Of a DNA stretch of 64,000 nt, positions 1 to 64,000 are shown piece after piece. Both the position numbers and the translations under genes were made by a program. Each line of letters opens with the position of its first letter. Position 1 is the first letter of the stretch. A model generated the notes under the pieces. It was not told the DNA's origin. It was given only the letters and a program-made list of their open reading frames with translations, and ran no database searches. Source of the DNA: Aeoliella mucimassa (GTDB lineage: Bacteria; Planctomycetota; Planctomycetia; Pirellulales; Lacipirellulaceae); NCBI RefSeq assembly GCF_007748035.1, contig NZ_CP036278.1, positions 3,162,001 to 3,226,000 of the forward strand, in the 5' to 3' direction.

Positions 1-1
1 T

Positions 2-109
2 GCAGGTCGCACCGAGTTTGGCTTTGCCTCGCCCCGCTCGCATCGTTTCACCTTAAGCGAAGCAATTGCCACTGGCTACGAAGCTCGCGAAACCGCAGGT
101 GCCCACTAA
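2..109 (+). CDS. C-terminal fragment of an unidentified protein (cut by window edge)
   Basis: An open frame enters from the left edge and ends at TAA 107-109, giving 35 residues that finish YEARETAGAH. It is on the same strand as the following polysaccharide genes and ends about 100 bp before the next start. The fragment is too short to name. The only support is the open frame reaching the edge and its plausible residue composition, so it may not be a gene. Confidence 0.4.
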   Translation, partial: AGRTEFGFASPRSHRFTLSEAIATGYEARETAGAH

Positions 110-213
110 GAGCGATACGATCGATTCGACCCTGCCGAGTCGATCCGTGAGCTACAGTTTAGGAATCGAGGTCATGCTCGCTAAAGTGCTTCTTCTCTGG
201 TTCGACTTATCCA

Positions 214-1641
214 ATGGCTCTTATCATCGTGTTCGCCGTGTTGGTTGCCCTGTTGTGGGGAGCCATTGCCTTTCGCCGGTTTACGCCGGTGGGAGTGGCT
301 GTAGCGACGGTAGCTATTGGCTACGTGCTGGGCTATGAGTTCTGGCACCTGCACCTAGGACCGCTGCCGCTAACAGTCGACCGACTGCTATTGGGTGTGT
401 TAGTGGCCGCCCTGGCGATGTTCGCCTGGCAGCGAAAGCTGGTGCATTGGACTCCGCTGACCGTCGACTGGGCGATCTTTACTTTGTTGGGCTGGCTGAC
501 TGTAAGTTGCGTCTTGGCGAACGTCGGCAGCGACGCCGATCTGCCGGTATCGCCATTCTTTCGCTTGCTGTTTAGTTTCTGGACTCCCACGCTGCTCTAC
601 CTGGCGGTGCGAATCGCCCCTCCCTCGACTCGTACTACCACCTACGTGCTCGCAGCGTTTGCAGCACTGGGTACCTACCTGGCGGTGACCGCCTGTGCCG
701 AAATCACGCAGCAGTGGTGGGCGGTGTTTCCGAAGTACATTACCGATCCGGAACTCGGCACGCACTTTGGCCGCGCCCGTGGTCCTGCCTTGAACTCAGT
801 GAGTCTGGGGAACTACCTTTGCTTGTGCTTCTGGGCCACCTGGACCCTCCGCCCCCGCGTTCGGCGATCGCTTCAATTAGTGCTGTTGGGATGCATGGGC
901 CTGATGGTGCTCGGCATCCTATTCACCTACACCCGCAGTGTGTGGATGGGCTTCGCCCTCAGTGCGTTCGTGATGCTCATCGCCCATACTCCTCGTGAGT
1001 ATCGCTGGCCGGTTGCGATCGGTTCGTCCGTTTGCGGAGCGTTGCTGCTGATGGTCGCCTGGTCGTTCGTGTTGTACCTGAACCGCGAAGACTCGGGCTC
1101 GGTGTCCGAACACTCCGTCGAGCAGCGCACCTCGTTCGCGTATGTTTCCTGGAAGATGTGGTGCGATGAACCTCTGGCAGGCGTCGGCTTTGGACGGTTC
1201 TTCGACAAGAAGCTGCCGTACCTGTCGGACCGACACCAGTCGTTCGAACTCGAATCGATTCGCAATCTGCACCATCACAACACGTTTCTCGGCCTGGTGG
1301 TCGAAACCGGATTGGCTGGCTTGGCCGCTTACTTGGCAATGCTAGTTGGGTGGATCTGGATTGGTTACCGCATGACGTTCGACGAATCGAACTCTCCAGC
1401 AATGCGACAGATGGGACGACTGTTGTTGGCGGTGCTTTGTGTTTATTTGCCGTCGGCACTGTTTCACGATCTGACCCACATTTTCCAGGACCAGACGTTC
1501 TTGTTCCTGATTGCAGGCCTTGCCTTGGCCGTGGCCGAACAGCATAGCCCGGTAGCGCAGCCGGCAACCATGCCGAACCGCGTTGGCTTTAGCTCCTTCA
1601 CTACGACTTCGCACTCGAAAACGGGATTTCACGCACCATGA
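214..1641 (+). CDS. O-antigen ligase / polymerase family membrane protein (Wzy_C type)
   Basis: A polytopic inner-membrane protein of 475 residues with about ten to twelve hydrophobic segments. It is expected to polymerise or ligate lipid-linked polysaccharide repeat units on the periplasmic face. The Wzy_C-type signature is visible: an arginine after a membrane segment (FTYTRSVWMGF, about residue 240), then a large periplasmic loop containing HHHNTFLGLVVETGLAG (about 351-367), with the histidine and glutamate typical of O-antigen ligases. The stop overlaps the next start by 4 bp (ATGA), so it is translationally coupled to a WecG/TagA glycosyltransferase, which supports a role in exopolysaccharide or O-antigen synthesis. 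Whether it is a ligase or a polymerase cannot be told from sequence alone. Confidence 0.85.
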   Translation: MALIIVFAVLVALLWGAIAFRRFTPVGVAVATVAIGYVLGYEFWHLHLGPLPLTVDRLLLGVLVAALAMFAWQRKLVHWTPLTVDWAIFTLLGWLTVSCVLANVGSDADLPVSPFFRLLFSFWTPTLLYLAVRIAPPSTRTTTYVLAAFAALGTYLAVTACAEITQQWWAVFPKYITDPELGTHFGRARGPALNSVSLGNYLCLCFWATWTLRPRVRRSLQLVLLGCMGLMVLGILFTYTRSVWMGFALSAFVMLIAHTPREYRWPVAIGSSVCGALLLMVAWSFVLYLNREDSGSVSEHSVEQRTSFAYVSWKMWCDEPLAGVGFGRFFDKKLPYLSDRHQSFELESIRNLHHHNTFLGLVVETGLAGLAAYLAMLVGWIWIGYRMTFDESNSPAMRQMGRLLLAVLCVYLPSALFHDLTHIFQDQTFLFLIAGLALAVAEQHSPVAQPATMPNRVGFSSFTTTSHSKTGFHAP

Positions 1642-2435
1642 CCGCTGTTAGCTGCCCCGTACCAGTCGCTCAGAAGCCCGTTGTACAGCTCTTCGGCATG
1701 CAGATCGACCGAGTTGATCTGCAGCAAGCGACTGCGCAAGTGATGGACTGGTGCGAGTCTCCGACCTCGATAAATTGTCGCTACGTAGTGACCCCGAATG
1801 TCGACCATGCGGTGCTGCTCAGCCATCACGAAGGTCTGCAGAACGCTTACAAGTCGGCCGCGATGGTCTTGGCCGACGGGGCGCCGATTGTTGCTGCATC
1901 TCGCCTGCTGGGGCGGCCGCTGCCCGAACGCGTGGCCGGGAGCGACTTGGTACCGAGCGTGTTAGCCGCTGCGGCTGCTGGTTCGCAGCCCTTGCGAGTG
2001 TTTTTATTGGGGGCAGGACCCGGAGTGGCGGAACGCGCCGCGGAAGCTATCCATCAGAAATACAACAACGTGCAGGTAGTCGGCACCCATTGCCCTCCCC
2101 TTGGATTCGAACACAACTCGGCAGCCAATCAAGCGGCCCTCGATGCGGTCTCCGCCCAGCCGGTGGATCTGCTGGTGGTTGGTCTGGGGGCTCCGAAACA
2201 AGAGCTGTGGGTCGCCAAGCATTACCAGCAGCTCAACGCCAAGGTGGCACTTTGTGCGGGGGCGACGATCGATTTCCTGGCCGGCGAGAAGCAGCGGTCG
2301 CCAGTCTGGATGCGGCGCACCGGTCTCGAGTGGGTGCACCGCCTGGCTAGCGAGCCCCGTCGGTTGGCAACCCGATACCTTCGCGATGCCATCGTCTTTC
2401 CGCAACTAGTTTGGCGGGAATGGCGGGCCGCCTAG
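1638..2435 (+). CDS. WecG/TagA/CpsF family glycosyltransferase
   Basis: A 265-residue soluble or peripheral glycosyltransferase of the GT26 family. Characterised members transfer ManNAc or ManNAcA (WecG, TagA) or other sugars onto a lipid-linked acceptor. Diagnostic motifs are VVTPNVDHAVL near residue 50, the ADGAPIV block near residue 75 (equivalent to the family ADG segment) and VVGLGAPKQELW near residue 178. The length is normal for the family. The start ATG overlaps the stop of the upstream polymerase by 4 bp, indicating co-translation. Donor and acceptor sugars cannot be assigned. It most likely acts at the inner leaflet, building the unit handled by the upstream protein. Confidence 0.88.
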   Translation: MTAVSCPVPVAQKPVVQLFGMQIDRVDLQQATAQVMDWCESPTSINCRYVVTPNVDHAVLLSHHEGLQNAYKSAAMVLADGAPIVAASRLLGRPLPERVAGSDLVPSVLAAAAAGSQPLRVFLLGAGPGVAERAAEAIHQKYNNVQVVGTHCPPLGFEHNSAANQAALDAVSAQPVDLLVVGLGAPKQELWVAKHYQQLNAKVALCAGATIDFLAGEKQRSPVWMRRTGLEWVHRLASEPRRLATRYLRDAIVFPQLVWREWRAA

Positions 2436-2484
2436 CCCTGGCACCATCTTTGCCCGCTACGTTTGGCTCTCTATACTCGTCTGA

Positions 2485-3618
2485 ATGACGAATCGTGTAA
2501 TCATCGTGTTGATGGTCGACGGCCTGCGAGCGCGGGCTTTAGGTGCGTATGGGAATACGTGGTACTCCACCCCTTCGCTCGACGCACTGGCCAGCGAGGC
2601 CACGCTTTTCGACCGTGTACTGGCCGAGTCGAACCAACTAGGCGACGTGTACGACTCGATCTGGACCGGGCAGCATCGCTTGTCGCCTGCGACTACCGAG
2701 TCTATGCATTTGATCGAACAACTGCGGAGCGAAGGTTACCTGTGCCATCTGGTGACCGATGAGCCAGAACTGGCCGAGCGGGAGGACCTTGATCATTTCG
2801 ACGAAGCCATCGTGCTGAACCCTGCTCCTGCGGAAGAAGCCGACGACGTGATGGACTGCGGGCTGGCTTCCACCTTGGTCGCGGCCGCCGATCAACTCGG
2901 CGAGTGGTCGGCCGAGTACGAACAGCCGCGGCTGCTCTGGATTCATCTTCGCGGGTTACTCTCCCCGTGGGATGCCCCGCGAGAGCTGGCTGAAAGCTTG
3001 CTGGGCGAGGAAGATCCTCCGCTCGAGTCCTCGGTCGAAGTGCCAGAGCAGGCGGTTGCCGATTCCGACGAAGCTGCCGATTTGGTGCTGCATACCGCAG
3101 TGCGATACGCCGGCCAAGTCATGGCGCTCGACGCGGCGGTGGGAGCGGTCGACTCGCTGGTGGCCGAACTCTGGCCCGAAACACCGGTGGAGTTCGTGCT
3201 AGCAGGTACGCGGGGCTACGCCCTCGGCGAGCACGGTTGGCTCGGCATCGACGCCGCGGCTGCACACCGCGAACTGTTTCAGGTGCCTTTGATCATACGT
3301 GGCTCTCAGGTCGCCGCGATGCGTCGCGAATCGGCGTTGCTGCAATCGAGCGATCTCTATGCGTTATTGCTGGAGTTGTCCAAATCGGGCAGTTTGCCTA
3401 CTTTGTCGCGGGAACAAGCGAGCGGTTGCACGAACGATTCCCGTTTTGTCGAAACGAACGAGTGGTCCTACGTGGCTGGCTGGCCTGCCGAAGGGGAAAT
3501 TTCGGGGGAACTCTACGTGCATCCCGACGATCAATGGCAGGCAAACAATGTCACGACAATTTGCACCGACGAGTCGGCAGTGCTAGCATCGCTGCTCACT
3601 GAAACAGCCGATAAGTAA
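2485..3618 (+). CDS. Sulfatase / alkaline-phosphatase-superfamily-like protein lacking the catalytic Cys/Ser motif
   Basis: A 377-residue protein with no evident signal peptide. The N-terminus (VIIVLMVDGLRARALGAYGN) is the metal-binding start of the sulfatase/phosphoglycerate-mutase fold, with Asp near residue 11. The next expected element, CxPxR or SxPxR ahead of LTG, is replaced by YDSIWTGQH near residues 52-60, so the residue converted to formylglycine is absent. A later GEHGWLG block (about 248-254) matches the sulfatase GxHG metal site. It follows the polysaccharide genes at 49 bp. It may be an inactive or repurposed member, perhaps transferring or removing groups other than sulfate. The fold assignment is fairly safe; the function is unknown. 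Confidence 0.7.
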   Translation: MTNRVIIVLMVDGLRARALGAYGNTWYSTPSLDALASEATLFDRVLAESNQLGDVYDSIWTGQHRLSPATTESMHLIEQLRSEGYLCHLVTDEPELAEREDLDHFDEAIVLNPAPAEEADDVMDCGLASTLVAAADQLGEWSAEYEQPRLLWIHLRGLLSPWDAPRELAESLLGEEDPPLESSVEVPEQAVADSDEAADLVLHTAVRYAGQVMALDAAVGAVDSLVAELWPETPVEFVLAGTRGYALGEHGWLGIDAAAAHRELFQVPLIIRGSQVAAMRRESALLQSSDLYALLLELSKSGSLPTLSREQASGCTNDSRFVETNEWSYVAGWPAEGEISGELYVHPDDQWQANNVTTICTDESAVLASLLTETADK

Positions 3619-3738
3619 AGCAATCACTATAGCGTTGCTCGGCGAGCGCAACTACAATTCTGCCAATTAGTTAGTGCATGTCAGCCGACGACGGCTGGCG
3701 ATGACTTCAGATTACCCTTCGGCGGACAAGGATGTCCG

Positions 3739-6700
3739 GTGACCAACAACCTTTCCACTAAACAGTGGTCGCCAGGAAGGTGGCCGTGGTTAGTGCTAGC
3801 CATCTTGGGCTACGCACTGGTGGTTGTTGCGCCTGCTAGGGCCGAAGATTCCACGTTGCGTCTGCGAATTGCTTGGGGTGGTTCCAAGCCAATTCAATGG
3901 GCTGCACGCATGTCGGTAAACGGCGGCACGCTTACGGACATGTCGCTGCTAGGGCGCGAAGCCGACACGCCAGGAAGTCTGTGGATCGATGCTGGTACCG
4001 TGTTGGTCGCCCAGCCCCGAGCTCGCACGTTCGATGGCTGTGACATTACCGTTCACTCGGCGATGACCGGTGCGATACGACTCGAGTTTCGGGCAGCCGG
4101 CGACTCCGAGTCGACCACAGTCGAGATTCCCCTCAGCGAGTTGATGACCACCGCTCATCGCTCCGCGTTGCCTGCCGCCGACGATCAATCCGCGGCGACT
4201 TTACTCGTGCACCGGGTATCGGACGATGCGCTGCGAATCGATCTGGACCGCGACGACCTGATCTTCACACCCGGCGAGAATCTTGAGTTTGATATGACCC
4301 CCGTCGTGCCTGGATTGGAAGCGGGCAGCGCGATCGACTTGGCCGTGGCCGTGTTCTCGGGCCGCGGGGGGCATCAAGAGTGGAGTATTAACTCGCGGAA
4401 AACGCTCCCCACGCAAGGAGAGCTCCGCCTGCCGATTTCGATTCCGCTGCCGGAGAAAGAGGGCGTTTATACGGTTCGCCTGACCATCAGTACTCCTCCA
4501 GGTAATCGGGCGAAGTTCTGGGAATCCTCGACCGCCGAGAAACTAGCCGAACGCACGTTCCAGGTGGTGGTGCTCGAGCCGAACGCGCCGATTCACTACC
4601 GCGATGCGGAGTGGAAAACGACGCTGGAGATCGATCCAGCGAATCCCAAGTGGTACGACCGCCTGCCCGACTGGACTCGACTCGACCGACTGGCGAAATG
4701 GACGGTCGCGCCGATGGGGAGCGAAACCTCGGGGACCGCCACGATGCACGATCGACAGCTGGTTGAGCTTTCTGCCAGCCGCGCAACGCATCCCACTTGG
4801 CAAGCTTATCCGCTGCCCGCTGCGGAGATTGGTCTTCCGCACGTCGTGGAGGTCGATTTGCCAGGCGATTTTGCCCAAGAGCTGGCGATTCGCATCTACG
4901 AGCCCGATGCGGATGGCAAATTGGTGCCGCTGGGGCCTGCGACCGCAATCGTGGTCGATGCATCCACACTGCCAGGCACCGAGACTTTTGTCAGTCATCG
5001 CTGCTTGTTCTATCCGCGAACCAAGTCGCCCGTAGCGGTGGTGCAGAATCTCTCGAACGAAAACAAAGCCCGCTTCGGCCGCATTCGTCTGCGATCGGTG
5101 CATGGCTCGCGGGATGGCGATCTGGCGATTGCGTACAACGAACGCCCAATTGCCGCCTACTTCGACTGGAACGAATTGCTCGAACACACGAGTGCCAGAA
5201 CGCCCGCCGCCGATGGCCGGCCTGCGGTCGACGACTGGCAAACCTTCTATCTGCTCGCCGAACGTTTGGCCGCGTCGCTCGAGCTATCGGGCTACAACAT
5301 GGCGGTGGTAAATGTCTGGCGCGATGGCGGAGCGGCTTTCGACGCGGGCGACTATCCCACGACCCCGGTCATGAACTTTAGCCGGCTCAACACCGGAGCG
5401 ACCGATCTGCCGCCGATCGATCCCCTGGATCTAATGCTGCGTATCTGTTCGCGACGCGGGCTGCGGATGGTACCGAGCATTCGGTTCAATTCGTCTTTGG
5501 TCGATGTGAATCGGATGATGCGTACTCCACAAAAACAGAAGTGGACTATTGAGAATTACCCGGTGTGGACCGATCTCGCAGGGCGTCCTCGAACTACCAT
5601 CACCCAGCACCAACGTGGTAGCACTCCGCACTACTACACTGCCCATCCTAAAGTCGCCGAGGAGGTGCAAGGCATCGTCGATCGCCTGATCGTTTCCTGC
5701 TCAGGCCACGCCGCGTTTGCTGGGGTATCGCTCGAACTATCGGCCGACAGCTATCTAGCATTCCCGCCAAGCGAATATGGAGTAACTCCTACGCGTCTGG
5801 CGAATGTCGCTGCTCGCATGAAAGTGAACTCCGAAGTACTCAACAATTGGATCCAGAATCCACATCAGATGCTCGACGATGCGTCTGCGCGACGTGTCTG
5901 GCACCGCGAACGAGCGCTCGCGACCACGTCCCTGCTGGGATCGATCGCTACGAATCTGTACTCGAATAATCCCGAGGCGTCTCTTTGGTTGTTGACTGCG
6001 GAGATGTTCGATACCAATGAGTTTTCGCTCCGCCCGCAGTTTGCCCCTCGCCCGCTGGACGAATTGTATCTGGAGCGGGGAGTTGACCTGGCGCAGCTCG
6101 AATCGGCCATCGGGGCTGAGGTCGTCTTGCCGCAGTTCGACGTCACCGGTAGTCCTTTGGCCGATGCCGCACGTCCGATGGAACTTAGTCAACGGACCGC
6201 CAATAGCGCAGGCGATGCGCTAGCGATGTGGCAACTTGGGCGAAAGATACCTGCGATCGAGAACTCGGCATTCGCTGCCGCATCGGCCGCTGGTCGATTG
6301 GCCCCGGTTGCGAATCCCAAGCAAGTTGGCGCGGGACTCACTTCCAACACGTATCGCGGTAGCACCGGTCCTCTTATGGTCGGTGGAACTGCCGGCCCTG
6401 CAAATCTTGCTGATGACCAACAACGATTGTTATTGCGGTTACTGGCCAACATTCCGCGTGGGGCGGAACCGGTCGGCAAGTCGATTATCGAGCAACCCGT
6501 GTCGGTGCAAGCCTATCGACTCGGCGAAGAGTTGATCATGACCGTGGCCAACGATTCCCCCTGGTCGGTTCAGGCCAAGATTACGTTGAATGTCTCGGCA
6601 CGGACCACGGCCGCGCAGATTAAGTCCGGCGAGAAGGCGATGCCTGTGGTGTCGTACGCCGAGGGTCTTAGCGCCTGGCCGGTGAAACTGTCTCCCTACG

Positions 6701-7569
6701 AAGTGCAGGTTCATCGATTTGCCAAGAACGAGGTGGCCGCCACCGGTGTGGTGGTGCAGCTCGATCCAAGTGTGGCCAAGCAACTTGCCAAGCAATGCGA
6801 ATTGCTGGAGCGTCGCGATCTGAATCCCTCGCAAAGGCCGCTCTACGCCGAGGTGCTGAACCCCTCGTTTGAAAAGGTAGATGAACAGAGTCAGGCATTG
6901 AATTGGCTGTCGGCCCCGACCGTGATGGGGGGATTAGATGGCGAGCGCGCCGCGCAATTGAAGTCCGACGGGCCCTCCACCAACATAAGCACTCCCCCCT
7001 TCAAGACTCCCGCGACAGGGCAAGCCGCTTTGACCGCTCATTTGAAAGTGGTGGATCTATCGGAGGACGCAGAATTGCGTTTATTCGTGGAGCAAGTCGA
7101 TTCGCGTGCTCCACCATCGTGCATTCGGTTGTCTGCAGCACGCTTGTTCGAGGACCAGAAATCGCAGTCGTGGAACGCCTACCAGTTTGGGGTGGAGGAT
7201 TTGCCGTTCGACTCGTCGGCCAAACTACGCATTCGGTTCGAGTTAATCGGCAAGGGAGAAGTGCTGATCGACAAGGTCGAAGTGCACGACCTCGTTTATC
7301 CGTTGAGAATCTACCCTGAGTCGGATCAGCAAGTCCTGGCGCTCGTGCAGCATGTGCGGCGTACGCGTCAGGCGCTCGACGCTCACCAGTATCGCGACTG
7401 CCTGAACCTGCTGAACTCGTACTGGTCGCAATTTGTGATTGAGTACCTGCCAGAAACCAAGCTGGTTCCTGCCGAGACCGTTGCGCCGGCCGCACCGACG
7501 AAACCAGTATCCGAATCGACATCGACTCCCAAGTTGTCGGATCGAGTACGCGACTGGTTCCGATTCTAA
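3739..7569 (+). CDS. Large secreted protein with a glycosidase-like (GHL10-type) central region
   Basis: A 1,276-residue exported protein with a GTG start. Residues 1-35 hold a signal peptide (hydrophobic WPWLVLAILGYALVVVAPARA). The first 450 residues look like beta-rich repeats. Residues about 490-860 have features of a TIM-barrel glycosidase-like domain: a search for a living-space pattern (AERLAASLELSGYNMAVV), MLRICSRRGLRMVPSI, and FAGVSLELSADSYLAF. The last 250 residues resemble a carbohydrate-binding-type sandwich. The SD sequence AAGGA at 3728-3732 sits in the loop of a small hairpin (see findings). It ends 8 bp from the convergent dus gene. The substrate is unknown; catalytic residues were not identified with confidence. 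Confidence 0.72.
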   Translation: MTNNLSTKQWSPGRWPWLVLAILGYALVVVAPARAEDSTLRLRIAWGGSKPIQWAARMSVNGGTLTDMSLLGREADTPGSLWIDAGTVLVAQPRARTFDGCDITVHSAMTGAIRLEFRAAGDSESTTVEIPLSELMTTAHRSALPAADDQSAATLLVHRVSDDALRIDLDRDDLIFTPGENLEFDMTPVVPGLEAGSAIDLAVAVFSGRGGHQEWSINSRKTLPTQGELRLPISIPLPEKEGVYTVRLTISTPPGNRAKFWESSTAEKLAERTFQVVVLEPNAPIHYRDAEWKTTLEIDPANPKWYDRLPDWTRLDRLAKWTVAPMGSETSGTATMHDRQLVELSASRATHPTWQAYPLPAAEIGLPHVVEVDLPGDFAQELAIRIYEPDADGKLVPLGPATAIVVDASTLPGTETFVSHRCLFYPRTKSPVAVVQNLSNENKARFGRIRLRSVHGSRDGDLAIAYNERPIAAYFDWNELLEHTSARTPAADGRPAVDDWQTFYLLAERLAASLELSGYNMAVVNVWRDGGAAFDAGDYPTTPVMNFSRLNTGATDLPPIDPLDLMLRICSRRGLRMVPSIRFNSSLVDVNRMMRTPQKQKWTIENYPVWTDLAGRPRTTITQHQRGSTPHYYTAHPKVAEEVQGIVDRLIVSCSGHAAFAGVSLELSADSYLAFPPSEYGVTPTRLANVAARMKVNSEVLNNWIQNPHQMLDDASARRVWHRERALATTSLLGSIATNLYSNNPEASLWLLTAEMFDTNEFSLRPQFAPRPLDELYLERGVDLAQLESAIGAEVVLPQFDVTGSPLADAARPMELSQRTANSAGDALAMWQLGRKIPAIENSAFAAASAAGRLAPVANPKQVGAGLTSNTYRGSTGPLMVGGTAGPANLADDQQRLLLRLLANIPRGAEPVGKSIIEQPVSVQAYRLGEELIMTVANDSPWSVQAKITLNVSARTTAAQIKSGEKAMPVVSYAEGLSAWPVKLSPYEVQVHRFAKNEVAATGVVVQLDPSVAKQLAKQCELLERRDLNPSQRPLYAEVLNPSFEKVDEQSQALNWLSAPTVMGGLDGERAAQLKSDGPSTNISTPPFKTPATGQAALTAHLKVVDLSEDAELRLFVEQVDSRAPPSCIRLSAARLFEDQKSQSWNAYQFGVEDLPFDSSAKLRIRFELIGKGEVLIDKVEVHDLVYPLRIYPESDQQVLALVQHVRRTRQALDAHQYRDCLNLLNSYWSQFVIEYLPETKLVPAETVAPAAPTKPVSESTSTPKLSDRVRDWFRF

Positions 7570-7577
7570 GACTCGAG

Positions 7578-8669
7578 TTAGCGAACAGCCAGGCTCGCTG
7601 CAGCGAGTGAAGCCTCGTCCATCACAGGGGCTGGCTCGTCTACTTCGGGATACAGCCCTGGAGCATCGGTTGCGTACCATTGCTCAAGCACCTGCCGCCA
7701 GGCACCTGGTTGTTTGACTTCGCAGAAGGCCTTGCGGACTTCCAGTGGGCTCGGGTGCAGCACCGAGTACTTGATGGCAAACTTTCGCATGGTGGGCAAA
7801 CAACGGTCTTCGCCATACGAGAGTTCTGCTAACCGATAATGCTCTGCAATCACATCGCGTTGTTCGAACACGGTTGGGGGTGCGGGAAGCGGTTGTCCGG
7901 CTGCCAAGGCGCGGGCTTGGGAGAAGATCCACGGATTGCCAATTGCCCCTCGGGCGACCGTGACTCCGTCCACTCCAGTGTAGGCGAGCATGTCGAGGCA
8001 CGACTGGGCGGTGAACAGATCACCGCTTCCGAGTACAACTCGCTCGCCGGCATGCTGCTTGAGCTCGCGAAGGAAATCCCACCGCGATGGGCCAATGTAA
8101 CGCTGCATGACCGTGCGGCCGTGCACCGTGATGGCGGCCACCCCGCGCTCGTAGGCTCCATCGAAGATGGTGTAGAATTGATCGCGACTCTCGGCGGTGT
8201 CGTCGATGCCGCGACGCATCTTCACGGTCACTGGAATGTGATCGGGGACCGCTTCGCGGACGCGGGAGACGATTTCGAGGGCAATCTCGGGCTGGCTCAG
8301 GTGAAAACCACCCCGGCACCGCCCCAGCACTTTTTTCACCGGGCAGCCGAAGTTGATATCGATCACGTCGAATCCGGCCGCTACCAGACGTAGTGCGGCG
8401 GGGCCGAACTGCTCGGGCTCAGCCCCCATCAACTGTCCCGCAACGGGGTGCTCCTCGTCGGCGATATGCAGGAAATGGCTCGTGCGTTTTCGCTCTTTGA
8501 GAGCGACCAGGAACTGGTCGAGCATCACCTCACAAAGGGTGTAGGGAGCCCCAAAACGGCGGGCGAGCACCCGCATCGGCGAGTCGCTATAGCCAGACAA
8601 AGCCGCCTGCACGACCGGGAAATCGAGCTCGATGGGACCAATACGTAAAGTGGGTAACGGTTGCTTCAT
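7578..8669 (-). CDS. tRNA-dihydrouridine synthase family protein (first of two paralogues)
   Basis: An FMN-dependent enzyme reducing uridines in tRNA D-loops, about 363 residues. Family hallmarks visible are VVQAALSGYSDSPMR at the N-terminus, IDINFGCPVKKV near residue 100 (the Cys of the GCP motif is the general acid in characterised Dus enzymes), VTVKMRRG, AITVHGRT and VARGAIGNPWIF near the FMN phosphate site. Two starts are possible: TTG at 8678, which overlaps the queG stop, or ATG at 8669 five bases after it. The ATG is chosen because the conserved region begins right behind it. It forms an operon with queG, so both encode tRNA modification. The position modified cannot be read from sequence. 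Confidence 0.88.
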   Translation of the reverse strand: MKQPLPTLRIGPIELDFPVVQAALSGYSDSPMRVLARRFGAPYTLCEVMLDQFLVALKERKRTSHFLHIADEEHPVAGQLMGAEPEQFGPAALRLVAAGFDVIDINFGCPVKKVLGRCRGGFHLSQPEIALEIVSRVREAVPDHIPVTVKMRRGIDDTAESRDQFYTIFDGAYERGVAAITVHGRTVMQRYIGPSRWDFLRELKQHAGERVVLGSGDLFTAQSCLDMLAYTGVDGVTVARGAIGNPWIFSQARALAAGQPLPAPPTVFEQRDVIAEHYRLAELSYGEDRCLPTMRKFAIKYSVLHPSPLEVRKAFCEVKQPGAWRQVLEQWYATDAPGLYPEVDEPAPVMDEASLAAASLAVR

Positions 8670-8674
8670 GGGGC

Positions 8675-9847
8675 TCAATTTTTCGCATCCGAGTCGGGCG
8701 GGTCAACCGGCCTCGGTGAATTGTCGAGTTGAGAGAGGGAATGCCGTATTTCGGCAATCACGTCGGCATCGTCTTCCATGTTCAACCGCTCCGACAACGG
8801 CTGCACGGCGGCCGACGTATAGTGGCCCAACGCCCAGGCCGAGGCCCCGCGGACCAGGGGCTCGACGTCGTGGAGTCCCTTCAGCAAAGCGGGCATCGCT
8901 GCCGGCGTGGGCCGGTTGCCGAGCACAATGGCAGCGTTGCGAAGAATGCCGCGCCGTTTCGGGCGCCAGAGTGGTGTCTTGCGAAACCGGTCGCGAAACG
9001 CCTGCTCATCCAAGTCAAACAACACAGTTAGCTCGAGTGGGTTTAGCTCGGGCGAGGGGGCGAAGGTGGTTTCCGACGACACCGGAGCTTTGCGATTCCA
9101 TGGGCAAACGTCCTGACAAAGGTCGCATCCCAACATCCATTCTCCCACACCGGGACGCAGGTCGAGAGGAATCGGATCGCGAAGCTCAATCGTTAGATAG
9201 CTGATACAGCGTGAGGCATCCAGCACGTGCGGTTCGGGAAACGCGTCGGTCGGGCAAACGTCTAAGCAGGCGGTACAGGTTCCGCAGTGGTCGGTTGCGG
9301 GTTGTTCGCTGACTTCGACCTCCAGATCGGTAAGCACCGCAGCCAGGAAGAACCAGCTACCTTGCGGACGATTCAGCAGCAGCGTGTGCTTGCCAATCCA
9401 GCCGAGACCAGCCAACTGGGCGTACTCTCGCTCGAGCAGTGGAGCGGTATCGACCACGCCGCGTAACTGCGCGTCGGGATACTGCTGGCGGATCGTCGCC
9501 ATGAGTTGCTTGAGCCGAGCGTGGATGATGTCGTGGTAATCTACAGGCCCCCACGCGTAGCGGCTGACTCGCCCGTGACCTGCGGGAACCTCGGCCGGAG
9601 GCTCGGTGCGATAGTCGAGCGTGAGCATCACAAGGCTTCTCACCCCCTCTAGCACCGAGCAGGGATGATGGTACGCTGCGCGGCGATCCTCCAGGTAGCT
9701 CATGGTGCCGGCAAAACCGGACTCGAGCCAGGCGTCGAGCTTGCTCGTACCGAGAGCGGTGACTGCCGGGGCGACGCCGACCGACGAGAAACCGCAAGCG
9801 ATCGCCTGCTCTTTAATCCAGGTTGTCAGCTCTTGTTTTTGCACCAA
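8675..9847 (-). CDS. queG: Epoxyqueuosine reductase QueG
   Basis: A 390-residue cobalamin-dependent iron-sulfur enzyme that performs the last step of queuosine synthesis, reducing epoxyqueuosine to queuosine in the tRNA anticodon wobble position. Motifs are LGWIGKHTLLLN in the B12 domain, then two ferredoxin-like 4Fe-4S blocks, CGTCTACLDVCPTDAF and GCDLCQDVCPWNRKAP. A C-terminal stretch with ALLKGLHDVEPLVRGASAWALG is HEAT-like, as in known QueG. The length is normal. It is the first gene of a two-gene minus-strand unit with the downstream dus gene and is divergent from the small secreted protein at 10005. No other queuosine gene lies in the window. Confidence 0.94.
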   Translation of the reverse strand: MVQKQELTTWIKEQAIACGFSSVGVAPAVTALGTSKLDAWLESGFAGTMSYLEDRRAAYHHPCSVLEGVRSLVMLTLDYRTEPPAEVPAGHGRVSRYAWGPVDYHDIIHARLKQLMATIRQQYPDAQLRGVVDTAPLLEREYAQLAGLGWIGKHTLLLNRPQGSWFFLAAVLTDLEVEVSEQPATDHCGTCTACLDVCPTDAFPEPHVLDASRCISYLTIELRDPIPLDLRPGVGEWMLGCDLCQDVCPWNRKAPVSSETTFAPSPELNPLELTVLFDLDEQAFRDRFRKTPLWRPKRRGILRNAAIVLGNRPTPAAMPALLKGLHDVEPLVRGASAWALGHYTSAAVQPLSERLNMEDDADVIAEIRHSLSQLDNSPRPVDPPDSDAKN

Positions 9848-10004
9848 TGGAGCCTAGGTCGAGGCCGTTACAATCGGAATAGCCGGTGTTTTTTCGGCGA
9901 AATGGTAAATCTTGTTGCGAGAAAGCGGGGGCGTGATTAGCGTGGAATTTGTATCGTCGCACAAACAACCGATCGCTACTTATACCCCCTGAGAGATTTC
10001 TACC

Positions 10005-10472
10005 ATGTTAGTACGTACTCTTCTTGCCGCAATGGTTTTTGGCTTGGTCGCTGTGACTAGCCCGATGGCTCAGGCCGAGGAACCATGTGGCATGGGCCTC
10101 TCTGGTGGCTACGGATACGACTGGGGCTACGGCATTGGTATCGGCGGCTTGTACAACGGCCTCGATCGCTACACCGACTATCGGGTGCCCTATTTCGCCG
10201 CCCATCCGCCGGTGTACTACAGCCACCCAGTACCACGTACCTACGGCCATTCGCCATTTGCCTATCCACCGCATTTCCGCACTCCGGATATCTCCTTCGA
10301 AGTGGCTCCTGTCACGATTACGAATCCTTACGTGCCGTCGAGCGAAAAGCCGGCCAGTGTTGAGCGGGCGAGCGACTCGGATGAAACTGTCGCCGCTCCC
10401 GTGGCTTCCGATCCTTTGGTGATCGTGAATCCCTACGTAACCCCCTCGACCTACGCCAACGCTGCTCGCTAG
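10005..10472 (+). CDS. Small secreted Tyr/Gly/Pro-rich protein, unknown function
   Basis: A 155-residue exported protein. Residues 1-25 are a clear signal peptide ending PMAQAEE. The next part is rich in Gly and Tyr (GLSGGYGYDWGYGIGIGG), followed by a His/Tyr/Pro-rich stretch. The C-terminal half carries two near-identical short repeats, TNPYVPSS and VNPYVTPS, about 40 residues apart. It has its own promoter region, divergent from queG, and is followed by a strong intrinsic terminator, so it is probably monocistronic. Composition suggests a small envelope or cell-surface protein. No family recognised. Confidence 0.72.
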   Translation: MLVRTLLAAMVFGLVAVTSPMAQAEEPCGMGLSGGYGYDWGYGIGIGGLYNGLDRYTDYRVPYFAAHPPVYYSHPVPRTYGHSPFAYPPHFRTPDISFEVAPVTITNPYVPSSEKPASVERASDSDETVAAPVASDPLVIVNPYVTPSTYANAAR

Positions 10473-10501
10473 CAACTAGCGTATAGAACGAGTGTTCCTA
10501 C

Positions 10502-10555
10502 AGACGCGTGAAGCAGCTTGACGCTGGGAGTCGGCCGTTTCACGCGTCTCTTTTT
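10502..10555 (+). terminator. Rho-independent terminator
   Basis: A perfect 11-bp inverted repeat (AGACGCGTGAA at 10502-10512, TTCACGCGTCT at 10539-10549) with a 26-nt loop is followed by a run of five T at 10551-10555. It lies 30 bp after the stop of the small secreted protein and is correctly oriented to end that transcript. Confidence 0.85.
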
Positions 10556-10733
10556 GCGCCGATTTCGCTCAAGAAATCGACCTGGACATCCGACGGCAAT
10601 TCCGCGATGCTCCGCGGGTCGCTAGTGATGCAGGCAGGAAGCCTGGCTAGCACTGGCGAATAGGGTTCAAGGATCGAGCCCTCTTGTCCCTTCCACTCGA
10701 CGATGACCGCACATGGCAGAAAGGATGCTGCCC

Positions 10734-11801
10734 ATGGCCGCCGAGCCGTATTTACTCAGGCCGCTTTGCATCAATACTTCGTGTTTTCCCACCGTAGCAA
10801 CGCTGTTGCTAGCAATGGTGCTGCTTGGCACCACTGGTTGTAAAAACACGCCTAGCTCACTACCCAGCCCCTTTCTTGCCGATCGAGTACCTCCGCCTGA
10901 CTCCCGTATTCCTGCACCTGGTACGGCTGATCCCTACTATCAAGGGGGAGCGGTAACACCGCTGCCATCGACTCAGCCGATGGTGCAACCATTCCCAGGC
11001 ACGCAGCCCATGACGCAGCCGGTGCCGGCTACCATGCAGCCTGGGGTTCAACCCTTGGGTGCGCTGACACCGAGCCAGGATATCACCCCACTACCAGCCA
11101 ACGATGCGGTAGCCGAGTTCAGCGCACCGGCCAGCAGCCATAGCTTTGCTGGTGAAGAAGTCGCGGTGAGCATCCCCTCCGATGAGCAAGCGATGCGATT
11201 TGCCATGGTTCCCGAACCGGCGCAACCATCCGCAGCTCAGGCAGCCAATGCCCCGGTTGCGAACTTGGCCATGCAAACGGGGCCAGCCCCCACGACCACG
11301 GCTACCGTGCTCCACGATTCGACCGCGGCGAACTCTACGCCCACCACTGCTCCCACGATTACCAACTGGCCACCAGCGGTGAATTCCACCAGCCCTTCGA
11401 GTTCGCTGACGGATAGCGGAGTGTCGGGGAATGCTTCCGGTTTGTTCCGTGATCCCACGGTGCCGACCCAGGCTCCCGAACTGTATCAGGAACAGACTCC
11501 CCAGCCGATCCAGCAAACCACGGTGCCACGCGTACGAGTACCTGGTGCTGCCGAGCGGATTCGCGAAGAAGTGGTGCCTGGCAACGTGAATACCACCAGC
11601 TATCAGGTCGGTTTCGCTGGCGGGGGCAACAGCACTACCATGGCCATTCCACCTTCGGGTATCGCGATCCCAGCAACGTTTGCACCTGAAGGTTCGACCA
11701 ACTCAATACCTTCTGGTGATGGGTTCCGGACTCGAGGCACTTCGCATCAGCAGGCCTCGCCAAACCAAGGGCCAACCACGCTGATGGTCACTCCGGGCTG
11801 A
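10734..11801 (+). CDS. Pro/Thr/Gln-rich envelope protein, possible lipoprotein
   Basis: An exported protein of about 355 residues. A hydrophobic segment (TVATLLLAMVLLGTTG) is followed by Cys at about residue 36; the context GTTGC is an imperfect lipobox because Leu is missing at -3. The rest is low complexity: Pro/Thr/Gln/Ala repeats such as TQPMVQPFPGTQPMTQPVP, with little predicted structure. ATG at 10734 is preferred over ATG 10713 because AGAAAGG at 10718-10724 lies 9 bp before it. Likely a periplasmic or outer-membrane tethered linker protein. No recognised domain. Confidence 0.68.
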   Translation: MAAEPYLLRPLCINTSCFPTVATLLLAMVLLGTTGCKNTPSSLPSPFLADRVPPPDSRIPAPGTADPYYQGGAVTPLPSTQPMVQPFPGTQPMTQPVPATMQPGVQPLGALTPSQDITPLPANDAVAEFSAPASSHSFAGEEVAVSIPSDEQAMRFAMVPEPAQPSAAQAANAPVANLAMQTGPAPTTTATVLHDSTAANSTPTTAPTITNWPPAVNSTSPSSSLTDSGVSGNASGLFRDPTVPTQAPELYQEQTPQPIQQTTVPRVRVPGAAERIREEVVPGNVNTTSYQVGFAGGGNSTTMAIPPSGIAIPATFAPEGSTNSIPSGDGFRTRGTSHQQASPNQGPTTLMVTPG

Positions 11802-11985
11802 GTGCAACTAGTTGATTCGGTGGAGGATGGTCTTCCCTTCGACAAGCCAAAAAAACTGCGGTCTGTGACCGTCGAATGACCTCGCGTCCGCGATAATCGA
11901 CACAATCCTCCCTGAGCGACAGGCGAACCATGGGGTACACTGTAGCAATCGCCTAGCCCCTCCCCCTTCGTAAGTTTCAGCCGCC

Positions 11986-13938
11986 GTGTCGACGATTCCA
12001 CAAGGACTGTCCCGCAAGATTCAAGCCGTGGCTGGTGGGCCGACGCATCGCCGGCTCGCCAAGTGGGCATCCTACGTACCGGCCATCGGGGCGTTGGAAC
12101 CTGCGTTGCAGGAACTCAGTGCTTACGATCTACGAAAAGAGAGTCTCTCGCTTCGCTATCGGGCGCGTAGTGGTGAGCCGCTCGATCGGTTATTGATCGA
12201 GGCTTTCGCACTGGTTCGCGAAGCGGGCCGGCGAACACTCGGCATGCGACACTTCGACGTTCAGCTGCTCGGCGGGGCCGCAGTGCATCATCGCTCGATT
12301 GCCGAAATGCAAACCGGTGAAGGTAAAACGCTTACTGCGACCCTACCGATGTATCTGGCCGCCTTGGAAGGCAAAGGGGCGCATCTGGCCACGGTCAACG
12401 ATTACCTGGCCAAACGCGATGCCGATCTGATGAAGCCGATCTACGAGGCCCTTGGCTTGTCCGTAGGTGTGATACAAGGCCAACAGCCTCAGGCGGATCG
12501 TCGTAAGGCGTATCATTGCGACGTCACCTACGGAACGTCGAATGAGATGGGCTTCGACTTCCTGCGCGACCGCTTGCTGAAGCGACGGATCGACGAGGGG
12601 CATCGCGATCTGTTTGGCGAAATGCTTGGTGGTCAGGCGTCGCACAACGAGAAGCCAGTGCAACGCGACTTACACTACATGCTCGTCGACGAAGCGGATA
12701 GTATTCTCATCGACGAAGCCCGGACCCCGCTGATTATCAGTGCTCTGCCTGGCGAAGACGAGAAGATCGCTGCCGAAGCTTACTCGTGGGCGGCCGAAGT
12801 CGCTCCCAAGTTCATTGAGGACGAGCATTACGAGTATGAACACAAAGAGAAGCGAGTCGATCTGGTGTTGGAGGGACGACAACTCGTTCGCGAATTGCCC
12901 AAACCTTCGGCCACCGACAAATTGCCGCTCTCGACGATTTATGAATACATCGAACGAGCCATCAAGGTCGGCCGCGAGATGATCCTCGACCGGCACTACG
13001 TCGTGCGAGATGGCGAGATCGTGATTGTCGACGAGTTCACCGGGCGTCTAGCCGAAGGGCGTAAATGGCGAGCCGGCATTCACCAGGCGATCGAGGCCAA
13101 GGAAGGGGTCGAAGTGACGTTCGAAACCAATCAGGCCGCCCGCATCACGATTCAAGATCTCTTTCTGCGCTACGCCCGCCTTACTGGTATGACAGGCACC
13201 GCCCGGTCGAGCGCCCGCGAGTTGCGTAAGATCTACAAAACATACGTGGTGCCGATTCCGACAAACCGCCCCCCGATTCGCCAGCAATTGCCAACCCAGG
13301 TGTATGGAACCGCCGAGGCTAAATGGCACGCGATTGTCGACGACGTGATGGCCGAGCATCAAAAGGGTCGCCCGGTGCTCGTCGGTACCCGGTCGATCGA
13401 TAAAAGCGAAATCCTCTCGCGTCTGTTGGAGGCCAAAGGCCTGGTGCACACCGTGCTCAACGCCCGGTACATCGCCCGCGAAGCCGAAATCGTTGCCGAA
13501 GCGGGGCAGCACGGAAAGATCACGGTAGCCACAAACATGGCGGGACGTGGTACCGACATCAAGCTTGGGCCTGGGGTCGAGGAAATCGGCGGCCTGCATG
13601 TGGTTTGTACCGAACTACACGAATCGCAACGTATCGACCGCCAGTTGATCGGTCGCTGCGGCCGCCAAGGCGATCCCGGCACCTATCGCCAGTTTCTTTC
13701 TCTCGACGACGAAATTCTGCTGCTCGGCTTTGGCCCCAAGAAAGCCAAACGGCTTCTGGAGCTAGGCGCCCGCTCCGAAGGTGCGCTGAGCGGTTACGAG
13801 GGTGCATTTCGCCGCGCCCAGCAAAAGGTCGAACGAAAGCACTTCCGCGACCGAAAAGTGATGCTGTATTTCGAGAAGGAACGCCAAAAAATGCAGCGTC
13901 AGATGAGTCAGGATCCCTATTTGGATACCGCTGGTTAG
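11986..13938 (+). CDS. Short SecA-family translocase ATPase (paralogue lacking C-terminal domains)
   Basis: A 650-residue SecA homologue with a GTG start. SecA uses ATP to drive preproteins through SecYEG. Visible motifs are Walker A MQTGEGKT (about 108), Walker B with VDEADSILIDEA (about 233), the preprotein cross-linking region (about 260-400), GTRSIDKSE (about 467), TNMAGRGTDIKLG (about 515) and GRCGRQGDPG (about 555). The protein ends shortly after AQQKVERKHFRDRK, the beginning of the helical scaffold. The rest of the scaffold, the helical wing and the zinc-finger tail of canonical SecA (about 900 residues) are absent. A housekeeping full-length secA presumably lies elsewhere, and this copy may serve a specialised export role. 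Neighbours give no hint about substrate. Confidence 0.87.
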   Translation: MSTIPQGLSRKIQAVAGGPTHRRLAKWASYVPAIGALEPALQELSAYDLRKESLSLRYRARSGEPLDRLLIEAFALVREAGRRTLGMRHFDVQLLGGAAVHHRSIAEMQTGEGKTLTATLPMYLAALEGKGAHLATVNDYLAKRDADLMKPIYEALGLSVGVIQGQQPQADRRKAYHCDVTYGTSNEMGFDFLRDRLLKRRIDEGHRDLFGEMLGGQASHNEKPVQRDLHYMLVDEADSILIDEARTPLIISALPGEDEKIAAEAYSWAAEVAPKFIEDEHYEYEHKEKRVDLVLEGRQLVRELPKPSATDKLPLSTIYEYIERAIKVGREMILDRHYVVRDGEIVIVDEFTGRLAEGRKWRAGIHQAIEAKEGVEVTFETNQAARITIQDLFLRYARLTGMTGTARSSARELRKIYKTYVVPIPTNRPPIRQQLPTQVYGTAEAKWHAIVDDVMAEHQKGRPVLVGTRSIDKSEILSRLLEAKGLVHTVLNARYIAREAEIVAEAGQHGKITVATNMAGRGTDIKLGPGVEEIGGLHVVCTELHESQRIDRQLIGRCGRQGDPGTYRQFLSLDDEILLLGFGPKKAKRLLELGARSEGALSGYEGAFRRAQQKVERKHFRDRKVMLYFEKERQKMQRQMSQDPYLDTAG

Positions 13939-14005
13939 TGCCAACTCCGCGTCCATGCCCTTATTTGGCGATTCTTCATCACGCCCTCGCCTACCAATCG
14001 GTCGG

Positions 14006-14074
14006 AACCGCAATTTTGATAACGGTCGGACAAATTCTGAGTTGCGAGCTAGCCATCGCTGCGGAATTGCGGTT
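14006..14074. other. Inverted repeat between the short secA and the IS element
   Basis: Ten-base perfect arms AACCGCAATT (14006-14015) and AATTGCGGTT (14065-14074) are separated by 49 nt. There is no T-run after the right arm; the IS630 target TA is at 14079-14080. It could be a terminator remnant for the upstream gene or a target feature used by the element. Low certainty. Confidence 0.4.
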
Positions 14075-14080
14075 AGACTA

Positions 14081-14105
14081 GTACGTCGTCCCGGAAGTCA
14101 TTTCC
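14081..14105. repeat. IS630 terminal inverted repeat (left)
   Basis: Starts GTACGTCGTCCCGGAAG directly after the flanking TA. Compared with the reverse complement of the right end, 19 of 25 positions match, including the first seven. Confidence 0.88.
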
Positions 14106-15197
14106 TATAGAGTTCAGGGAAGACGCGTTTGGCGTCTTTTCGATGGAAGGTCCAATTGATTTTGATTTTCTTCCGATTGCGGTCGCGTGAACAGTGGGAG
14201 AGTTCGCTTTGAACCTTGTCGAGCGAAGCCAACCGACGTCCCAGGCATTGTCGCTGTATGGCCGAGATTTCGATCTCGGCCATGTTGAGCCAACTGGCAT
14301 GCTTGGGGGTAAAATGCCACACAATCCGCTCCAGCATTGGCCGAGCCGCCTCCTCGCCAAAGGTTTCGATCAACGACTTCTCGTTGTGCGTGTTGAGGTT
14401 GTCCATCACCAGATGAACCCGCTCTGCGTCGGGATAGCGCTTCAAGAGGTCGCGGACGAACCGGGCGAAGTCGGCTCGCTTGCGGTGACGCTTGGCCTGA
14501 ACGAATCGCTTGCCCGCCTTCGGCTCGACCGCCACGAACACGCTGCAGGTTCCGCAGCGGCGGTACTCGTAGTCCTGCTTCGCGATCTTGCCGGGTGCCG
14601 CGGGCTCGGGCGGCCGCGCGTCGTCGACCCTCTGATAGGGCTGCTCGTCGAGGCAGACGACCGGCTCGTTCGGGTCGAGCGGCTTCTCGTACTGCTCGAG
14701 GACGTCCTCCATCCGCTCACAGAACTCGTCGTTCAGCTTGGGCACGCACCAAGTTTTTTTCGCCACGGCTTCAGGTCGTGTTCCTTGAGCCACAGCGAGA
14801 CCTCCGTCACGCTGAGCGAATCGACGAAGCCTTCCTTCACCGCGTGCTCGCACAACAATTCCAGCGTCCAGCGAGCCCGTCCCTCGGGCGGCTCGCTGCA
14901 CGCCAGGGCGATTACCTGTTGCTGCTGCCGCTTGGTGAACTCTGGGGGGCGGCCCGAGCGAGGCGCATCGTACACCGCCCGCTGGACGCCCTCTTCGCAG
15001 AACCGCTTTCGGACGGCTCGGACGTTGCGCGTCGTGCAGCCCACATGCTCGGCGATCTCTTCGTCGGTGCATCCCGAGTCCGATTTCAATAATATCTGGC
15101 AGCGACGCACCACTTGCGCCGCGCGGGCGCCTGAGCGTGCTAGCTGCTCCAAACCTCCACGGGCCTGGTGGTCCAGGCAAACAATGTGCTTTTTCAT
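14098..15197 (-). CDS. IS630-family transposase OrfAB, made by -1 frameshifting
   Basis: The full transposase joins two frames. The first part (15197 to about 14754) is the helix-turn-helix DNA-binding region; the second (about 14754 to 14098) is the DDE catalytic domain. The catalytic residues are in VVCLDEQPY (D), HLVMDNLNTHN (D) and SWLNMAEIEIS (E). On the coding strand a run of seven A (complement of 14754-14760) is read as A AAA AAA. Slipping back one base changes RKKLGACPS-stop to RKKTWCVPKLNDEF and enters the catalytic frame. The combined length of about 365 residues is normal for IS630. The 369-residue single-frame reading beginning at 15207 has a non-family N-terminus and is not the natural product. 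Confidence 0.9.
14733..15197 (-). CDS. IS630 OrfA (unshifted product, helix-turn-helix part)
   Basis: A 154-residue product made when no frameshift occurs. It carries two helix-turn-helix segments (DEEIAEHVGCTTRNVRAVRKRF and the winged region RWTLELLCEHAVKEG) that bind the element ends. It stops just after the slippery A7 run. In IS630-type elements such short products can act as transposition regulators; that role is inferred. Confidence 0.8.
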   Translation of the reverse strand: MKKHIVCLDHQARGGLEQLARSGARAAQVVRRCQILLKSDSGCTDEEIAEHVGCTTRNVRAVRKRFCEEGVQRAVYDAPRSGRPPEFTKRQQQQVIALACSEPPEGRARWTLELLCEHAVKEGFVDSLSVTEVSLWLKEHDLKPWRKKLGACPS

Positions 15198-15215
15198 TCC
15201 GCAGCATATAGCAGC

Positions 15216-15240
15216 GGAATGGATTTCAGGAAAGACGTAC
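15216..15240. repeat. IS630 terminal inverted repeat (right)
   Basis: Ends AAAGACGTAC directly before the flanking TA. Read inward it begins GTACGTCTTTCCTGAAA and matches the left repeat at 19 of 25 positions. Confidence 0.88.
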
Positions 15241-15364
15241 TAGGTCCCCGCAACCAATACCCCCGAGCCACGATTGATGGGAAAGTTTTCCGACCGAACG
15301 TGGCTCGTTGCCTATCATCACGCAAAATCCCACTGCTGGACAATCCTCCCAGGAGCCCATGGCT

Positions 15365-16483
15365 ATGCGCATCACCGGATATCTGGTTTTGATCTTTGCC
15401 GCGTTGCTCGCTCCGGTGCATGCCACCGAGGTGACCGACGCGATTGAGATTGTACGAACCGCTTCGCCGACCACCGCTACGAGCGACGAGATACGCGCCG
15501 CCTGGAAAACTCTGGCCGATGCCGAAGTGGATGAGATTCCCACCATGCTTCGCGGCATGGGTAGCGCAAATCCAGCAGTCGAAAACTGGTTGCGAACTGC
15601 GGTCGATGCGGTGTTCGAACGAGCCTTGGCATCCAAATCCGAACTACCGAAGGCTGCCCTGGTCGACTTGCTCGCAGACACGCAGGCCGCGCCGCGTGGG
15701 CGTCGGACAGCTTACGAGTTGCTGGAGCAGATCGACCCACCCAAAGCTCAAGAGTTGCTCGTGAACATGATGGAAGACCCCAGCCTGGAGATTCGCTACG
15801 ACTCAGTAGCCGCCAATCTGGAACTCGCCGATGCCGCCGAAGGCGAGGCGAAACAACAGCAGCTTCACAGAATACTCGGTTCAGCTCGCGACCTCGAACA
15901 GATCGAGCAATGCATCACCTCCCTGGAGGAGTTCGGCGAAGAAATTGATCTGGCTGCGCATCTAGGCTACATCAAGTCGTGGCGACTCTGCGGGGTATTC
16001 GACAACAGTTCTCAGGGGGGATTCGCTGTGGTTTATCCTCCCGAGCAGACGATTGATTTCGCCGCGAGTTACGAGGGCAAAGAAGAGACCGCCCAATGGC
16101 AAAGCGAGTCGATCTCTACCGACGACAGCATGGGCAAAGTCGATCTCAACGATCTGATCGGCCCCGAAAAGGGGGCGGCTGCTTACGCTTATACCGAAAT
16201 CGAAGTTGCCGAAATGACTCCGATTCAAGTGCGTTACATCAGCCCGAATGCCACCAAGCTGTGGGTGAACGGTCAACTGGTTGCTTCGAACGAAGTCTAC
16301 CACGGCGGCACTGCCATCGATCAGTACATCGTGGATGTCACGCTCCAAGCGGGCGTGAACAAGCTGTTGATCAAAGTTTGCCAAAACGAACAAACCGACG
16401 CCTGGGCGCAAGTGTGGGAGTTTCAACTTCGCCTGACCGACCAACTGGGCGGCGCCATCGACTTCACCCCGATTAAGCAATAA
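15365..16483 (+). CDS. Secreted HEAT-like / beta-sandwich protein, unknown function
   Basis: An exported protein of 372 residues with signal peptide MRITGYLVLIFAALLAPVHA. The first half is helical with HEAT-like units (residues about 75-190, for example KAALVDLLADT and AQELLVNMMEDPSLEIRYD). The second half is a beta-sandwich with the pattern TKLWVNGQLV ... LQAGVNKLLIKVCQNE, common in planctomycete secreted proteins and galactose-binding-like domains. ATG 15365 is preferred because AGGAG (15351-15355) is 9 bp upstream; ATG 15359 would be only 3 bp away. It precedes a PQQ-type propeller gene by 12 bp and probably forms an operon with it. The IS element sits just upstream and may affect its promoter. 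Confidence 0.75.
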   Translation: MRITGYLVLIFAALLAPVHATEVTDAIEIVRTASPTTATSDEIRAAWKTLADAEVDEIPTMLRGMGSANPAVENWLRTAVDAVFERALASKSELPKAALVDLLADTQAAPRGRRTAYELLEQIDPPKAQELLVNMMEDPSLEIRYDSVAANLELADAAEGEAKQQQLHRILGSARDLEQIEQCITSLEEFGEEIDLAAHLGYIKSWRLCGVFDNSSQGGFAVVYPPEQTIDFAASYEGKEETAQWQSESISTDDSMGKVDLNDLIGPEKGAAAYAYTEIEVAEMTPIQVRYISPNATKLWVNGQLVASNEVYHGGTAIDQYIVDVTLQAGVNKLLIKVCQNEQTDAWAQVWEFQLRLTDQLGGAIDFTPIKQ

Positions 16484-16495
16484 GGTAGATCCACT

Positions 16496-17731
16496 ATGAG
16501 CCTAAGAATCTTCTTGATTGCCTGGATGTGTGCCTCGATGGCTTCGGCTGCCGAATGGAGTGGGTTTCGTGGCCCGCAAGGCAGCAGTACCGCCAGCGAC
16601 AGTACGACTTTGCCCGATAGTTTCGATACCGAGTCGGGAGAGAACATCGCCTGGCGTTGCAAACTGCCAGGACGCGGGGTCAGCGGTCCCGTGGTTGCTA
16701 ACGGTAAAGTACTCGTCACCGCTTCGAGTGGCAAAGAACGTAACCGACTGCATGTAGCAGCGATTGATGAGCAAACCGGCACCCTGTTGTGGCATCGCCA
16801 ATTTTGGTCGACCGGGCGCAACCATTGCCATCCATCGTCGGCCAACGCGGCGCCGACTCCCGCGACCGATGGCGAGCGGCTGTATGCGTTTTACTCGTCT
16901 AACGATTTGGCGTGTTTCGATCTCGAAGGAAACATGCTCTGGTTCCGTGGACTAACGCTCGATCACCCTGGAGTCGGCAACGATGTCGGCATGGCTTCGT
17001 CGCCGGTAGTTACGGGCGATGTCGTGGTGGTGCAGTGTGAGTGTCAGGCGAACTCGTTTGTGGCGGCCTACGACCGCCTGACCGGCGAAGAAAAATGGAG
17101 CCTCGAGCGTCCCCCATCTCCGAACTGGGCTTCGCCAGTCGCACTGGAAATCGAAACCCCCGGCGAGGGCAAAGTGCCCGCCGTCGTGCTGCAGTGCGGC
17201 CGCAATCTTGCCGCCTACCGTGCTGATAATGGGGCGATGTTGTGGGACGTGAAGATTTCGTGCGGCGCGATTCCTTCCGCCTCGGGACGCGACGGAGTGC
17301 TGTATGTTCCCACGAATCGCGGCATCGCAGCCGTGGCGACCAAAGTCGATCAGCCTGGCGACCGCATCCTCTGGACGGAAGATAACCTAAAATGCGGCAA
17401 TCCCAGCCCCATTGTTACCAGCGACGCACTGCTGGTGGTTAACAGTGCCGGAGTACTGACGAGTGCATCGCTCGAAGATGGCTCGACCGATTGGAAAAAA
17501 CGCCTCGGTGGTCGATACTGGGCGACTCCCGTGGTTGCCGGCAACCGATTGTATGCGATGACCGACACCGGCGAGGCCATTATTTTCGACCTGGACAACG
17601 AGAAAGTGCTCGCGAAATGTTCGCTCGGCGCAGACGAACAAGTTTCGGGCTCGCCGGCCGTTGTCGATGGGGCTTTGTTTGTTCGTAGCCACGACTACCT
17701 TTGGAAGATTGCCCAGAACTCTTCGGAGTAG
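16496..17731 (+). CDS. Secreted PQQ-like beta-propeller protein (BamB-like fold)
   Basis: A 411-residue exported protein with signal peptide MSLRIFLIAWMCASMASA. The mature part opens EWSGFRGPQGSS, typical of planctomycete PQQ-like propellers. Repeated blade motifs follow: GTLLWHRQF, GNMLWFRG, GEEKWSLERP, GAMLWDVKI, DRILWTEDN and STDWKKRLGG. PQQ-dehydrogenase catalytic residues are not apparent, so this is a scaffold or binding propeller rather than an enzyme. It is 12 bp downstream of the HEAT/sandwich protein and 14 bp upstream of aroA, suggesting one transcript. Confidence 0.85.
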   Translation: MSLRIFLIAWMCASMASAAEWSGFRGPQGSSTASDSTTLPDSFDTESGENIAWRCKLPGRGVSGPVVANGKVLVTASSGKERNRLHVAAIDEQTGTLLWHRQFWSTGRNHCHPSSANAAPTPATDGERLYAFYSSNDLACFDLEGNMLWFRGLTLDHPGVGNDVGMASSPVVTGDVVVVQCECQANSFVAAYDRLTGEEKWSLERPPSPNWASPVALEIETPGEGKVPAVVLQCGRNLAAYRADNGAMLWDVKISCGAIPSASGRDGVLYVPTNRGIAAVATKVDQPGDRILWTEDNLKCGNPSPIVTSDALLVVNSAGVLTSASLEDGSTDWKKRLGGRYWATPVVAGNRLYAMTDTGEAIIFDLDNEKVLAKCSLGADEQVSGSPAVVDGALFVRSHDYLWKIAQNSSE

Positions 17732-17745
17732 ACTATAGTTAATCC

Positions 17746-19032
17746 ATGTCCGATTCCATCACCATCGCCCCCGCGGTCGGCCCGCTACAGGCCGAAGTTC
17801 GTCCTCCTGGTTCCAAGAGTATCACCAACCGAGCCTTGGTCTGTGCTGCGCTTGCTAAAGGTGCTTCGACCCTGACCGGTGCACTGGTGAGTGACGACAC
17901 CCAGGTGATGATCGAATCACTTGGGCGGTTAGGTATTTCCGTTGCCCTTTCCGACAACGGCACCACCCTGCGGGTCGATGGAAGCGGCGGCAAGATTCCC
18001 GCCGCAGAAGCGGAGCTGTTTATCGGCAACAGCGGAACCACCATTCGGTTTCTTACCGCCATGGTGTCGCTCGGTCAGGGAACCTATCGCCTGGATGGAG
18101 TTCCTCGGATGCGCGAGCGCCCGATCGGCGACCTGGTGAACGCCCTCGCCCAGCTTAGAGTCGAAGCCAGTTGCGAGTCGCCCGGCGGTTGCCCCCCGGT
18201 GTTGGTAAAGGCAACCGGTCTACCGGGAGGTTCCGCGTCGGTCCGCGGCAATATTTCGAGCCAGTATCTCAGCGGTTTGTTGATGGCCATTCCCTCGGCC
18301 GCTGGCCCCGTGGAACTAGCGATTCAAGGCGAGCTCGTCTCGCAACCCTACGTGCAGATGACTTTGGAAGTGATGCGTTCGTTTGGTGTCGAACTCACTG
18401 CGCGGGAAGATCTATCGCAGTTCACCTCGCCTGGTGGGCAGATCTATCAAGCATGCGATTATGCCATCGAGCCCGACGCATCGGCTGCTAGTTACTTCTG
18501 GGCCGCCGCAGCGATTGTCGGCGGATCGGTCACTGTGGCCGGACTCTCCACCGAAAGCTTGCAAGGCGATGTTGCCATTGTCGACTTGCTCGAACAGATG
18601 GGCTGCCAGGTCGATCGGCACTCCGACCGAATCACCGTGACCGGTGGCAAGCTAAAAGGTATCTCGGCCAATATGAATGCCGTGAGTGATATGGTGCAGA
18701 CCATCGCTGCAGTCGCCTTGTTTGCCGAAGGCCCCACCGAGATCACTGGTGTTGCCCACAATCGGCACAAGGAAACCGATCGCATCGGCGCTCTAGCCAC
18801 GGAGCTTCGCAAGCTGGGAGCCGAAGTCGACGAACTGGAAGATGGACTCCGCATCACGCCCGGCCCGCTACGCCCCGCCAGTGTGGAGACCTATGATGAT
18901 CACCGGATGGCGATGAGTTTGTCGCTGGTCGGTCTCAAACAACCTGGGATCGAGATTCTTGATCCCGGCTGCACGTCGAAAACGTATCCAGAGTTCTTCG
19001 ACGACATGAAAAAAGCGACCAGCCGTAGCTAG
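17746..19032 (+). CDS. aroA: 3-phosphoshikimate 1-carboxyvinyltransferase (EPSP synthase)
   Basis: A cytoplasmic shikimate-pathway enzyme joining shikimate-3-phosphate and phosphoenolpyruvate, 428 residues. Key motifs are PPGSKSITNRALVCAALAKG (S3P/PEP-binding lysine, about residues 20-40), ELFIGNSGTTIRFLTA (about 88-103), GVPRMRERPIGDLVNAL (about 115-131), HNRHKETDRI and YDDHRMAMS (about 383-391). The length is typical. It is the last gene of the 15365 operon and ends inside a bidirectional terminator hairpin. No other aromatic pathway gene is nearby. Confidence 0.96.
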   Translation: MSDSITIAPAVGPLQAEVRPPGSKSITNRALVCAALAKGASTLTGALVSDDTQVMIESLGRLGISVALSDNGTTLRVDGSGGKIPAAEAELFIGNSGTTIRFLTAMVSLGQGTYRLDGVPRMRERPIGDLVNALAQLRVEASCESPGGCPPVLVKATGLPGGSASVRGNISSQYLSGLLMAIPSAAGPVELAIQGELVSQPYVQMTLEVMRSFGVELTAREDLSQFTSPGGQIYQACDYAIEPDASAASYFWAAAAIVGGSVTVAGLSTESLQGDVAIVDLLEQMGCQVDRHSDRITVTGGKLKGISANMNAVSDMVQTIAAVALFAEGPTEITGVAHNRHKETDRIGALATELRKLGAEVDELEDGLRITPGPLRPASVETYDDHRMAMSLSLVGLKQPGIEILDPGCTSKTYPEFFDDMKKATSRS

Positions 19033-19041
19033 TCGCTTTTT
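19010..19041. terminator. Bidirectional intrinsic terminator between aroA and the zinc-ribbon gene
   Basis: Perfect 10-bp arms AAAAAGCGAC (19010-19019) and GTCGCTTTTT (19032-19041) enclose a 12-nt loop that contains the aroA stop region. Because each arm ends in a run of A or T, it can terminate transcripts from both sides, fitting the convergent genes. Confidence 0.85.
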
Positions 19042-19068
19042 GTAATGATGTTGGGCTCAGATTGGCCT

Positions 19069-19314
19069 TCAACCAATCGTTTGATTCTCGGCGGCACGCG
19101 CTAGGCAGATGCCGCTTTGGCGAATCAACTCGTCGGCACGTTGAAGTACCGACATGCTCGTGTCGTCGTGCAGATCACCCGTCGAATGATCTACGGCCGC
19201 GAACTTAGCCCCGCAATGCTGACAAACAACATTCTTTCCAAGGTACTCGATTCTGACTTGCAGTTTTCTCCCGCAAGTTGAGCACTCCTGTACGAAGTAC
19301 GTGCTGTTGGGCAT
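19069..19314 (-). CDS. Small zinc-ribbon protein
   Basis: An 81-residue protein containing one CxxC...CxxC zinc ribbon: ECSTCGRKLQVRIEYLGKNV then VCQHCGAKF. The C-terminal half is helical (VLQRADELIRQSGICLARAAE). ATG 19314 is chosen because AGGAG lies 8 bases upstream on the coding strand; the longer frame to 19419 has no ribosome site. Such small ribbon proteins are common in planctomycetes and may bind nucleic acid or protein, but no function is known. It is convergent with aroA. Confidence 0.72.
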   Translation of the reverse strand: MPNSTYFVQECSTCGRKLQVRIEYLGKNVVCQHCGAKFAAVDHSTGDLHDDTSMSVLQRADELIRQSGICLARAAENQTIG

Positions 19315-19743
19315 GGCATGGCTCCTGGAGGTTATTAAGTTACGTCGCCTTACGTGAACCTGAGACGTCCAAGTTAGCGTTGCTAGTCTTGAATTGCAAA
19401 CGGTCGAGGCTCTCCACAAAGCCCAGAAACGGACCTATTGTGTGAAGTAACCTATTGTGTTCGAAGAACTTATGGATTTCCATAAATCTTCGGGGATTCA
19501 GAAAAAAGGGTGTTACCCCCCCCTGCGGATGGGTGCATCCCCATTAATCTGAAACTGTAGTAATAGACGCGACGCTTGGCAAATGGTTCGGGGTTTCATG
19601 ATTTGTGAACTAAGCTTGCGTGATCCGTCAGTAAGTTTGTGAAGTTTCGCTGCATCGTTCTCGTCGCCCACGGTCGAATCGATTAGACTTGTATCCGTCA
19701 GGCGATTGATCGCACTCCTAGCTCTACAATTAGGAGACCGAAA
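19315..19743. promoter_or_regulatory. Divergent intergenic region with tandem repeat and palindrome
   Basis: The 429 bp between the minus-strand zinc-ribbon gene and the plus-strand gene at 19744 holds no convincing gene. It contains two copies of ACCTATTGTGT (19433-19443 and 19450-19460, 17 bp apart) and a 16-bp palindrome TTATGGA-TT-TCCATAA (19470-19485). These are plausible binding sites for a regulator of one or both genes. AGGAG at 19732-19736 is the ribosome site for the TTG start at 19744. Confidence 0.45.
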
Positions 19744-20667
19744 TTGGGAAACAAAGTGTACATCGGAGTGGTGCTCCTCCTGTGGGGATCGAGCATGACT
19801 TGGCTCGTGGGGTCGAAGATTTTGCCCCCATTTCTGCATGGAGAGCCGCCGAAAACGGCAATTAAGTCGGGGGAACCCGTTTGCTGGAAGGTTTGCGTTG
19901 GCCAACAACACATCGGATGGGCGGTCAGCCAGGCGGTTCCAGGAGCCGAAGGCACCACCGAACTACATAGCCGCGTCAAGCTCGAGCAGGTTCCGCTGTC
20001 GCGAATGGCTCCCCGCTGGATGGCTACGGTGATCGACAACATTGGTCCCCTGCAGCTCGATATGCGGTCGCGAACCACGCTCGATTCCCTCGGCAACCTT
20101 TCCCAATTCGACGTAAGTGTAGAGCTGAACGACCTCCCCTCGGCCATTCTCATGCGGGGCGTGATCGAAGAAGGCTTCATCCGCCTGCGTCTGCAATACG
20201 GCGAAGTGGTCCACCGGATGAATTACCCCTGGCCGGAGCATGCCATGCTCGGCAGCAAATTGACCCCCGACGACAAGCTATTGTCGGTTTATCCAGGTCG
20301 CCGCTGGCAAAAAGAGATCTATAACCCCTTCGGCGGTCCCCAAGGCGCGATTGAGATGATCGAAGCCGAGGTCACCGGCGAGGAGTCCATTCTGGTCGAC
20401 GAAGAAGTTATTCCCACCCGGCGCATCGAATATCGATCGCTCGACTCCACTGGCGTCTCTGCCGATGATCGCCGTCGCTCGACCGTCTGGGTCAATATGG
20501 AGGGATCGGTCGTTCGGGAAGAGATCGTACTGATGGACGTCATGCTGCGTTTCGAACGCCAGTCGCCCGAGCGTGCCAAGCGTAAAGCGGAACAACTGCT
20601 CGAACTCGATCAGTACGCCACGCTGAGCACTCCCGAGCCACTCCCCTCGCCCGAAATGCGAGAATAG
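19744..20667 (+). CDS. Membrane-anchored protein, unknown function
   Basis: A 307-residue protein starting at TTG 19744, chosen because AGGAG lies 7 bp before it and no ATG fits. An N-terminal membrane anchor (VYIGVVLLLWGSSMTWLVG) is followed by a soluble beta-rich domain with CWKVCVGQQHIGWAVSQ near residue 47. The tail is basic and helical (RQSPERAKRKAEQLLELDQ). It is followed after 97 bp by an ABC export operon on the same strand and may belong to it. No family recognised. Confidence 0.72.
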   Translation: MGNKVYIGVVLLLWGSSMTWLVGSKILPPFLHGEPPKTAIKSGEPVCWKVCVGQQHIGWAVSQAVPGAEGTTELHSRVKLEQVPLSRMAPRWMATVIDNIGPLQLDMRSRTTLDSLGNLSQFDVSVELNDLPSAILMRGVIEEGFIRLRLQYGEVVHRMNYPWPEHAMLGSKLTPDDKLLSVYPGRRWQKEIYNPFGGPQGAIEMIEAEVTGEESILVDEEVIPTRRIEYRSLDSTGVSADDRRRSTVWVNMEGSVVREEIVLMDVMLRFERQSPERAKRKAEQLLELDQYATLSTPEPLPSPEMRE

Positions 20668-20764
20668 GCTATCAATGGGGTTTTGGTGGTAATAGCGATG
20701 CGATTGCCACACGGCAGAGATCTCGTTGACCTTCCTGAATTTACTGCTTCGTTGAAATCGCTTG

Positions 20765-21556
20765 ATGGCCTCTATTGTAACATTCCAAGCCGTCGGGCGT
20801 GACTACGGAACAAAGCGAGCGGTCGACGACCTGAATCTCGATCTGCAAACAGGAGAGCTGTTTGCGCTGCTCGGCCATAACGGTGCCGGCAAGACCACCA
20901 CGATCAAAATGCTGGTTGGCCTGCTGCGTCCGCAAACCGGCACCGTGACCGTCGGCGGGTACGACTTGGTGAAAGACACTCGTGACGCAGTGAGTTTGCT
21001 CGGTTACGTTCCCGATCAGCCTTACTTGTACGACAAGCTGTCGGGTCGAGAGTTCCTGGATTTCATCGCCGGCATGTACGGCTACGATGCTAAGCAATCG
21101 CGGACGTTGATCGAACGCGAGATCGAGCGATTTGGCCTCGCCAGTTTTGTCGACGACTTATGCGAGAGCTATTCGCATGGCATGAAGCAGCGGACCGTTT
21201 TTGCCGCAGCCATGCTTCATAATCCCAGCGTGCTGGTGATCGACGAACCGCTCGTAGGACTCGACCCGCAAAGCATCCGGTTAGTGAAAGACCTGCTTCG
21301 CACCGAAGTTTCGCAAGGACTCTGCGTGTTCATGTCGACCCACACCCTTGCAGCCGCGGAGGAAATTGCCGACCGCATCGGTGTGATGCGGCAAAGCAAA
21401 CTGTTGTTCACTGGTACCGTCGACGAACTTCGCGACCAGGTGCCAAGCGAGCAGAAATCGCTGGAATCGCTCTACTTGCATTTGATGAACAGCACCGACG
21501 ACCAACCATTCGGAAAGTCGACGGACGCGGCCGCTGAGCCAGGGGAGAATATCTGA
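20765..21556 (+). CDS. ABC transporter ATP-binding protein
   Basis: A 263-residue ATPase of the ABC-2 export type. Motifs are Walker A GHNGAGKTTT (about 38-47), signature SYSHGMKQR (about 134-142, degenerate from LSGGQ), Walker B VLVIDEPLVGLDP (about 156-168) and the His switch STHTL. ATG 20765 is used; the in-frame TTG immediately before it is less likely. Its stop overlaps the ATG of the permease gene by one base, so the two form a transporter. The substrate is unknown. Confidence 0.9.
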   Translation: MASIVTFQAVGRDYGTKRAVDDLNLDLQTGELFALLGHNGAGKTTTIKMLVGLLRPQTGTVTVGGYDLVKDTRDAVSLLGYVPDQPYLYDKLSGREFLDFIAGMYGYDAKQSRTLIEREIERFGLASFVDDLCESYSHGMKQRTVFAAAMLHNPSVLVIDEPLVGLDPQSIRLVKDLLRTEVSQGLCVFMSTHTLAAAEEIADRIGVMRQSKLLFTGTVDELRDQVPSEQKSLESLYLHLMNSTDDQPFGKSTDAAAEPGENI

Positions 21557-23370
21557 TGGACACCGGTGATCCGGCCCTGATGCTCCCCAATCATACCGTC
21601 TCCGACGAACGCGAAGCGCAGCTGTTCTGGCGTATGCGGATTCGGATGTTTCGCTCCACGATGCTCAAACTTTACCGCTCCGCCCGCCTGCGCAGCTCGC
21701 TGGTGGTTGCCTTGAGCATTCTGTTTTGGAGCGGTTTGTTCGTCCTGTTCTACGAAGCATTTGTATTTGTTCGCGACAATGTCGGCGGGGCGGGCGACCC
21801 GTATCACGCGCAGACATTCAAATTGGTGTTTCACCTGTTCTTCGCTTCGCTGAATGTGATGCTCGTGTTTTCGTCGGGCATCATCTTGTATGGCATGCTG
21901 TTCCGCTCACCGGAGACCAAGCTGCTGCTCACGATGCCAGCCCGCGACGAGCGGATAACGTTGCATAAGTTTCAAGAAGCGCTTACCTACAGTTGTTGGG
22001 GTTTCATCTTGCTGGCCAGCCCGATGATGCTGGCCTACGGAATCGTCATGCATGTACCTTGGTACTACTACGCGTTGATGGTTCCGATGATGGTGTCGTT
22101 TGTGTACATCCCCTGCAGCGTGGGGGCGATTTGCTGCCTGCTGCTGGTGAGCAAGTTTCCTAAACTCAAGGTGGCCATCGTCGCCAGCGTTGCGATGGCC
22201 AGCGTGCTGCTGGCCGCCCGGGCGGTTTGGACCACGGTTAACGCTCCTCAGATTCAGCTTTTTGGCAACGAGTGGTTTCAGCAGACCCTGCATCGGTTTC
22301 GTTTTACCCAGCTCGAGTGGCTCCCCAGTTCGTGGTTGAGCAATGGTTTGCTCGAAGCGGGGCGTCGGCAACCAATCACGGCCGAGACCACTGGTTTCGA
22401 TCTGCCGATCGTGCAGAGCTGTTTGTATCTGTCGGTGCTCATCATGAATGCCATGGTGTGTCATCTGCTGGTGATCAAAGCGGGTAAGGCCTGGCTTCGC
22501 AGTGCGTACAGCACCATTGAATGCACTCCCAAGCAAAAACGGCAAATCCGCGTTGCTCTGACCGATCAGATTCTCAATGCATTGCTCATCTGGTTTCCGC
22601 AACCGGTGCGATTGCTGTTGATCAAAGACTGGCGTCTGCTGCGGCGCGATCCATTGCAGTGGTCGCAGTTCTTGATCTTCTTTGGCCTGCTGGGGTTGTA
22701 CTTTCTGAATCTCGACCGCTTCCGGTCGCAAGGCAACGATATCAGTTACATTTCGTGGGTGAATATGGTCAGCTTCCTGAACCTGGCGGTCGTGGGGCTG
22801 ATTCTGTCGACCTTCACCACGCGGTTTATCTTTCCCATGATCAGCCTCGAGGGGCAACGCTTCTGGGTGTTGGGATTGCTGCCGTTGCCGCGCGAAACGA
22901 TCTTGTGGAGCAAGTTTGTGTTCGCCAGTCTCGGTTCTTGGTTGCCTTGTGGTTTGCTGATTCTGGCGAGTGACTTGATGCTTCAAATCGAGGCCCTCGT
23001 CGTGGGTGTCCACCAATTCACCTGCTTACTTCTTTGTTTAGGACTGGCGGCGATTGCCGTGGGGTTGGGGGCCATCATGCCCGACTTCCACGAGTCGTCT
23101 CCATCGAAAATCGCCGCTGGTTTCGGCGGTACATTGAACCTGGTGTTAAGTGCGGTGTATATCATCCTGATCGTGGTTTGCACCGCCCTGCCCTGCCATT
23201 TCTACCTGATTGCCGGACGGGGCAAGTTTGGCGAGACCTTCCTGCACCCCGACCAATGGCGTCATTGGCTGTTGTGGGGAACCGGTGCTGCGGTGGTGAT
23301 TGCTGGCGTTGCGACCGTGGTTCCCCTTGCGATGGGACTTCGGGCTTTCCGCAAACTCGAGCTGGAATAG
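21556..23370 (+). CDS. ABC transporter permease
   Basis: A 604-residue integral membrane protein with about a dozen hydrophobic segments, for example SSLVVALSILFWSGLFVLFYEAFVF, LVFHLFFASLNVMLVFS and VVGLILSTFTTRFIFPM. It is twice the size of a typical ABC-2 permease half, so one polypeptide may form the whole channel. Start and stop overlap (TGATG) couples it to the ATPase. Function as an exporter is inferred from the partner and fold. Confidence 0.82.
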   Translation: MDTGDPALMLPNHTVSDEREAQLFWRMRIRMFRSTMLKLYRSARLRSSLVVALSILFWSGLFVLFYEAFVFVRDNVGGAGDPYHAQTFKLVFHLFFASLNVMLVFSSGIILYGMLFRSPETKLLLTMPARDERITLHKFQEALTYSCWGFILLASPMMLAYGIVMHVPWYYYALMVPMMVSFVYIPCSVGAICCLLLVSKFPKLKVAIVASVAMASVLLAARAVWTTVNAPQIQLFGNEWFQQTLHRFRFTQLEWLPSSWLSNGLLEAGRRQPITAETTGFDLPIVQSCLYLSVLIMNAMVCHLLVIKAGKAWLRSAYSTIECTPKQKRQIRVALTDQILNALLIWFPQPVRLLLIKDWRLLRRDPLQWSQFLIFFGLLGLYFLNLDRFRSQGNDISYISWVNMVSFLNLAVVGLILSTFTTRFIFPMISLEGQRFWVLGLLPLPRETILWSKFVFASLGSWLPCGLLILASDLMLQIEALVVGVHQFTCLLLCLGLAAIAVGLGAIMPDFHESSPSKIAAGFGGTLNLVLSAVYIILIVVCTALPCHFYLIAGRGKFGETFLHPDQWRHWLLWGTGAAVVIAGVATVVPLAMGLRAFRKLELE

Positions 23371-23428
23371 CGTAGGCTATCGAGCTACCGGCACTGACGA
23401 TTCTGCCCCAGCCCGCTATACTTCTTGC

Positions 23429-24280
23429 ATGAGTACGCCAACGGACAGCGAAACGGTACTACGGATTGGAGCGGTCAAGTACCTGAACTCCAAGCCGTTG
23501 GTTCATGGACTGTCCGAAGCCCTCCCCACGGCCGATGTCATCTACGACCTGCCGAGCCGCTTGGCCGACCAGCTCAAGGCTGGCACGATTCACGTCGCGT
23601 TGGTGCCGATTGTCGAGTACCTGCGGCAACCGAAGTTCCGCCTGGTGTCGAACGCTTGTGTCGGCTGTCGCGGCCCGGTGCTGAGCGTGAAAGTCTACTT
23701 CCGTACCGCTCCCGAGCAGGTCAAAACTCTGGCCCTCGATGAGGGATCGCGGACGAGCGCGGCCTTGGCCCAGGTGCTGCTTTACCAACACGCCGGAGTA
23801 CGTCCGCAGCTTCAGCCGCTTCCGATCGGCGACCGCCTGGAGGACTCCTCGGCCGACGCAGTGCTGCTGATCGGCGATCGAGCGATGTATCCCCCATCAC
23901 AGGAATTTCACGCGGTCTGGGACCTTGGCGAGCAGTGGTGCCAGCAGACTGGGCTGCCATTCGTATTTGCCGCCTGGGTCGCCGGTCCTGAGATGCCTTA
24001 TGATGTGGGGCGTTTGGCCACGGTGCTCGAGCAAGTTCGCGACCAGGGCCTGGCGGCCGTCGACACGATTGCCACCCGCGAATCCACCAAGCTCGGCATC
24101 GAGCGAGAATTAGCGTACCATTACCTGTCGGAGAACTTGCACTTTCGCATGGGACCTGCCGAGCAACAAGGCATCGAGCAGTACGCCCGGCGGTGTGTCG
24201 AGTTGAAGTTGATCGACGAACCGGTTCCACCCCATCGTTTCCGTTACCATAGCGAATATGATGATTGCACAACCCACTGA
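23429..24280 (+). CDS. mqnA: Chorismate dehydratase MqnA (futalosine menaquinone pathway)
   Basis: A 283-residue periplasmic-binding-fold enzyme converting chorismate to 3-enolpyruvylbenzoate, the first step of the futalosine route to menaquinone. Recognisable segments are RIGAVKYLNSKPLVHGL at the N-terminus, DLPSRLADQLKAGTIHVALVPIVEYL, LALDEGSRTSAALAQVLL and AVLLIGDRAM. ATG 23429 is the natural start; the open frame extends back into the permease gene but that part is not homologous. It overlaps mqnC by 23 bp, confirming a joint unit. Confidence 0.93.
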   Translation: MSTPTDSETVLRIGAVKYLNSKPLVHGLSEALPTADVIYDLPSRLADQLKAGTIHVALVPIVEYLRQPKFRLVSNACVGCRGPVLSVKVYFRTAPEQVKTLALDEGSRTSAALAQVLLYQHAGVRPQLQPLPIGDRLEDSSADAVLLIGDRAMYPPSQEFHAVWDLGEQWCQQTGLPFVFAAWVAGPEMPYDVGRLATVLEQVRDQGLAAVDTIATRESTKLGIERELAYHYLSENLHFRMGPAEQQGIEQYARRCVELKLIDEPVPPHRFRYHSEYDDCTTH

Positions 24281-25421
24281 TAACTCGGCGAGCCCATCGG
24301 ATTACGACCTCATGGAGAAGGCAGTTGCCGGCGAGCGACTGACTTACGAAGAAGGTCTGCAATTGATGCAGTGCAACGACCTCGCTGCGTTGGGTCGCGC
24401 GGCCGACGCGGTGACCCGCCGGCTGCATCCCGAGTCGTACCGTACCTACAACATCGACCGCAACATCAACTACACGAACATCTGCACCGCGGTCTGCGAC
24501 TTCTGCGCATTCTATCGCGGCCCGAAGTCGGATGAGGGATACGTGTTGCCGATCGAAGAGATCCTGGACAAGGTGAAAGAGACCGTCGAGATCGGCGGCG
24601 ACCAAATCCTGTTGCAAGGTGGTTTGCATCACGAGTTCAAACTGGAGTGGTACGAGGATATGCTGCGGGCGATCAAGTCGCAGTTTCCTCAGGTGAACAT
24701 CCATGGCTTCAGCCCTCCGGAGATTTATCACTTCACCAAAATGTCGAAGCTGCCGCTTGAGACCGTGCTCACACGTCTCCGCGACGCCGGGCTCGGCAGC
24801 ATGCCAGGCGGCGGGGCCGAGATCCTGGTCGACCGTGTTCGCAAGGAAATCACCCGCGGCAAGGTGCTGACCGACGATTGGCTGAACGTGATGCGCGTCT
24901 GGCATCAACTCGGCGGTCGTAGCTCGGCGACCATGATGTTTGGTCACGTCGAAACGCTGGCCGAGCGAGTGGAGCACCTGGAACGCCTGCGTCAGGTGCA
25001 GGACGAAACCCAAGGGTTCACCGCTTACATCTGCTGGACTTTCCAGCCTGACAATACTGATATGTCTCATATTCCGACCGTGGGTCCTTTCGACTACCTG
25101 CGGACGACTGCAGTCAGCCGGTTGTATCTTGATAATTTCACCAATATTCAAGCGAGCTGGGTTACTCAAGGCCTCAAGATCGGTCAGCTCGCCATGCTGC
25201 ACGGTGCGAACGACATGGGCAGCCTGATGATCGAGGAAAACGTGGTTGCCCAGGCAGGCACCGTGCACTTCCTCACGCTCGACGACATCCGCTCGGCGAT
25301 CACCGAGCTTGGCTACCAGCCGCGGCAGCGAAACGTGTTTTACCAGCTGATCGACAAGGAAATCGAGTCAATCATTGCAACCGATAAAACCGACACCAAC
25401 AGCTTGCCAATCGTAAGCTAA
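24258..25421 (+). CDS. mqnC: Cyclic dehypoxanthinyl futalosine synthase MqnC (radical SAM)
   Basis: A 387-residue radical SAM enzyme that cyclises dehypoxanthinyl futalosine. The 4Fe-4S motif is CTAVCDFC (about residues 75-82, CxxxCxxC). Other family blocks are RNINYTNICT, GGDQILLQGGLHHEFKLEWYED, INIHGFSPPEI-like VNIHGFSPPEIYH, MPGGGAEILVDRVRKEI and RSSATMMFGHVET, which fit MqnC rather than MqnE. It overlaps mqnA. MqnB, MqnD and MqnE are not in the window; the amidohydrolase at 28567 may complete the branch. Confidence 0.93.
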   Translation: MMIAQPTDNSASPSDYDLMEKAVAGERLTYEEGLQLMQCNDLAALGRAADAVTRRLHPESYRTYNIDRNINYTNICTAVCDFCAFYRGPKSDEGYVLPIEEILDKVKETVEIGGDQILLQGGLHHEFKLEWYEDMLRAIKSQFPQVNIHGFSPPEIYHFTKMSKLPLETVLTRLRDAGLGSMPGGGAEILVDRVRKEITRGKVLTDDWLNVMRVWHQLGGRSSATMMFGHVETLAERVEHLERLRQVQDETQGFTAYICWTFQPDNTDMSHIPTVGPFDYLRTTAVSRLYLDNFTNIQASWVTQGLKIGQLAMLHGANDMGSLMIEENVVAQAGTVHFLTLDDIRSAITELGYQPRQRNVFYQLIDKEIESIIATDKTDTNSLPIVS

Positions 25422-25489
25422 GTTCACTTAGTCAACGTACTGCAAAGTTGCCTGTTTAGTTCGCCCTCCTCGTATTGCCATCTCGACGA

Positions 25490-26281
25490 ATGATCGAAGT
25501 CATCGGCCTATCCAAGGTATATGAAGACCTGAAGCTTGGGCCACGCGTCGCGCTCGATCGTCTGAGTTTCTCGGCCGAACCCGGCGAGGTGTTTGGTTTG
25601 CTTGGCCCTAACGGAGCCGGCAAGACAACCGCCCTTCGGATTCTGGCGACACTTATCAAACCCACTAGTGGAACCGCCCGCATCAATGGGTTTGATTGCG
25701 AAACCCAGCCCGAGTTGGTCCGCCATCAAATCGGCTACATCTCGGCCAACGCGGCCATGTACGATCGCATGACCGCCTGGGAAATGGTCGAGTACTTTGG
25801 CAAGCTGCATCACCTGGATCCTGAACTGCTCGCCGAGCGAATGCACCGCTTGTTCGATCGGCTGAAAATGAACGAAATACGCGACGTGCTCGGCGGCAAA
25901 ATGTCGACCGGCATGAAGCAAAAGGTCGCGATCGCCCGCGCGATGGTGCACGAACCACCGGTGCTGATCTTCGACGAAGCAACCAATGGGCTCGACGTAC
26001 TCGTCGCCCGCTCGCTGCTCGATACGGTTCGCGACCTCCGCGACCAAGGGAAATGCATCATCTTCTCGTCGCACATCATGCGCGAAGTCGAGCGTCTGTG
26101 CACACGCATCGTGATCTTGCATCATGGGCGGATCCTCGCCGAGGGGTCTTTGCAGGATTTACATCGCGAGCATGGCCACGACGACATCGAAGAAGTGTTT
26201 CTCGACCTCATTAGTAAAGAGGAACAACGCCAGGCTGAGCAGGCGCAAGGCGATTCGGCTGCCATGGAGGCCCTCCGTTGA
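25490..26281 (+). CDS. ABC transporter ATP-binding protein (NatA-like)
   Basis: A 263-residue ATPase with Walker A GPNGAGKTTA (about 39-48), a degenerate signature MSTGMKQKVAIARA (about 138-151), Walker B VLIFDEATNGLD (about 158-169) and H-loop SSHIM. ATG 25490 is preferred to TTG 25475. It overlaps the permease/protease gene by 4 bp (TTGA), so they work together. By resemblance to NatA it may extrude sodium or another small substrate; this is not established. Confidence 0.9.
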   Translation: MIEVIGLSKVYEDLKLGPRVALDRLSFSAEPGEVFGLLGPNGAGKTTALRILATLIKPTSGTARINGFDCETQPELVRHQIGYISANAAMYDRMTAWEMVEYFGKLHHLDPELLAERMHRLFDRLKMNEIRDVLGGKMSTGMKQKVAIARAMVHEPPVLIFDEATNGLDVLVARSLLDTVRDLRDQGKCIIFSSHIMREVERLCTRIVILHHGRILAEGSLQDLHREHGHDDIEEVFLDLISKEEQRQAEQAQGDSAAMEALR

Positions 26282-28539
26282 ATTGGGACAATGTAAAACT
26301 CGTCTGGCAGCGGGAGATCCGCGACCAACTCCGCGACCGCCGCACGTTGTTTGTCATCTGTGTGCTGCCGCTGATGATTTATCCGATGATCGGCGTCACG
26401 TTCAGTCGGATGAGTCAGTTCGTGCGTCAGCACGATGCTACGGTCACCGTGGTGGGGTACGAACAGCTGGCCGACCGCAGCGAGTACCCTGCGTTGGTGT
26501 CGGAGGGCAAGTTTGCGACCGAGTTGTTCGACAACCCGAAAGAAGCCGATCGCATCAAGGTGCACCCGCTGAATAACTCGGAGAACGCGCTGGCCGATGC
26601 CCGGCAGTTGCTCGAATCGGGATCCACCGACTTGGTGGTCCACTTCCCCGATGGTTTTGCCGCCCGGCTCGACCAGCTTCGCGAAGCGACGGAAAAGGCC
26701 GACCCAACCGCCACGTTGTCGAGCGTTGGCGATCCACCGAATCCTAAGCTGTACTACAACACCGAAGATGCCTCGCAGGTGGCTCGCGGCCGCGTGCAGA
26801 TGCTGCTCGCCCGCTGGCAAGGCAAGATTGTGCAGAGCAATCTCGCGGCAGGTCGCTTGCCGCTCGATGTGACCCGGCCGTTCGAAGTGAAGGCCGAAAA
26901 CGTGGCCCCCGAGGCGACGCAGCAAGCGTCGTTCTGGGCGAAGTTGCTGCCGTTTATTGTGTTCATCTGCGCTTTGACCGGGGCGTTCTATCCCGCGGTC
27001 GACTTGTGCGCCGGCGAAAAGGAACGCGGCACCCTCGAAACCCTGCTCACGAGCCCCGCGGCTCGCAACGAGATCGTCGGCGGCAAGTTGCTCACGGTCA
27101 TTACCTTTAGTATCGGTAGCGCGCTCTGCAACCTGGCGAGCATGGCATTCACCAGTCAGATTATCATTAATCAGCTCAATCAAATTGCTCCAGCCGGCGA
27201 GATGCCGCTTGCTGCTCCTTCGCTGGTGAGTATTGGTTGGTTGTTGGTCGCTTTGGTTCCCATGTCGGTCGTGTTTAGCGCGGCCAGCCTGGCTTTGGCT
27301 TCGCTCGCGGGAAGCACCAAAGAGGGCCAGTATTATCTGATGCCGCTGTTCCTGGTTTGCATGCCATTGATGTTGCTGCCGATGATGCCGGGCGTGGAAC
27401 TCACCCTGGCGACCAGCATGGTGCCGATCAGCGGAATGGTGCTGCTGATGCAAGCTGCGATGGAAGGCAAGCTGCTGCTGGCTGCCACCTACGTGCTGCC
27501 GGTGTTGGTGGTGACTTTCGGTTGCTGTGCATTGGCCATCCGCTGGGCGATCGATCAGTTCAATCAAGAGTCGGTGCTGTTCCGCGATGCGGAGAACTTC
27601 GACCTCATCACCTGGGTGCGGTACTCCTATCGTCATCGTCCTGAGACCCCCAAGTTGGGGGCAGCGGTGGCCTTGATTAGCTTGATACTCATGGCTCAGT
27701 TCCTTTCGCAAAGCGTCGCGATCGATCTTCAGGCCCCCGGTGGGTTTGAAAAAATCCTGCTTTTGAGCCAGCTGCTCTGTATTCTGCTGCCGACTTTAGT
27801 GGTCGCTTATCTGAGTTCCAGCTCGCTTCGTAGTACTTTTCTGCTAAAGAATCCGATTCCGTGGAAGTCGATCGTGATTGCTGGCTTGCTAGCGGTCGCG
27901 ATGGTGCCGCTCGGCACCGCCTTAATGGAGTTGATTGTCTACTTTGTGCCGGTCTCCTCGGAGCTGATGGACCTTATTGCGAAGCTCGGAAATATCGAGG
28001 GCGGCCCCGGGATGTCGGTGGGCAAGGTGCTGCTGCTCATGGCCGTTATGCCTGCAATTATCGAGGAATTTGCCTTCCGCGGGGTGATTCTGTCGGGTTT
28101 TCGGAATCGGCTACCAGCAGTTTGGGCGGTCGTTCTCACGGCCATTTCCTTCGGGGTTGTGCACGCAACTGCTTTGCAGCAAACGATTTCCGCCGGATTC
28201 CTCGGGCTGGTGCTGGGGTATATTGCTGTAAAATCAAAACAAATTACGCCTTGTATCGCGTTTCATATGGGGTACAACGGGTTGCAGTTGTTGCGAACGA
28301 TCTTCGCTAGCGACCTGGACAAGCAACCATGGGCACACTGGGTGTTCCGGCAGACGGATTCCCCGGTCGTTGGTCTGAGTTTTACCCCTTGGGTGCTTGT
28401 ACTCATGGCCCTGGCGGCGATCGCTCTCCTTTGGCAATTCGGACATCACCACCGCCAGTCGGCGGGAACGCTCGGATTGCAGGATAGCGGTAGTTCGCCT
28501 ATGCCAACTGCTGCGCCCGCCGAGGAGTCGGGGGCGTAA
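26278..28539 (+). CDS. ABC-2 permease fused to a CPBP (CAAX-type) intramembrane protease
   Basis: A 753-residue membrane protein with TTG start. Residues 1-430 are a NatB-like ABC-2 permease: an N-terminal helix, a large external loop (about 50-220), then a cluster of membrane segments with CAGEKERGTLETLLTSPA. Residues about 480-720 are a CPBP protease domain with its metal/catalytic motifs EEFAFRG (about 597-603), FGVVHA (about 624-629) and the later H..YN in AFHMGYN. All key residues are kept, so the protease part looks active. Such fusions are known; the protease target is unknown. Coupled to the upstream ATPase. Confidence 0.9.
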   Translation: MNWDNVKLVWQREIRDQLRDRRTLFVICVLPLMIYPMIGVTFSRMSQFVRQHDATVTVVGYEQLADRSEYPALVSEGKFATELFDNPKEADRIKVHPLNNSENALADARQLLESGSTDLVVHFPDGFAARLDQLREATEKADPTATLSSVGDPPNPKLYYNTEDASQVARGRVQMLLARWQGKIVQSNLAAGRLPLDVTRPFEVKAENVAPEATQQASFWAKLLPFIVFICALTGAFYPAVDLCAGEKERGTLETLLTSPAARNEIVGGKLLTVITFSIGSALCNLASMAFTSQIIINQLNQIAPAGEMPLAAPSLVSIGWLLVALVPMSVVFSAASLALASLAGSTKEGQYYLMPLFLVCMPLMLLPMMPGVELTLATSMVPISGMVLLMQAAMEGKLLLAATYVLPVLVVTFGCCALAIRWAIDQFNQESVLFRDAENFDLITWVRYSYRHRPETPKLGAAVALISLILMAQFLSQSVAIDLQAPGGFEKILLLSQLLCILLPTLVVAYLSSSSLRSTFLLKNPIPWKSIVIAGLLAVAMVPLGTALMELIVYFVPVSSELMDLIAKLGNIEGGPGMSVGKVLLLMAVMPAIIEEFAFRGVILSGFRNRLPAVWAVVLTAISFGVVHATALQQTISAGFLGLVLGYIAVKSKQITPCIAFHMGYNGLQLLRTIFASDLDKQPWAHWVFRQTDSPVVGLSFTPWVLVLMALAAIALLWQFGHHHRQSAGTLGLQDSGSSPMPTAAPAEESGA

Positions 28540-28566
28540 CCCCCAATTCGAAGGCGTGTAGAGTAG

Positions 28567-29838
28567 ATGATCCGACATTCTGTAATGGAGAGAACGGCCA
28601 CGGCGATCCGTGCCCGTATTGTGTTCCCTGTCGCTGCTCCCCCGATGTTCGACGGTGTCGTCCACATCGAGGGAGGCAAGGTCGTGCAAGTCAGTGCGAA
28701 ACCTCCGGCCGGCGTGCCGATCACCGATTTGGGTGATGTGGCCCTGTTCCCCGGTATGGTGAATGCCCATACGCACCTCGATCTGTCGGATCGAAAGCAC
28801 CGTATCGGCCGTGCTGGCAACAAAATGTCCGACTGGGTTCGCCAGGTCATCAACGAGCGAACCACTCCGAAAAAGAAGCTGGTTGCGGTTGGCAACGGTG
28901 CAGCCCAGTCGATTCGCCACGGTGTAACCACCCTGGCCGACATCGCTACGTACGACCCGTTGGAACTGTCGACCAACGAGTGCGGTCCTCGCTCCGTGCG
29001 GTTCCACGAAGTTATCGGTTTCTCCCAGGCCCGGGCACCATCGGCCCACTCCGGCATGGTCAAGAAGCTCAAGCGAAGCAAAGCCGAAGGCATGCCCGAG
29101 CTCGAGGGCGTCATCATGGAAGGCGTTGCTCCGCACGCCCCCTACACGGTGTCGCCGCCGTTGCTGCGGAACCTGGTGAACACGGCCGCCGAATGGAACG
29201 TGCCGGTCGCTTTCCACCTGGCCGAATCGCAGGAAGAACTCGATTTTCTCACCACCGGTGCTGGCGGATTCCAGGAAATCCTCGAAGAACGCAGCATGTG
29301 GGATCCATGGGCCGTGCCACGCGGGTCGGTGCCGCTGGACTACCTGCGTATTCTCACCCGCGCCCACAAGGCCCTGGTGATCCACGGCAACTACCTGGAA
29401 CGCAAAGAGCTGGCCTTCCTGGCTCGCCACCGCGATTCGATGTCGATGGTCTATTGCCCGCGGACTCACAACTACTTCCAGCACGCACCTTACCCGCTGG
29501 AAGTGGCCCTGCAGCTTGGCGTCCGCGTGGCGCTCGGTACCGATAGCCTGGCGTCGAACCCCGACCTGAGCATCCTGAACGAGATGCGAATCGCAGCGGC
29601 CCGCCATCCTCGCGTGCCGACCGAAACCATCCTCGAAATGGGCACGCTGGCTGCCGCCCACGCGATGGGGCTGGGCCATCTGGTCGGAGCCTTGTCGCCG
29701 GGACGTTACGCCGACATGACCGCGGTGCCAATCCCCGACGGAGTGCCCGATGCTCACCAGGACATCCTGCACGCAGTACTCGGCGACACCACCCCGCCCT
29801 GCCAAACCTGGCTGTCCGGCGAGACCGTCGACGGTTAA
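28567..29838 (+). CDS. Amidohydrolase (deaminase-like), candidate aminofutalosine deaminase
   Basis: A 423-residue metal-dependent hydrolase of the chlorohydrolase/SAH-deaminase group. Metal ligands and catalytic motifs are NAHTHLDLS (about 65-73), HAPYTVSPP (about 189), FHLAESQEE (about 215-223), IHGNYLE (about 272) and GTDSLASNPDLSILNEM (about 323-339). ATG 28567 or ATG 28585 could be the start. Because mqnA and mqnC lie 3 kb upstream on the same strand, deamination of 6-amino-6-deoxyfutalosine (MqnX role) is an attractive guess, but other amino-purine or guanine-type substrates cannot be excluded. It ends before a strong terminator. Confidence 0.85.
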   Translation: MIRHSVMERTATAIRARIVFPVAAPPMFDGVVHIEGGKVVQVSAKPPAGVPITDLGDVALFPGMVNAHTHLDLSDRKHRIGRAGNKMSDWVRQVINERTTPKKKLVAVGNGAAQSIRHGVTTLADIATYDPLELSTNECGPRSVRFHEVIGFSQARAPSAHSGMVKKLKRSKAEGMPELEGVIMEGVAPHAPYTVSPPLLRNLVNTAAEWNVPVAFHLAESQEELDFLTTGAGGFQEILEERSMWDPWAVPRGSVPLDYLRILTRAHKALVIHGNYLERKELAFLARHRDSMSMVYCPRTHNYFQHAPYPLEVALQLGVRVALGTDSLASNPDLSILNEMRIAAARHPRVPTETILEMGTLAAAHAMGLGHLVGALSPGRYADMTAVPIPDGVPDAHQDILHAVLGDTTPPCQTWLSGETVDG

Positions 29839-29865
29839 TCGCGGTCGCATACGAACCACCCTTCC

Positions 29866-29901
29866 AGGGGGCTGGGCCATCCGTGGTCTGGCCCCCTTTT
29901 T
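29866..29901 (+). terminator. Rho-independent terminator after the amidohydrolase gene
   Basis: AGGGGGCTGGGCCA (29866-29879) pairs with TGGTCTGGCCCCCT (29884-29897), the outer seven base pairs perfect and the inner part with mismatches, followed by TTTTT to 29901. It lies 28 bp past the stop. Confidence 0.8.
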
Positions 29902-30376
29902 CATGCGCCAGCGGCACTCTCAAACTCTCCCCCTCCACCTCGGTCACTCTCCCCTCTCAGGAGCAGGTTTAGGGTGGGGGCAGCGGGATATCATTCTGCC
30001 CCCAATGTGCGGAAATCGATTCGTGGGGGCTTTATTCTCGTCGCGTCCGGGCCGAAGAAATCGCTCTTCCACTAGTTTTCCAGGTGCTTTTTCACCTAGC
30101 CGCCCATCCTTCGCGAGCCGTTTCGCCCCACCCCGCTCGTGAGTGGGGGCAATTCGAAATCCTCTCCCCCTCCAGGGACAACGGAGCGCGGACCTTTGTG
30201 GTGAGATTTTGGATCGCGGTAACTCGTCGAACTCCTGCAGGATCACCACGTTGTATCTCCTCTTGCACTGACGGGAAGTATACATGTGTTTACTACTCTT
30301 TATAGCAAATGCAGTGTCCATTTTCGACAAGAAAAGGGAACAATGGCTCGAAACTTCCCCCTGCCCTGTCTTCTCC
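29902..30376. other. Gene-free stretch with short C-rich direct repeats
   Basis: No convincing gene. CTCTCCCCCTCCA occurs at 29925-29937 and again at 30162-30174. The section between them contains G/C-tract pieces (GTGGGGGC, CCCCACCCCGC) that could pair. It looks like a remnant of dispersed intergenic repeats rather than a decayed gene, but this cannot be tested from one window. Confidence 0.4.
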
Positions 30377-30456
30377 ACCCGGGTTTGGTTTAAGTCCGCC
30401 ATGCCAGGAGTCGATAATTTTACCCGGGTGATATGGACGCCCATTTATACCCGGGT
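30377..30456. promoter_or_regulatory. Three ACCCGGGT palindromes upstream of the DUF2239 gene
   Basis: The 8-bp perfect palindrome ACCCGGGT occurs at 30377-30384, 30422-30429 and 30449-30456, the last two flanked by T on the left and embedded in an A/T-richer context. The spacing is 45 and 27 bp. The last copy ends 60 bp before the ATG, a suitable place for an operator. No regulator gene is adjacent. Confidence 0.55.
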
Positions 30457-30516
30457 ACAATTGCGTCGCCGGTGCAGCACACCAGCTCGGCGATCGAACG
30501 TAAGAAGGAGTAAACC

Positions 30517-31098
30517 ATGGCGGATGAAGAGAACACGTACACCTCGTTTAAGGGGTATCAGCGAGTCGCCTCGGGCGATTTGTCGAGCATGTTGCTCGAG
30601 ACCAAGGAGCACATCGAGACTAGCGGAGAAGAATCGCTGCTGATATTCGAGGACACCACCGGACGGCAGGTGGAATTCGACTTCCGCGGCACCGCCGACG
30701 AAGTCCTCGAACGCCACGGCGCGGCCAAGCCCCGCGTCGGCCCGGGCCGCCCCAAGTTGGGAGTCACCGCCCGCGAGGTTACCCTTTTGCCACGGCAGTG
30801 GGATTGGCTCGAGCAGCAACCCAAAGGCATCTCGGCCACGCTTCGCAAGCTGGTGGACGAAGCTCGCAAGCAAGAGCCCAATCGCGAGCGGGCGCGGCGA
30901 CTTCGCGACGCGGCGGGCAAGTTCATGTGGGCAATGGCCGGCAACCTGCCCGACTTCGAAGAAGCCTCGCGGGCGCTGTACGCCAACGACTTCAGCAGTC
31001 TGCAAGCGAAGATCAGTGACTGGCCAACCGACATCCGCGAACATATTACCCGGTTGCTCGATCAGTGCGCTGAATTGCAGGAAGCGGCTGGTGAGTAA
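30517..31098 (+). CDS. DUF2239 family protein
   Basis: A 193-residue cytoplasmic protein. The layout matches DUF2239 as I know it: an N-terminal YTSFKGYQRVASGDL segment, IFEDTTGRQVEFDFRGT (about 45-61), a GPGRPKLGVTAREVTLLPRQWDWL block (about 75-98), then KFMWAMAGNLPDFEEASRALYANDF (about 131-155). The family has no defined biochemical role; the GRPKLGV and WDWL segment could be a DNA-binding or ribbon-helix-helix-like element. A good SD, AAGGAG, is 8 bp before the ATG. It is monocistronic and preceded by three ACCCGGGT palindromes. Confidence 0.87.
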   Translation: MADEENTYTSFKGYQRVASGDLSSMLLETKEHIETSGEESLLIFEDTTGRQVEFDFRGTADEVLERHGAAKPRVGPGRPKLGVTAREVTLLPRQWDWLEQQPKGISATLRKLVDEARKQEPNRERARRLRDAAGKFMWAMAGNLPDFEEASRALYANDFSSLQAKISDWPTDIREHITRLLDQCAELQEAAGE

Positions 31099-31316
31099 TG
31101 AATGAGCAATTCGAGTTTCGGGCTCATCAGTGACGTTGCCTCAAGCCGAGCCTGTGTGGTCTATTCGGTAATCGCCCCGACATTCCTTTCCCCCCCAATG
31201 GCTAAACCGATGTCCGCTTACCAAGTGAGCAAGCTTGAGTGGCTCGTGGTGCTGGTGATTGTTGGGGGATGATTGTTCTGGCAGTCCCGGCTCCGCACCA
31301 TCGCGAAACTCACAGT

Positions 31317-31565
31317 ATGTCATGCGACCAGTGCGGCTGTTGCCGGATCGTGATACGCGAGTATCGCTGGTGGAAATTCGCCTCCGAGCGAACCGAAGCG
31401 GTAGAAACCTATCGTACTAGCGACGAACATGTGCACGACTGGTGGCTGTACGGCTCGTCGTACGTGTCGTGGAACAAACAGTGGGCGGGCAGCAACGCTA
31501 GCCGTATCGCGACGGTCGGCTCGTTTGGCAACCTTGATGGCACCACTGCCTTGCTCAGGTGGTGA
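31317..31565 (+). CDS. Small Cys/His/Trp-rich hypothetical protein
   Basis: An 82-residue open frame starting MSCDQCGCCRIVIREYRWWKF, with a Cys-rich head and a HVHDWWLYGSS segment in the middle. Its last 11 bp overlap the 3' end of the SulP gene on the opposite strand. Upstream 31099-31316 carries no other gene. The Cys cluster and HxH pattern could bind metal. No family recognised and no strong ribosome site seen, so it may not be real. Confidence 0.45.
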   Translation: MSCDQCGCCRIVIREYRWWKFASERTEAVETYRTSDEHVHDWWLYGSSYVSWNKQWAGSNASRIATVGSFGNLDGTTALLRW

Positions 31566-33237
31566 CTTCGACCGTCAGTGACTGCTGCTCGTGGTGGATC
31601 GCGTCCGCCCGCTCGAGCGCGGCGTGGATATGGGGGCAGACGTTCTCGCGGCCGATGTGGGCGAGCACGTGCGCTTGCTGTATGCGGAGCGCGGGCTGCT
31701 CGCGGGCGCCGCAGAGCACCAGTTGCCGTCCCGACGCATGGAGTTTATCGGCTAGATCTTCGAGTGTCAGCAGACCGGTCGCGTCGATGGCGGTCATGTT
31801 CCGCAGTCGTAGCACGACGATCGGAGCAAAGGTCTCGAGGTGATCGAACAACTCGGTCAGCTTGTCGGTGGTGCCGAACAAGAACGGCCCGTGAATCCGC
31901 AGAATGGTCACGTAGTCGGGTATCTGTTTGTCCCGCAAACTGTGCAGGCGACCATCTTCCACGTACTCGCCGGTGACCTTGGTCACGGTGGTGGTCATCG
32001 ACACCTTGCGAATGAACAGCAGGCCAGCCAGCACCATGCCGACTTGCACCGCGACCGTGAGGTCGGCGAACACGGTGAGCAGCAGCGTGACCAGCCAAAC
32101 GCTGATGTCGGCCTTCGACATCTTGAGCAGCTTGGGAATCTCGTGCCATTCGCCCATGTTGTAAGCGACCATCAGCAGGATCGCCGCCAGCACCGCCAGC
32201 GGAATGTACGAAGCCAGCGGGGCGGCGAACAGCAGCACCGAAAGTACGACCAAGGCATGGATCATGCCGGAGACCGGGGTTCGCGCGCCGGAGCGTACAT
32301 TGGTGGCCGTGCGGGCGATGGCCCCCGTCGCGGGCAATCCGCCGAACAGCGGTGAAGCGATGTTCGCCAGGCCTTGGGCGACAAGTTCGACATTGGGATT
32401 GTGTTTGTCGCCGCTCATGCGATCGGCCACCACGGCTGACAGTAGCGATTCGAGCGCCCCGAGCATCGCCACGGTAAACGCGGGCACCAGCAGCGGGCCA
32501 ATCATCGACGTATGGAATTCCGGTAGTGCAAACGTGGGGAGTCCGCTGGGGATGCCGCCGAATCGCGAGCCAATGGTCTCCACCGGGATGCCTAGGAGCC
32601 ATACAACCACGGTGCCAAGCAGCATGGCAACAATTGCCCCGGGGACGCGTTTTACGTACTTGCGACAGAGCACCACCACGAGCAAGGCAACGCTAGCCAC
32701 CAAGGTGGCCGATAGCGAAAGACTCGATAAATTGGCGGCCAGCACCCGCATGCGGTCGAGGAACTCGCCGGGGACGTTTTCGATTTGCAGCCCAAAGAAG
32801 TCCTTGATCTGCGTGCTAGCGATGAGAATGGCGATGCCATTGGTGAAGCCGATGACCACCGGGCGAGGGATAAACCGCACTGCGGCGCCGAGTCCGGTGA
32901 TGCCGAGCGCGACGAGCATCAGCCCGGCCATGATCGTACAGACGAACAGCCCGTTGAGCCCATGGTCGGCGACGATGCCGAACACGACCACCACAAAAGC
33001 CCCGGTGGGCCCGCCGATTTGCACGCGAGAACCACCGAGCGCCGAGATCAAAAAGCCAGCAACGACCGCGCAGTAGATACCGACTTCGGGGGCCACGCCC
33101 GACGAAATGGCAAACGCCATCGCTAGCGGCAACGCAACCAACCCGACCGTAGCGCCTGCTAGCAGGTCGGCCAAAAAAGCCCGCGAATCGTAACCCCGCA
33201 GACAATCGATCAGTTTGGGGCGAAGGTTCTTATTCAA
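31555..33237 (-). CDS. SulP family anion transporter with STAS domain
   Basis: A 560-residue inner-membrane transporter. SulP proteins carry sulfate, bicarbonate or other anions. The membrane region (about residues 15-400) contains LADLLAGATVGLVALPLAMAF, GGPTGAFVVVVFGI and GLANIASPLFGGLPATGAIART, a strong SulP signature. The STAS domain occupies about 435-555 (VTILRIHGPFLFG ... LRNMTAIDATGLLTLEDL). TTG 33237 is chosen because AGAGGA lies 7 bases upstream; the open frame further back to 33390 is non-homologous. It has its own promoter region of about 260 bp. The transported ion cannot be told. Confidence 0.9.
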   Translation of the reverse strand: MNKNLRPKLIDCLRGYDSRAFLADLLAGATVGLVALPLAMAFAISSGVAPEVGIYCAVVAGFLISALGGSRVQIGGPTGAFVVVVFGIVADHGLNGLFVCTIMAGLMLVALGITGLGAAVRFIPRPVVIGFTNGIAILIASTQIKDFFGLQIENVPGEFLDRMRVLAANLSSLSLSATLVASVALLVVVLCRKYVKRVPGAIVAMLLGTVVVWLLGIPVETIGSRFGGIPSGLPTFALPEFHTSMIGPLLVPAFTVAMLGALESLLSAVVADRMSGDKHNPNVELVAQGLANIASPLFGGLPATGAIARTATNVRSGARTPVSGMIHALVVLSVLLFAAPLASYIPLAVLAAILLMVAYNMGEWHEIPKLLKMSKADISVWLVTLLLTVFADLTVAVQVGMVLAGLLFIRKVSMTTTVTKVTGEYVEDGRLHSLRDKQIPDYVTILRIHGPFLFGTTDKLTELFDHLETFAPIVVLRLRNMTAIDATGLLTLEDLADKLHASGRQLVLCGAREQPALRIQQAHVLAHIGRENVCPHIHAALERADAIHHEQQSLTVEVTT

Positions 33238-33498
33238 CTCAGATTCCTCTATGGAGAGTGCCTTAGCGGGATCACTCCCTGAATTTCGGCAGAACGGACC
33301 GTCGGCAATAGTTGCCTCTATCCGAAGGGCTGTCGCGGTGAAGGTGGGCAAAAGGCCATCGGCCTGGCGGGAATTGGCACGAGTGAACACACCACTCGTA
33401 GCAAGTCTACATCGTCGCTTGTTTGCGGGAGAAAAGATAGCGCCCGACGCCAGTTACTCGCTGTGTCTGGCGAGCAGGTAACCGAATCGGCTATCGAT

Positions 33499-35205
33499 TT
33501 ACCGCCCGTTACCGCGATCGGCCTGGTTGCTTCGCTGGGGAGAGTTCCAGAGCTTGGCCATGGCCTGCACCACGTCGGCTGGCAACTTGGTCTCGATCAC
33601 CAGCGTCGAATCGTGCGTGGTAGCGGTCACCACCAAGTCGGTCGGGCTGGCGAACTCCTGCGGAGTCCAGCCACGGATACCTTCTTCAAACTCTTTGCGT
33701 TTGCAGTCGTTAAACCAGTCTTGCAACGCGGCGGGATTGAGCGTGACCGACCAGGTTGCTTCCCGCGTTGCCGTCGGCTTCTCGGAATCGAGCTTGGCGA
33801 TCAGTTCGTCGCGAAGCTTGTCGGGCAGGTCGGTAAACAACACCCGCGACTCATCGAGCGGCAAGACGTCGATCGCCCACACGCCGTTGCGGCCGTACAA
33901 GCGGTCCATCACCTTGCGAACGTCGGGCGTGTTGGCCTCGCGAAAGGCATCGGACAGATCGACCGTGTACCGCCGGCCCTGGCGCTCGCCCACTTTGAGC
34001 GGCTCGCTACCGAGGTAGAAATCGACTTGCCGTTGCGACAGTTCGATCATCCGGTTCCAGTCTTTTATCGCTTCGTCGACCGATTCGAGCAGTTTAGCCG
34101 CATCGCTGGTGTTCACCAGCATGGCCGAGTTGCTCATCACCGGGTAATCGTCGGTCGGGGCGATCATCATGGCTTGCACCCCTTGGATCTGGTCGCTCAC
34201 TTTGGTGACCGACTCGCGATAGCCACGGAACTCCTGCGGACGAAGGTAATTGATGCCGAAGTCGTAGGAGGTGACTTCGAACCGATCGAGATAGAGCTGC
34301 ACGAAGTCGGCTGTCCAAGGCGATCCCCAAGGGCCTTCACCGCTGGTGATAATGCGCTGCGAGCCGAGCACCAGCGGCGAGCGTTTCCACTCGGCGGCGG
34401 GGAACTCCACCTCGCCCGCCCGCTGGGTCACGTAGCGGAGGGCGACCGATTGGTCGTCGTCGATGTCGGCCGTGAGCACCATGACCTCGCAGCTTTCGCA
34501 CAGATGGTTGATCGCGCCGCTGTAGATGCGAATCAACGACTCGACTTGCTGCCAGTCGGTCCAATCGATGGAACGTCGTTGTAGTTGACGATAGCGGGTC
34601 GCTTTCTGGTACGGCGATTCGGAGCGTGCTAAGGCAATGGCCTTGAGCTGTACGACTCCGGTGCGGGTAGCGATGACACTGGCCAGTTCGGAGCCGACGA
34701 GCTTTTGCAGTTCGGCCGACTGTTCGGCTGGCATCGGGTTGAGGTGGGTGAAGTCGTCGAACGGGTTGGTCACCAGCGCCCAGTTGCCGCGCGAGGTAGC
34801 CATGAGCTCTTCGCCAGCCAGGGTGAGCGGAGTGACTTCGATGCCGGCATCGCCATCTCCAGCGTAAACGAAGGTCTTGTAGTCGGTAACCGGCAGCAGG
34901 AGGAAGGGAACGAACTGCTCGCCATCGAGCTGCATCATCCCGAGCACGAATTCGCCGGAGCTGTCGACACCATCAAAGCTGGCGGCCAACTGGCCGAGCG
35001 GCGGCAGCGGCCAAGCAAACTCCTTGGCCAGCGGCACGACCTTCTGGTCGAGCTCGTCGAGCTGCGCAACGCGCAGGGCCACCATGGTCGAGGCCGGGAG
35101 CTGCGCGAGTACCGATGTTGATTCGCCGGCCATCGCAACACCGGCGTTGGGTGCGAAACCGAACGAACCAGCGATCACGGCGACACACAGTAAACGAATC
35201 AACAT
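33499..35205 (-). CDS. Secreted protein, unknown function
   Basis: A 568-residue exported protein with signal peptide MLIRLLCVAVIAGSFGFAPNAGVAMA. The mature part alternates beta-rich and helical stretches; segments such as ATSRGNWALVTNPFDDF and PTDDYPVMSNSAMLVNTSDAAKLLESV resemble a type of planctomycete periplasmic protein with repeated halves, each starting with an amphipathic strand set. Two Cys lie close together (LCESCEV), so a disulfide is possible. It is upstream of nothing on its strand within 260 bp. No function can be assigned. Confidence 0.75.
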   Translation of the reverse strand: MLIRLLCVAVIAGSFGFAPNAGVAMAGESTSVLAQLPASTMVALRVAQLDELDQKVVPLAKEFAWPLPPLGQLAASFDGVDSSGEFVLGMMQLDGEQFVPFLLLPVTDYKTFVYAGDGDAGIEVTPLTLAGEELMATSRGNWALVTNPFDDFTHLNPMPAEQSAELQKLVGSELASVIATRTGVVQLKAIALARSESPYQKATRYRQLQRRSIDWTDWQQVESLIRIYSGAINHLCESCEVMVLTADIDDDQSVALRYVTQRAGEVEFPAAEWKRSPLVLGSQRIITSGEGPWGSPWTADFVQLYLDRFEVTSYDFGINYLRPQEFRGYRESVTKVSDQIQGVQAMMIAPTDDYPVMSNSAMLVNTSDAAKLLESVDEAIKDWNRMIELSQRQVDFYLGSEPLKVGERQGRRYTVDLSDAFREANTPDVRKVMDRLYGRNGVWAIDVLPLDESRVLFTDLPDKLRDELIAKLDSEKPTATREATWSVTLNPAALQDWFNDCKRKEFEEGIRGWTPQEFASPTDLVVTATTHDSTLVIETKLPADVVQAMAKLWNSPQRSNQADRGNGR

Positions 35206-35310
35206 GCCAGGCTCCTTTGCATACGGGATTCCACAGTCCTTGGCCGAGTCCGGAGGTCCAAGGAGGATCGGGCATGCTGCCCTGGTACTATTGTGTACTG
35301 TTTGGGCCGA

Positions 35311-37359
35311 TCAGGCTAGCTGATTCTTGGCGGCTTCGACCACCGCAGCGGTGGTAATACCGCGATCCTCGTAGACCAAGCTGTACGGAGCCGAGGCACC
35401 AAAGTCGTTCATGCCGATAAAAGTGCCCTCGAAACCGAGGTATCGGTCCCAGCCCTGGCGAATGCCCGCTTCGACGCCCACCCGGTTTTTCACCGCGGCC
35501 GGCAGCACACTTTCTCGATAAGCAGCGTCCTGCTGCTCGAACAGTTCGAACGATGGCATGCTCACTACCCGAGCGGCGACGCCATCGGCGGTGAGTTGCT
35601 CGTAGGCTTCCACGGCGAGCGAAAGTTCGCTGCCCGTGGCGATCAGAATCACGTCGGGCTTGCCACTTTTGGCGTCGGCCAGCACGTAGCCACCTTTGGC
35701 CGTTCCAGCGGCCGGGGCAAACTTCTCGCGGCAGAGCGTCGGCAGGTTCTGACGAGTCAATACAAGAGCGACCGGCTGGGTTTTGCTGGTGACAGCCACC
35801 TTCCAGGCCTCGACGCACTCGTTCGCGTCGCCAGGACGCAGGACGATAAGGTGTGGAATGCCTCGCGCGGCCGAGAGTTGCTCGACCGGTTGGTGAGTGG
35901 GACCATCTTCGCCGACACCGATCGAGTCGTGGGTGAACACGTATACGAGCGGCAACCCCATGATCGAGCTCAACCGCATCGACGGACGCAGGTAGTCGCT
36001 GAACACGAAGAACGTGGCGACGTAGGTCCGCAGACCAGCGAGGGCCATGCCGTTGCCGGCGGCGGCCATCGCGTGTTCGCGAATACCAAAGTGCAGGTTG
36101 CGGCCCGCGTAGCTCTTGGGACCGAAGTCGCCGGCGTCGGTGAGGTTGGTGTTGTTCGAAGGAGCCAAGTCGGCCGAACCGCCGATGAGCCAAGGCAGGT
36201 TCGGCGCGAGGGCGTTGAGTGTCTTGCCCGACGAGCTTCGGGTGGCCATGCCTTTTTCGTCGGCCGGGAAGACCGGCAGGTCCTTATCCCAACCCGCAGG
36301 CAGCTCGCCGGCGAGGATCGCATCGAGTTCGCCCGCCAGGTCGGCGTATTGCTTGCGATAGTCGGCCAGCAGCGCTTCCCACTTCTCGCGAGCTTCTGCT
36401 CCGCGGGCACCAAGAGTCGCGGTGAAATGCTCCTCGACTCCATCGGGCACGTAGAATTTCTCGTTCGGCCAGCCATAGTTCTTTTTGGTGCCGGCGATTT
36501 CTTCCTCGCCGAGCGGGGCGCCGTGGGCACCGTGGGTGCCGGCCTTATTGGGAGCACCGAAGCCGATCACGCTCTTCACGATAATTAGCGTGGGACCGTG
36601 CGTGTCTTGCTTGAAGAGTTCAATCGCTTTGGATAGCGCCGACAGGTCGTTCGCATCGTCGACCCGGCAGACCGTCCAGCCGAGGCCCTCGAACCGCTTG
36701 GCGACGTCTTCGCTAAACGCCAGGCTCGTATCGCCTTCGATGGTGATTTCGTTGTCGTCGTAAATCCAGCAGACGTTGTCGAGCTTCAAGTGCCCAGCGA
36801 GCGAAGCGGCTTCGCAGGCAACGCCTTCCATCAGATCGCCGTCGCTGCACTGCACGTAGATTTTGTAATCGAATAGGTCGAAACCATCCTTATTATAACG
36901 CGACGCGAGCCACTTTTGGGCCATCGCCATGCCGACGCTATTTGCACACCCCTGGCCGAGTGGGCCGGTGGTGGTTTCGACCCCCGCGGTGTGCTTGTAC
37001 TCAGGGTGACCGGGAGTCTTGCTGCCGAACTGGCGGAACTGCTTGAGATCGTCGACCGTCAGCGATTTCTTGCCAGTCGATTTGCCGCTGGCATCCACTT
37101 CGTGCACGCCGGCCAGATGGATCATCGAGTAGATCAACATCGAAGCATGCCCGCACGAGAGCACGTAGCGATCGCGATTGGGCCACAGCGGGGCGGCGGG
37201 ATCGTACGTCATTTGGTTGGCCCAAACCTCGTAAGCAATAGGGGCCAGAGCCATCGGCGTACCAGGGTGACCGCTATTGGCGGCCTGCACGGCATCCATC
37301 GAGAGCGTGCGAATGGTGTTGATGGCGAGTTGATCGATCGATTCGGTGGCTGTGGACAT
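35311..37359 (-). CDS. tkt: Transketolase
   Basis: A 682-residue thiamine-diphosphate enzyme of the pentose phosphate pathway, moving two-carbon units between ketoses and aldoses. Motifs are AANSGHPGTPMALAP (about 25-39), VLSCGHASMLIYSM (about 67-80), GPLGQGCANSVGMA (about 112-125), the ThDP site CSDGDLMEGVACEAASLAGHLKLDNVCWIYDDN (split across about 151-183), FGIREHAMAAAGNGMAL (about 416) and THDSIGVGEDGPTHQPVEQL (about 466-485). The length is standard. It is a single gene with no obvious operon partner. Confidence 0.96.
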   Translation of the reverse strand: MSTATESIDQLAINTIRTLSMDAVQAANSGHPGTPMALAPIAYEVWANQMTYDPAAPLWPNRDRYVLSCGHASMLIYSMIHLAGVHEVDASGKSTGKKSLTVDDLKQFRQFGSKTPGHPEYKHTAGVETTTGPLGQGCANSVGMAMAQKWLASRYNKDGFDLFDYKIYVQCSDGDLMEGVACEAASLAGHLKLDNVCWIYDDNEITIEGDTSLAFSEDVAKRFEGLGWTVCRVDDANDLSALSKAIELFKQDTHGPTLIIVKSVIGFGAPNKAGTHGAHGAPLGEEEIAGTKKNYGWPNEKFYVPDGVEEHFTATLGARGAEAREKWEALLADYRKQYADLAGELDAILAGELPAGWDKDLPVFPADEKGMATRSSSGKTLNALAPNLPWLIGGSADLAPSNNTNLTDAGDFGPKSYAGRNLHFGIREHAMAAAGNGMALAGLRTYVATFFVFSDYLRPSMRLSSIMGLPLVYVFTHDSIGVGEDGPTHQPVEQLSAARGIPHLIVLRPGDANECVEAWKVAVTSKTQPVALVLTRQNLPTLCREKFAPAAGTAKGGYVLADAKSGKPDVILIATGSELSLAVEAYEQLTADGVAARVVSMPSFELFEQQDAAYRESVLPAAVKNRVGVEAGIRQGWDRYLGFEGTFIGMNDFGASAPYSLVYEDRGITTAAVVEAAKNQLA

Positions 37360-37515
37360 ATCGAACGGCTATACGAGGAAAATGGGTCGAAAGTATTCGC
37401 CGGTAGTCTATCGGCATTTCACGCAAAGTGTCAACGAACCGCGGGGGCAGGCACCGAATCGTGCAATACCGATTCCCTTGCCTGCAATCACCAACTTCTC
37501 GACATTCGCTGAACG

Positions 37516-37839
37516 TTAAGGTTGCTCCTCCGCTTTCCAACCACCTTGGGCGGCGGCCTGGTCGGCGATCTTTAGTGCCTGGTTCAGGCTATCAATCATG
37601 CGTTGGGTGGAGTCGAGCGCCTTGCGCATGGCAAGCTCTCCCTCGGCACGCTGCTGGTCCGTTAGATCAGTACGCTGCAAGGCATCTGCCTGCGCCTGGT
37701 CGAACGCCTGCTGCATCTTGGCAAACAGTTCTTCGGCCTGCTCGCGAGCAGCAGCCGCGCGTAGCGAATCGTTTTGGGCGTCGTTCAGCGAGATGGCTTT
37801 GCTCCGTAGGTTAAGGGCCAGACGAGGGCGATTAGGCAA
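37516..37839 (-). CDS. Small helical hypothetical protein
   Basis: A 107-residue open frame beginning at TTG 37839, preceded by an in-frame stop, so no earlier start exists. It is rich in Ala, Gln, Glu and Leu with heptad-like spacing (AAAAREQAEELFAKMQQAFDQAQADAL), suggesting a coiled coil. It lies between tkt and a region with a perfect hairpin at 37858-37877. No ribosome site is clear and no family recognised, so it is a tentative gene. Confidence 0.45.
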   Translation of the reverse strand: MPNRPRLALNLRSKAISLNDAQNDSLRAAAAREQAEELFAKMQQAFDQAQADALQRTDLTDQQRAEGELAMRKALDSTQRMIDSLNQALKIADQAAAQGGWKAEEQP

Positions 37840-38162
37840 ACGTGGTCACAATTTTCAAGCGATCGGGCTCGATCGCTCAACACATCGACAGCACTTGGAC
37901 AACTATACGCGGATTGGCAAAAACCGGAACCACGATGTTAGGATCGCTGTATCGACGAGCCGAACCACGGACAGGTTTTCCAAAACGCGTTCGGCGATGA
38001 TGCACTCCCCAGGATGGATAAGTCTGCGGTGGACCGCAGTGCAACACGTGTGCGAGACGCGACAAACCTGCATGTTGATATTAAAATAATGTAGAGATTT
38101 GTCGCCAGCCTATCTACCCTGGTAATAGTAGCTTTTCTTATCGCGATCGAGGAACAGAAACC
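37840..38162. promoter_or_regulatory. Intergenic region with two perfect inverted repeats
   Basis: The 323 bp hold no gene. A perfect 8-bp-arm hairpin AGCGATCG-GGCT-CGATCGCT occupies 37858-37877, and a 16-bp palindrome CTGCGGT-GG-ACCGCAG lies at 38024-38039. Further right is an AT-rich segment (about 38070-38100) and GAGGAA at 38149-38154, the ribosome site for the GTG start at 38163. Likely a promoter region for the 38163 gene. Confidence 0.45.
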
Positions 38163-41100
38163 GTGTCTTTATATTCCGCCCGCTCGGCCTTCATGGATCT
38201 GGGGCGGGTTCTTATTGTAGGTCTGCTGTGCGGCGTTGCTGCTCCAGCGCTGGCGGCGAACGATGTAGCCGGCACTCTGTTCACGCTTACCAACTCCACG
38301 ACCGCCCCGAATGGCGCCTGGAGTTGGTTTCAGGACGAACGGGTGGTGATCGACGACAGCGATCCCAACAACACCCTGCTCATGGCCAGCAGCGTGTCGG
38401 CAGGCAGCGGATCGGAGAGCGGCGACATCGACCTGTTGTGGATGAATCTCGATACCCAACAGCAAGGCGAGTACGAACTGCACAACCAGTTTCAACAGGA
38501 CGATCACGACTCGGCCGCTATCTACGTTCGCCCCGATGGTCGCTACTTGGCGATGTACGCAGGGCATTTTCTCGATGGTCTCACGCGGTGGCGCGTCTCG
38601 ACCAATCCCCACGATCCCACGAGTTGGGGCGCGGAGCAAACGCTCAATAATGGGGATGCGTCGACCTACAACAACATCTACTACTTGCCGAATGACAACA
38701 ACGGAGCCGGAAGGACCTACAACTTTACCCGCACCGACAACTGGGACCCCAACGTACAGATCTCCGACGACGATGGCTCGACCTGGACCGAAGTCGGCAA
38801 GCTGCTAACGCAAGGCACCACCGGCGACCGCCCCTACGTGCGGTACGGATCGGATGGCAACAAGATACACTTCATCACGACCGAAGAGCATCCGCGTCAA
38901 AACCAGAACAGCGTTTATCATGGCTACGTTCGGGATGGAGTGCTTTACAGTACCGCCGGCGAGGTGATCGATAGCAACCTGTTCGACGCCAGCGGAGCGG
39001 CTCCTGCTGCGTTGACTCCGGTGTTCACCAATGGCTCGGAGTTCGACGGGGTCACACTCACCCGGGCGTGGACCATCGATATGGAGGTCGATAACACCGG
39101 CAATCCGGTCGGTATCCTCTCGGCCAGGGTGAACGATAGCAACCAGGACCACCGATTCCTCTACGCCCGCTTCGATGGCATCGAGTGGCAGGTGCATCAA
39201 ATGGCGGCCGCTGGCGGCTACCTGTATAGCTCCGAGGACGACTACACCGGGCTGGCTTCGGTCGATCCCGATAATCCCAACGTGGTATATATGTCGTCCG
39301 ACATCGATCCCCGTTCGGGAAGCACGACCAACAAGTACGAGCTCTACAAAGGAGTGACCGACGATTTCGGCGCTTCGTGGACCTGGTCGGCCATAACCGA
39401 AAACTCCACCATCGATAACGTCCGCCCGGTGGTTGCCGATTGGAATGGCAACGAGACCGCGGTAACCTGGATGCGTGGTACCTACACGACCTACGCCGAC
39501 TGGAATACCGAAATCGTCGGCGTGCAGCTTTCGGCCACCGATGCCAAATCGCTGCTCTGGCGGGGCGATGCCAGCCAGGCGACCCTTTGGGACCTTAACA
39601 CCACGGCCAATTGGGACTCCGGCGGCGACATTCACGACGTTTATCTCGAGGGAGCCGAGGTAGCTTTCGGCGACTCGGCTAGTTCGACCACGGTGCATCT
39701 CGCGAGCAACGTGTCGCCGATGGGAGTCGCATTTAACAACAGCTCGCAGGCCTACACCCTGACCGGCTCCGGCGGTATCGGTGGCTCCGGCCGGTTGCGA
39801 GTGATCGGCGGCGGCACCGTGACCCTGGCCAATGGCGACAACAGCTACACCGGCCCCACCGAGATCGCCCGCGGCACGCTCGCCATATCGGGCGAGGCCA
39901 AGTTGTCGGGCAGTTCGCACATCCACGTGATGGAGCAAGGAGTGTTCGATACCACGGCCGTCGTTGGCGACGCCTACGTGCTCGACGCCCAGCAGTTGAC
40001 GATCGAGGGAAACGTGCAAGGCAACGTGGCGGCTACCAACGCGTCGACCGTTCACCTGCAGGCGGCCCACTCGCTCACCGGCAACCTTTCGGTCGCAAGC
40101 GGCTCGCTGACCACCGGCACCGGAACGATCACCGGCCATCTCGTCGCTCGCGAGGGAGGAACCATTCAGATCGGGGGCCAAGGAATGCCTGCGCTGCAAA
40201 CCAATCAGCTGGTAGATAATTTCGATAGCTATAACAACTCGACGACCACTACCATCGGCGCGAACAGCAGCGGCGATGCAACCAACGGAGTCTGGCTCGG
40301 CGTGTTCGATGGCACCGGTGCGGCAAACGTGGTCGACGAATCGGGCAGCAATCAATCGCTCGATGTGTTTGGCATTCCCGATCAAGGCTCCGGCGGCTGG
40401 CGCGGTGCCCAAACCGATCTGACGTCCAGCTTCGATACCGACATGAGCGTGGCCGATCAATCCAACACGACTTTGTTCTTTCAGTTCAAAGCAGTGAGCA
40501 ATACCGGCACCTTCGATACGATGTTCGGACTGACCGACAGTACCGCGAACCTCGATCTCAACGATGCATGGTCCGATTTCGCAGTGATGCCCTTCCTGGC
40601 GGGGGGAGGAGTCGGTGCGGCCGATTTCAAGGCGACCACCGAGTTGGGCGACCAGATTGCCATCGAAAACGTGGTCGGCGACCAATGGTACAACGTCTGG
40701 ATGGTGGTCGACACCACCGATAACTTGTTCGACATTTACGTGTCGACCGGCACCGACGACGGAGTGCTGGCGATCGAGAACGCCATTTTCCGTAATGGAT
40801 TGGGCAATGCCGATCTCACCAGCTTTGGCATCGCGGGACGCGAAGCGGGGCACGTAAGGATCGACAATCTCTATCGTTCCGACGGGGTCTCGATCACCAA
40901 TCCGCTCTCTTCGCCAAGCGTGACGCAATTCGTCGGCGAAACGCTGCTCGTGACCGGCGATCTCACCCTCGAGACCGGCGGTACCGTCGTGTTCGACATC
41001 GCTACGTCTGGCAGCAACGACAAACTCGCGGTCGGCGGCAACCTGAACGCTGGCGGAACGCTCACTCTGGTGCACGACGCAGCGGCCCCTGCTCTGGCAG

Positions 41101-41507
41101 CGGGCGACGCGTTCGACCTGCTCGACTTCGCCACGCTCGACGGGGTATTCGACGAGCTTTCGCTACCGACGCTCAACGCCAGCCTGCGTTGGAACACCTC
41201 GCGACTGCTGACCGAAGGCATCTTGAGTGTCGAAGCCGGTCTGGTGGGCGACTTCAACAGCGATGGTATCGTGAACTTGGCCGACTACACGGTATGGCGC
41301 GATACGCTCGGCTCCGTCGGTGGCGGTTTGGCAGCCGATGCGAATGCCGACCTGCGAATCGATATGGATGACTACCTGGCATGGAAGGCCAACTTCGGAG
41401 CCACGATGCCCGCCCCACGGTTCGACCAGTCGCAGGTGCCCGAGCCAAGTGCCTGGCTGTTAGCGATTTCGCTGGTCGGTGTCAGCTGGCGAGCGATCCG
41501 CGGATAG
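38163..41507 (+). CDS. Secreted BNR-4-like propeller protein with autotransporter-type repeat, dockerin-like segment and PEP-CTERM tail
   Basis: A 1,114-residue exported protein, GTG start with GAGGAA 8 bp upstream. Order: signal peptide (about 1-32); BNR_4-like beta-propeller (about 45-460) with [29 protein letters not shown] and [10 protein letters not shown], as in propeller-type polysaccharide-active proteins; autotransporter-associated repeat [20 protein letters not shown] (about 555); LamG-like beta-sandwich (about 680-890); dockerin-like calcium loops [14 protein letters not shown] and [14 protein letters not shown] (about 1029-1070); and a PEP-CTERM signal [15 protein letters not shown] with basic end (about 1092-1114). 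The tail suggests exosortase sorting to the surface. An enzymatic role in polysaccharide breakdown is possible but unproven. Confidence 0.86.
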
Positions 41508-41595
41508 ATCGTTTCTAACGTTGCCATTCCGGCCAGTTGATTGTGAGCTGCGGAAGAAACGACTTCCACGCAAGAACTTGGACGTGTAACTTGCA

Positions 41596-42618
41596 CTAGC
41601 GGCATTCGATGCGGCGGCCTTCGCGATGGCTTTGTTGCGCGGCCAGCACGATGGTCATCGCGCGGTACGCATCCTCGAGGCTGGCGGTCTTTAGCAGCAA
41701 GCTGGCGACCTGACGATGGAAGTGCAGCAGCAGTTGTTCGCCGACCGGGCGTTCCGATTCAAGCGACTCCATGTGCTGACCCGCTGAGTCGAACCAGACC
41801 AGCGACGAAGGCAAATCGACAAAAGCAATGCCTCGTTCGCAGACCACCTGCAGGTCGGCCGGCCGACGGAATGCAGTGGCTTCGGCCCATTTTTGTCGCA
41901 CGTAGCTGCCACAGGCGATCTGCGCCTGCGGGCTCGAGGTGGCTCCCTGCGGCTTTTCGAAATCGAGCACCATCAGCAAATAGTCATCCGGCGAGCCGAG
42001 CGTTTCGGCCGAGTGGGTCAGTCCGGTCACGGTTTTGGGTTCGGCCCCAACCAGATAGCGACACCAGTCGACCATCTCGATCGTCTGACGCATGTGCAGC
42101 GTCGACGCGCAACCATTGTTTCCGTTTTGCTGATTGCTGCAGGGATCTTCGGCCGTGTTTCGCTGATTGCAGAATAGTAGTCTCGGCGGGCCGAGTTTCG
42201 TGGCCATCAGCTCCTGCAGGCGGACCGTTGCCGGGGCGAGCCGGCAGGGAAACTCGGCCATGAAGGCGATGCCCGCTTCGCGAACCGTATTGCGGAGCGT
42301 GGCTGCTTCGTCGGCACTGATATCGAGCGAGGCTCCACAGTACACCGCCTTGCCCGCTTCGCAGGCGGCCAGAATCGGCAGCGAGCCGAACCAGCGGGCG
42401 GAGAGCAGCAGCACCGCGTCGATATCCTGAGCAAATGCGACCTCGCGGAAGCCATCGGCCGAGCGGGCGCGAAACTCGTGGGCCAGTTGTTGGGCTCGAT
42501 GGGCCACCGGATCGCAAACCGCGCGTACCTCGAACCGATCGCCCAGCGCCCGCAATGCAGGCAGATGGCGCGAGGTCCAACTGTTACCCATCCCGATCAG
42601 ACCAAGCCGAAGTTTCAA
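41596..42618 (-). CDS. Gfo/Idh/MocA family oxidoreductase-like protein
   Basis: A 340-residue NAD(P)-dependent sugar or inositol dehydrogenase-like protein. The Rossmann start LRLGLIGMGNSWTSRHLPAL shows a shifted GxGxxG pattern. The usual EKP catalytic motif is replaced by VYCGASLDISADEA (about residue 92), so the catalytic lysine may be missing. The C-terminal alpha/beta sheet region follows normally, with HMRQTIEMVDWCRYLVG near 175. The gene lies between two strand-sharing single units and is separated from the FGE-type gene by a strong hairpin, so it is not in that operon. Activity is uncertain. Confidence 0.82.
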   Translation of the reverse strand: MKLRLGLIGMGNSWTSRHLPALRALGDRFEVRAVCDPVAHRAQQLAHEFRARSADGFREVAFAQDIDAVLLLSARWFGSLPILAACEAGKAVYCGASLDISADEAATLRNTVREAGIAFMAEFPCRLAPATVRLQELMATKLGPPRLLFCNQRNTAEDPCSNQQNGNNGCASTLHMRQTIEMVDWCRYLVGAEPKTVTGLTHSAETLGSPDDYLLMVLDFEKPQGATSSPQAQIACGSYVRQKWAEATAFRRPADLQVVCERGIAFVDLPSSLVWFDSAGQHMESLESERPVGEQLLLHFHRQVASLLLKTASLEDAYRAMTIVLAAQQSHREGRRIECR

Positions 42619-42796
42619 CGCGGCTCCTCACGTTGCAAGTTAGGAAAGCAATCGCCAATAGCAGGCCGCATGCCATCGCGGCCAGTGGTATTAAAATGCA
42701 GAATCCGCCCGCCCAGGTAGAGGTTCGCGGTGCAAACCCTCGGATTATTAGTTTCGCAAGTATACCCCATAACCGGGCTGACAAGAAACAGAACTT

Positions 42797-42853
42797 GCCC
42801 TGCCGGGACTGAGAATCCCGCAAGCGTGTCCCTCAGTCAAACGACGGCAGGGC
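42797..42853 (-). terminator. Strong hairpin, probable terminator of the FGE-like gene
   Basis: GCCCTGCCG (42797-42805) pairs with CGGCAGGGC (42845-42853), and GACTGAG (42807-42813) with CTCAGTC (42832-42838), giving 16 base pairs with a small bulge and internal loop. On the minus strand the hairpin lies 12 bases past the FGE-like stop and is followed by a T-rich run (AAGTTCTGTTTCTTG), consistent with termination. Confidence 0.7.
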
Positions 42854-42865
42854 ACGCTGGGGTGG

Positions 42866-44119
42866 CTACTTGCCGTCAATTATCGTGCGAACGGCAGGAT
42901 CCTTAAGTTCGGCCTGCACCTGGGGAAGCTCTTTGCTAGCAGGCCCCAGCTTGCCACGACGAATGGCCAAGCGGCTGGCCACGTCGGTGCTCATGTTCTC
43001 CGACTCGGGCTCCCAGAAACGTTGGATCAGCTCGGTGGAGAGCGGCTGGTAGGAGCGGACCAGACGGATTCCGACGCCATTGGCCGGGTAATCGGTGTAC
43101 CACCAAGGGCTCAGCGGGGCGCAAGGGTCGTTGGCCTTCCAGTTCAGCTCTTCGGAATAGAAACGCGAGGTCACGCGGCAATCCTCGGCGACTGAGTCGT
43201 ACAACCCACCACGGCAGACCCGCGAGTCGTTGGTTTCGGCCCAGCGAATGGCTTCTTCCCAGCTCAGTACTGGCTTGTCGGGCCGCTCGAGATCTTCGTC
43301 ATACTCGTCGATCACCCATTCGGCGACGTTGCCGATCATGTCGTGCAGGCCATACTCGTTGGCCTGCTTCTCACCAACCACGTGAGGCTCCCAATCGGCG
43401 GTGTCATCGTACCAGGCGACGTCGTCGAGAGACTCCACCTCGTTGCTTTCGCTTCCACCGCGGGCGGCGAACTCCCACTCGGCTTCGGTCGGCAATCGGT
43501 ACTGCGCGCCGGTCGTGCGGCTGAGCCACTTGGTAAACTGCTTGGCCGCGTATGGGGTCATGGTCGTCGCCGGCATGTCCGGATCTTCGCCAAACTCGTA
43601 GGTGGTGCTCGGATCGTACAGCGGGGTGGGAGCGGTGATTCCGTCGAGATCGCTCACCTTGGCCCCTACGGCCTTGGCCAACGCGGGAAGCTTAGCTACC
43701 GCGGCTTTCGCGGCTTCGGCTTCGGCGGGGTCCGTCGAAGCGAGCTTCGACTTCAAGATCTCAAGCTCTGCGAACACATCGTTGAGTTGCATGTACTCCC
43801 AGTAGGCCTTCCAGGTAAGTTCGTGCTTAGCAACCCAGTACGGCGGCAGCGACACGCGAACCGCTTCGAGCTCCAGGTCGCCGCGGTCTTCTTCGTCGGC
43901 CGAGCTGCCGAAGGTGAACTCGCCGCCTGGGACGGGAACCATTTCGATTTCAATGTCGGTACCGACGATCTTCTCGGCGTAAGGCACCATGTACCCTTCG
44001 TCGACTTTCACGAAGGGACCCTCGGCAGGCTGGTCGGCCACGATGCCACGGGGCAGGTCGTCGGCCATCGAAGGGGTAGCTATCGAAACAATCGCCAGTA
44101 ACGCTAATGCGTAACGCAT
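42866..44119 (-). CDS. Secreted formylglycine-generating-enzyme-fold (SUMF1) protein
   Basis: An exported protein of 417 residues. Start ATG 44119 is chosen because GAGGTTGCG precedes it and the signal peptide MRYALALLAIVSIATPSMA begins there; the longer open frame reaches 44173. The SUMF1 domain (about residues 45-385) shows MVPVPGGEFTFGS, LPTEAEWEFAARGG, GLHDMIGNVAEWV and GVGIRLVRS. The paired catalytic cysteines of active FGE were not found at the usual place, so the fold is likely used for binding rather than sulfatase activation. The C-terminal tail is charged. Role unknown. Confidence 0.85.
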   Translation of the reverse strand: MRYALALLAIVSIATPSMADDLPRGIVADQPAEGPFVKVDEGYMVPYAEKIVGTDIEIEMVPVPGGEFTFGSSADEEDRGDLELEAVRVSLPPYWVAKHELTWKAYWEYMQLNDVFAELEILKSKLASTDPAEAEAAKAAVAKLPALAKAVGAKVSDLDGITAPTPLYDPSTTYEFGEDPDMPATTMTPYAAKQFTKWLSRTTGAQYRLPTEAEWEFAARGGSESNEVESLDDVAWYDDTADWEPHVVGEKQANEYGLHDMIGNVAEWVIDEYDEDLERPDKPVLSWEEAIRWAETNDSRVCRGGLYDSVAEDCRVTSRFYSEELNWKANDPCAPLSPWWYTDYPANGVGIRLVRSYQPLSTELIQRFWEPESENMSTDVASRLAIRRGKLGPASKELPQVQAELKDPAVRTIIDGK

Positions 44120-44193
44120 CGCAACCTCAATGTGGGGGTAATGCAGTTCGTCGTGCAGAAACATAGGTTCCACGCCATGCGGAACACGGCAAG

Positions 44194-44838
44194 CTATTTT
44201 ATCCTCGCCTCGCTGGGCGAAGCAAATACCTGCATGCGAGTCAGTGTTTCCGTGACTTTTTCCATGGGTAAGCCTACCACATTCGACTCGCTACCATGCT
44301 CAATATGAATCCAGCCAAGGCGGTCTTGATAGCCGAAACCGCCCGCTTTTCCCTCCCAAGCCCCCGAAGCCAAATAGTCGTCGATCGCGTCGTCGCTAAT
44401 ATCGTCCATGCGGAGCGTGGTCGCGACCACCGATACCTCGGTAGTGCCCTGCTGGTCGGCGTCGGCCAGCGGCAGGCGCCACAGGCAGATTCCGGTGAGC
44501 ACATGGTGCTGACGCCCACGCATCAGCTCTAACATCTGCCGGGCGTGGTCTTCGTTGGCCGGCTTGCCGAGAATCTGCCCCTGGCACTCGGCCACAGTAT
44601 CGGCAGCGAGCAGCACCACGTCGCGCTCCCGCGGTTCGGCCAGCAGTTGCTTGACGACGTCGGTCGCCTTGCGCATGGCCAGCTCGTGTACCAGCTCGGC
44701 TGGTCCGCCAGAGCTGCACATGCCGCATTCGACGCTCGGATCGGGCGACATGACGCGGAACTGGTAGCCGGCCTCGCGCATCAGCTCCTGACGTCGGGGC
44801 GAGCTACTGGCCAGGATTAATTCGGGTTGCGTGTTCAT
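44194..44838 (-). CDS. maf: Maf family nucleotide pyrophosphatase
   Basis: A 214-residue cytoplasmic protein. Maf proteins hydrolyse (d)NTPs, often modified nucleotides, and are linked to septum control. Motifs are LILASSSPRRQELMREAGY (about 7-25), VVLLAADTVAECQGQILGKPAN (about 75-96) with the catalytic Asp, the base-recognition segment HHVLTGICLW and the late KAGGFGYQD block. The length is typical. It is divergent from the RluA-type gene with 112 bp between. Confidence 0.92.
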   Translation of the reverse strand: MNTQPELILASSSPRRQELMREAGYQFRVMSPDPSVECGMCSSGGPAELVHELAMRKATDVVKQLLAEPRERDVVLLAADTVAECQGQILGKPANEDHARQMLELMRGRQHHVLTGICLWRLPLADADQQGTTEVSVVATTLRMDDISDDAIDDYLASGAWEGKAGGFGYQDRLGWIHIEHGSESNVVGLPMEKVTETLTRMQVFASPSEARIK

Positions 44839-44950
44839 GAAATTCGCCTGTGTTGCGTGGAACTCGCGAAACTGTCATTCTAAAAGTCTGAGCCGACAAA
44901 CCTGCCGCCAGCCTTGCCTTGGCACTGTAACACCGAGACGCCGCCCGCCC

Positions 44951-45619
44951 ATGCTTTCTGTACTGTACGAAGATAATCATTTACTGGTGGTCAATAAACC
45001 GCCGGGGCTGCCAACCATGGGCGTGGCCGAGCACAAACCGAGCTTGCTCGCAGAAGCTCGCGAGTACATCCGTCAAAAGTACCAGAAGCCGGGCAATGTG
45101 TATCTGGGCGTCGTCAGTCGGCTCGATGCCCCCGTGACCGGCGTGCTGCTGATCGCCCGCACGTCGAAAGCGGCCTCGCGGTTGACCGAAGCCTTTCGCA
45201 CCCGAGCGGTCGACAAGACCTACCTCGCCCTGGTGGCTGGTCATCCGTCCCCCGACCAGGGCGAACTGGAGCACTACCTCCGCAAAGATGAGCGCCATCG
45301 CAAGATGCACACCACCACCGAGACTGCCGAAGGGGCGCAGCTCGCCCGGTTGCATTATCAGGTGCTAGCGGAGCAACGCGACACATCACTTGTACAGGTG
45401 ACACTCCTTACCGGGCGGAAGCATCAGATCCGCGTTCAGTTCGCCAAACAGGGCCATCCCATTGTCGGCGATCGCAAATATGGCTCGACGATGCCCTTCG
45501 CCCAAGGCATCGCCCTGCATTCGTATCGCCTGCGTTTTACCCATCCGGTACAGAAGGAACCGATGGAAATCTCCGCCCCGCTTCCCGAGTGGTGGCCACC
45601 GCTGCCCGACTGTCTGTAG
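44951..45619 (+). CDS. RluA family pseudouridine synthase
   Basis: A 222-residue enzyme isomerising uridine in rRNA or tRNA. The catalytic block is VVSRLDAPVTGVLL (about residues 55-68), corresponding to HRLDxxTSG of the family with Asp kept and the first His replaced by Ser. LYEDNHLLVVNKPPGL (about 5-20) and VTLLTGRKHQIRVQFAKQGHPI (about 156-177) are further family hallmarks. The start at ATG 44951 fits the conserved N-terminus; the frame is open further upstream. The position modified is not known. Confidence 0.9.
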   Translation: MLSVLYEDNHLLVVNKPPGLPTMGVAEHKPSLLAEAREYIRQKYQKPGNVYLGVVSRLDAPVTGVLLIARTSKAASRLTEAFRTRAVDKTYLALVAGHPSPDQGELEHYLRKDERHRKMHTTTETAEGAQLARLHYQVLAEQRDTSLVQVTLLTGRKHQIRVQFAKQGHPIVGDRKYGSTMPFAQGIALHSYRLRFTHPVQKEPMEISAPLPEWWPPLPDCL

Positions 45620-45755
45620 CCGCTCTGCGAACCGTCAAAAGTGGTTGGCGCGGGCATTTGCCGCAAGGTAGACTGGAACCGCTGTTCTGCCGCCCGACGA
45701 TTTTGCCACTGGTCGGTCTGCTTCTCTGGAATTCGTCGGCTGTTATTGTTTGCCC

Positions 45756-47126
45756 ATGCCTGCTCCTGCCAAGTCTGTATTGCTCGAGGCCGCCGCTGCT
45801 AGCGGATTGGTTTCGCCGGAGCAATTGCACATGGCGTGGGTCTCGGCGTGCGACGATGGCGACGAAACCCGCGTGAGCATTCGCGAGGTGTCCGACGAAG
45901 CGATCGGCCGCCGATTGATCGAGCTAAATTTGCTCAATCCTTGGCAGGTCGAGCAGCTCAAACTTGGACGCACGAAGTTCTCGCTGGGGCCGTATCGCAT
46001 TCTCGATGCCATCGGTCGCGGCGGCATGGGACACGTGTTCAAAGCCGAACACGAAATCCTTGGCCGCATCGAAGCACTCAAGGTGCTGCCGCGCAAGAAG
46101 ACCACGGCCGACACGATTAGCAAGTTCCGCCATGAGATTCGCATCCAGGCGCAGCTCGACCATCCGAATTTGGTGCGGGTGCATTACGCCGACCGCGAAG
46201 GGGACACCTACTTTTTCGTTACCGAGTTCGTGCCTGGATCCGACCTGCGAAAACTCATCCGCCGTCTCGGGCCGGTAAGCTATCAGGCGGCCGCGCTCAT
46301 TCTTCAACAAGCGGCCGAAGGCTTGGAGCACGCCCATCGCCGAGGTCTGGTACATCGCGACATCAAACCGGGCAACATCCTGGTCACGCCCGACTCGGTC
46401 GTAAAGCTGATCGACTTGGGACTCGCCTGGTACTTGGAGGCCGACATTCACGCGGCCAAGCAAGGCGATCGCCTGAAGATCGTCGGCACGGCCGACTACC
46501 TGGCCCCCGAAACCATCCGCGAGCCCGGGCGAATCGTGCCGGTGAGCGATGTCTACTCCATGGGCTGCACGCTCTACTACGCGGTTACCGGCAAAGTGCC
46601 TTTCCCCGGTGGCAACCCGGCTGAGAAGATGCAGCGACACCTAAACGAAACGCCGCTGCCGCCGCAGCAGTTGCAGCCCGACCTGCCAAAGGCGTTCGTC
46701 GAACTCGTCGCGCAGATGATGTCGAAAGATCCCAAACAGCGTCCCCCTTCCGCAGGTGCGGTTGCCGAAAAGCTAAGGCAGTTTGCCACCGAGCAGGCGA
46801 TTACCGAGGTGCGAACCGCGGTGCACACCGTGTCGACGCAGCCTCGCGAGCAGCGCCACAACCACGAATCGCCGAGCCCTCACCTCGAGGATACGCTGAC
46901 GTACGAGGACGACCCGATCGGCGACTTGCAGCAAGGATCGCAAGGGACTGCGCCGATCGATCCGGCCGCCGACGAAACCACGCCCGACGCTCCCACTCAA
47001 ATCCCCAAGATCGAAGAACGCCCGGTCGAAGTGGGAATCAACCGCATGGTGATTGCCAGCGTCGTGCTCGGCGGGGTCACCTTAGTGGGGGTCGTGGGAG
47101 CGATTCTCTGGGAAATCTTCAGCTGA
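45756..47126 (+). CDS. Membrane-anchored Ser/Thr protein kinase
   Basis: A 456-residue Hanks-type kinase. A short N-terminal region (1-80) with LIELNLLNPWQVEQL is common to planctomycete kinases. The kinase domain covers about 82-350: P-loop IGRGGMGHVF (about 87), lysine in EALKVL, LVHRDIKPGNIL (about 199-210), a DLG instead of DFG (KLIDLGLAWY), and APE in YLAPETI. After an acidic linker, one C-terminal membrane segment (MVIASVVLGGVTLVGVVGAIL, split; about 430-452) anchors the protein, so the kinase domain is cytosolic. The catalytic residues are complete, so activity is expected. Confidence 0.9.
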   Translation: MPAPAKSVLLEAAAASGLVSPEQLHMAWVSACDDGDETRVSIREVSDEAIGRRLIELNLLNPWQVEQLKLGRTKFSLGPYRILDAIGRGGMGHVFKAEHEILGRIEALKVLPRKKTTADTISKFRHEIRIQAQLDHPNLVRVHYADREGDTYFFVTEFVPGSDLRKLIRRLGPVSYQAAALILQQAAEGLEHAHRRGLVHRDIKPGNILVTPDSVVKLIDLGLAWYLEADIHAAKQGDRLKIVGTADYLAPETIREPGRIVPVSDVYSMGCTLYYAVTGKVPFPGGNPAEKMQRHLNETPLPPQQLQPDLPKAFVELVAQMMSKDPKQRPPSAGAVAEKLRQFATEQAITEVRTAVHTVSTQPREQRHNHESPSPHLEDTLTYEDDPIGDLQQGSQGTAPIDPAADETTPDAPTQIPKIEERPVEVGINRMVIASVVLGGVTLVGVVGAILWEIFS

Positions 47127-47159
47127 GCGACGCCCGGTTGGCTTTTAGGTTAGACCGCC

Positions 47160-47951
47160 TTACTGCTGACGGGCGGCGAACACCCCGTAGCAGTAGCTGG
47201 CCGGTACTCCCCACGCATCGGTCAGATATCGCTGCTGACAGGTCTCGATCAATGTCAGCAGCTCACCACGAGTCAAAGGCTGAGCCCCTTGCGACAAGGG
47301 ACCTCCCGTGAAGCCTTGCGCACGAATCGAAGCAAAGAACTCGCGGGCGGTCGCGTAGTACTCCATCGCTTCGTGGACTTCTTGATGCTCTATCGCAAAG
47401 CCGGCGTTCGTCATCGCGTGCAGCAATTCGTCGGCCAGTGGCAACGACTGGCTCGGTAGTTTGTCGGCAAACAATTCGCGACGCAATTGATGCAACTCAC
47501 CGAGGGTGCCTTGCAGCATCGCAGTCATGCAGGTCCATCCATCAGGCGTGAGCATCGCTTTCAGGTTTGCCATCAAATGGTCGTAAGGTCGCAACCACTG
47601 CAGCGACGAGCTACTGACGATCAAGTCAAAAGGCTCCGGCGACTGGTACTGCAGGGCATCGTCCACGTGCAGCTCGACGTTTGGGCAATCGCTGAGGAAC
47701 TCGGTCGCCACGTGAACCATGCCGGGCGATAGGTCGATGCCGATGACATGCGCATCGGGAAATCGGTTCGCCATAATGCGGGTGAGAAAGCCAGTGCCAC
47801 AAGCGAGATCAAGCACTCGAGCGGGGGCGAGTTGCTGTTGGTCGATCGCTTCGGCCAGCTTTTCGGCAGCAGCGCGCTGCACCAAGGCTAGCTCGTGATA
47901 CGCTTGGGCGCCACGAGAAAAATGCCGTTCAATGGAGCGGTTGCTCGCCAT
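47160..47951 (-). CDS. bioC: Malonyl-ACP O-methyltransferase BioC
   Basis: A 263-residue SAM-dependent methyltransferase that starts pimelate synthesis for biotin by methylating malonyl-ACP. Motifs are VLDLACGTGFLTRIMANRF (SAM-binding, about 47-65), HVIGIDLSPGMV and LIVSSSSLQWL (about 110-120). Its start overlaps the bioH-like stop by 23 bp, and that gene overlaps bioF, making a coupled bioF-bioH-bioC unit. It is the last gene of the unit. Confidence 0.92.
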   Translation of the reverse strand: MASNRSIERHFSRGAQAYHELALVQRAAAEKLAEAIDQQQLAPARVLDLACGTGFLTRIMANRFPDAHVIGIDLSPGMVHVATEFLSDCPNVELHVDDALQYQSPEPFDLIVSSSSLQWLRPYDHLMANLKAMLTPDGWTCMTAMLQGTLGELHQLRRELFADKLPSQSLPLADELLHAMTNAGFAIEHQEVHEAMEYYATAREFFASIRAQGFTGGPLSQGAQPLTRGELLTLIETCQQRYLTDAWGVPASYCYGVFAARQQ

Positions 47952-48720
47952 CCTCCAGAAAGCCTCGAATCTGTTCTGCTACTGCCGCGGGGTATTGCTC
48001 GCACAGGCCGTGCGTGCCGTCCGGGTAAAGTTCTAGTTTAACTTGCGAAAGGTGTTCTTGCAGATACCCCGCCGCTCGAGAATCGACCACGCGGTCTGCG
48101 GATCCATGCAGCAAAAGCATTGGTTGTGGAATGCCGCTCAGCTGGCTCCGCAAATCGGCTTGCTGCAAGTACCGAAGCCCATGCTGTAAGCGGGCTACGT
48201 CGAGCTGCAGCATCGCGCCCACCTTCGTGGCAAGTTGCTGTTTATCGATCGCCCGGCGGTAGACGTTGCGCAGGAACAGCTCGCAGGTTCGCTTATGTGC
48301 GTCGTTGAGTCCGGCGATCATTTCGGCCACAGAATCTTCGGTTACTCCTGCTTCGTACAGTCCAACCTCATCTTTCCGCTGGCAAAACGACGCGCATCCC
48401 CCAACGAGCACGAGCCGCTCAACATGGTCGGCATACGTGTTGGCGGCCTCCAAGGCGACCATCGCCCCCATCGACCAGCCGACGAGCATCACCGGCTCGG
48501 CCTTCAGATACTGCTCGTGCAATTGTTCGGCGTAGAGACTCACCGCAGTGGGAGGTAATCGGTCGTCGAGCGGGCGCGACGAGGTCTGCCAGCTCTCGGC
48601 CAACTGGTACACGCTGGTGGTTTGAACCTCAGCTACCACGGAAAGCTCGTTCGCCAATTCGGCCAGCGGCTCGGAGGTTTGCCCCCATCCACTTATCAGT
48701 ACGATGTTCGGATTGCTCAT
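47929..48720 (-). CDS. bioH: Pimeloyl-ACP methyl ester esterase (BioH-like alpha/beta hydrolase)
   Basis: A 263-residue alpha/beta-hydrolase. The nucleophile elbow GWSMG (about residue 82), the acid in HGSADRVVD (about 215) and the histidine in DGTHGLC (about 245) form the triad. Position between bioF and bioC, with overlaps on both sides, makes the BioH role (removing the methyl ester from pimeloyl-ACP) the best reading. BioG, BioV or other isofunctional hydrolases share little sequence, so the symbol rests on context as well as fold. Confidence 0.85.
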   Translation of the reverse strand: MSNPNIVLISGWGQTSEPLAELANELSVVAEVQTTSVYQLAESWQTSSRPLDDRLPPTAVSLYAEQLHEQYLKAEPVMLVGWSMGAMVALEAANTYADHVERLVLVGGCASFCQRKDEVGLYEAGVTEDSVAEMIAGLNDAHKRTCELFLRNVYRRAIDKQQLATKVGAMLQLDVARLQHGLRYLQQADLRSQLSGIPQPMLLLHGSADRVVDSRAAGYLQEHLSQVKLELYPDGTHGLCEQYPAAVAEQIRGFLEDGEQPLH

Positions 48721-49889
48721 TCGATCAGCCCTAACTGGCGGGCTTCGTGGCCTACCTGCTCGGCGGTGCTTGTGAGCAACGCTTCGTGATGGGCGAGCGT
48801 AATCGAGAACCGCAGCCGCGCGGTACCTTCGGGAACCGTCGGTGGACGAATCGCTTTGACGAACGTGCCTGCTGTCTGCAAGCGTTCGGCCAAAGCCAAG
48901 GCGAGTTCGTTGTCGCCGACCATGACCGGCACAATCTGACTGGTCGAAGGCCCGACGGTGAGACCTTGCTTTTCAAGCTCCGTGCGAAAGTGATCGGCCA
49001 GCGCCAGTAGCTGGGGGCCAAACTCAGGGTGGGCTTTCATCAACCGCAGCGACTCGCCGGCCGCCAGCAACACGCCGGGCGGCAGACCCGTGTTGTAAAT
49101 AAATGGCCGCGCGCGATTCACTACCAGTCGCCGCAATAACTCGGAGCCCGCGACGATACCGCCGTAGCTACCGAACGACTTGCTGAGGGTGCCGGTGAGG
49201 ATGCCAACTTGATCGGTGATGCCCAGTTCGGCCGCAACGCCCTGCCCTGCGGGACCAAACACGCCGAGCGCGTGGGCTTCGTCCACGAGCAATTCGGCAT
49301 CGAACTTGGCCGCGAGCGGGGCAATCGCTTCGAGCGGCGCTCGATCGCCATCCATGCTGTAGATCGACTCGACCACCACCAGCCATCGCTCGTCGGGCTG
49401 GCGATTCGCCGAGCGTTTCGTGAGCAACTGCTCCAGGTGATCGAGGTCGTTATGACGAAACCGCTGATGCTGGGCCATGCTCAACTGGATGCCATCAATC
49501 AAGCTGGCGTGCACCAAGCGATCGGCAAATACTGTGTCGCTCCGTCGCAACCAGGCGGTGAGGATCGACACGTTCGCCAGATAACCGGCTCCGCAAATAA
49601 CCGCCGCTGGTTTGTCGAGGTATTCGGCAAGCTGCTGTTCGAATTGCTGATGGACCTCGGTGGTGCCTGAGACAAGGCGGCTGGCTCCACTCCCCGCGGC
49701 GGTCGCCTGCTGCTGAGCTTGAAGCACCGCAGGATGGGCGGAGAGATTGAGATAGTCGTTCGATGAAAAGTTAGCGGCCGTCGCCTTGCTGGGGGGATAG
49801 ACCTCGGTCCGGCGCTCAAGCCCCGCAGCGGTGAGCTTCTCTAGTTGATCTAAAATCCACTTTTCGGATCGCACTTTTCCGCCCACCAT
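48717..49889 (-). CDS. bioF: 8-amino-7-oxononanoate synthase
   Basis: A 390-residue PLP enzyme joining pimeloyl-ACP and alanine in biotin synthesis. Motifs are NFSSNDYLNLSAHPAV (about 43-58), GSGASRLVSGTTEVH (about 71-85), LLVDEAHALGVFGPAGQG (about 194-211) and the PLP-lysine block TGTLSKSFGSYGG (about 231-243). It is the first gene of bioF-bioH-bioC, with 4-bp overlap into bioH. bioA, bioD and bioB are not in the window. Confidence 0.94.
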   Translation of the reverse strand: MVGGKVRSEKWILDQLEKLTAAGLERRTEVYPPSKATAANFSSNDYLNLSAHPAVLQAQQQATAAGSGASRLVSGTTEVHQQFEQQLAEYLDKPAAVICGAGYLANVSILTAWLRRSDTVFADRLVHASLIDGIQLSMAQHQRFRHNDLDHLEQLLTKRSANRQPDERWLVVVESIYSMDGDRAPLEAIAPLAAKFDAELLVDEAHALGVFGPAGQGVAAELGITDQVGILTGTLSKSFGSYGGIVAGSELLRRLVVNRARPFIYNTGLPPGVLLAAGESLRLMKAHPEFGPQLLALADHFRTELEKQGLTVGPSTSQIVPVMVGDNELALALAERLQTAGTFVKAIRPPTVPEGTARLRFSITLAHHEALLTSTAEQVGHEARQLGLIE

Positions 49890-50600
49890 CGTCGACTTCT
49901 AGGCACACAACGCCGGTAATCGGCCCTTCCTTAAACATAGGAAGCCTGGGGGGATGGCGATAGCGGCCCAGCAAGGTGGCCAAAAATAATGCTTGCAACT
50001 GTAGGCCGTCGTGATCTAATAGATATGTTCGCATGTACACATAAGGAGCCAGGATCGAATGAATTCATTTTGTGACCTTTGGAAGCCTCCAGTCGTTGAA
50101 GATGGCAGCAGTCCGAATTTCGGACAACTGCAGCCGACTCTACGGCTCGTGTGATAGAACCATGCGCGTTCGCGTCGGCTTCCTGATCCGCCTAACCACC
50201 CTAGTTGGGGCTTTATTGACTGTGGTACCCCCCACTCCCACTCAAAAGACCCTTGATATGCAGGCATTACGTAATGCCCGAGGGTACAAAGCAAGGTTGT
50301 TTTGCCCCCACGGATGTTTTATTGGGGACAAACCGTTTTGCCCCCAAATTGGCCCCTTTGGGTGTGCTGGCAAAATGCGTGGACACCCACCGCGCGTGAT
50401 CCCTTCGCAATTTTTAGCCTTTATGGATGAGGGGGTCACAATTCCAGCTAGACAGGTTTGTTTCGAGCAAAGTAAAATGAGTGAACGCGGCGAGTATGGA
50501 AGCTGTCTTGTTGACGCACGGAGTGGCCTTACGCCCAAGCCTAGTTTCTGTACTTCAGGTTCTGGCGCTGCGACTTATCAGGCGGAGTATTAGACAACTT
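49890..50600. other. Long intergenic region with repeated GTTTTGCCCCCA motif
   Basis: The 711 bp between bioF and the kinase hold no gene I can support; the 173-residue open frame at 50072-50593 has no coding character. GTTTTGCCCCCA occurs twice, near 50298 and 50334, and a partial inverted repeat (GGTTGTTTTGCCCCC against GGGGACAAACC) lies between about 50296 and 50333, so a structured RNA or a small repeat element is possible. The left part has the promoter of bioF. Confidence 0.4.
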
Positions 50601-51707
50601 ATGGATTCCAGCACCACCATTTTGCAGTCCGCGATGACGGTTGGGCCTGCACATGCAAAGCCCGGACAAGAAGTGGACGAGATTTTTCGTTCGTATAACG
50701 AACTCATTGGACGCAGCAAATTAGGTTGGACCGAACACCTTCGGCTCAACCGTCTGCTCGGTACGGGTGGCCAAGGACAGGTCTATCTGAGCGAGCGTCG
50801 TGGCTCCGATGGTTTCACGTTGCCGGTAGCCCTCAAGTTCTTCTCGCCCGAGCGATACGAGTGCGAACGGGACTACGTGGAAGCGATGCGTCGCATGGCC
50901 CAGGTTGGTTGCCATGTGTCGAAGATCCAGCACGATAATCTGCTCGACGTTTACAACTTCATCGAACGTAACCGGGTCCGCATTCTCGAGATGGAGTGGG
51001 TCGATGGTTACGACCTCGACATCCTGCTGACCCCTGCGATGCTCGAACGGGCACGCCAGCGGGTGGAGTGGGATCGCTGGGAGTACATCAACAATGTGAT
51101 CGTGACCCGCGGGCCGGTCCGTCCGCGGCTGAAGCCAGGCATGGCGGTCGCGGTGCTGCACGAAGTGCTGGCCGGTCTGGCCGCGTTGCATCGCGAAGGC
51201 ATCGTCCACGGCGACATCAAGCCATCGAATATCATGATCAAGCGGACTGGTAACGCAAAGATCATCGACATCGGCTCGGCCGTGGAACTCGATAATCTTC
51301 CCCCCCAACGTACCTGTACCCCGCAGTATGCCGCGCCGGAGATTCTGGAACGCGAAGCGGTATCGCCCCGTAGCGACCTAGCAAGTGTCGGTTACGTGCT
51401 GGTCGAGCTGCTCTCGGGCCGCCCGCTGTTCGCAGGCATTCGCGACTACGCTTCGATGCTCGAAGCCAAGCGGACGTTGCCGCAGCGACTCGAGAAGATC
51501 GTTCCGCCGGAAGTGCGACATAGCGAATTGTTAATGGCGATTTGCCGACGACTGACTTCGCCCGACCCGCTTTTGCGATATGATAGTGCCGAAGAGGCCA
51601 TTACGTCCGACGACGGGATCGCCGAGTTCGAGCGAACCCTTGTGCGTGGTGACTTGGCCAGCGAGTACGAGAACGAACTTCGCGTATGGCTTGAGGAGCT
51701 TGATTGA
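50601..51707 (+). CDS. Cytosolic Ser/Thr protein kinase with HGD catalytic loop
   Basis: A 368-residue Hanks-type kinase with no membrane segment. P-loop LLGTGGQGQVYL (about 50-61), lysine in PVALKFF (about 75), catalytic loop IVHGDIKPSNIM (about 200-211; HGD replaces HRD), metal motif DIG in KIIDIGSA (about 217-224) and APE in QYAAPEIL (about 239-246). The catalytic Asp, Asn and metal Asp remain, so it may be active. ATG 50601 is preferred over the longer frame to 50481 because homology starts near there. It is followed at 79 bp by a secreted protein gene; a functional link is possible. Confidence 0.87.
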   Translation: MDSSTTILQSAMTVGPAHAKPGQEVDEIFRSYNELIGRSKLGWTEHLRLNRLLGTGGQGQVYLSERRGSDGFTLPVALKFFSPERYECERDYVEAMRRMAQVGCHVSKIQHDNLLDVYNFIERNRVRILEMEWVDGYDLDILLTPAMLERARQRVEWDRWEYINNVIVTRGPVRPRLKPGMAVAVLHEVLAGLAALHREGIVHGDIKPSNIMIKRTGNAKIIDIGSAVELDNLPPQRTCTPQYAAPEILEREAVSPRSDLASVGYVLVELLSGRPLFAGIRDYASMLEAKRTLPQRLEKIVPPEVRHSELLMAICRRLTSPDPLLRYDSAEEAITSDDGIAEFERTLVRGDLASEYENELRVWLEELD

Positions 51708-51786
51708 AGCTCCGCGGGCGATCGACGAAGTGCGTTACCTACGCCTGTTGCCGAGCAATAGGCTCGACGACGGAAGGAGCCCGATA

Positions 51787-53280
51787 ATGCGAAGCTTTTG
51801 GACAATCTGTGCTGCGTGTGCCTGTTTGCTGGCGACCACCACCTGGAGTTCTGCGCAAGATACCGCAGGCAGCGGAGCTGGCGAGATTAGCTTACCGCCG
51901 ATGGAAGGCTTCTCCGGCGGCAGCGGCGACTCGCTGTTGCCGAGCATCGATACGAACTTCGGCATGGGCGGCCTCGACGTGCCTCCGATTTCGGGCTCAA
52001 ACCCTGCTGGTGGGGCTGCGTCGCAACCGCCCGCCACGACTCGCCCGACCGCAGCGAATCCCAATACGGCTGGCAATCCTGGAGCGGGAGCAGGCGGCGG
52101 AGCAGCCAATCCACTGCGTCAGAACCCGCCAGCGTCGGCCCCCACAGGGCGGGCACCCGCGTCGCGTCCGGCAGCGAATCCGAACCCACCGAGCCGCTAC
52201 GCAACGCCGGCCGGGGCTGCGTCGCTCGATAGCATCAATCTCGATAGCTCTTCCACAGGGACGACTTCCAGCTCGAGTGTGCAAGTGAAGTACGCGGAAA
52301 GCTTGATTAAGGACGCGCTCAAGCGGCCAGCGAACTCGCAACTGACCGGCGTGCCGGTGACTCTGCAGGACGTGATCGAAGCAAGCAACTCCCGCGAAAC
52401 CCAGTCGGAGAGCATTGCTGCTTACTGGGATCTTTGCAGTTCGGTCTCCGATTACTACCTGAGCTTGTTCGAGCAAACCGAACTGGAGCGACTCGCGCAG
52501 TCGACTCAAGCGGGGGCTCCGCTGGCCGAGGCGCGCCGTCTAACGGAGACTCGCCGCGAATCGGCGTTGTCAGCAGCTCGGGCGACCCAGTTGCGACTCG
52601 CCGCGATGATGCATCGCGACATGAACTCGCTGCCGCTTCCTGGCGACCTGCCGCTGGTTGGCGAGTACAGCACACGCTACGAGCAGACTTTCGCTGGTGG
52701 CGGATCGCCGGAAGCCGCGGAGCTGAACCGGTTGCTGCCGTTGCGACATGCCGAGTTGATTTACGCCGCCGAAGGGGTAGCCGAAGCCGAAGACTGGTAC
52801 GTGACCGTAGCCTCGCGCCCGGCAAACGACCAAGGCGAGGGCATCGTGAAATCGCTCAAACTACTGGCCTACAGCCGGCGGGCGTTTGTGCAGATCACTC
52901 GTGACTACAACAAGCGGATCACCCGCTATACCGAGCTGGCCCGCCCTGGCAATCTGCGTTCGGAACGCCTGGTGGCCATGCTAATTAAGACCGAGCTGAC
53001 CACGGCCAGTCGCTCTGCAGCACCACAGCTGCCTGCCGATAATCGCCGATCGGAAACGAGTCCTCAGCCCACGTTCCGCGAGCCGTCGCAAGATCCTTCG
53101 ATGGATCTCTCCCCCACGTTCGACTCGGGCGTGGTCCCCACCGGCGACGAGCAAGATCCGGCGAATCCCGAGCAGGGAGTGGTTCCCGCAGGGGGAGCCC
53201 AAGCCATGCCCAGTCAGTTGGAGCCGGGCGAATCGTCGGTGCTTCTCCGCAATACGACGCTGCCGGATCTCGCGAATTAG
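51787..53280 (+). CDS. Secreted protein with Pro/Ala-rich linker and helical domain
   Basis: A 497-residue exported protein. Start ATG 51787 has AAGGAG 7 bp upstream and begins signal peptide MRSFWTICAACACLLATTTWSSA; the frame is open further left but overlaps the kinase gene. Residues about 30-150 are low-complexity Pro/Ala/Gly/Asn. Residues about 165-410 are long helices (YWDLCSSVSDYYLSLFEQTELERLAQ is split by the limit; ARRLTETRRESALSAARATQ), reminiscent of a TolC-like or coiled-coil periplasmic domain without the beta barrel. The tail is again low complexity. Function unknown; followed by dusB at 25 bp. Confidence 0.7.
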   Translation: MRSFWTICAACACLLATTTWSSAQDTAGSGAGEISLPPMEGFSGGSGDSLLPSIDTNFGMGGLDVPPISGSNPAGGAASQPPATTRPTAANPNTAGNPGAGAGGGAANPLRQNPPASAPTGRAPASRPAANPNPPSRYATPAGAASLDSINLDSSSTGTTSSSSVQVKYAESLIKDALKRPANSQLTGVPVTLQDVIEASNSRETQSESIAAYWDLCSSVSDYYLSLFEQTELERLAQSTQAGAPLAEARRLTETRRESALSAARATQLRLAAMMHRDMNSLPLPGDLPLVGEYSTRYEQTFAGGGSPEAAELNRLLPLRHAELIYAAEGVAEAEDWYVTVASRPANDQGEGIVKSLKLLAYSRRAFVQITRDYNKRITRYTELARPGNLRSERLVAMLIKTELTTASRSAAPQLPADNRRSETSPQPTFREPSQDPSMDLSPTFDSGVVPTGDEQDPANPEQGVVPAGGAQAMPSQLEPGESSVLLRNTTLPDLAN

Positions 53281-53305
53281 GCTGAACTTAAGTAACCTGA
53301 GGGGT

Positions 53306-54373
53306 ATGAGTTTCGATACTACCACTACCAATAGCGATTCCCCCAAGCCGTTGGCGGCCCCCATTTGGATCGGCGATCTGAAGATCGACCCGCCGATTCT
53401 GGCGGCACCGATGGCGGGCTTCACGAACTACCCGTTCCGCCAAATTGTTCGAGAGTTCGGCGGAGCCGGCCTGATTGCGACTGAAATGGTCAACGCTAAG
53501 GGCTTTGTGTGGCTCGACGAGCAGGAGGCCACTCATCCCGACCGGCTGTGGGGCGTCGCCGACGAACCCCGCCCGCTGGCGGTGCAGATCTGGGACAACG
53601 ATCCCCCAACGCTTGCGAAAGTCGGTCATCGGCTGGCCACCGAGTATGGTGTAAGCGTCGTGGACATCAATTTTGGCTGCCCAGTACGCCAGGTCACTCA
53701 GAAGGCCCATAGCGGCTCGTACCTACTTAGCCAGCCCGAGCGGATGGGGCAGATCATCGAGCAGGTGGTCGCCGCTTGTCATCCGACGCCGGTAACGGCC
53801 AAGATTCGCCTCGGCTGCACCCGCGACAAGATCAACGCGATCGACATCGCCCAGGTGGTCGAGGGGGCCGGTGCGGCCGCGTTAACGGTGCATGGTCGTA
53901 CTGCGGCCGATATGTTCCGCGGTGAAGCCGACTGGGACAAAATATCGGCGATCAAGCCGTATCTCAAGCGAATTCCGCTGATCGGCAACGGCGACCTCGA
54001 CACCGCTGCGAAGGTGGTCAGCGCGTTCGAGCGATACGATATCGACGCGGTGATGATCGCCCGCGCGTGTTTGAACAAGCCGTGGCTCTTCGCCCATGCG
54101 GCTGCCGCGCTGCGCGGCGAGCCAGTGCCCGAAGAGCCGACGCTCAGCGAGCAGCGTGAGTTGATGCTGCATCATTACCGCTTGGTCTGCGAGCGATTCG
54201 GGCCCGAGAAGGGTACCGTGCTAATGCGTAAGTTCGCGTGCTGCTACGCCCAAGGCCGCCGCGGCGCCCGCGACTTCCGCAAACACGTCGCCCGGGTCAC
54301 CACGCCCGAAGAGTTTCAGGCGGTGGTGACGGAGTTCTTTCCGCGCGATCTGGTCGACGCGATGGCCAGCTAG
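53306..54373 (+). CDS. dusB: tRNA-dihydrouridine synthase DusB
   Basis: A 355-residue FMN-dependent enzyme reducing U to D in tRNA. Motifs are LAAPMAGFTNYPFRQIVRE (about 31-49), EMVNAKG, VDINFGCPVRQVTQKAHSGSYLL (split; Cys in GCP about residue 120), VTAKIRLG, ALTVHGRTAADMF and NGDLDTAAKVVSAFERYDIDAVMIARACLNKPWLF. The N-terminal and substrate segments resemble DusB more than the paralogue at 7578. It ends convergently with the symporter, overlapping it by 4 bp. Confidence 0.92.
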   Translation: MSFDTTTTNSDSPKPLAAPIWIGDLKIDPPILAAPMAGFTNYPFRQIVREFGGAGLIATEMVNAKGFVWLDEQEATHPDRLWGVADEPRPLAVQIWDNDPPTLAKVGHRLATEYGVSVVDINFGCPVRQVTQKAHSGSYLLSQPERMGQIIEQVVAACHPTPVTAKIRLGCTRDKINAIDIAQVVEGAGAAALTVHGRTAADMFRGEADWDKISAIKPYLKRIPLIGNGDLDTAAKVVSAFERYDIDAVMIARACLNKPWLFAHAAAALRGEPVPEEPTLSEQRELMLHHYRLVCERFGPEKGTVLMRKFACCYAQGRRGARDFRKHVARVTTPEEFQAVVTEFFPRDLVDAMAS

Positions 54374-56055
54374 TTGGCCCCACGCGGTTTGCCGTGATGC
54401 TCTTCGCTGGCGAAGCCACCCGTTTTCAGCGTGGTCCAGTAGTCGTCGAGCAAGCGTTTTACTTTACCGCTAAGCAGGAACAAGCCGAGCATGTTGGGGA
54501 AGGCCATTGAGAGAATCATCAGATCGCTGAAGTCGAGCACGTTCGTTGCCTTGATCACTGATCCGAGCAGCACCGCGAACAAGAACGCGATGCGGTAAGC
54601 CAGCGACCACTTGCGACCGAACAGGAAGGTAAAGCATCGTTCACCATAGTACGACCAGGAGATCATGGTCGAGTAGGCGAATAGCACGACCGCTACGGTA
54701 AGCACGTAGGGGAACCATGAGATCACTTGCTCAAACGCCATGCTGGTGAGGCCCGCTCCGTCGTTCGCAGCAATCGCCTCGGCAGCTTTGGGATACTGCT
54801 CAGCATCGTAAACGCCCGAGATGATGATGACCAAGCCGGTCATCGTGCAGACGACGATGGTATCGATAAAGGGTTCGAGCAAGGCGACAACACCTTCGCG
54901 GATGGGGTGGTCAGTCTTCGCTGCCGAGTGGGCAATCGCCGCCGAACCAACGCCCGCCTCGTTGGAGAACGAGGAACGCTTGATGCCGATGACCATCACG
55001 CCGAGCATGCCACCAAAGGCACTCTTGAGCTCGAAGGCCTCGCTGAAAATATGCTGGAAAGCCCATGGAATACGATCGTAGTGCTGAAACAACACCGCCA
55101 GCGAGGCAAGCACATAGACACCGCACATAAGCGGTACAATCTTCTCGGCGGTCGCAGCGATTCGGCGAATGCCGCCGATGATCACGATACCCACGGCGAC
55201 CACCATGACCAAACCGTAGATCCAGCCATACTGGTCGACGATCGACAATTGCGACTTCACCAGGTTCATCGATTGATTGACCTGGAACGCACAGCCACCG
55301 CCGAACGAGGCGCCGATGCACAACAGGGCAAAAACGATCGACAGCACTTTGCCGAGCGCACCGAGTCCCATCTCGCTTAGACCAACATCCAAATAACGCA
55401 TTGGGCCGCCTGACACGTGGCCATCGGGCTCCACCTTGCGGTAAGCCTGGCCGAGCGTGCACTCGACGAACTTGCTGGTCATACCGAAGAAGCCCGCTGC
55501 AATCATCCAGAACAAAGCCCCAGGGCCGCCGGTACCAACCGCGATGGCGACACCTGCGATGTTGCCCAAACCCACGGTTGCCGACAAAGCGGAGGTGAGT
55601 GCTTGGAAGTGGGTGACTTCGCCCGGATCGTCGGGATCGTCATAGTCGCCCTTGGTGACTCGAATCGCGTGCCCGAATGCCCGCAGGTTGATAAACCCCA
55701 TGCGGAAGGTCAGGAAGATGGCCCCACCGGCCAGCCAAACCACAACAAACGGCACCGAAGTTCCTAGCCAATTAGAAGTGCCAAAGTCGTAAAACAGGAC
55801 CGCCACCATATAACTGACAAGAACTCCAAAGAATTGGTCGATTTGGCGTTCGAGCTTGCGAATCCACCCCTCTTCTGGGGTATCCTCTGAGTCGGTTGGT
55901 TCAGAGCTGGTTTCAGCAATGTCGGTGTCGGCTGATTCGGCCGTGGTGCCAGGCTCGGCATCCTGAGCCCAGGCGGTAGTGGAGGTGGTTGCCGCTACCA
56001 CGAGCAGGAAAAGAGCCAGAAAAAAGGGCCAAAAGGCGTACTTACGCAAGAACAT
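54370..56055 (-). CDS. Alanine/glycine:cation symporter family protein
   Basis: A 561-residue sodium- or proton-coupled amino acid transporter. It has an unusual N-terminal signal peptide-like segment (KYAFWPFFLALFLLVVAATTSTTAWA) followed by an acidic linker rich in Asp, Glu, Ser and Thr (about 31-65), which AGCS members normally lack. The AGCS core then shows FQALTSALSATVGLGNIAGVAIAV (split; about 145-168), GTGGPGALFWMI, VSGGPMRYLDVG and SSFSNEAGVGSAAIAHSAAKT (about 365). It ends 4 bp inside the convergent dusB gene. Upstream lies the sufR promoter region. Confidence 0.9.
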   Translation of the reverse strand: MFLRKYAFWPFFLALFLLVVAATTSTTAWAQDAEPGTTAESADTDIAETSSEPTDSEDTPEEGWIRKLERQIDQFFGVLVSYMVAVLFYDFGTSNWLGTSVPFVVVWLAGGAIFLTFRMGFINLRAFGHAIRVTKGDYDDPDDPGEVTHFQALTSALSATVGLGNIAGVAIAVGTGGPGALFWMIAAGFFGMTSKFVECTLGQAYRKVEPDGHVSGGPMRYLDVGLSEMGLGALGKVLSIVFALLCIGASFGGGCAFQVNQSMNLVKSQLSIVDQYGWIYGLVMVVAVGIVIIGGIRRIAATAEKIVPLMCGVYVLASLAVLFQHYDRIPWAFQHIFSEAFELKSAFGGMLGVMVIGIKRSSFSNEAGVGSAAIAHSAAKTDHPIREGVVALLEPFIDTIVVCTMTGLVIIISGVYDAEQYPKAAEAIAANDGAGLTSMAFEQVISWFPYVLTVAVVLFAYSTMISWSYYGERCFTFLFGRKWSLAYRIAFLFAVLLGSVIKATNVLDFSDLMILSMAFPNMLGLFLLSGKVKRLLDDYWTTLKTGGFASEEHHGKPRGAN

Positions 56056-56360
56056 CGCTGAATCCGGTAAGGGTGTGATTATTCGCCTGTTGAATAATGC
56101 GAGCCAAGCTCGCCCGCCAAAACCTGATACGTGGAAACCCGAAACGTGTTACGGGTCACGCATAAAATCATTGGGGTAAGATAGGCCTTATAGTCAATAA
56201 ACCGTTACGGTTCAATAGTTTGCGGCGATAGAAGACATTCAGGGCTATTTTTCAAACCCCTTCTTGTCAATAATAGGTAAAGCCTTACCATATAAGCAGT
56301 AACGCATGGAATGCTACCAATATTGGGTAGCGTCGCCTCTATCCCCCCGGTCGATTGGGT
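56056..56360. promoter_or_regulatory. Divergent promoter region between the symporter and sufR, with candidate operators
   Basis: The 305 bp contain no gene. Two inverted repeats stand out near the sufR start: GGTAA-AGCC-TTACC (56276-56289) and GCTACCAATATTGGGTAGC (56313-56331). Both share a TACC/GGTA core, suggesting one regulator binding two sites. The second ends 29 bp before the sufR ATG. SufR is the natural candidate to bind here. A weak TTGTCA element is at 56264-56269. Confidence 0.55.
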
Positions 56361-57026
56361 ATGTCTGCAACCGTTTTCGATTCTGACGACGCCCTGCTCA
56401 ACTTGCTACGCAAGCGTGGCAGTGTTGAGATCACCGAACTGGTCGACGCCCTCGGCGTCACGGCCACGGCGGTGCGGCAGCGGCTGACGCGATTGATGGA
56501 CGATGGTCTCATCACTCGCGAAGAGTCCGAGCGGCGAGGTCGTGGACGTCCGCGTCACTCGTACCAGCTGACCGAAAAGGGAAGGCGAACCAGCGGAAAC
56601 AACTACGCCGATTTGGTCGACGTGCTCTGGGCGGAGATTCGTGCTATCGAAGATCCGGAAATCCAGGCCGGGTTGCTCAAGCGGATTGCGACTCAACTAG
56701 CATCGCGGGCCGGCGAATTGTCGGGCGCAACGCTGGGAGAGAAGATGCAAAATCTCGCTCAGATGATGCAGCAACGGCGGATTCCTTTTGAAGTCGAAAT
56801 GAAATCGGATGAGCTGCCAGTGCTCACGGCCATGGCCTGTCCCTATCCTGAACTCGTGGAGCAGGACAAGAGCATCTGTGCAATGGAACGAATGCTTTTT
56901 TCCGAGGTGCTTGGTGAATCGCTCAAGCTCTCCGGGTGCCGCCCTCAAGGCGACAGTTGCTGTTCGTTCGAACCGAGTCGTGCAGGCGACGACTCTCTAA
57001 GCGATCCACTGCCCGAAGAGAACTAA
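56361..57026 (+). CDS. sufR: SufR-like iron-sulfur transcriptional regulator
   Basis: A 221-residue DNA-binding protein. The N-terminus is a winged helix-turn-helix (SVEITELVDALGVTATAVRQRL, about 18-39; LTRLMDDGLITREESERRGRGRPRHSY). The C-terminal half carries a cysteine set CPYPELVEQDKSIC ... SGCRPQGDSCC (pattern CX12CX19CX6CC, about 160-200) that can hold a 2Fe-2S or 4Fe-4S cluster, as in SufR of cyanobacteria and actinobacteria. It is the first gene of the suf cluster and very likely represses it when clusters are sufficient. ATG 56361 is used rather than TTG 56355. Confidence 0.87.
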   Translation: MSATVFDSDDALLNLLRKRGSVEITELVDALGVTATAVRQRLTRLMDDGLITREESERRGRGRPRHSYQLTEKGRRTSGNNYADLVDVLWAEIRAIEDPEIQAGLLKRIATQLASRAGELSGATLGEKMQNLAQMMQQRRIPFEVEMKSDELPVLTAMACPYPELVEQDKSICAMERMLFSEVLGESLKLSGCRPQGDSCCSFEPSRAGDDSLSDPLPEEN

Positions 57027-57092
57027 CTACAGGTCGCCAGACTGCTGGTTACCACCGACACCAAGACAAAAGATACAACCGAAGATACTGCA

Positions 57093-57689
57093 ATGCACGA
57101 GCCATGGATTGAAGGCCGTTTTGAGGAAGGCGTTGTTACCACCACGGTGGAGCAAGCCATTAACTGGGCGCGTCAGTCGAGCATTTGGCCGATGACGTTC
57201 GGCCTGGCCTGTTGTGCCATTGAAATGATGGCTGCGGGTGCGGGCCGGTTCGATATGGACCGCTTCGGCGCTGGGGCGTTTCGTGCGACCCCGCGTCAAG
57301 CCGACCTGATGATCGTAGCAGGAACCGTGACTTACAAAATGGCCAGTCGAGTCCGCCGACTCTATAACTTGATGCCCGATCCCAAGTTCGTGATTGCCAT
57401 GGGAGCGTGCACCGTGGGTGGTGGTCCTTACTTCAAGTATGGATACCACGTTGTGAAGGGGGTCGACCTGGTGGTGCCGGTCGATGTGTACGTGCCAGGC
57501 TGCCCTCCCCGCCCCGAGGCCTTGCTCGAAGGGCTCATGCGGATCCAAGACAAGATCAACGGTCACCGAATCGCCAAGAACGGTTCGGGCAAGCTGAACG
57601 ACGAATTGCCGATTCCTCACCACTCGGGTTACGTCAGCGCTCCTGCCGACGGCGAGCCGATGCGTGAGCATCAAAAAGTCACCAGCTAG
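57093..57689 (+). CDS. nuoB: NADH-quinone oxidoreductase subunit B-like protein
   Basis: A 198-residue protein homologous to the complex I N2-cluster subunit. Cys ligands are all present: tandem CC in [10 protein letters not shown] (about 41-42), [11 protein letters not shown] (about 106) and [15 protein letters not shown] (about 137). In complex I NuoB lies at the junction of the peripheral arm and membrane domain. Here it stands alone between sufR and sufC, 67 bp after sufR and 86 bp before sufC. Possible reasons are co-regulation of an Fe-S acceptor with its assembly machinery, or an alternative nuoB. The rest of the nuo genes are not in the window. Confidence 0.9.
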
Positions 57690-57775
57690 CCGATCGAATC
57701 TATCTAATTACGTTTGCACATTCTTATTCTTACTACCTACGCACCGAAGCGAAACTTCGAAAGACAAAGACTTTT

Positions 57776-58591
57776 ATGAGTGAAACGCTGAAAATTACCG
57801 ATTTGCATGTTGCCGTTGAGGGTAAGCCGATCCTGCGAGGTGTGAACCTGACGATTCAGCGTGGCGAAACCCACGCGTTGATGGGCCCCAATGGTTCGGG
57901 CAAGAGCACGCTTGGTAACGCCATCATGGGGCACCCCAGTTACGAAGTAACCGGTGGCTCGATTGAAATTGATGGCGCAGATCTCCTGGAAATGGATGCC
58001 TCGGAGCGTGCCCGCGCTGGTGTGTTCATGGCCTTCCAACGCCCGATGTCGATACCCGGCGTGAAGATGGCCGACTTCCTGCGTCACGCGGCTACCAACG
58101 TTCGCAATCCGAACCGCAAGGAAGGCGAAGACCTGATCCCGATGCGTGAGTTTCGCCGGGAACTGAAAGACAAGATGTCGCAGCTTCGCATGGACGAAGA
58201 GTTCGCGCGTCGCTATGTGAACGATGGCTTCTCCGGCGGCGAGATGAAGCGTGCTGAGATTCTGCAGCTGGCGATGCTGCGTCCCAAGTTTGCCATTCTC
58301 GACGAGACTGATAGCGGTCTGGATGTCGACGCGGTGAAGCTCGCCAGCCAAAGTATCGCCGAGATTGGCGGTGCCGAGATGGGCATCCTGATCATTACCC
58401 ACCACGACAAGCTGCTGGAAAACAACACGCCCAATTTCACCCACGTGATGATGGGTGGCCGGATCGTCGAAACCGGCGGCGTGGAACTCGCTCGCGAATT
58501 GTACACCGAGGGTTACGATCGGATTCGTGCTGCTTACCCCGAAGCGGCTGCCCTCGATGCCGAGTTGTCCGAAGAGCAGGCCACGGCCTAA
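57776..58591 (+). CDS. sufC: Fe-S cluster assembly ATPase SufC
   Basis: A 271-residue ABC-type ATPase of the SufBCD scaffold complex. Walker A GPNGSGKSTL (about 38-47), Q-loop segment, signature FSGGEMKRAEILQL (about 152-165), Walker B FAILDETDSGLDVDAV (about 171-186) and THHDKL switch. ATP hydrolysis drives rearrangement of SufB and SufD for cluster building. It is followed by sufB at 117 bp and sufD further on, in the order C-B-D. Confidence 0.95.
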   Translation: MSETLKITDLHVAVEGKPILRGVNLTIQRGETHALMGPNGSGKSTLGNAIMGHPSYEVTGGSIEIDGADLLEMDASERARAGVFMAFQRPMSIPGVKMADFLRHAATNVRNPNRKEGEDLIPMREFRRELKDKMSQLRMDEEFARRYVNDGFSGGEMKRAEILQLAMLRPKFAILDETDSGLDVDAVKLASQSIAEIGGAEMGILIITHHDKLLENNTPNFTHVMMGGRIVETGGVELARELYTEGYDRIRAAYPEAAALDAELSEEQATA

Positions 58592-58708
58592 TCTCAACGC
58601 CCTTGTTTTTTGGTCATACCTATTAGGTGGTGAAGTGCCCTCGCGGCCTTTCACCTGCTTCCCTACCTAGACTATTCGGCGACCCAAACGCCAAGCGAAA
58701 GACAGATT

Positions 58709-60124
58709 ATGTCCACAGACGTAGCTACCCCCATCGAACAGCCTGTGATTGGCGAAATTAATAAGTACGACTTCATCACGCAAACCACCGGAGTGTTTAA
58801 GGCTCGCAAGGGTCTTGATCGTGAAGTGGTCGAGCAAATCTCGGCGCTCAAGAACGAGCCCGACTGGATGCGGAAGTTCCGCCTCGACTCGCTCGATATT
58901 TTCGAGTCGAAGCCGATGCCGAATTGGGGTGGCAACATCAAACTCGACTTCCAAGATGTCTATTACTACCTGAAGCCGACCGATGGGCAAGGCAAGACCT
59001 GGGACGACGTTCCTCAAGAAATCAAAGACACGTTCGATAAGCTCGGCATTCCCGAAGCGGAACGCAAGTTCCTGGCTGGCGTGAAAGCCCAGTTTGAGAG
59101 CGAAGTGGTTTACGGCTCGTTGCAGGAAGACCTCGCTAAGAAGGGCGTGATCTTCACCGACACCGATACCGCAGTTCGGGAGCATCCCGAGTTACTACGC
59201 GAGTACTTCGGCAAGATCATTCCGCCGGAAGACAACAAGTTCGCCGCGCTCAACTCGGCCGTATGGTCAGGCGGTTCGTTCATCTATGTTCCTCCCGGAG
59301 TGAAGATCGACTTCCCGCTTCAGGCTTACTTCCGCATTAATGCCGAGAGCATGGGCCAGTTCGAGCGGACGCTGATCATCGTCGACGAAGGGGCCGAGGT
59401 GCACTACGTGGAAGGTTGCACCGCGCCGATGTACTCGACCGAAAGTCTGCACTCGGCCGTGGTCGAGATCATGGTGAAGAAGAATGGTCGCTGCCGTTAC
59501 ACGACCATTCAGAACTGGGCCAACAACATCTACAACCTGGTCACCAAGCGGGCCATGGCCTATGAAAACGCGTTGATGGAATGGATCGACGGCAACCTCG
59601 GTAGCCAGCTGACCATGAAGTACCCTGCGGTCTACATGATGGAGCCCGGTGCTCGCGGCGAGATCCTCTCGATCGCGTTTGCTTCCAAGGGGCAGCATCA
59701 GGACGCGGGTGCCAAGCTCGTGCACTGTGCTCCAAACACCTCGGGCCGAATCATTTCGAAGAGTATCAGCAAGAACGGCGGCCGCAGCAGCTATCGCGGT
59801 CTCTGCAAAGTCGAAGATGGAGCGATCAACTCCAAGAGCAACGTGGTTTGCGACGCGTTGATTCTCGATCCCGACAGCCGCAGCGATACCTATCCCTACA
59901 TTGAAGTCGAAGAACAGCAAGTTCAGATCGAGCACGAAGCAAGCGTTTCGCGCATCGGCGAAGAGCAACTGTTCTACCTGATGAGCCGTGGTTTGACCGA
60001 AGCGGAAGCAAGCTCGATGATCGTTAGTGGCTTTATCGAGCCGTTGATCAAGGAACTGCCGATGGAGTACGCAGTGGAAATGAACCGCCTGATCGAACTG
60101 CAAATGGAAGGCAGTGTGGGCTAA
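58709..60124 (+). CDS. sufB: Fe-S cluster assembly scaffold protein SufB
   Basis: A 471-residue scaffold of the SufBCD complex on which nascent clusters are built. Family markers are [41 protein letters not shown] (split), [37 protein letters not shown] and [11 protein letters not shown], with the Cys that in characterised SufB is needed for assembly, then [19 protein letters not shown]. The length is typical. Coupled with sufC and sufD. Confidence 0.96.
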
Positions 60125-60275
60125 TCGCACCTGCTTCGCGAATCCCTCCTGCACTTGGCGTTACGTGGTTTAGTCGTGCTACCGTTGGTTCGTTGATAGA
60201 CGATCCCCTGCAGTGCCAACCGCTCTCTGCCACCGATCCAGACAACCCACCTAACGAAGGTTTCACCAGACACGA

Positions 60276-61619
60276 ATGACTGCTGCATTGGAAATCCAAG
60301 GTTTTACCAAGACTGACTTCGAGGCGTTCCTCGCGGCTCGCCCCAACGAACCGGCCTGGCTGGTCGACATGCGTCGCCAGGCTTGGGATCGTTTTGAGCA
60401 GCTCGACTGGCCTGCCCGCAACGATGAAGAGTGGATGCGTACCGATATTCGCATGTTCCACTTGAACAAGTTTGCGTTGCCGATCGAGCCGACCGAAGCC
60501 CCATCGCTGAATCCCGGCTTGCTGACGCACGACGTCGACCTGGGGGGGCAGCTGGTTGGTTATAACAGCCAGGCCGCGAGTGATTCGTTGTCGGACTCGC
60601 TCGCCAGTACTGGTGTGCTGTTCGGTAGCCTCGATCGTCTGGTGTGCGAGTACGCCGATTTGCTGCGGCCGTTCTTCGAACGTCACGTGGTCGATCCCGC
60701 CAAGGATAAGTTCGCTGCCTTGCACGCAGCCTGCTGGAGCGGCGGCACGCTGCTTTACGTGCCGAAGGGAGTCGCTATTTCGGAACCGCTACACGCCCTG
60801 TCCGCACTCGGCGATGGCGGCACCGACCTTTCCAAGACTTTGGTGATTCTTGACGACGGTGCCGAAGCAACACTGCTGACCGAAACCGCCAGTACCTCCC
60901 CGACCGCGGGCGGATTACACTGCGGTTCGATCGAGCTGATCGTGGAGCCCAACGCCAAGCTGCGATATGTGAATTTGCAGAACTGGTCGCACAATGTCTG
61001 GCATTTCGCCCATCAACGAGCGACGGTCGATCGCAATGGTTCGCTACAGTGGACCATCGGCGCGCTCGGCAGCAAGCTGGCCAAGGTGAACCAGCAAGTT
61101 GCCCTGACCGGCCCCGATGCCGATATTCAGGTCAACGGCGTTATGTTCACTGAGGGACGTCAGCACCTGTCGTACAATACCCATCAGCATCACATGGCTC
61201 CGTACTGCCGCAGCGACTTGCTTTACAAGTCGGCTCTGCAAGACCGCTCGCGTACTGTCTGGCGTGGCATGATCAAGGTCGATGTTGCGGCTCAACGCAC
61301 CGACGCTTACCAACGCAACGACAACCTGATGCTGGCTTCGACCGCCCGCGCCGACTCGATTCCGGGGCTGGAGATCGAAGCCGACGACGTCCGTTGCACC
61401 CATGGTAGCACCTCGGGTCGTGTGGATGAGCAGCAGGTGTTCTACGCGATGACTCGCGGCTACACCCGCACCGAAGCGATTCGCTTGATCGTAGCTGGCT
61501 TCTTCCAACAAGTGTTCGATCGGATTACGATTGAGTCGGTTCGTAATGCCTTGGGCGACGCCATTGCACGGCGGGTGCAAGACTTGGACAGTGCTGCCGC
61601 GCCGCAGCTTGAAGGATAG
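60276..61619 (+). CDS. sufD: Fe-S cluster assembly protein SufD
   Basis: A 447-residue SufB paralogue that pairs with SufB and SufC. Features are an N-terminal helical domain (LAARPNEPAWLVDMRRQAWDRF, about 17-38), the beta-helix core with HAACWSGGTLLYVPKGVAI (about 151-169) and ENATLLTE-like EATLLTETAS, and C-terminal VRCTHGSTSGRVDEQQVFYAMTRG (His in CTHG, the equivalent of the SufD cluster-site His). 151 bp separate it from sufB; the Rieske gene starts 6 bp after its stop. Confidence 0.93.
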   Translation: MTAALEIQGFTKTDFEAFLAARPNEPAWLVDMRRQAWDRFEQLDWPARNDEEWMRTDIRMFHLNKFALPIEPTEAPSLNPGLLTHDVDLGGQLVGYNSQAASDSLSDSLASTGVLFGSLDRLVCEYADLLRPFFERHVVDPAKDKFAALHAACWSGGTLLYVPKGVAISEPLHALSALGDGGTDLSKTLVILDDGAEATLLTETASTSPTAGGLHCGSIELIVEPNAKLRYVNLQNWSHNVWHFAHQRATVDRNGSLQWTIGALGSKLAKVNQQVALTGPDADIQVNGVMFTEGRQHLSYNTHQHHMAPYCRSDLLYKSALQDRSRTVWRGMIKVDVAAQRTDAYQRNDNLMLASTARADSIPGLEIEADDVRCTHGSTSGRVDEQQVFYAMTRGYTRTEAIRLIVAGFFQQVFDRITIESVRNALGDAIARRVQDLDSAAAPQLEG

Positions 61620-61625
61620 CACTCG

Positions 61626-61946
61626 ATGTCAGACTTTGTTTCGGTAGCCAGCGTGGATAGTTTCGCCGATCCCGATCGGCAGTTGGTAGAAGTTGACGAT
61701 CAACTGGTCGTGTTGGTGCACGCGGGTGGCAACTTTTTTGCCCTCGACGATGTTTGCACCCACGACGGTGGTCCGCTGAGCGATGGGGCCATCGACCCGG
61801 AAGGTTGCACGATTGCCTGCCCACGCCATGGAGCGAAGTTCGACCTAGCCACGGGGGCGGCGAAAACCATGCCGGCCACCAAAGCCACGAAAGCACACGA
61901 AGTGAAAGTGGAAGGTGGCCAAGTTTACGTACGCTTGGCAGATTAG
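61626..61946 (+). CDS. Rieske-type 2Fe-2S ferredoxin
   Basis: A 106-residue soluble Rieske protein. Cluster ligands are CTHDGGPL (about 45-52) and CPRHGAKFDL (about 65-74), the CxH...CxxH pattern of non-haem dioxygenase ferredoxins. It starts 6 bp behind sufD, so it is co-transcribed with the suf genes. It may shuttle electrons to cluster assembly or to another enzyme in the operon. No oxygenase partner lies nearby. Confidence 0.9.
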   Translation: MSDFVSVASVDSFADPDRQLVEVDDQLVVLVHAGGNFFALDDVCTHDGGPLSDGAIDPEGCTIACPRHGAKFDLATGAAKTMPATKATKAHEVKVEGGQVYVRLAD

Positions 61947-62067
61947 TTTGCCCAGGTCAGTTGTGGCAGCAATCCCTCTGCTAGCGGGGCGTCGCTAGAC
62001 CACTCCATCCACAACTCAATTCACCGGTGCGGAAGCAAACGAGCACCGCAATTCATCAGGATCTATC

Positions 62068-62385
62068 ATGCCGATTGCCGAAGACCTTATCCGCGAATCG
62101 CTGAAGCAAGTGATCGACCCCGAATTGTTCGTCAACATCGTAGACCTGGGGCTGATTTACGAGATTAAGCAAGACGAGCAGGAAGACGGCACCAACCATG
62201 TAACTGTCGACATGACGATGACGAGTCCGGCCTGCCCGGCGGGGCCGCAGCTCATGGCTCAGTCGAAAGATGCGGTCGAGAAACTTGATGGCGTCGACGA
62301 AGTTGAAATCAAGCTCGTGATGACTCCTCCTTGGACTCAAGACCGCATGACCGAAGACGCCCGCGATCAACTCGGCATTTTCTAG
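62068..62385 (+). CDS. MIP18 family (DUF59/SufT-like) Fe-S assembly factor
   Basis: A 105-residue protein of the MIP18/DUF59 family, which helps Fe-S cluster assembly or delivery. Signature pieces are LKQVIDPELFVNIVDLGLIYEI (split; about 11-32), TVDMTMTSPACPAG (about 50-63, the conserved Cys) and LVMTPPWTQDRMTEDAR (about 83-99). It is 122 bp after the Rieske gene and 15 bp before the ATP-grasp gene, the end of the suf cluster and the link to the next pair. Confidence 0.92.
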   Translation: MPIAEDLIRESLKQVIDPELFVNIVDLGLIYEIKQDEQEDGTNHVTVDMTMTSPACPAGPQLMAQSKDAVEKLDGVDEVEIKLVMTPPWTQDRMTEDARDQLGIF

Positions 62386-62400
62386 ATTCGAGCCACGACG

Positions 62401-63426
62401 TTGAACCTCTTTATCTACGAATGGGTATGCGGCGGGGGATATCTCGACCGCTTGGGTTCTGCCCCGGATTCCCTGCAGCGCGAAGCGTGGGCGATGCTCT
62501 CGGCCCTGGTGGCCGACTTTGCTGCACTCGACGGCTGCCAAGTTGCAACGCTCGTCGAGCAAGCGTACGCCGAAGGTATCGACGCGAAGGTCGAAGTCCG
62601 CCTTGCCGACTCCGAGAGAGCTCGCAAGTCGCAGTTTGGCAAACTGGTTCGCCAGGCCGATTACACAGTGATCGTCGCCCCCGAGTTCGAAGGTATCCTT
62701 TTAGGACTGGCTGGGCGAGTCGAGAGACTTGGCGGTCGACTATTAAGCCCCGATGCAGCATTTGTCGAAATCGCCAGCGACAAGCAGTCGACCTACGAAC
62801 GGCTCTACAAACCTCGCATCGCTACGCCCCGCGGGTCGGTGTTGATGTCGGGTGAGCGGTTCGGCGACGGAATGCCCTACCCGATCGTGGTAAAACCGAT
62901 TGATGGTTGCGGATCGCTCGGCGTCGTGCGACACGACGGTCCCGGTGCTTGCCCGCTGGAATCGGCCGCTTACCGGTGGGAGGAGTTTGCCGAGGGACTT
63001 CCCGTGAGCGTTGCCTTTCTCTGCAGCGGAGAGCATCGTTTGACGCTCGAACCTTGCGTGCAGCGGCTCAACCAACCGACCGACTTCACCTACCTCGGCG
63101 GGGAGCTTCCGCTCTCGCCTGAACAGTCGCAACGCGCCCACACGTTGGCCGCCCAGGCGATGGATGCGCTACCTACGACCACTGGCTACGTAGGAGTCGA
63201 TCTGGTGCTGGGAGACGCCCCAGATGGCTCCGACGATAAGGTGATCGAGATTAACCCGCGTTACACGACCTCGTACATTGGACTCCGCGCGGCAACAGAA
63301 GCGAATCTGGCGGCCACGTTGCTATCGCTGGTTACCGACGGCGCGGCCGCGGAACCAACCTTCGACAAAGCAGTGGCCTGGAACGCGGATGGCACACTTA
63401 CCTCGGTAGAGAGCGCGGATCGATGA
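62401..63426 (+). CDS. ATP-grasp ligase, MfnD-like candidate (methylofuran/H4MPT-linked)
   Basis: A 341-residue ATP-grasp protein with TTG start. Family pieces are MNLFIYEWVCGGGY at the N-terminus, KQSTYERLYKPRIATPRGSVL (about 126-146), PIVVKPIDGCGSLGVVRHDGPGAC (about 161-184, the nucleotide lysine) and VIEINPRYTTSYIGLRAA (about 281-298, metal site). The next gene overlaps by 4 bp and is of the H4MPT-linked C1 pathway type. By analogy with MfnD (tyramine-glutamate ligase) of methanogens and the ATP-grasp genes of bacterial H4MPT clusters, it may add glutamate during methylofuran synthesis. This is an inference from context and fold. Confidence 0.78.
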   Translation: MNLFIYEWVCGGGYLDRLGSAPDSLQREAWAMLSALVADFAALDGCQVATLVEQAYAEGIDAKVEVRLADSERARKSQFGKLVRQADYTVIVAPEFEGILLGLAGRVERLGGRLLSPDAAFVEIASDKQSTYERLYKPRIATPRGSVLMSGERFGDGMPYPIVVKPIDGCGSLGVVRHDGPGACPLESAAYRWEEFAEGLPVSVAFLCSGEHRLTLEPCVQRLNQPTDFTYLGGELPLSPEQSQRAHTLAAQAMDALPTTTGYVGVDLVLGDAPDGSDDKVIEINPRYTTSYIGLRAATEANLAATLLSLVTDGAAAEPTFDKAVAWNADGTLTSVESADR

Positions 63427-64000
63427 CAGGGTGGCTCGGTATCGATGTTGGGGGAGCCAACCTGAAAGTGGCCGACGGCTCGGAGTTTGCCCATCACCAG
63501 CCCTTTGCCCTTTGGCAACGGCCCGACGAACTGGCAGAGGCCCTCACGGGGCTATTGCAACAGAGCCCCGCTTGCGAGGCCATCTGCGCGACGATGACAG
63601 GCGAGCTGGCCGACTGCTACGAAACAAAACGCGATGGGGTGCTGCACATTACCAACGCCCTCTCCGAAGCGGCCGGCGACCGCCGACTAGTAATCTACGC
63701 GGTGGATGGTAGTTTTCAATCTTCGGCCAGCACCTTCATCAATCCGCTCCGCGCGGCCGCCAGTAACTGGCACGCTCTCGCCCGGTTTGCGTCGCGGTTC
63801 CTGCCCAATTCCACGGGGCTGGTGATCGATATCGGTTCGACCACGGCCGACATCATTCCCGTGATCGCAGGAGAGGTAGCCAGCCAGTCGCAAACCGATT
63901 TCGATCGGCTCGTCGCTGGCGAGCTGGTGTATACCGGGGCGAGTCGCACGCCGGTGGCCACCATCGTGAGCTCGCTACCTTACCGTGGTTTGCAGGTGCC
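63423..64000 (+). CDS. H4MPT-linked C1 pathway ASKHA/hydantoinase-like protein, MfnF-like candidate (cut by window edge)
   Basis: The first 192 residues of a protein running off the right edge. GWLGIDVGGANLKVADGS at the start is an ASKHA phosphate-1-like loop; ATMTGELADCYETKRDGVLHI and LVIDIGSTTADIIPVIAGE (about 138-156, second phosphate loop) then TDFDRLVAGELVYTGASRTPV match the uncharacterised protein of bacterial H4MPT clusters related to archaeal MfnF, which joins a furan and an amine in methanofuran synthesis. ATGA overlap with the ATP-grasp gene shows coupling. The continuation should lie just beyond this window. Confidence 0.8.
   Translation, partial: MTGWLGIDVGGANLKVADGSEFAHHQPFALWQRPDELAEALTGLLQQSPACEAICATMTGELADCYETKRDGVLHITNALSEAAGDRRLVIYAVDGSFQSSASTFINPLRAAASNWHALARFASRFLPNSTGLVIDIGSTTADIIPVIAGEVASQSQTDFDRLVAGELVYTGASRTPVATIVSSLPYRGLQV

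Follow-up and report, generated by a model that had tools for sequence, protein, structure and literature searches.

The 64 kb stretch of DNA analysed here (the window) carries a gene for a 193-amino acid (aa) DUF2239 protein, the only copy found in its genome. The product is a clear full-length member of the family, covering positions 1–181 of the 182 in the PF09998 profile, for which the score cut-off is 25. Its 3′ neighbour is a sulfate permease gene on the opposite strand, and no MATE pump gene lies alongside. Upstream, the 8-bp palindrome ACCCGGGT occurs three times within 80 bp, and we could locate all three of the copies listed in the initial annotation. Conservation covers the second and third copies, which are the two operators, O1 and O2, of the promoter TTTTAYCCGGRTAATATTGAC-N-TTTTAYCCGGRTAAAAT; it does not extend to the first copy. 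The features of the locus, with the basis of each in brackets, are as follows.

30377..30384, no strand: most upstream copy of ACCCGGGT, without AT-rich flanks (word match)
30422..30429, no strand: operator O1 (ATTTTACCCGGGTGATAT), just 5′ of the −35 box (letters; operator pair present at 71 of the 87 loci compared)
30434..30439, forward strand: predicted −35 hexamer TGGACG, 4 of 6 matches to TTGACA (letters; TTGAC between the operators in 60 of 71 pairs)
30449..30456, no strand: operator O2 (TTTATACCCGGGTACAAT), within the −35/−10 spacer and touching the −10 box (word match; locus comparison)
30456..30461, forward strand: predicted −10 hexamer TACAAT (letters; in 69 of 71 pairs O2 is followed by a hexamer sharing at least 4 of 6 positions with TATAAT)
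30505..30510, forward strand: likely ribosome-binding site AAGGAG (letters and position)
30517..31098, forward strand: DUF2239 protein, 193 aa, proposed autoregulator (PF09998, 237.6 bits, E 1.1e-70)
30739..30888, forward strand: central near-invariant segment, residues 75–124, proposed DNA-binding part with extended arm, helix, turn and helix (alignment and model)

The three copies of ACCCGGGT are separated by 45 and 27 bp, as previously described, and the word occurs nowhere else in the 64 kb. Across the whole genome (6,608,792 bases) there are 32 copies, compared with 52 for the same word read backwards. The 29 copies outside the DUF2239 cluster correspond to about one per 228 kb, so that three within 80 bp are not a chance occurrence, and the genome count (32 in 6.61 Mb) agrees with the earlier statement that such a cluster is very unlikely. 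Fifteen of these 29 copies were inspected, and the longest frames overlying them measure 94 to 1002 aa. In favour of a chance cluster of a functionless palindrome, when the entire 64 kb window was shuffled 100 times, seven of the shuffled sequences contained at least three copies somewhere, in a test that ignores clustering.

DUF2239 genes are scattered among related bacteria. They were found in 7 of 294 genomes in a draw from the phylum and in 2 of 59 genomes in a set of relatives, with the window's own genome included in each, a patchy distribution that points to acquisition by transfer or to recurrent loss. The laboratory species Caulobacter vibrioides also has a member of the family. To compare upstream regions we assembled 87 loci, consisting of the window, six further DUF2239 loci from the phylum, and 80 loci from named genomes, the latter being the best 80 of 574 and including many from Bradyrhizobium. 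According to their record titles, the 80 loci originate from Pseudomonadota, Acidobacteria, Myxococcota, Armatimonadetes, Melainabacteria, Verrucomicrobia and Planctomycetota, and from Chloroploca, Chlorobiaceae, Trueperaceae and Desulfovibrio. One of them (L055) is titled Frankia sp. RB7, yet its upstream region and MATE neighbour are Bradyrhizobium-like, and the title may be wrong.

The upstream regions share a common design, TTTTA-YCCGGR-TAATATTGAC, a few bases, and TTTTA-YCCGGR-TAAAAT. When a site is defined as YCCGGR with at least eight A or T among the ten flanking positions and no more than 220 bp upstream of the gene, one or more sites occur at 85 of the 87 loci (counting the window) and two or more at 73. 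The rest of the same loci contains eight AT-flanked YCCGGR words in 511,917 bases, two of which make up a second double site in locus L090. The two loci lacking an AT-flanked site are L019 and L028, the latter of which carries a variant pair. A draw of 289 alphaproteobacterial genomes, which shares at least one genome with the 87-locus set (G390, locus L090/L153), yielded 22 DUF2239 genes in 21 genomes; 21 of these genes are preceded by at least one site and 15 by at least two, compared with four sites in 70,795 bp elsewhere. A 6-mer count, made with no preset word on the 68 non-redundant upstream regions of the 87, ranked CGGGTA/TACCCG first (64 of 68 regions, versus a frequency of 0.042 in random windows of the same loci), followed by GGGTAA, ACCCGG, TATTGA and ATTGAC. 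The palindrome is therefore neither common throughout the genome nor absent from related promoters, the two outcomes that the initial annotation had set against its own proposal. Genome rarity, the counts of 85 of 87 and 21 of 22 loci, and the 6-mer ranking rule out a chance or common word, and the narrow spacing and promoter register of these sites (see below) likewise leave a functionless cluster with a negligible probability.

For plasmid loci (8 of 24 records examined, including Deinococcus and, from the Bacillota, Paenibacillus), the pair or a variant of it was recognised by eye. DUF2239 relatives are also encoded on ten IMG/VR viral contigs (L287–L296), six of which have an AT-flanked site within 480 bp before the core match.

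Pairs of operators spaced 24–31 bp apart were recognised in 71 of the 87 loci, and in 59 of these the spacing is 27 or 28 bp. Spacings of 45 and 27 bp had originally been taken to suggest cooperative binding by a regulator; the 27-bp spacing recurs, but the 45-bp spacing was not seen in the other loci. The sequence TTGAC lies between O1 and O2 in 60 of the 71 pairs. The best hexamer 3′ of O1 has five or six matches to TTGACA in 62 of the 71 and the best hexamer 3′ of O2 at least four of six matches to TATAAT in 69; each score is the maximum over several offsets (12 and 9, respectively) and is without a shuffled control. The predicted −35 and −10 boxes are most often 17 bp apart (35 of 71), as in a normal promoter. 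In the general register, O1 abuts the predicted −35 box and O2 fills the −35/−10 spacer. DUF2239 genes thus share with those of autoregulated transcription factors a conserved operator that overlaps their own (predicted) promoter. The A before and the T after the core each carry 1.5 to 1.8 bits of information and the arms 0.6 to 1.7 bits; the letters of the core and a high A+T content in the flanks were themselves search conditions.

The first copy in the window (30377) is not a conserved part of this arrangement. AT-rich flanks and the promoter boxes conserved elsewhere are found only at the second and third copies. Additional YCCGGR words occur within 100 bp upstream of O1 in 25 of the 71 paired loci (35 sites, versus ∼8 expected at 0.115 per 100 bp), and among these only the window's lies at 45 bp, which led us to reject the first copy as a conserved third operator. 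It is possibly an auxiliary site or a leftover. Most of the additional words are found 41 bp, and often 18 bp, 5′ of O1 in related Bradyrhizobium (L034–L080) and lack AT flanks.

The register also bears on how the sites may act. Palindromes 5′ of a gene could function in RNA, for example as an attenuator or a leader hairpin, but O1 and O2 are located at the predicted −35 and −10 boxes, upstream of the expected (predicted) transcription start, and we regard an RNA-level role as very unlikely. Since the operators lie at −35 and within the −35/−10 spacer, a protein bound to them would keep RNA polymerase off the promoter. Some regulators alter promoter use from just upstream of −35, which is where O1 is found, and a DUF2239 protein that activates its promoter, or switches between repression and activation, would fit that position. 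However, O2 sits in the spacer and touches the −10 box, and the commonest spacer, at 17 bp, is that of a normal promoter, making activation an unlikely alternative to repression.

To relate the double site to DUF2239 genomes, we used a strict pattern, CCGGRT-N1-2-TATTGAC-N4-14-YCCGGR, which is insensitive and would miss the window promoter (TATGGAC). Nine of the 289 alphaproteobacterial genomes matched it, all of them among the 21 with PF09998 and none among the 268 without; a reversed control gave one match. By position, seven of the nine matches are at the DUF2239 promoter, one (G390) precedes a different gene ∼1.3 kb from it, and the last (G676, L203) is chance-like. Because most of these matches are the gene's own promoter and one is chance-like, co-occurrence alone does not separate a regulator from a target. 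A relaxed pattern allowing two mismatches matched 12 genomes of the same draw, with one match in the reversed control. Eight of the 12 contain DUF2239, each with the match at its own promoter and no distant target, and four lack it; two of the latter matches fall inside long frames (644 and 797 aa) and the other two outside any frame of at least 90 aa. A further scan covered the genomes of 50 of the 80 named-genome loci, chosen for holding DUF2239. Here the strict pattern gave 29 matches in 27 genomes and none in the reversed control; 25 of the 29 are 35–102 bp before a DUF2239 match and two have no DUF2239 in the flanks examined. The relaxed pattern gave 46 rows in 35 of the 50 genomes, several places being matched on both strands, and again none in the control. 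Pattern matches at L202 and L203 were judged by eye, from their GC-rich coding context, to be chance and were dropped.

The proteins encoded behind these promoters share a near-invariant core. After near-identical Bradyrhizobium-type rows were left out, 77 of the 87 loci remained, with 73 distinct segments that share the sequence GPGRPKLGVVAREVTLLPRHWxWLxxQPGGASVALRKLVEEAR at a mean column identity of 81%. An AlphaFold2 model of DUF2239 (mean pLDDT 90.7) consists of an N-terminal beta/alpha part, a low-confidence linker and C-terminal helices, with the core helices at residues 92–99 and 105–119. A model of the core segment places helices at its positions 18–25 and 31–45 after an extended stretch, with no strand in the monomer. 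This order of extended segment, short helix, turn and second helix is also seen in the ribbon-helix-helix (RHH) autorepressors (RHH_1/CopG-Arc-MetJ and BrnA). RHH proteins bind palindromes in their own promoters and repress themselves, as we propose for DUF2239. A GRP-type basic arm likewise occurs in some BrnA sequences. In DUF2239 this arm resembles an AT-hook, which would suit the AT flanks of the operator.

DUF2239 was nonetheless not assigned to the RHH group. DUF2239 shows no significant profile similarity to RHH proteins, has an invariant Trp pair and an LLPRHW motif, and carries its core between an N-terminal beta/alpha part and C-terminal helices. In hhalign comparisons the RHH_1 set gave a probability of 1.6 and a score of 11.8, a value that 4 of 100 column shuffles attained, and the BrnA set a probability of 0.7 and a score of 10.7, which at least 10 of 100 shuffles surpassed; RHH_1 versus BrnA, the positive control, gave 87.1. 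In a Pfam scan of the 77 members no family other than DUF2239 matched more than three, none of the matches was to an RHH family, and TetR_C_15 matched once (E 3.7). Foldseek searches with the full model and the core gave no convincing match, and a VIA search gave nothing for the DUF2239 core and Z scores of at most 7.8 for the C-terminal helices. No convincing relative with a solved structure was identified by sequence.

At two loci a departure from the common operator can be set against the core. On an Acinetobacter baumannii plasmid (L274) the core reads TLQKKHW in place of TLLPRHW and the operators are ACCCTGAT and ACCCCGAT in place of AYCCGGRT, a joint change that, in this one sequence, is possibly co-variation of operator and core. 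In L028 the operator departs and residues 83–92 are of the common form, which argues against a simple rule linking core to operator.

These comparisons bear on what binds the palindromes. The initial annotation had left the regulator unidentified; the comparisons support the palindromes as regulatory sites tied to DUF2239, and the best candidate regulator is now DUF2239 itself. A different and more widespread regulator might bind them, with DUF2239 merely one of its targets. The location of operators in the promoter of a gene does not alone reveal which protein binds them, a DNA-binding fold in DUF2239 was not confirmed by the Pfam, profile or Foldseek comparisons, and distant targets were sought in DUF2239 genomes only. 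Nonetheless, the strict double site occurs in 9 of the 21 alphaproteobacterial DUF2239 genomes (seven times at the gene's own promoter) and in 0 of the 268 without DUF2239, and the relaxed site occurs in 4 of those 268, poorly kept, against one match in the reversed control. Moreover, a near-invariant basic DUF2239 core accompanies a near-invariant operator across phyla. We therefore consider a separate regulator improbable and favour DUF2239 as the binder of its own operators.

The double site is not confined to DUF2239 promoters. Within the DUF2239 genomes it also precedes four other genes, each with no DUF2239 match within ∼1.5 kb on either side: a MATE exporter gene in a Myxococcales genome (L116), the gene of a small GIY-like protein in Kaistia granuli (L137), one of RPE65/carotenoid-oxygenase type in Paraburkholderia (L199) and, in Dyella amyloliquefaciens (L200), a DUF1330-like gene. 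Names for the genes at L199 and L200 were assigned by eye, by comparison with relatives that have Pfam matches. ‘DUF1330-like’ denotes a sub-threshold Pfam match together with plasmid annotation, and ‘GIY-like’ a weak similarity to a model of group I intron endonucleases (E ∼5e-5 and 7e-5) that is below the cut-off, absent from the Dyella protein and accompanied by no Pfam match. In Polaromonas (L134/L205) a single double operator precedes both a P-loop kinase gene (AAA_33) and a second DUF2239 gene, and the kinase was dropped as a distant target on account of that second gene. Two further candidates were likewise set aside. In Bradyrhizobium altum (L124) the double site is at a divergent pair of GIY-like and DUF1330-like genes just 1.3 kb from DUF2239, and in Dyella sp. 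ASV21 (L201) a DUF1330-like part is fused to a degenerate C-terminal half of DUF2239, with the double operator 5′ and a GIY-like gene 3′.

Several of the same families are neighbours of DUF2239. Among the 59 of 87 loci for which a simple frame caller found a next gene on the same strand, that gene is MatE in 25 (17 Bradyrhizobium-type loci, the rest from Kaistia, Vineibacter, Pandoraea and Dyella) and RPE65 in three. DUF1330 proteins are encoded 3′ of DUF2239 on plasmids of Rhizobium, Eleftheria and Paenibacillus and are ∼60–71% identical to each other and to their counterparts at L124 and L201. A GIY-like gene is divergent from DUF2239 at 9 of the 22 alphaproteobacterial loci, with starts 78–185 bp apart. 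That the same few families are associated with the operator both beside and away from DUF2239 is the strongest sign of a regulon, albeit within a search for distant targets confined to DUF2239 genomes. The same double operator before a few other genes suggests that DUF2239 would also act in trans on a small regulon, which looks like one for export or detoxification. A separate fusion occurs in Caulobacter sp. S45 (L099:216–1784), where DUF2239 and an APH-type phosphotransferase domain share one 523-aa frame.

An adjoining export pump and operators over the (predicted) promoter recall the TetR/QacR and MarR/MexR types, in which the regulator gene adjoins and controls an export pump. For DUF2239 the likeness is seen at the level of the family, with MatE as the next gene at 25 of 59 loci and the double operator at L116, but the window gene has no exporter partner. 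DUF2239 also differs from these types in that neither family was consistently matched in the 77-member Pfam scan, its pump partner is of the MATE type, and its operator-promoter cassette is conserved across phyla.

Drawing on the conserved site, its geometry with the predicted promoter boxes, its co-occurrence with DUF2239 within a single class draw and the recurring partner genes, we infer that DUF2239 proteins are probably an unrecognised family of DNA-binding transcription regulators that repress themselves and a small regulon. A DUF2239 protein would bind the palindrome TTTTAYCCGGRTAAAA, and an oligomer on O1 and O2 would keep RNA polymerase off, a negative autoregulation that would limit the protein's own amount. 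In some genomes it would also act in trans on genes for MATE efflux, DUF1330-like, small GIY-like and RPE65/carotenoid-oxygenase-type proteins. A signal, perhaps a compound exported by the MATE pump, would release DUF2239 from its operators.

A fuller picture is plausible without being probable. DUF2239 may be a new transcription-factor family with its own DNA-reading core that moved between phyla together with its operator-promoter cassette; it may sense a toxic compound and release a small resistance regulon of MATE pump, GIY-like small protein, DUF1330 and oxygenase-type enzymes and, in one case, a phosphotransferase fused to it, with specificity having changed naturally in the single Acinetobacter sequence.

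Self-repression is well known among regulators; the DUF2239 family, its operator and its regulon appear to be new. No paper naming DUF2239, PF09998 or COG3644 (which we take to be a label for the same family) was found in the literature searched, outside of which were most subscription papers and all bioRxiv preprints. Among the literature matches listed for ACCCGGGT, the titles and the opening parts of the abstracts concern other subjects. Literature and database searches returned no function, operator or structure for the family, which is annotated only as uncharacterised. If correct, our reading would provide the first function for a family present in many bacterial phyla, and the conservation of the operator would allow members of the regulon to be read from genomes.

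In the window organism itself, the single-site pattern WWAYCCGGRTNNNAW has seven matches in the genome, versus 2 + 3 in the controls, with no convincing target beyond O1 and O2; the other five matches lie in frames of 580, 951, 782, 1004 and 122 aa. As no partner bearing the site was seen, the switch there may control only itself. Elsewhere in the window, a 753-aa frame (26278–28539), which by eye resembles an exporter permease of the ABC type joined at its C-terminus to a membrane protease of the CPBP type, adjoins an ABC ATPase frame.
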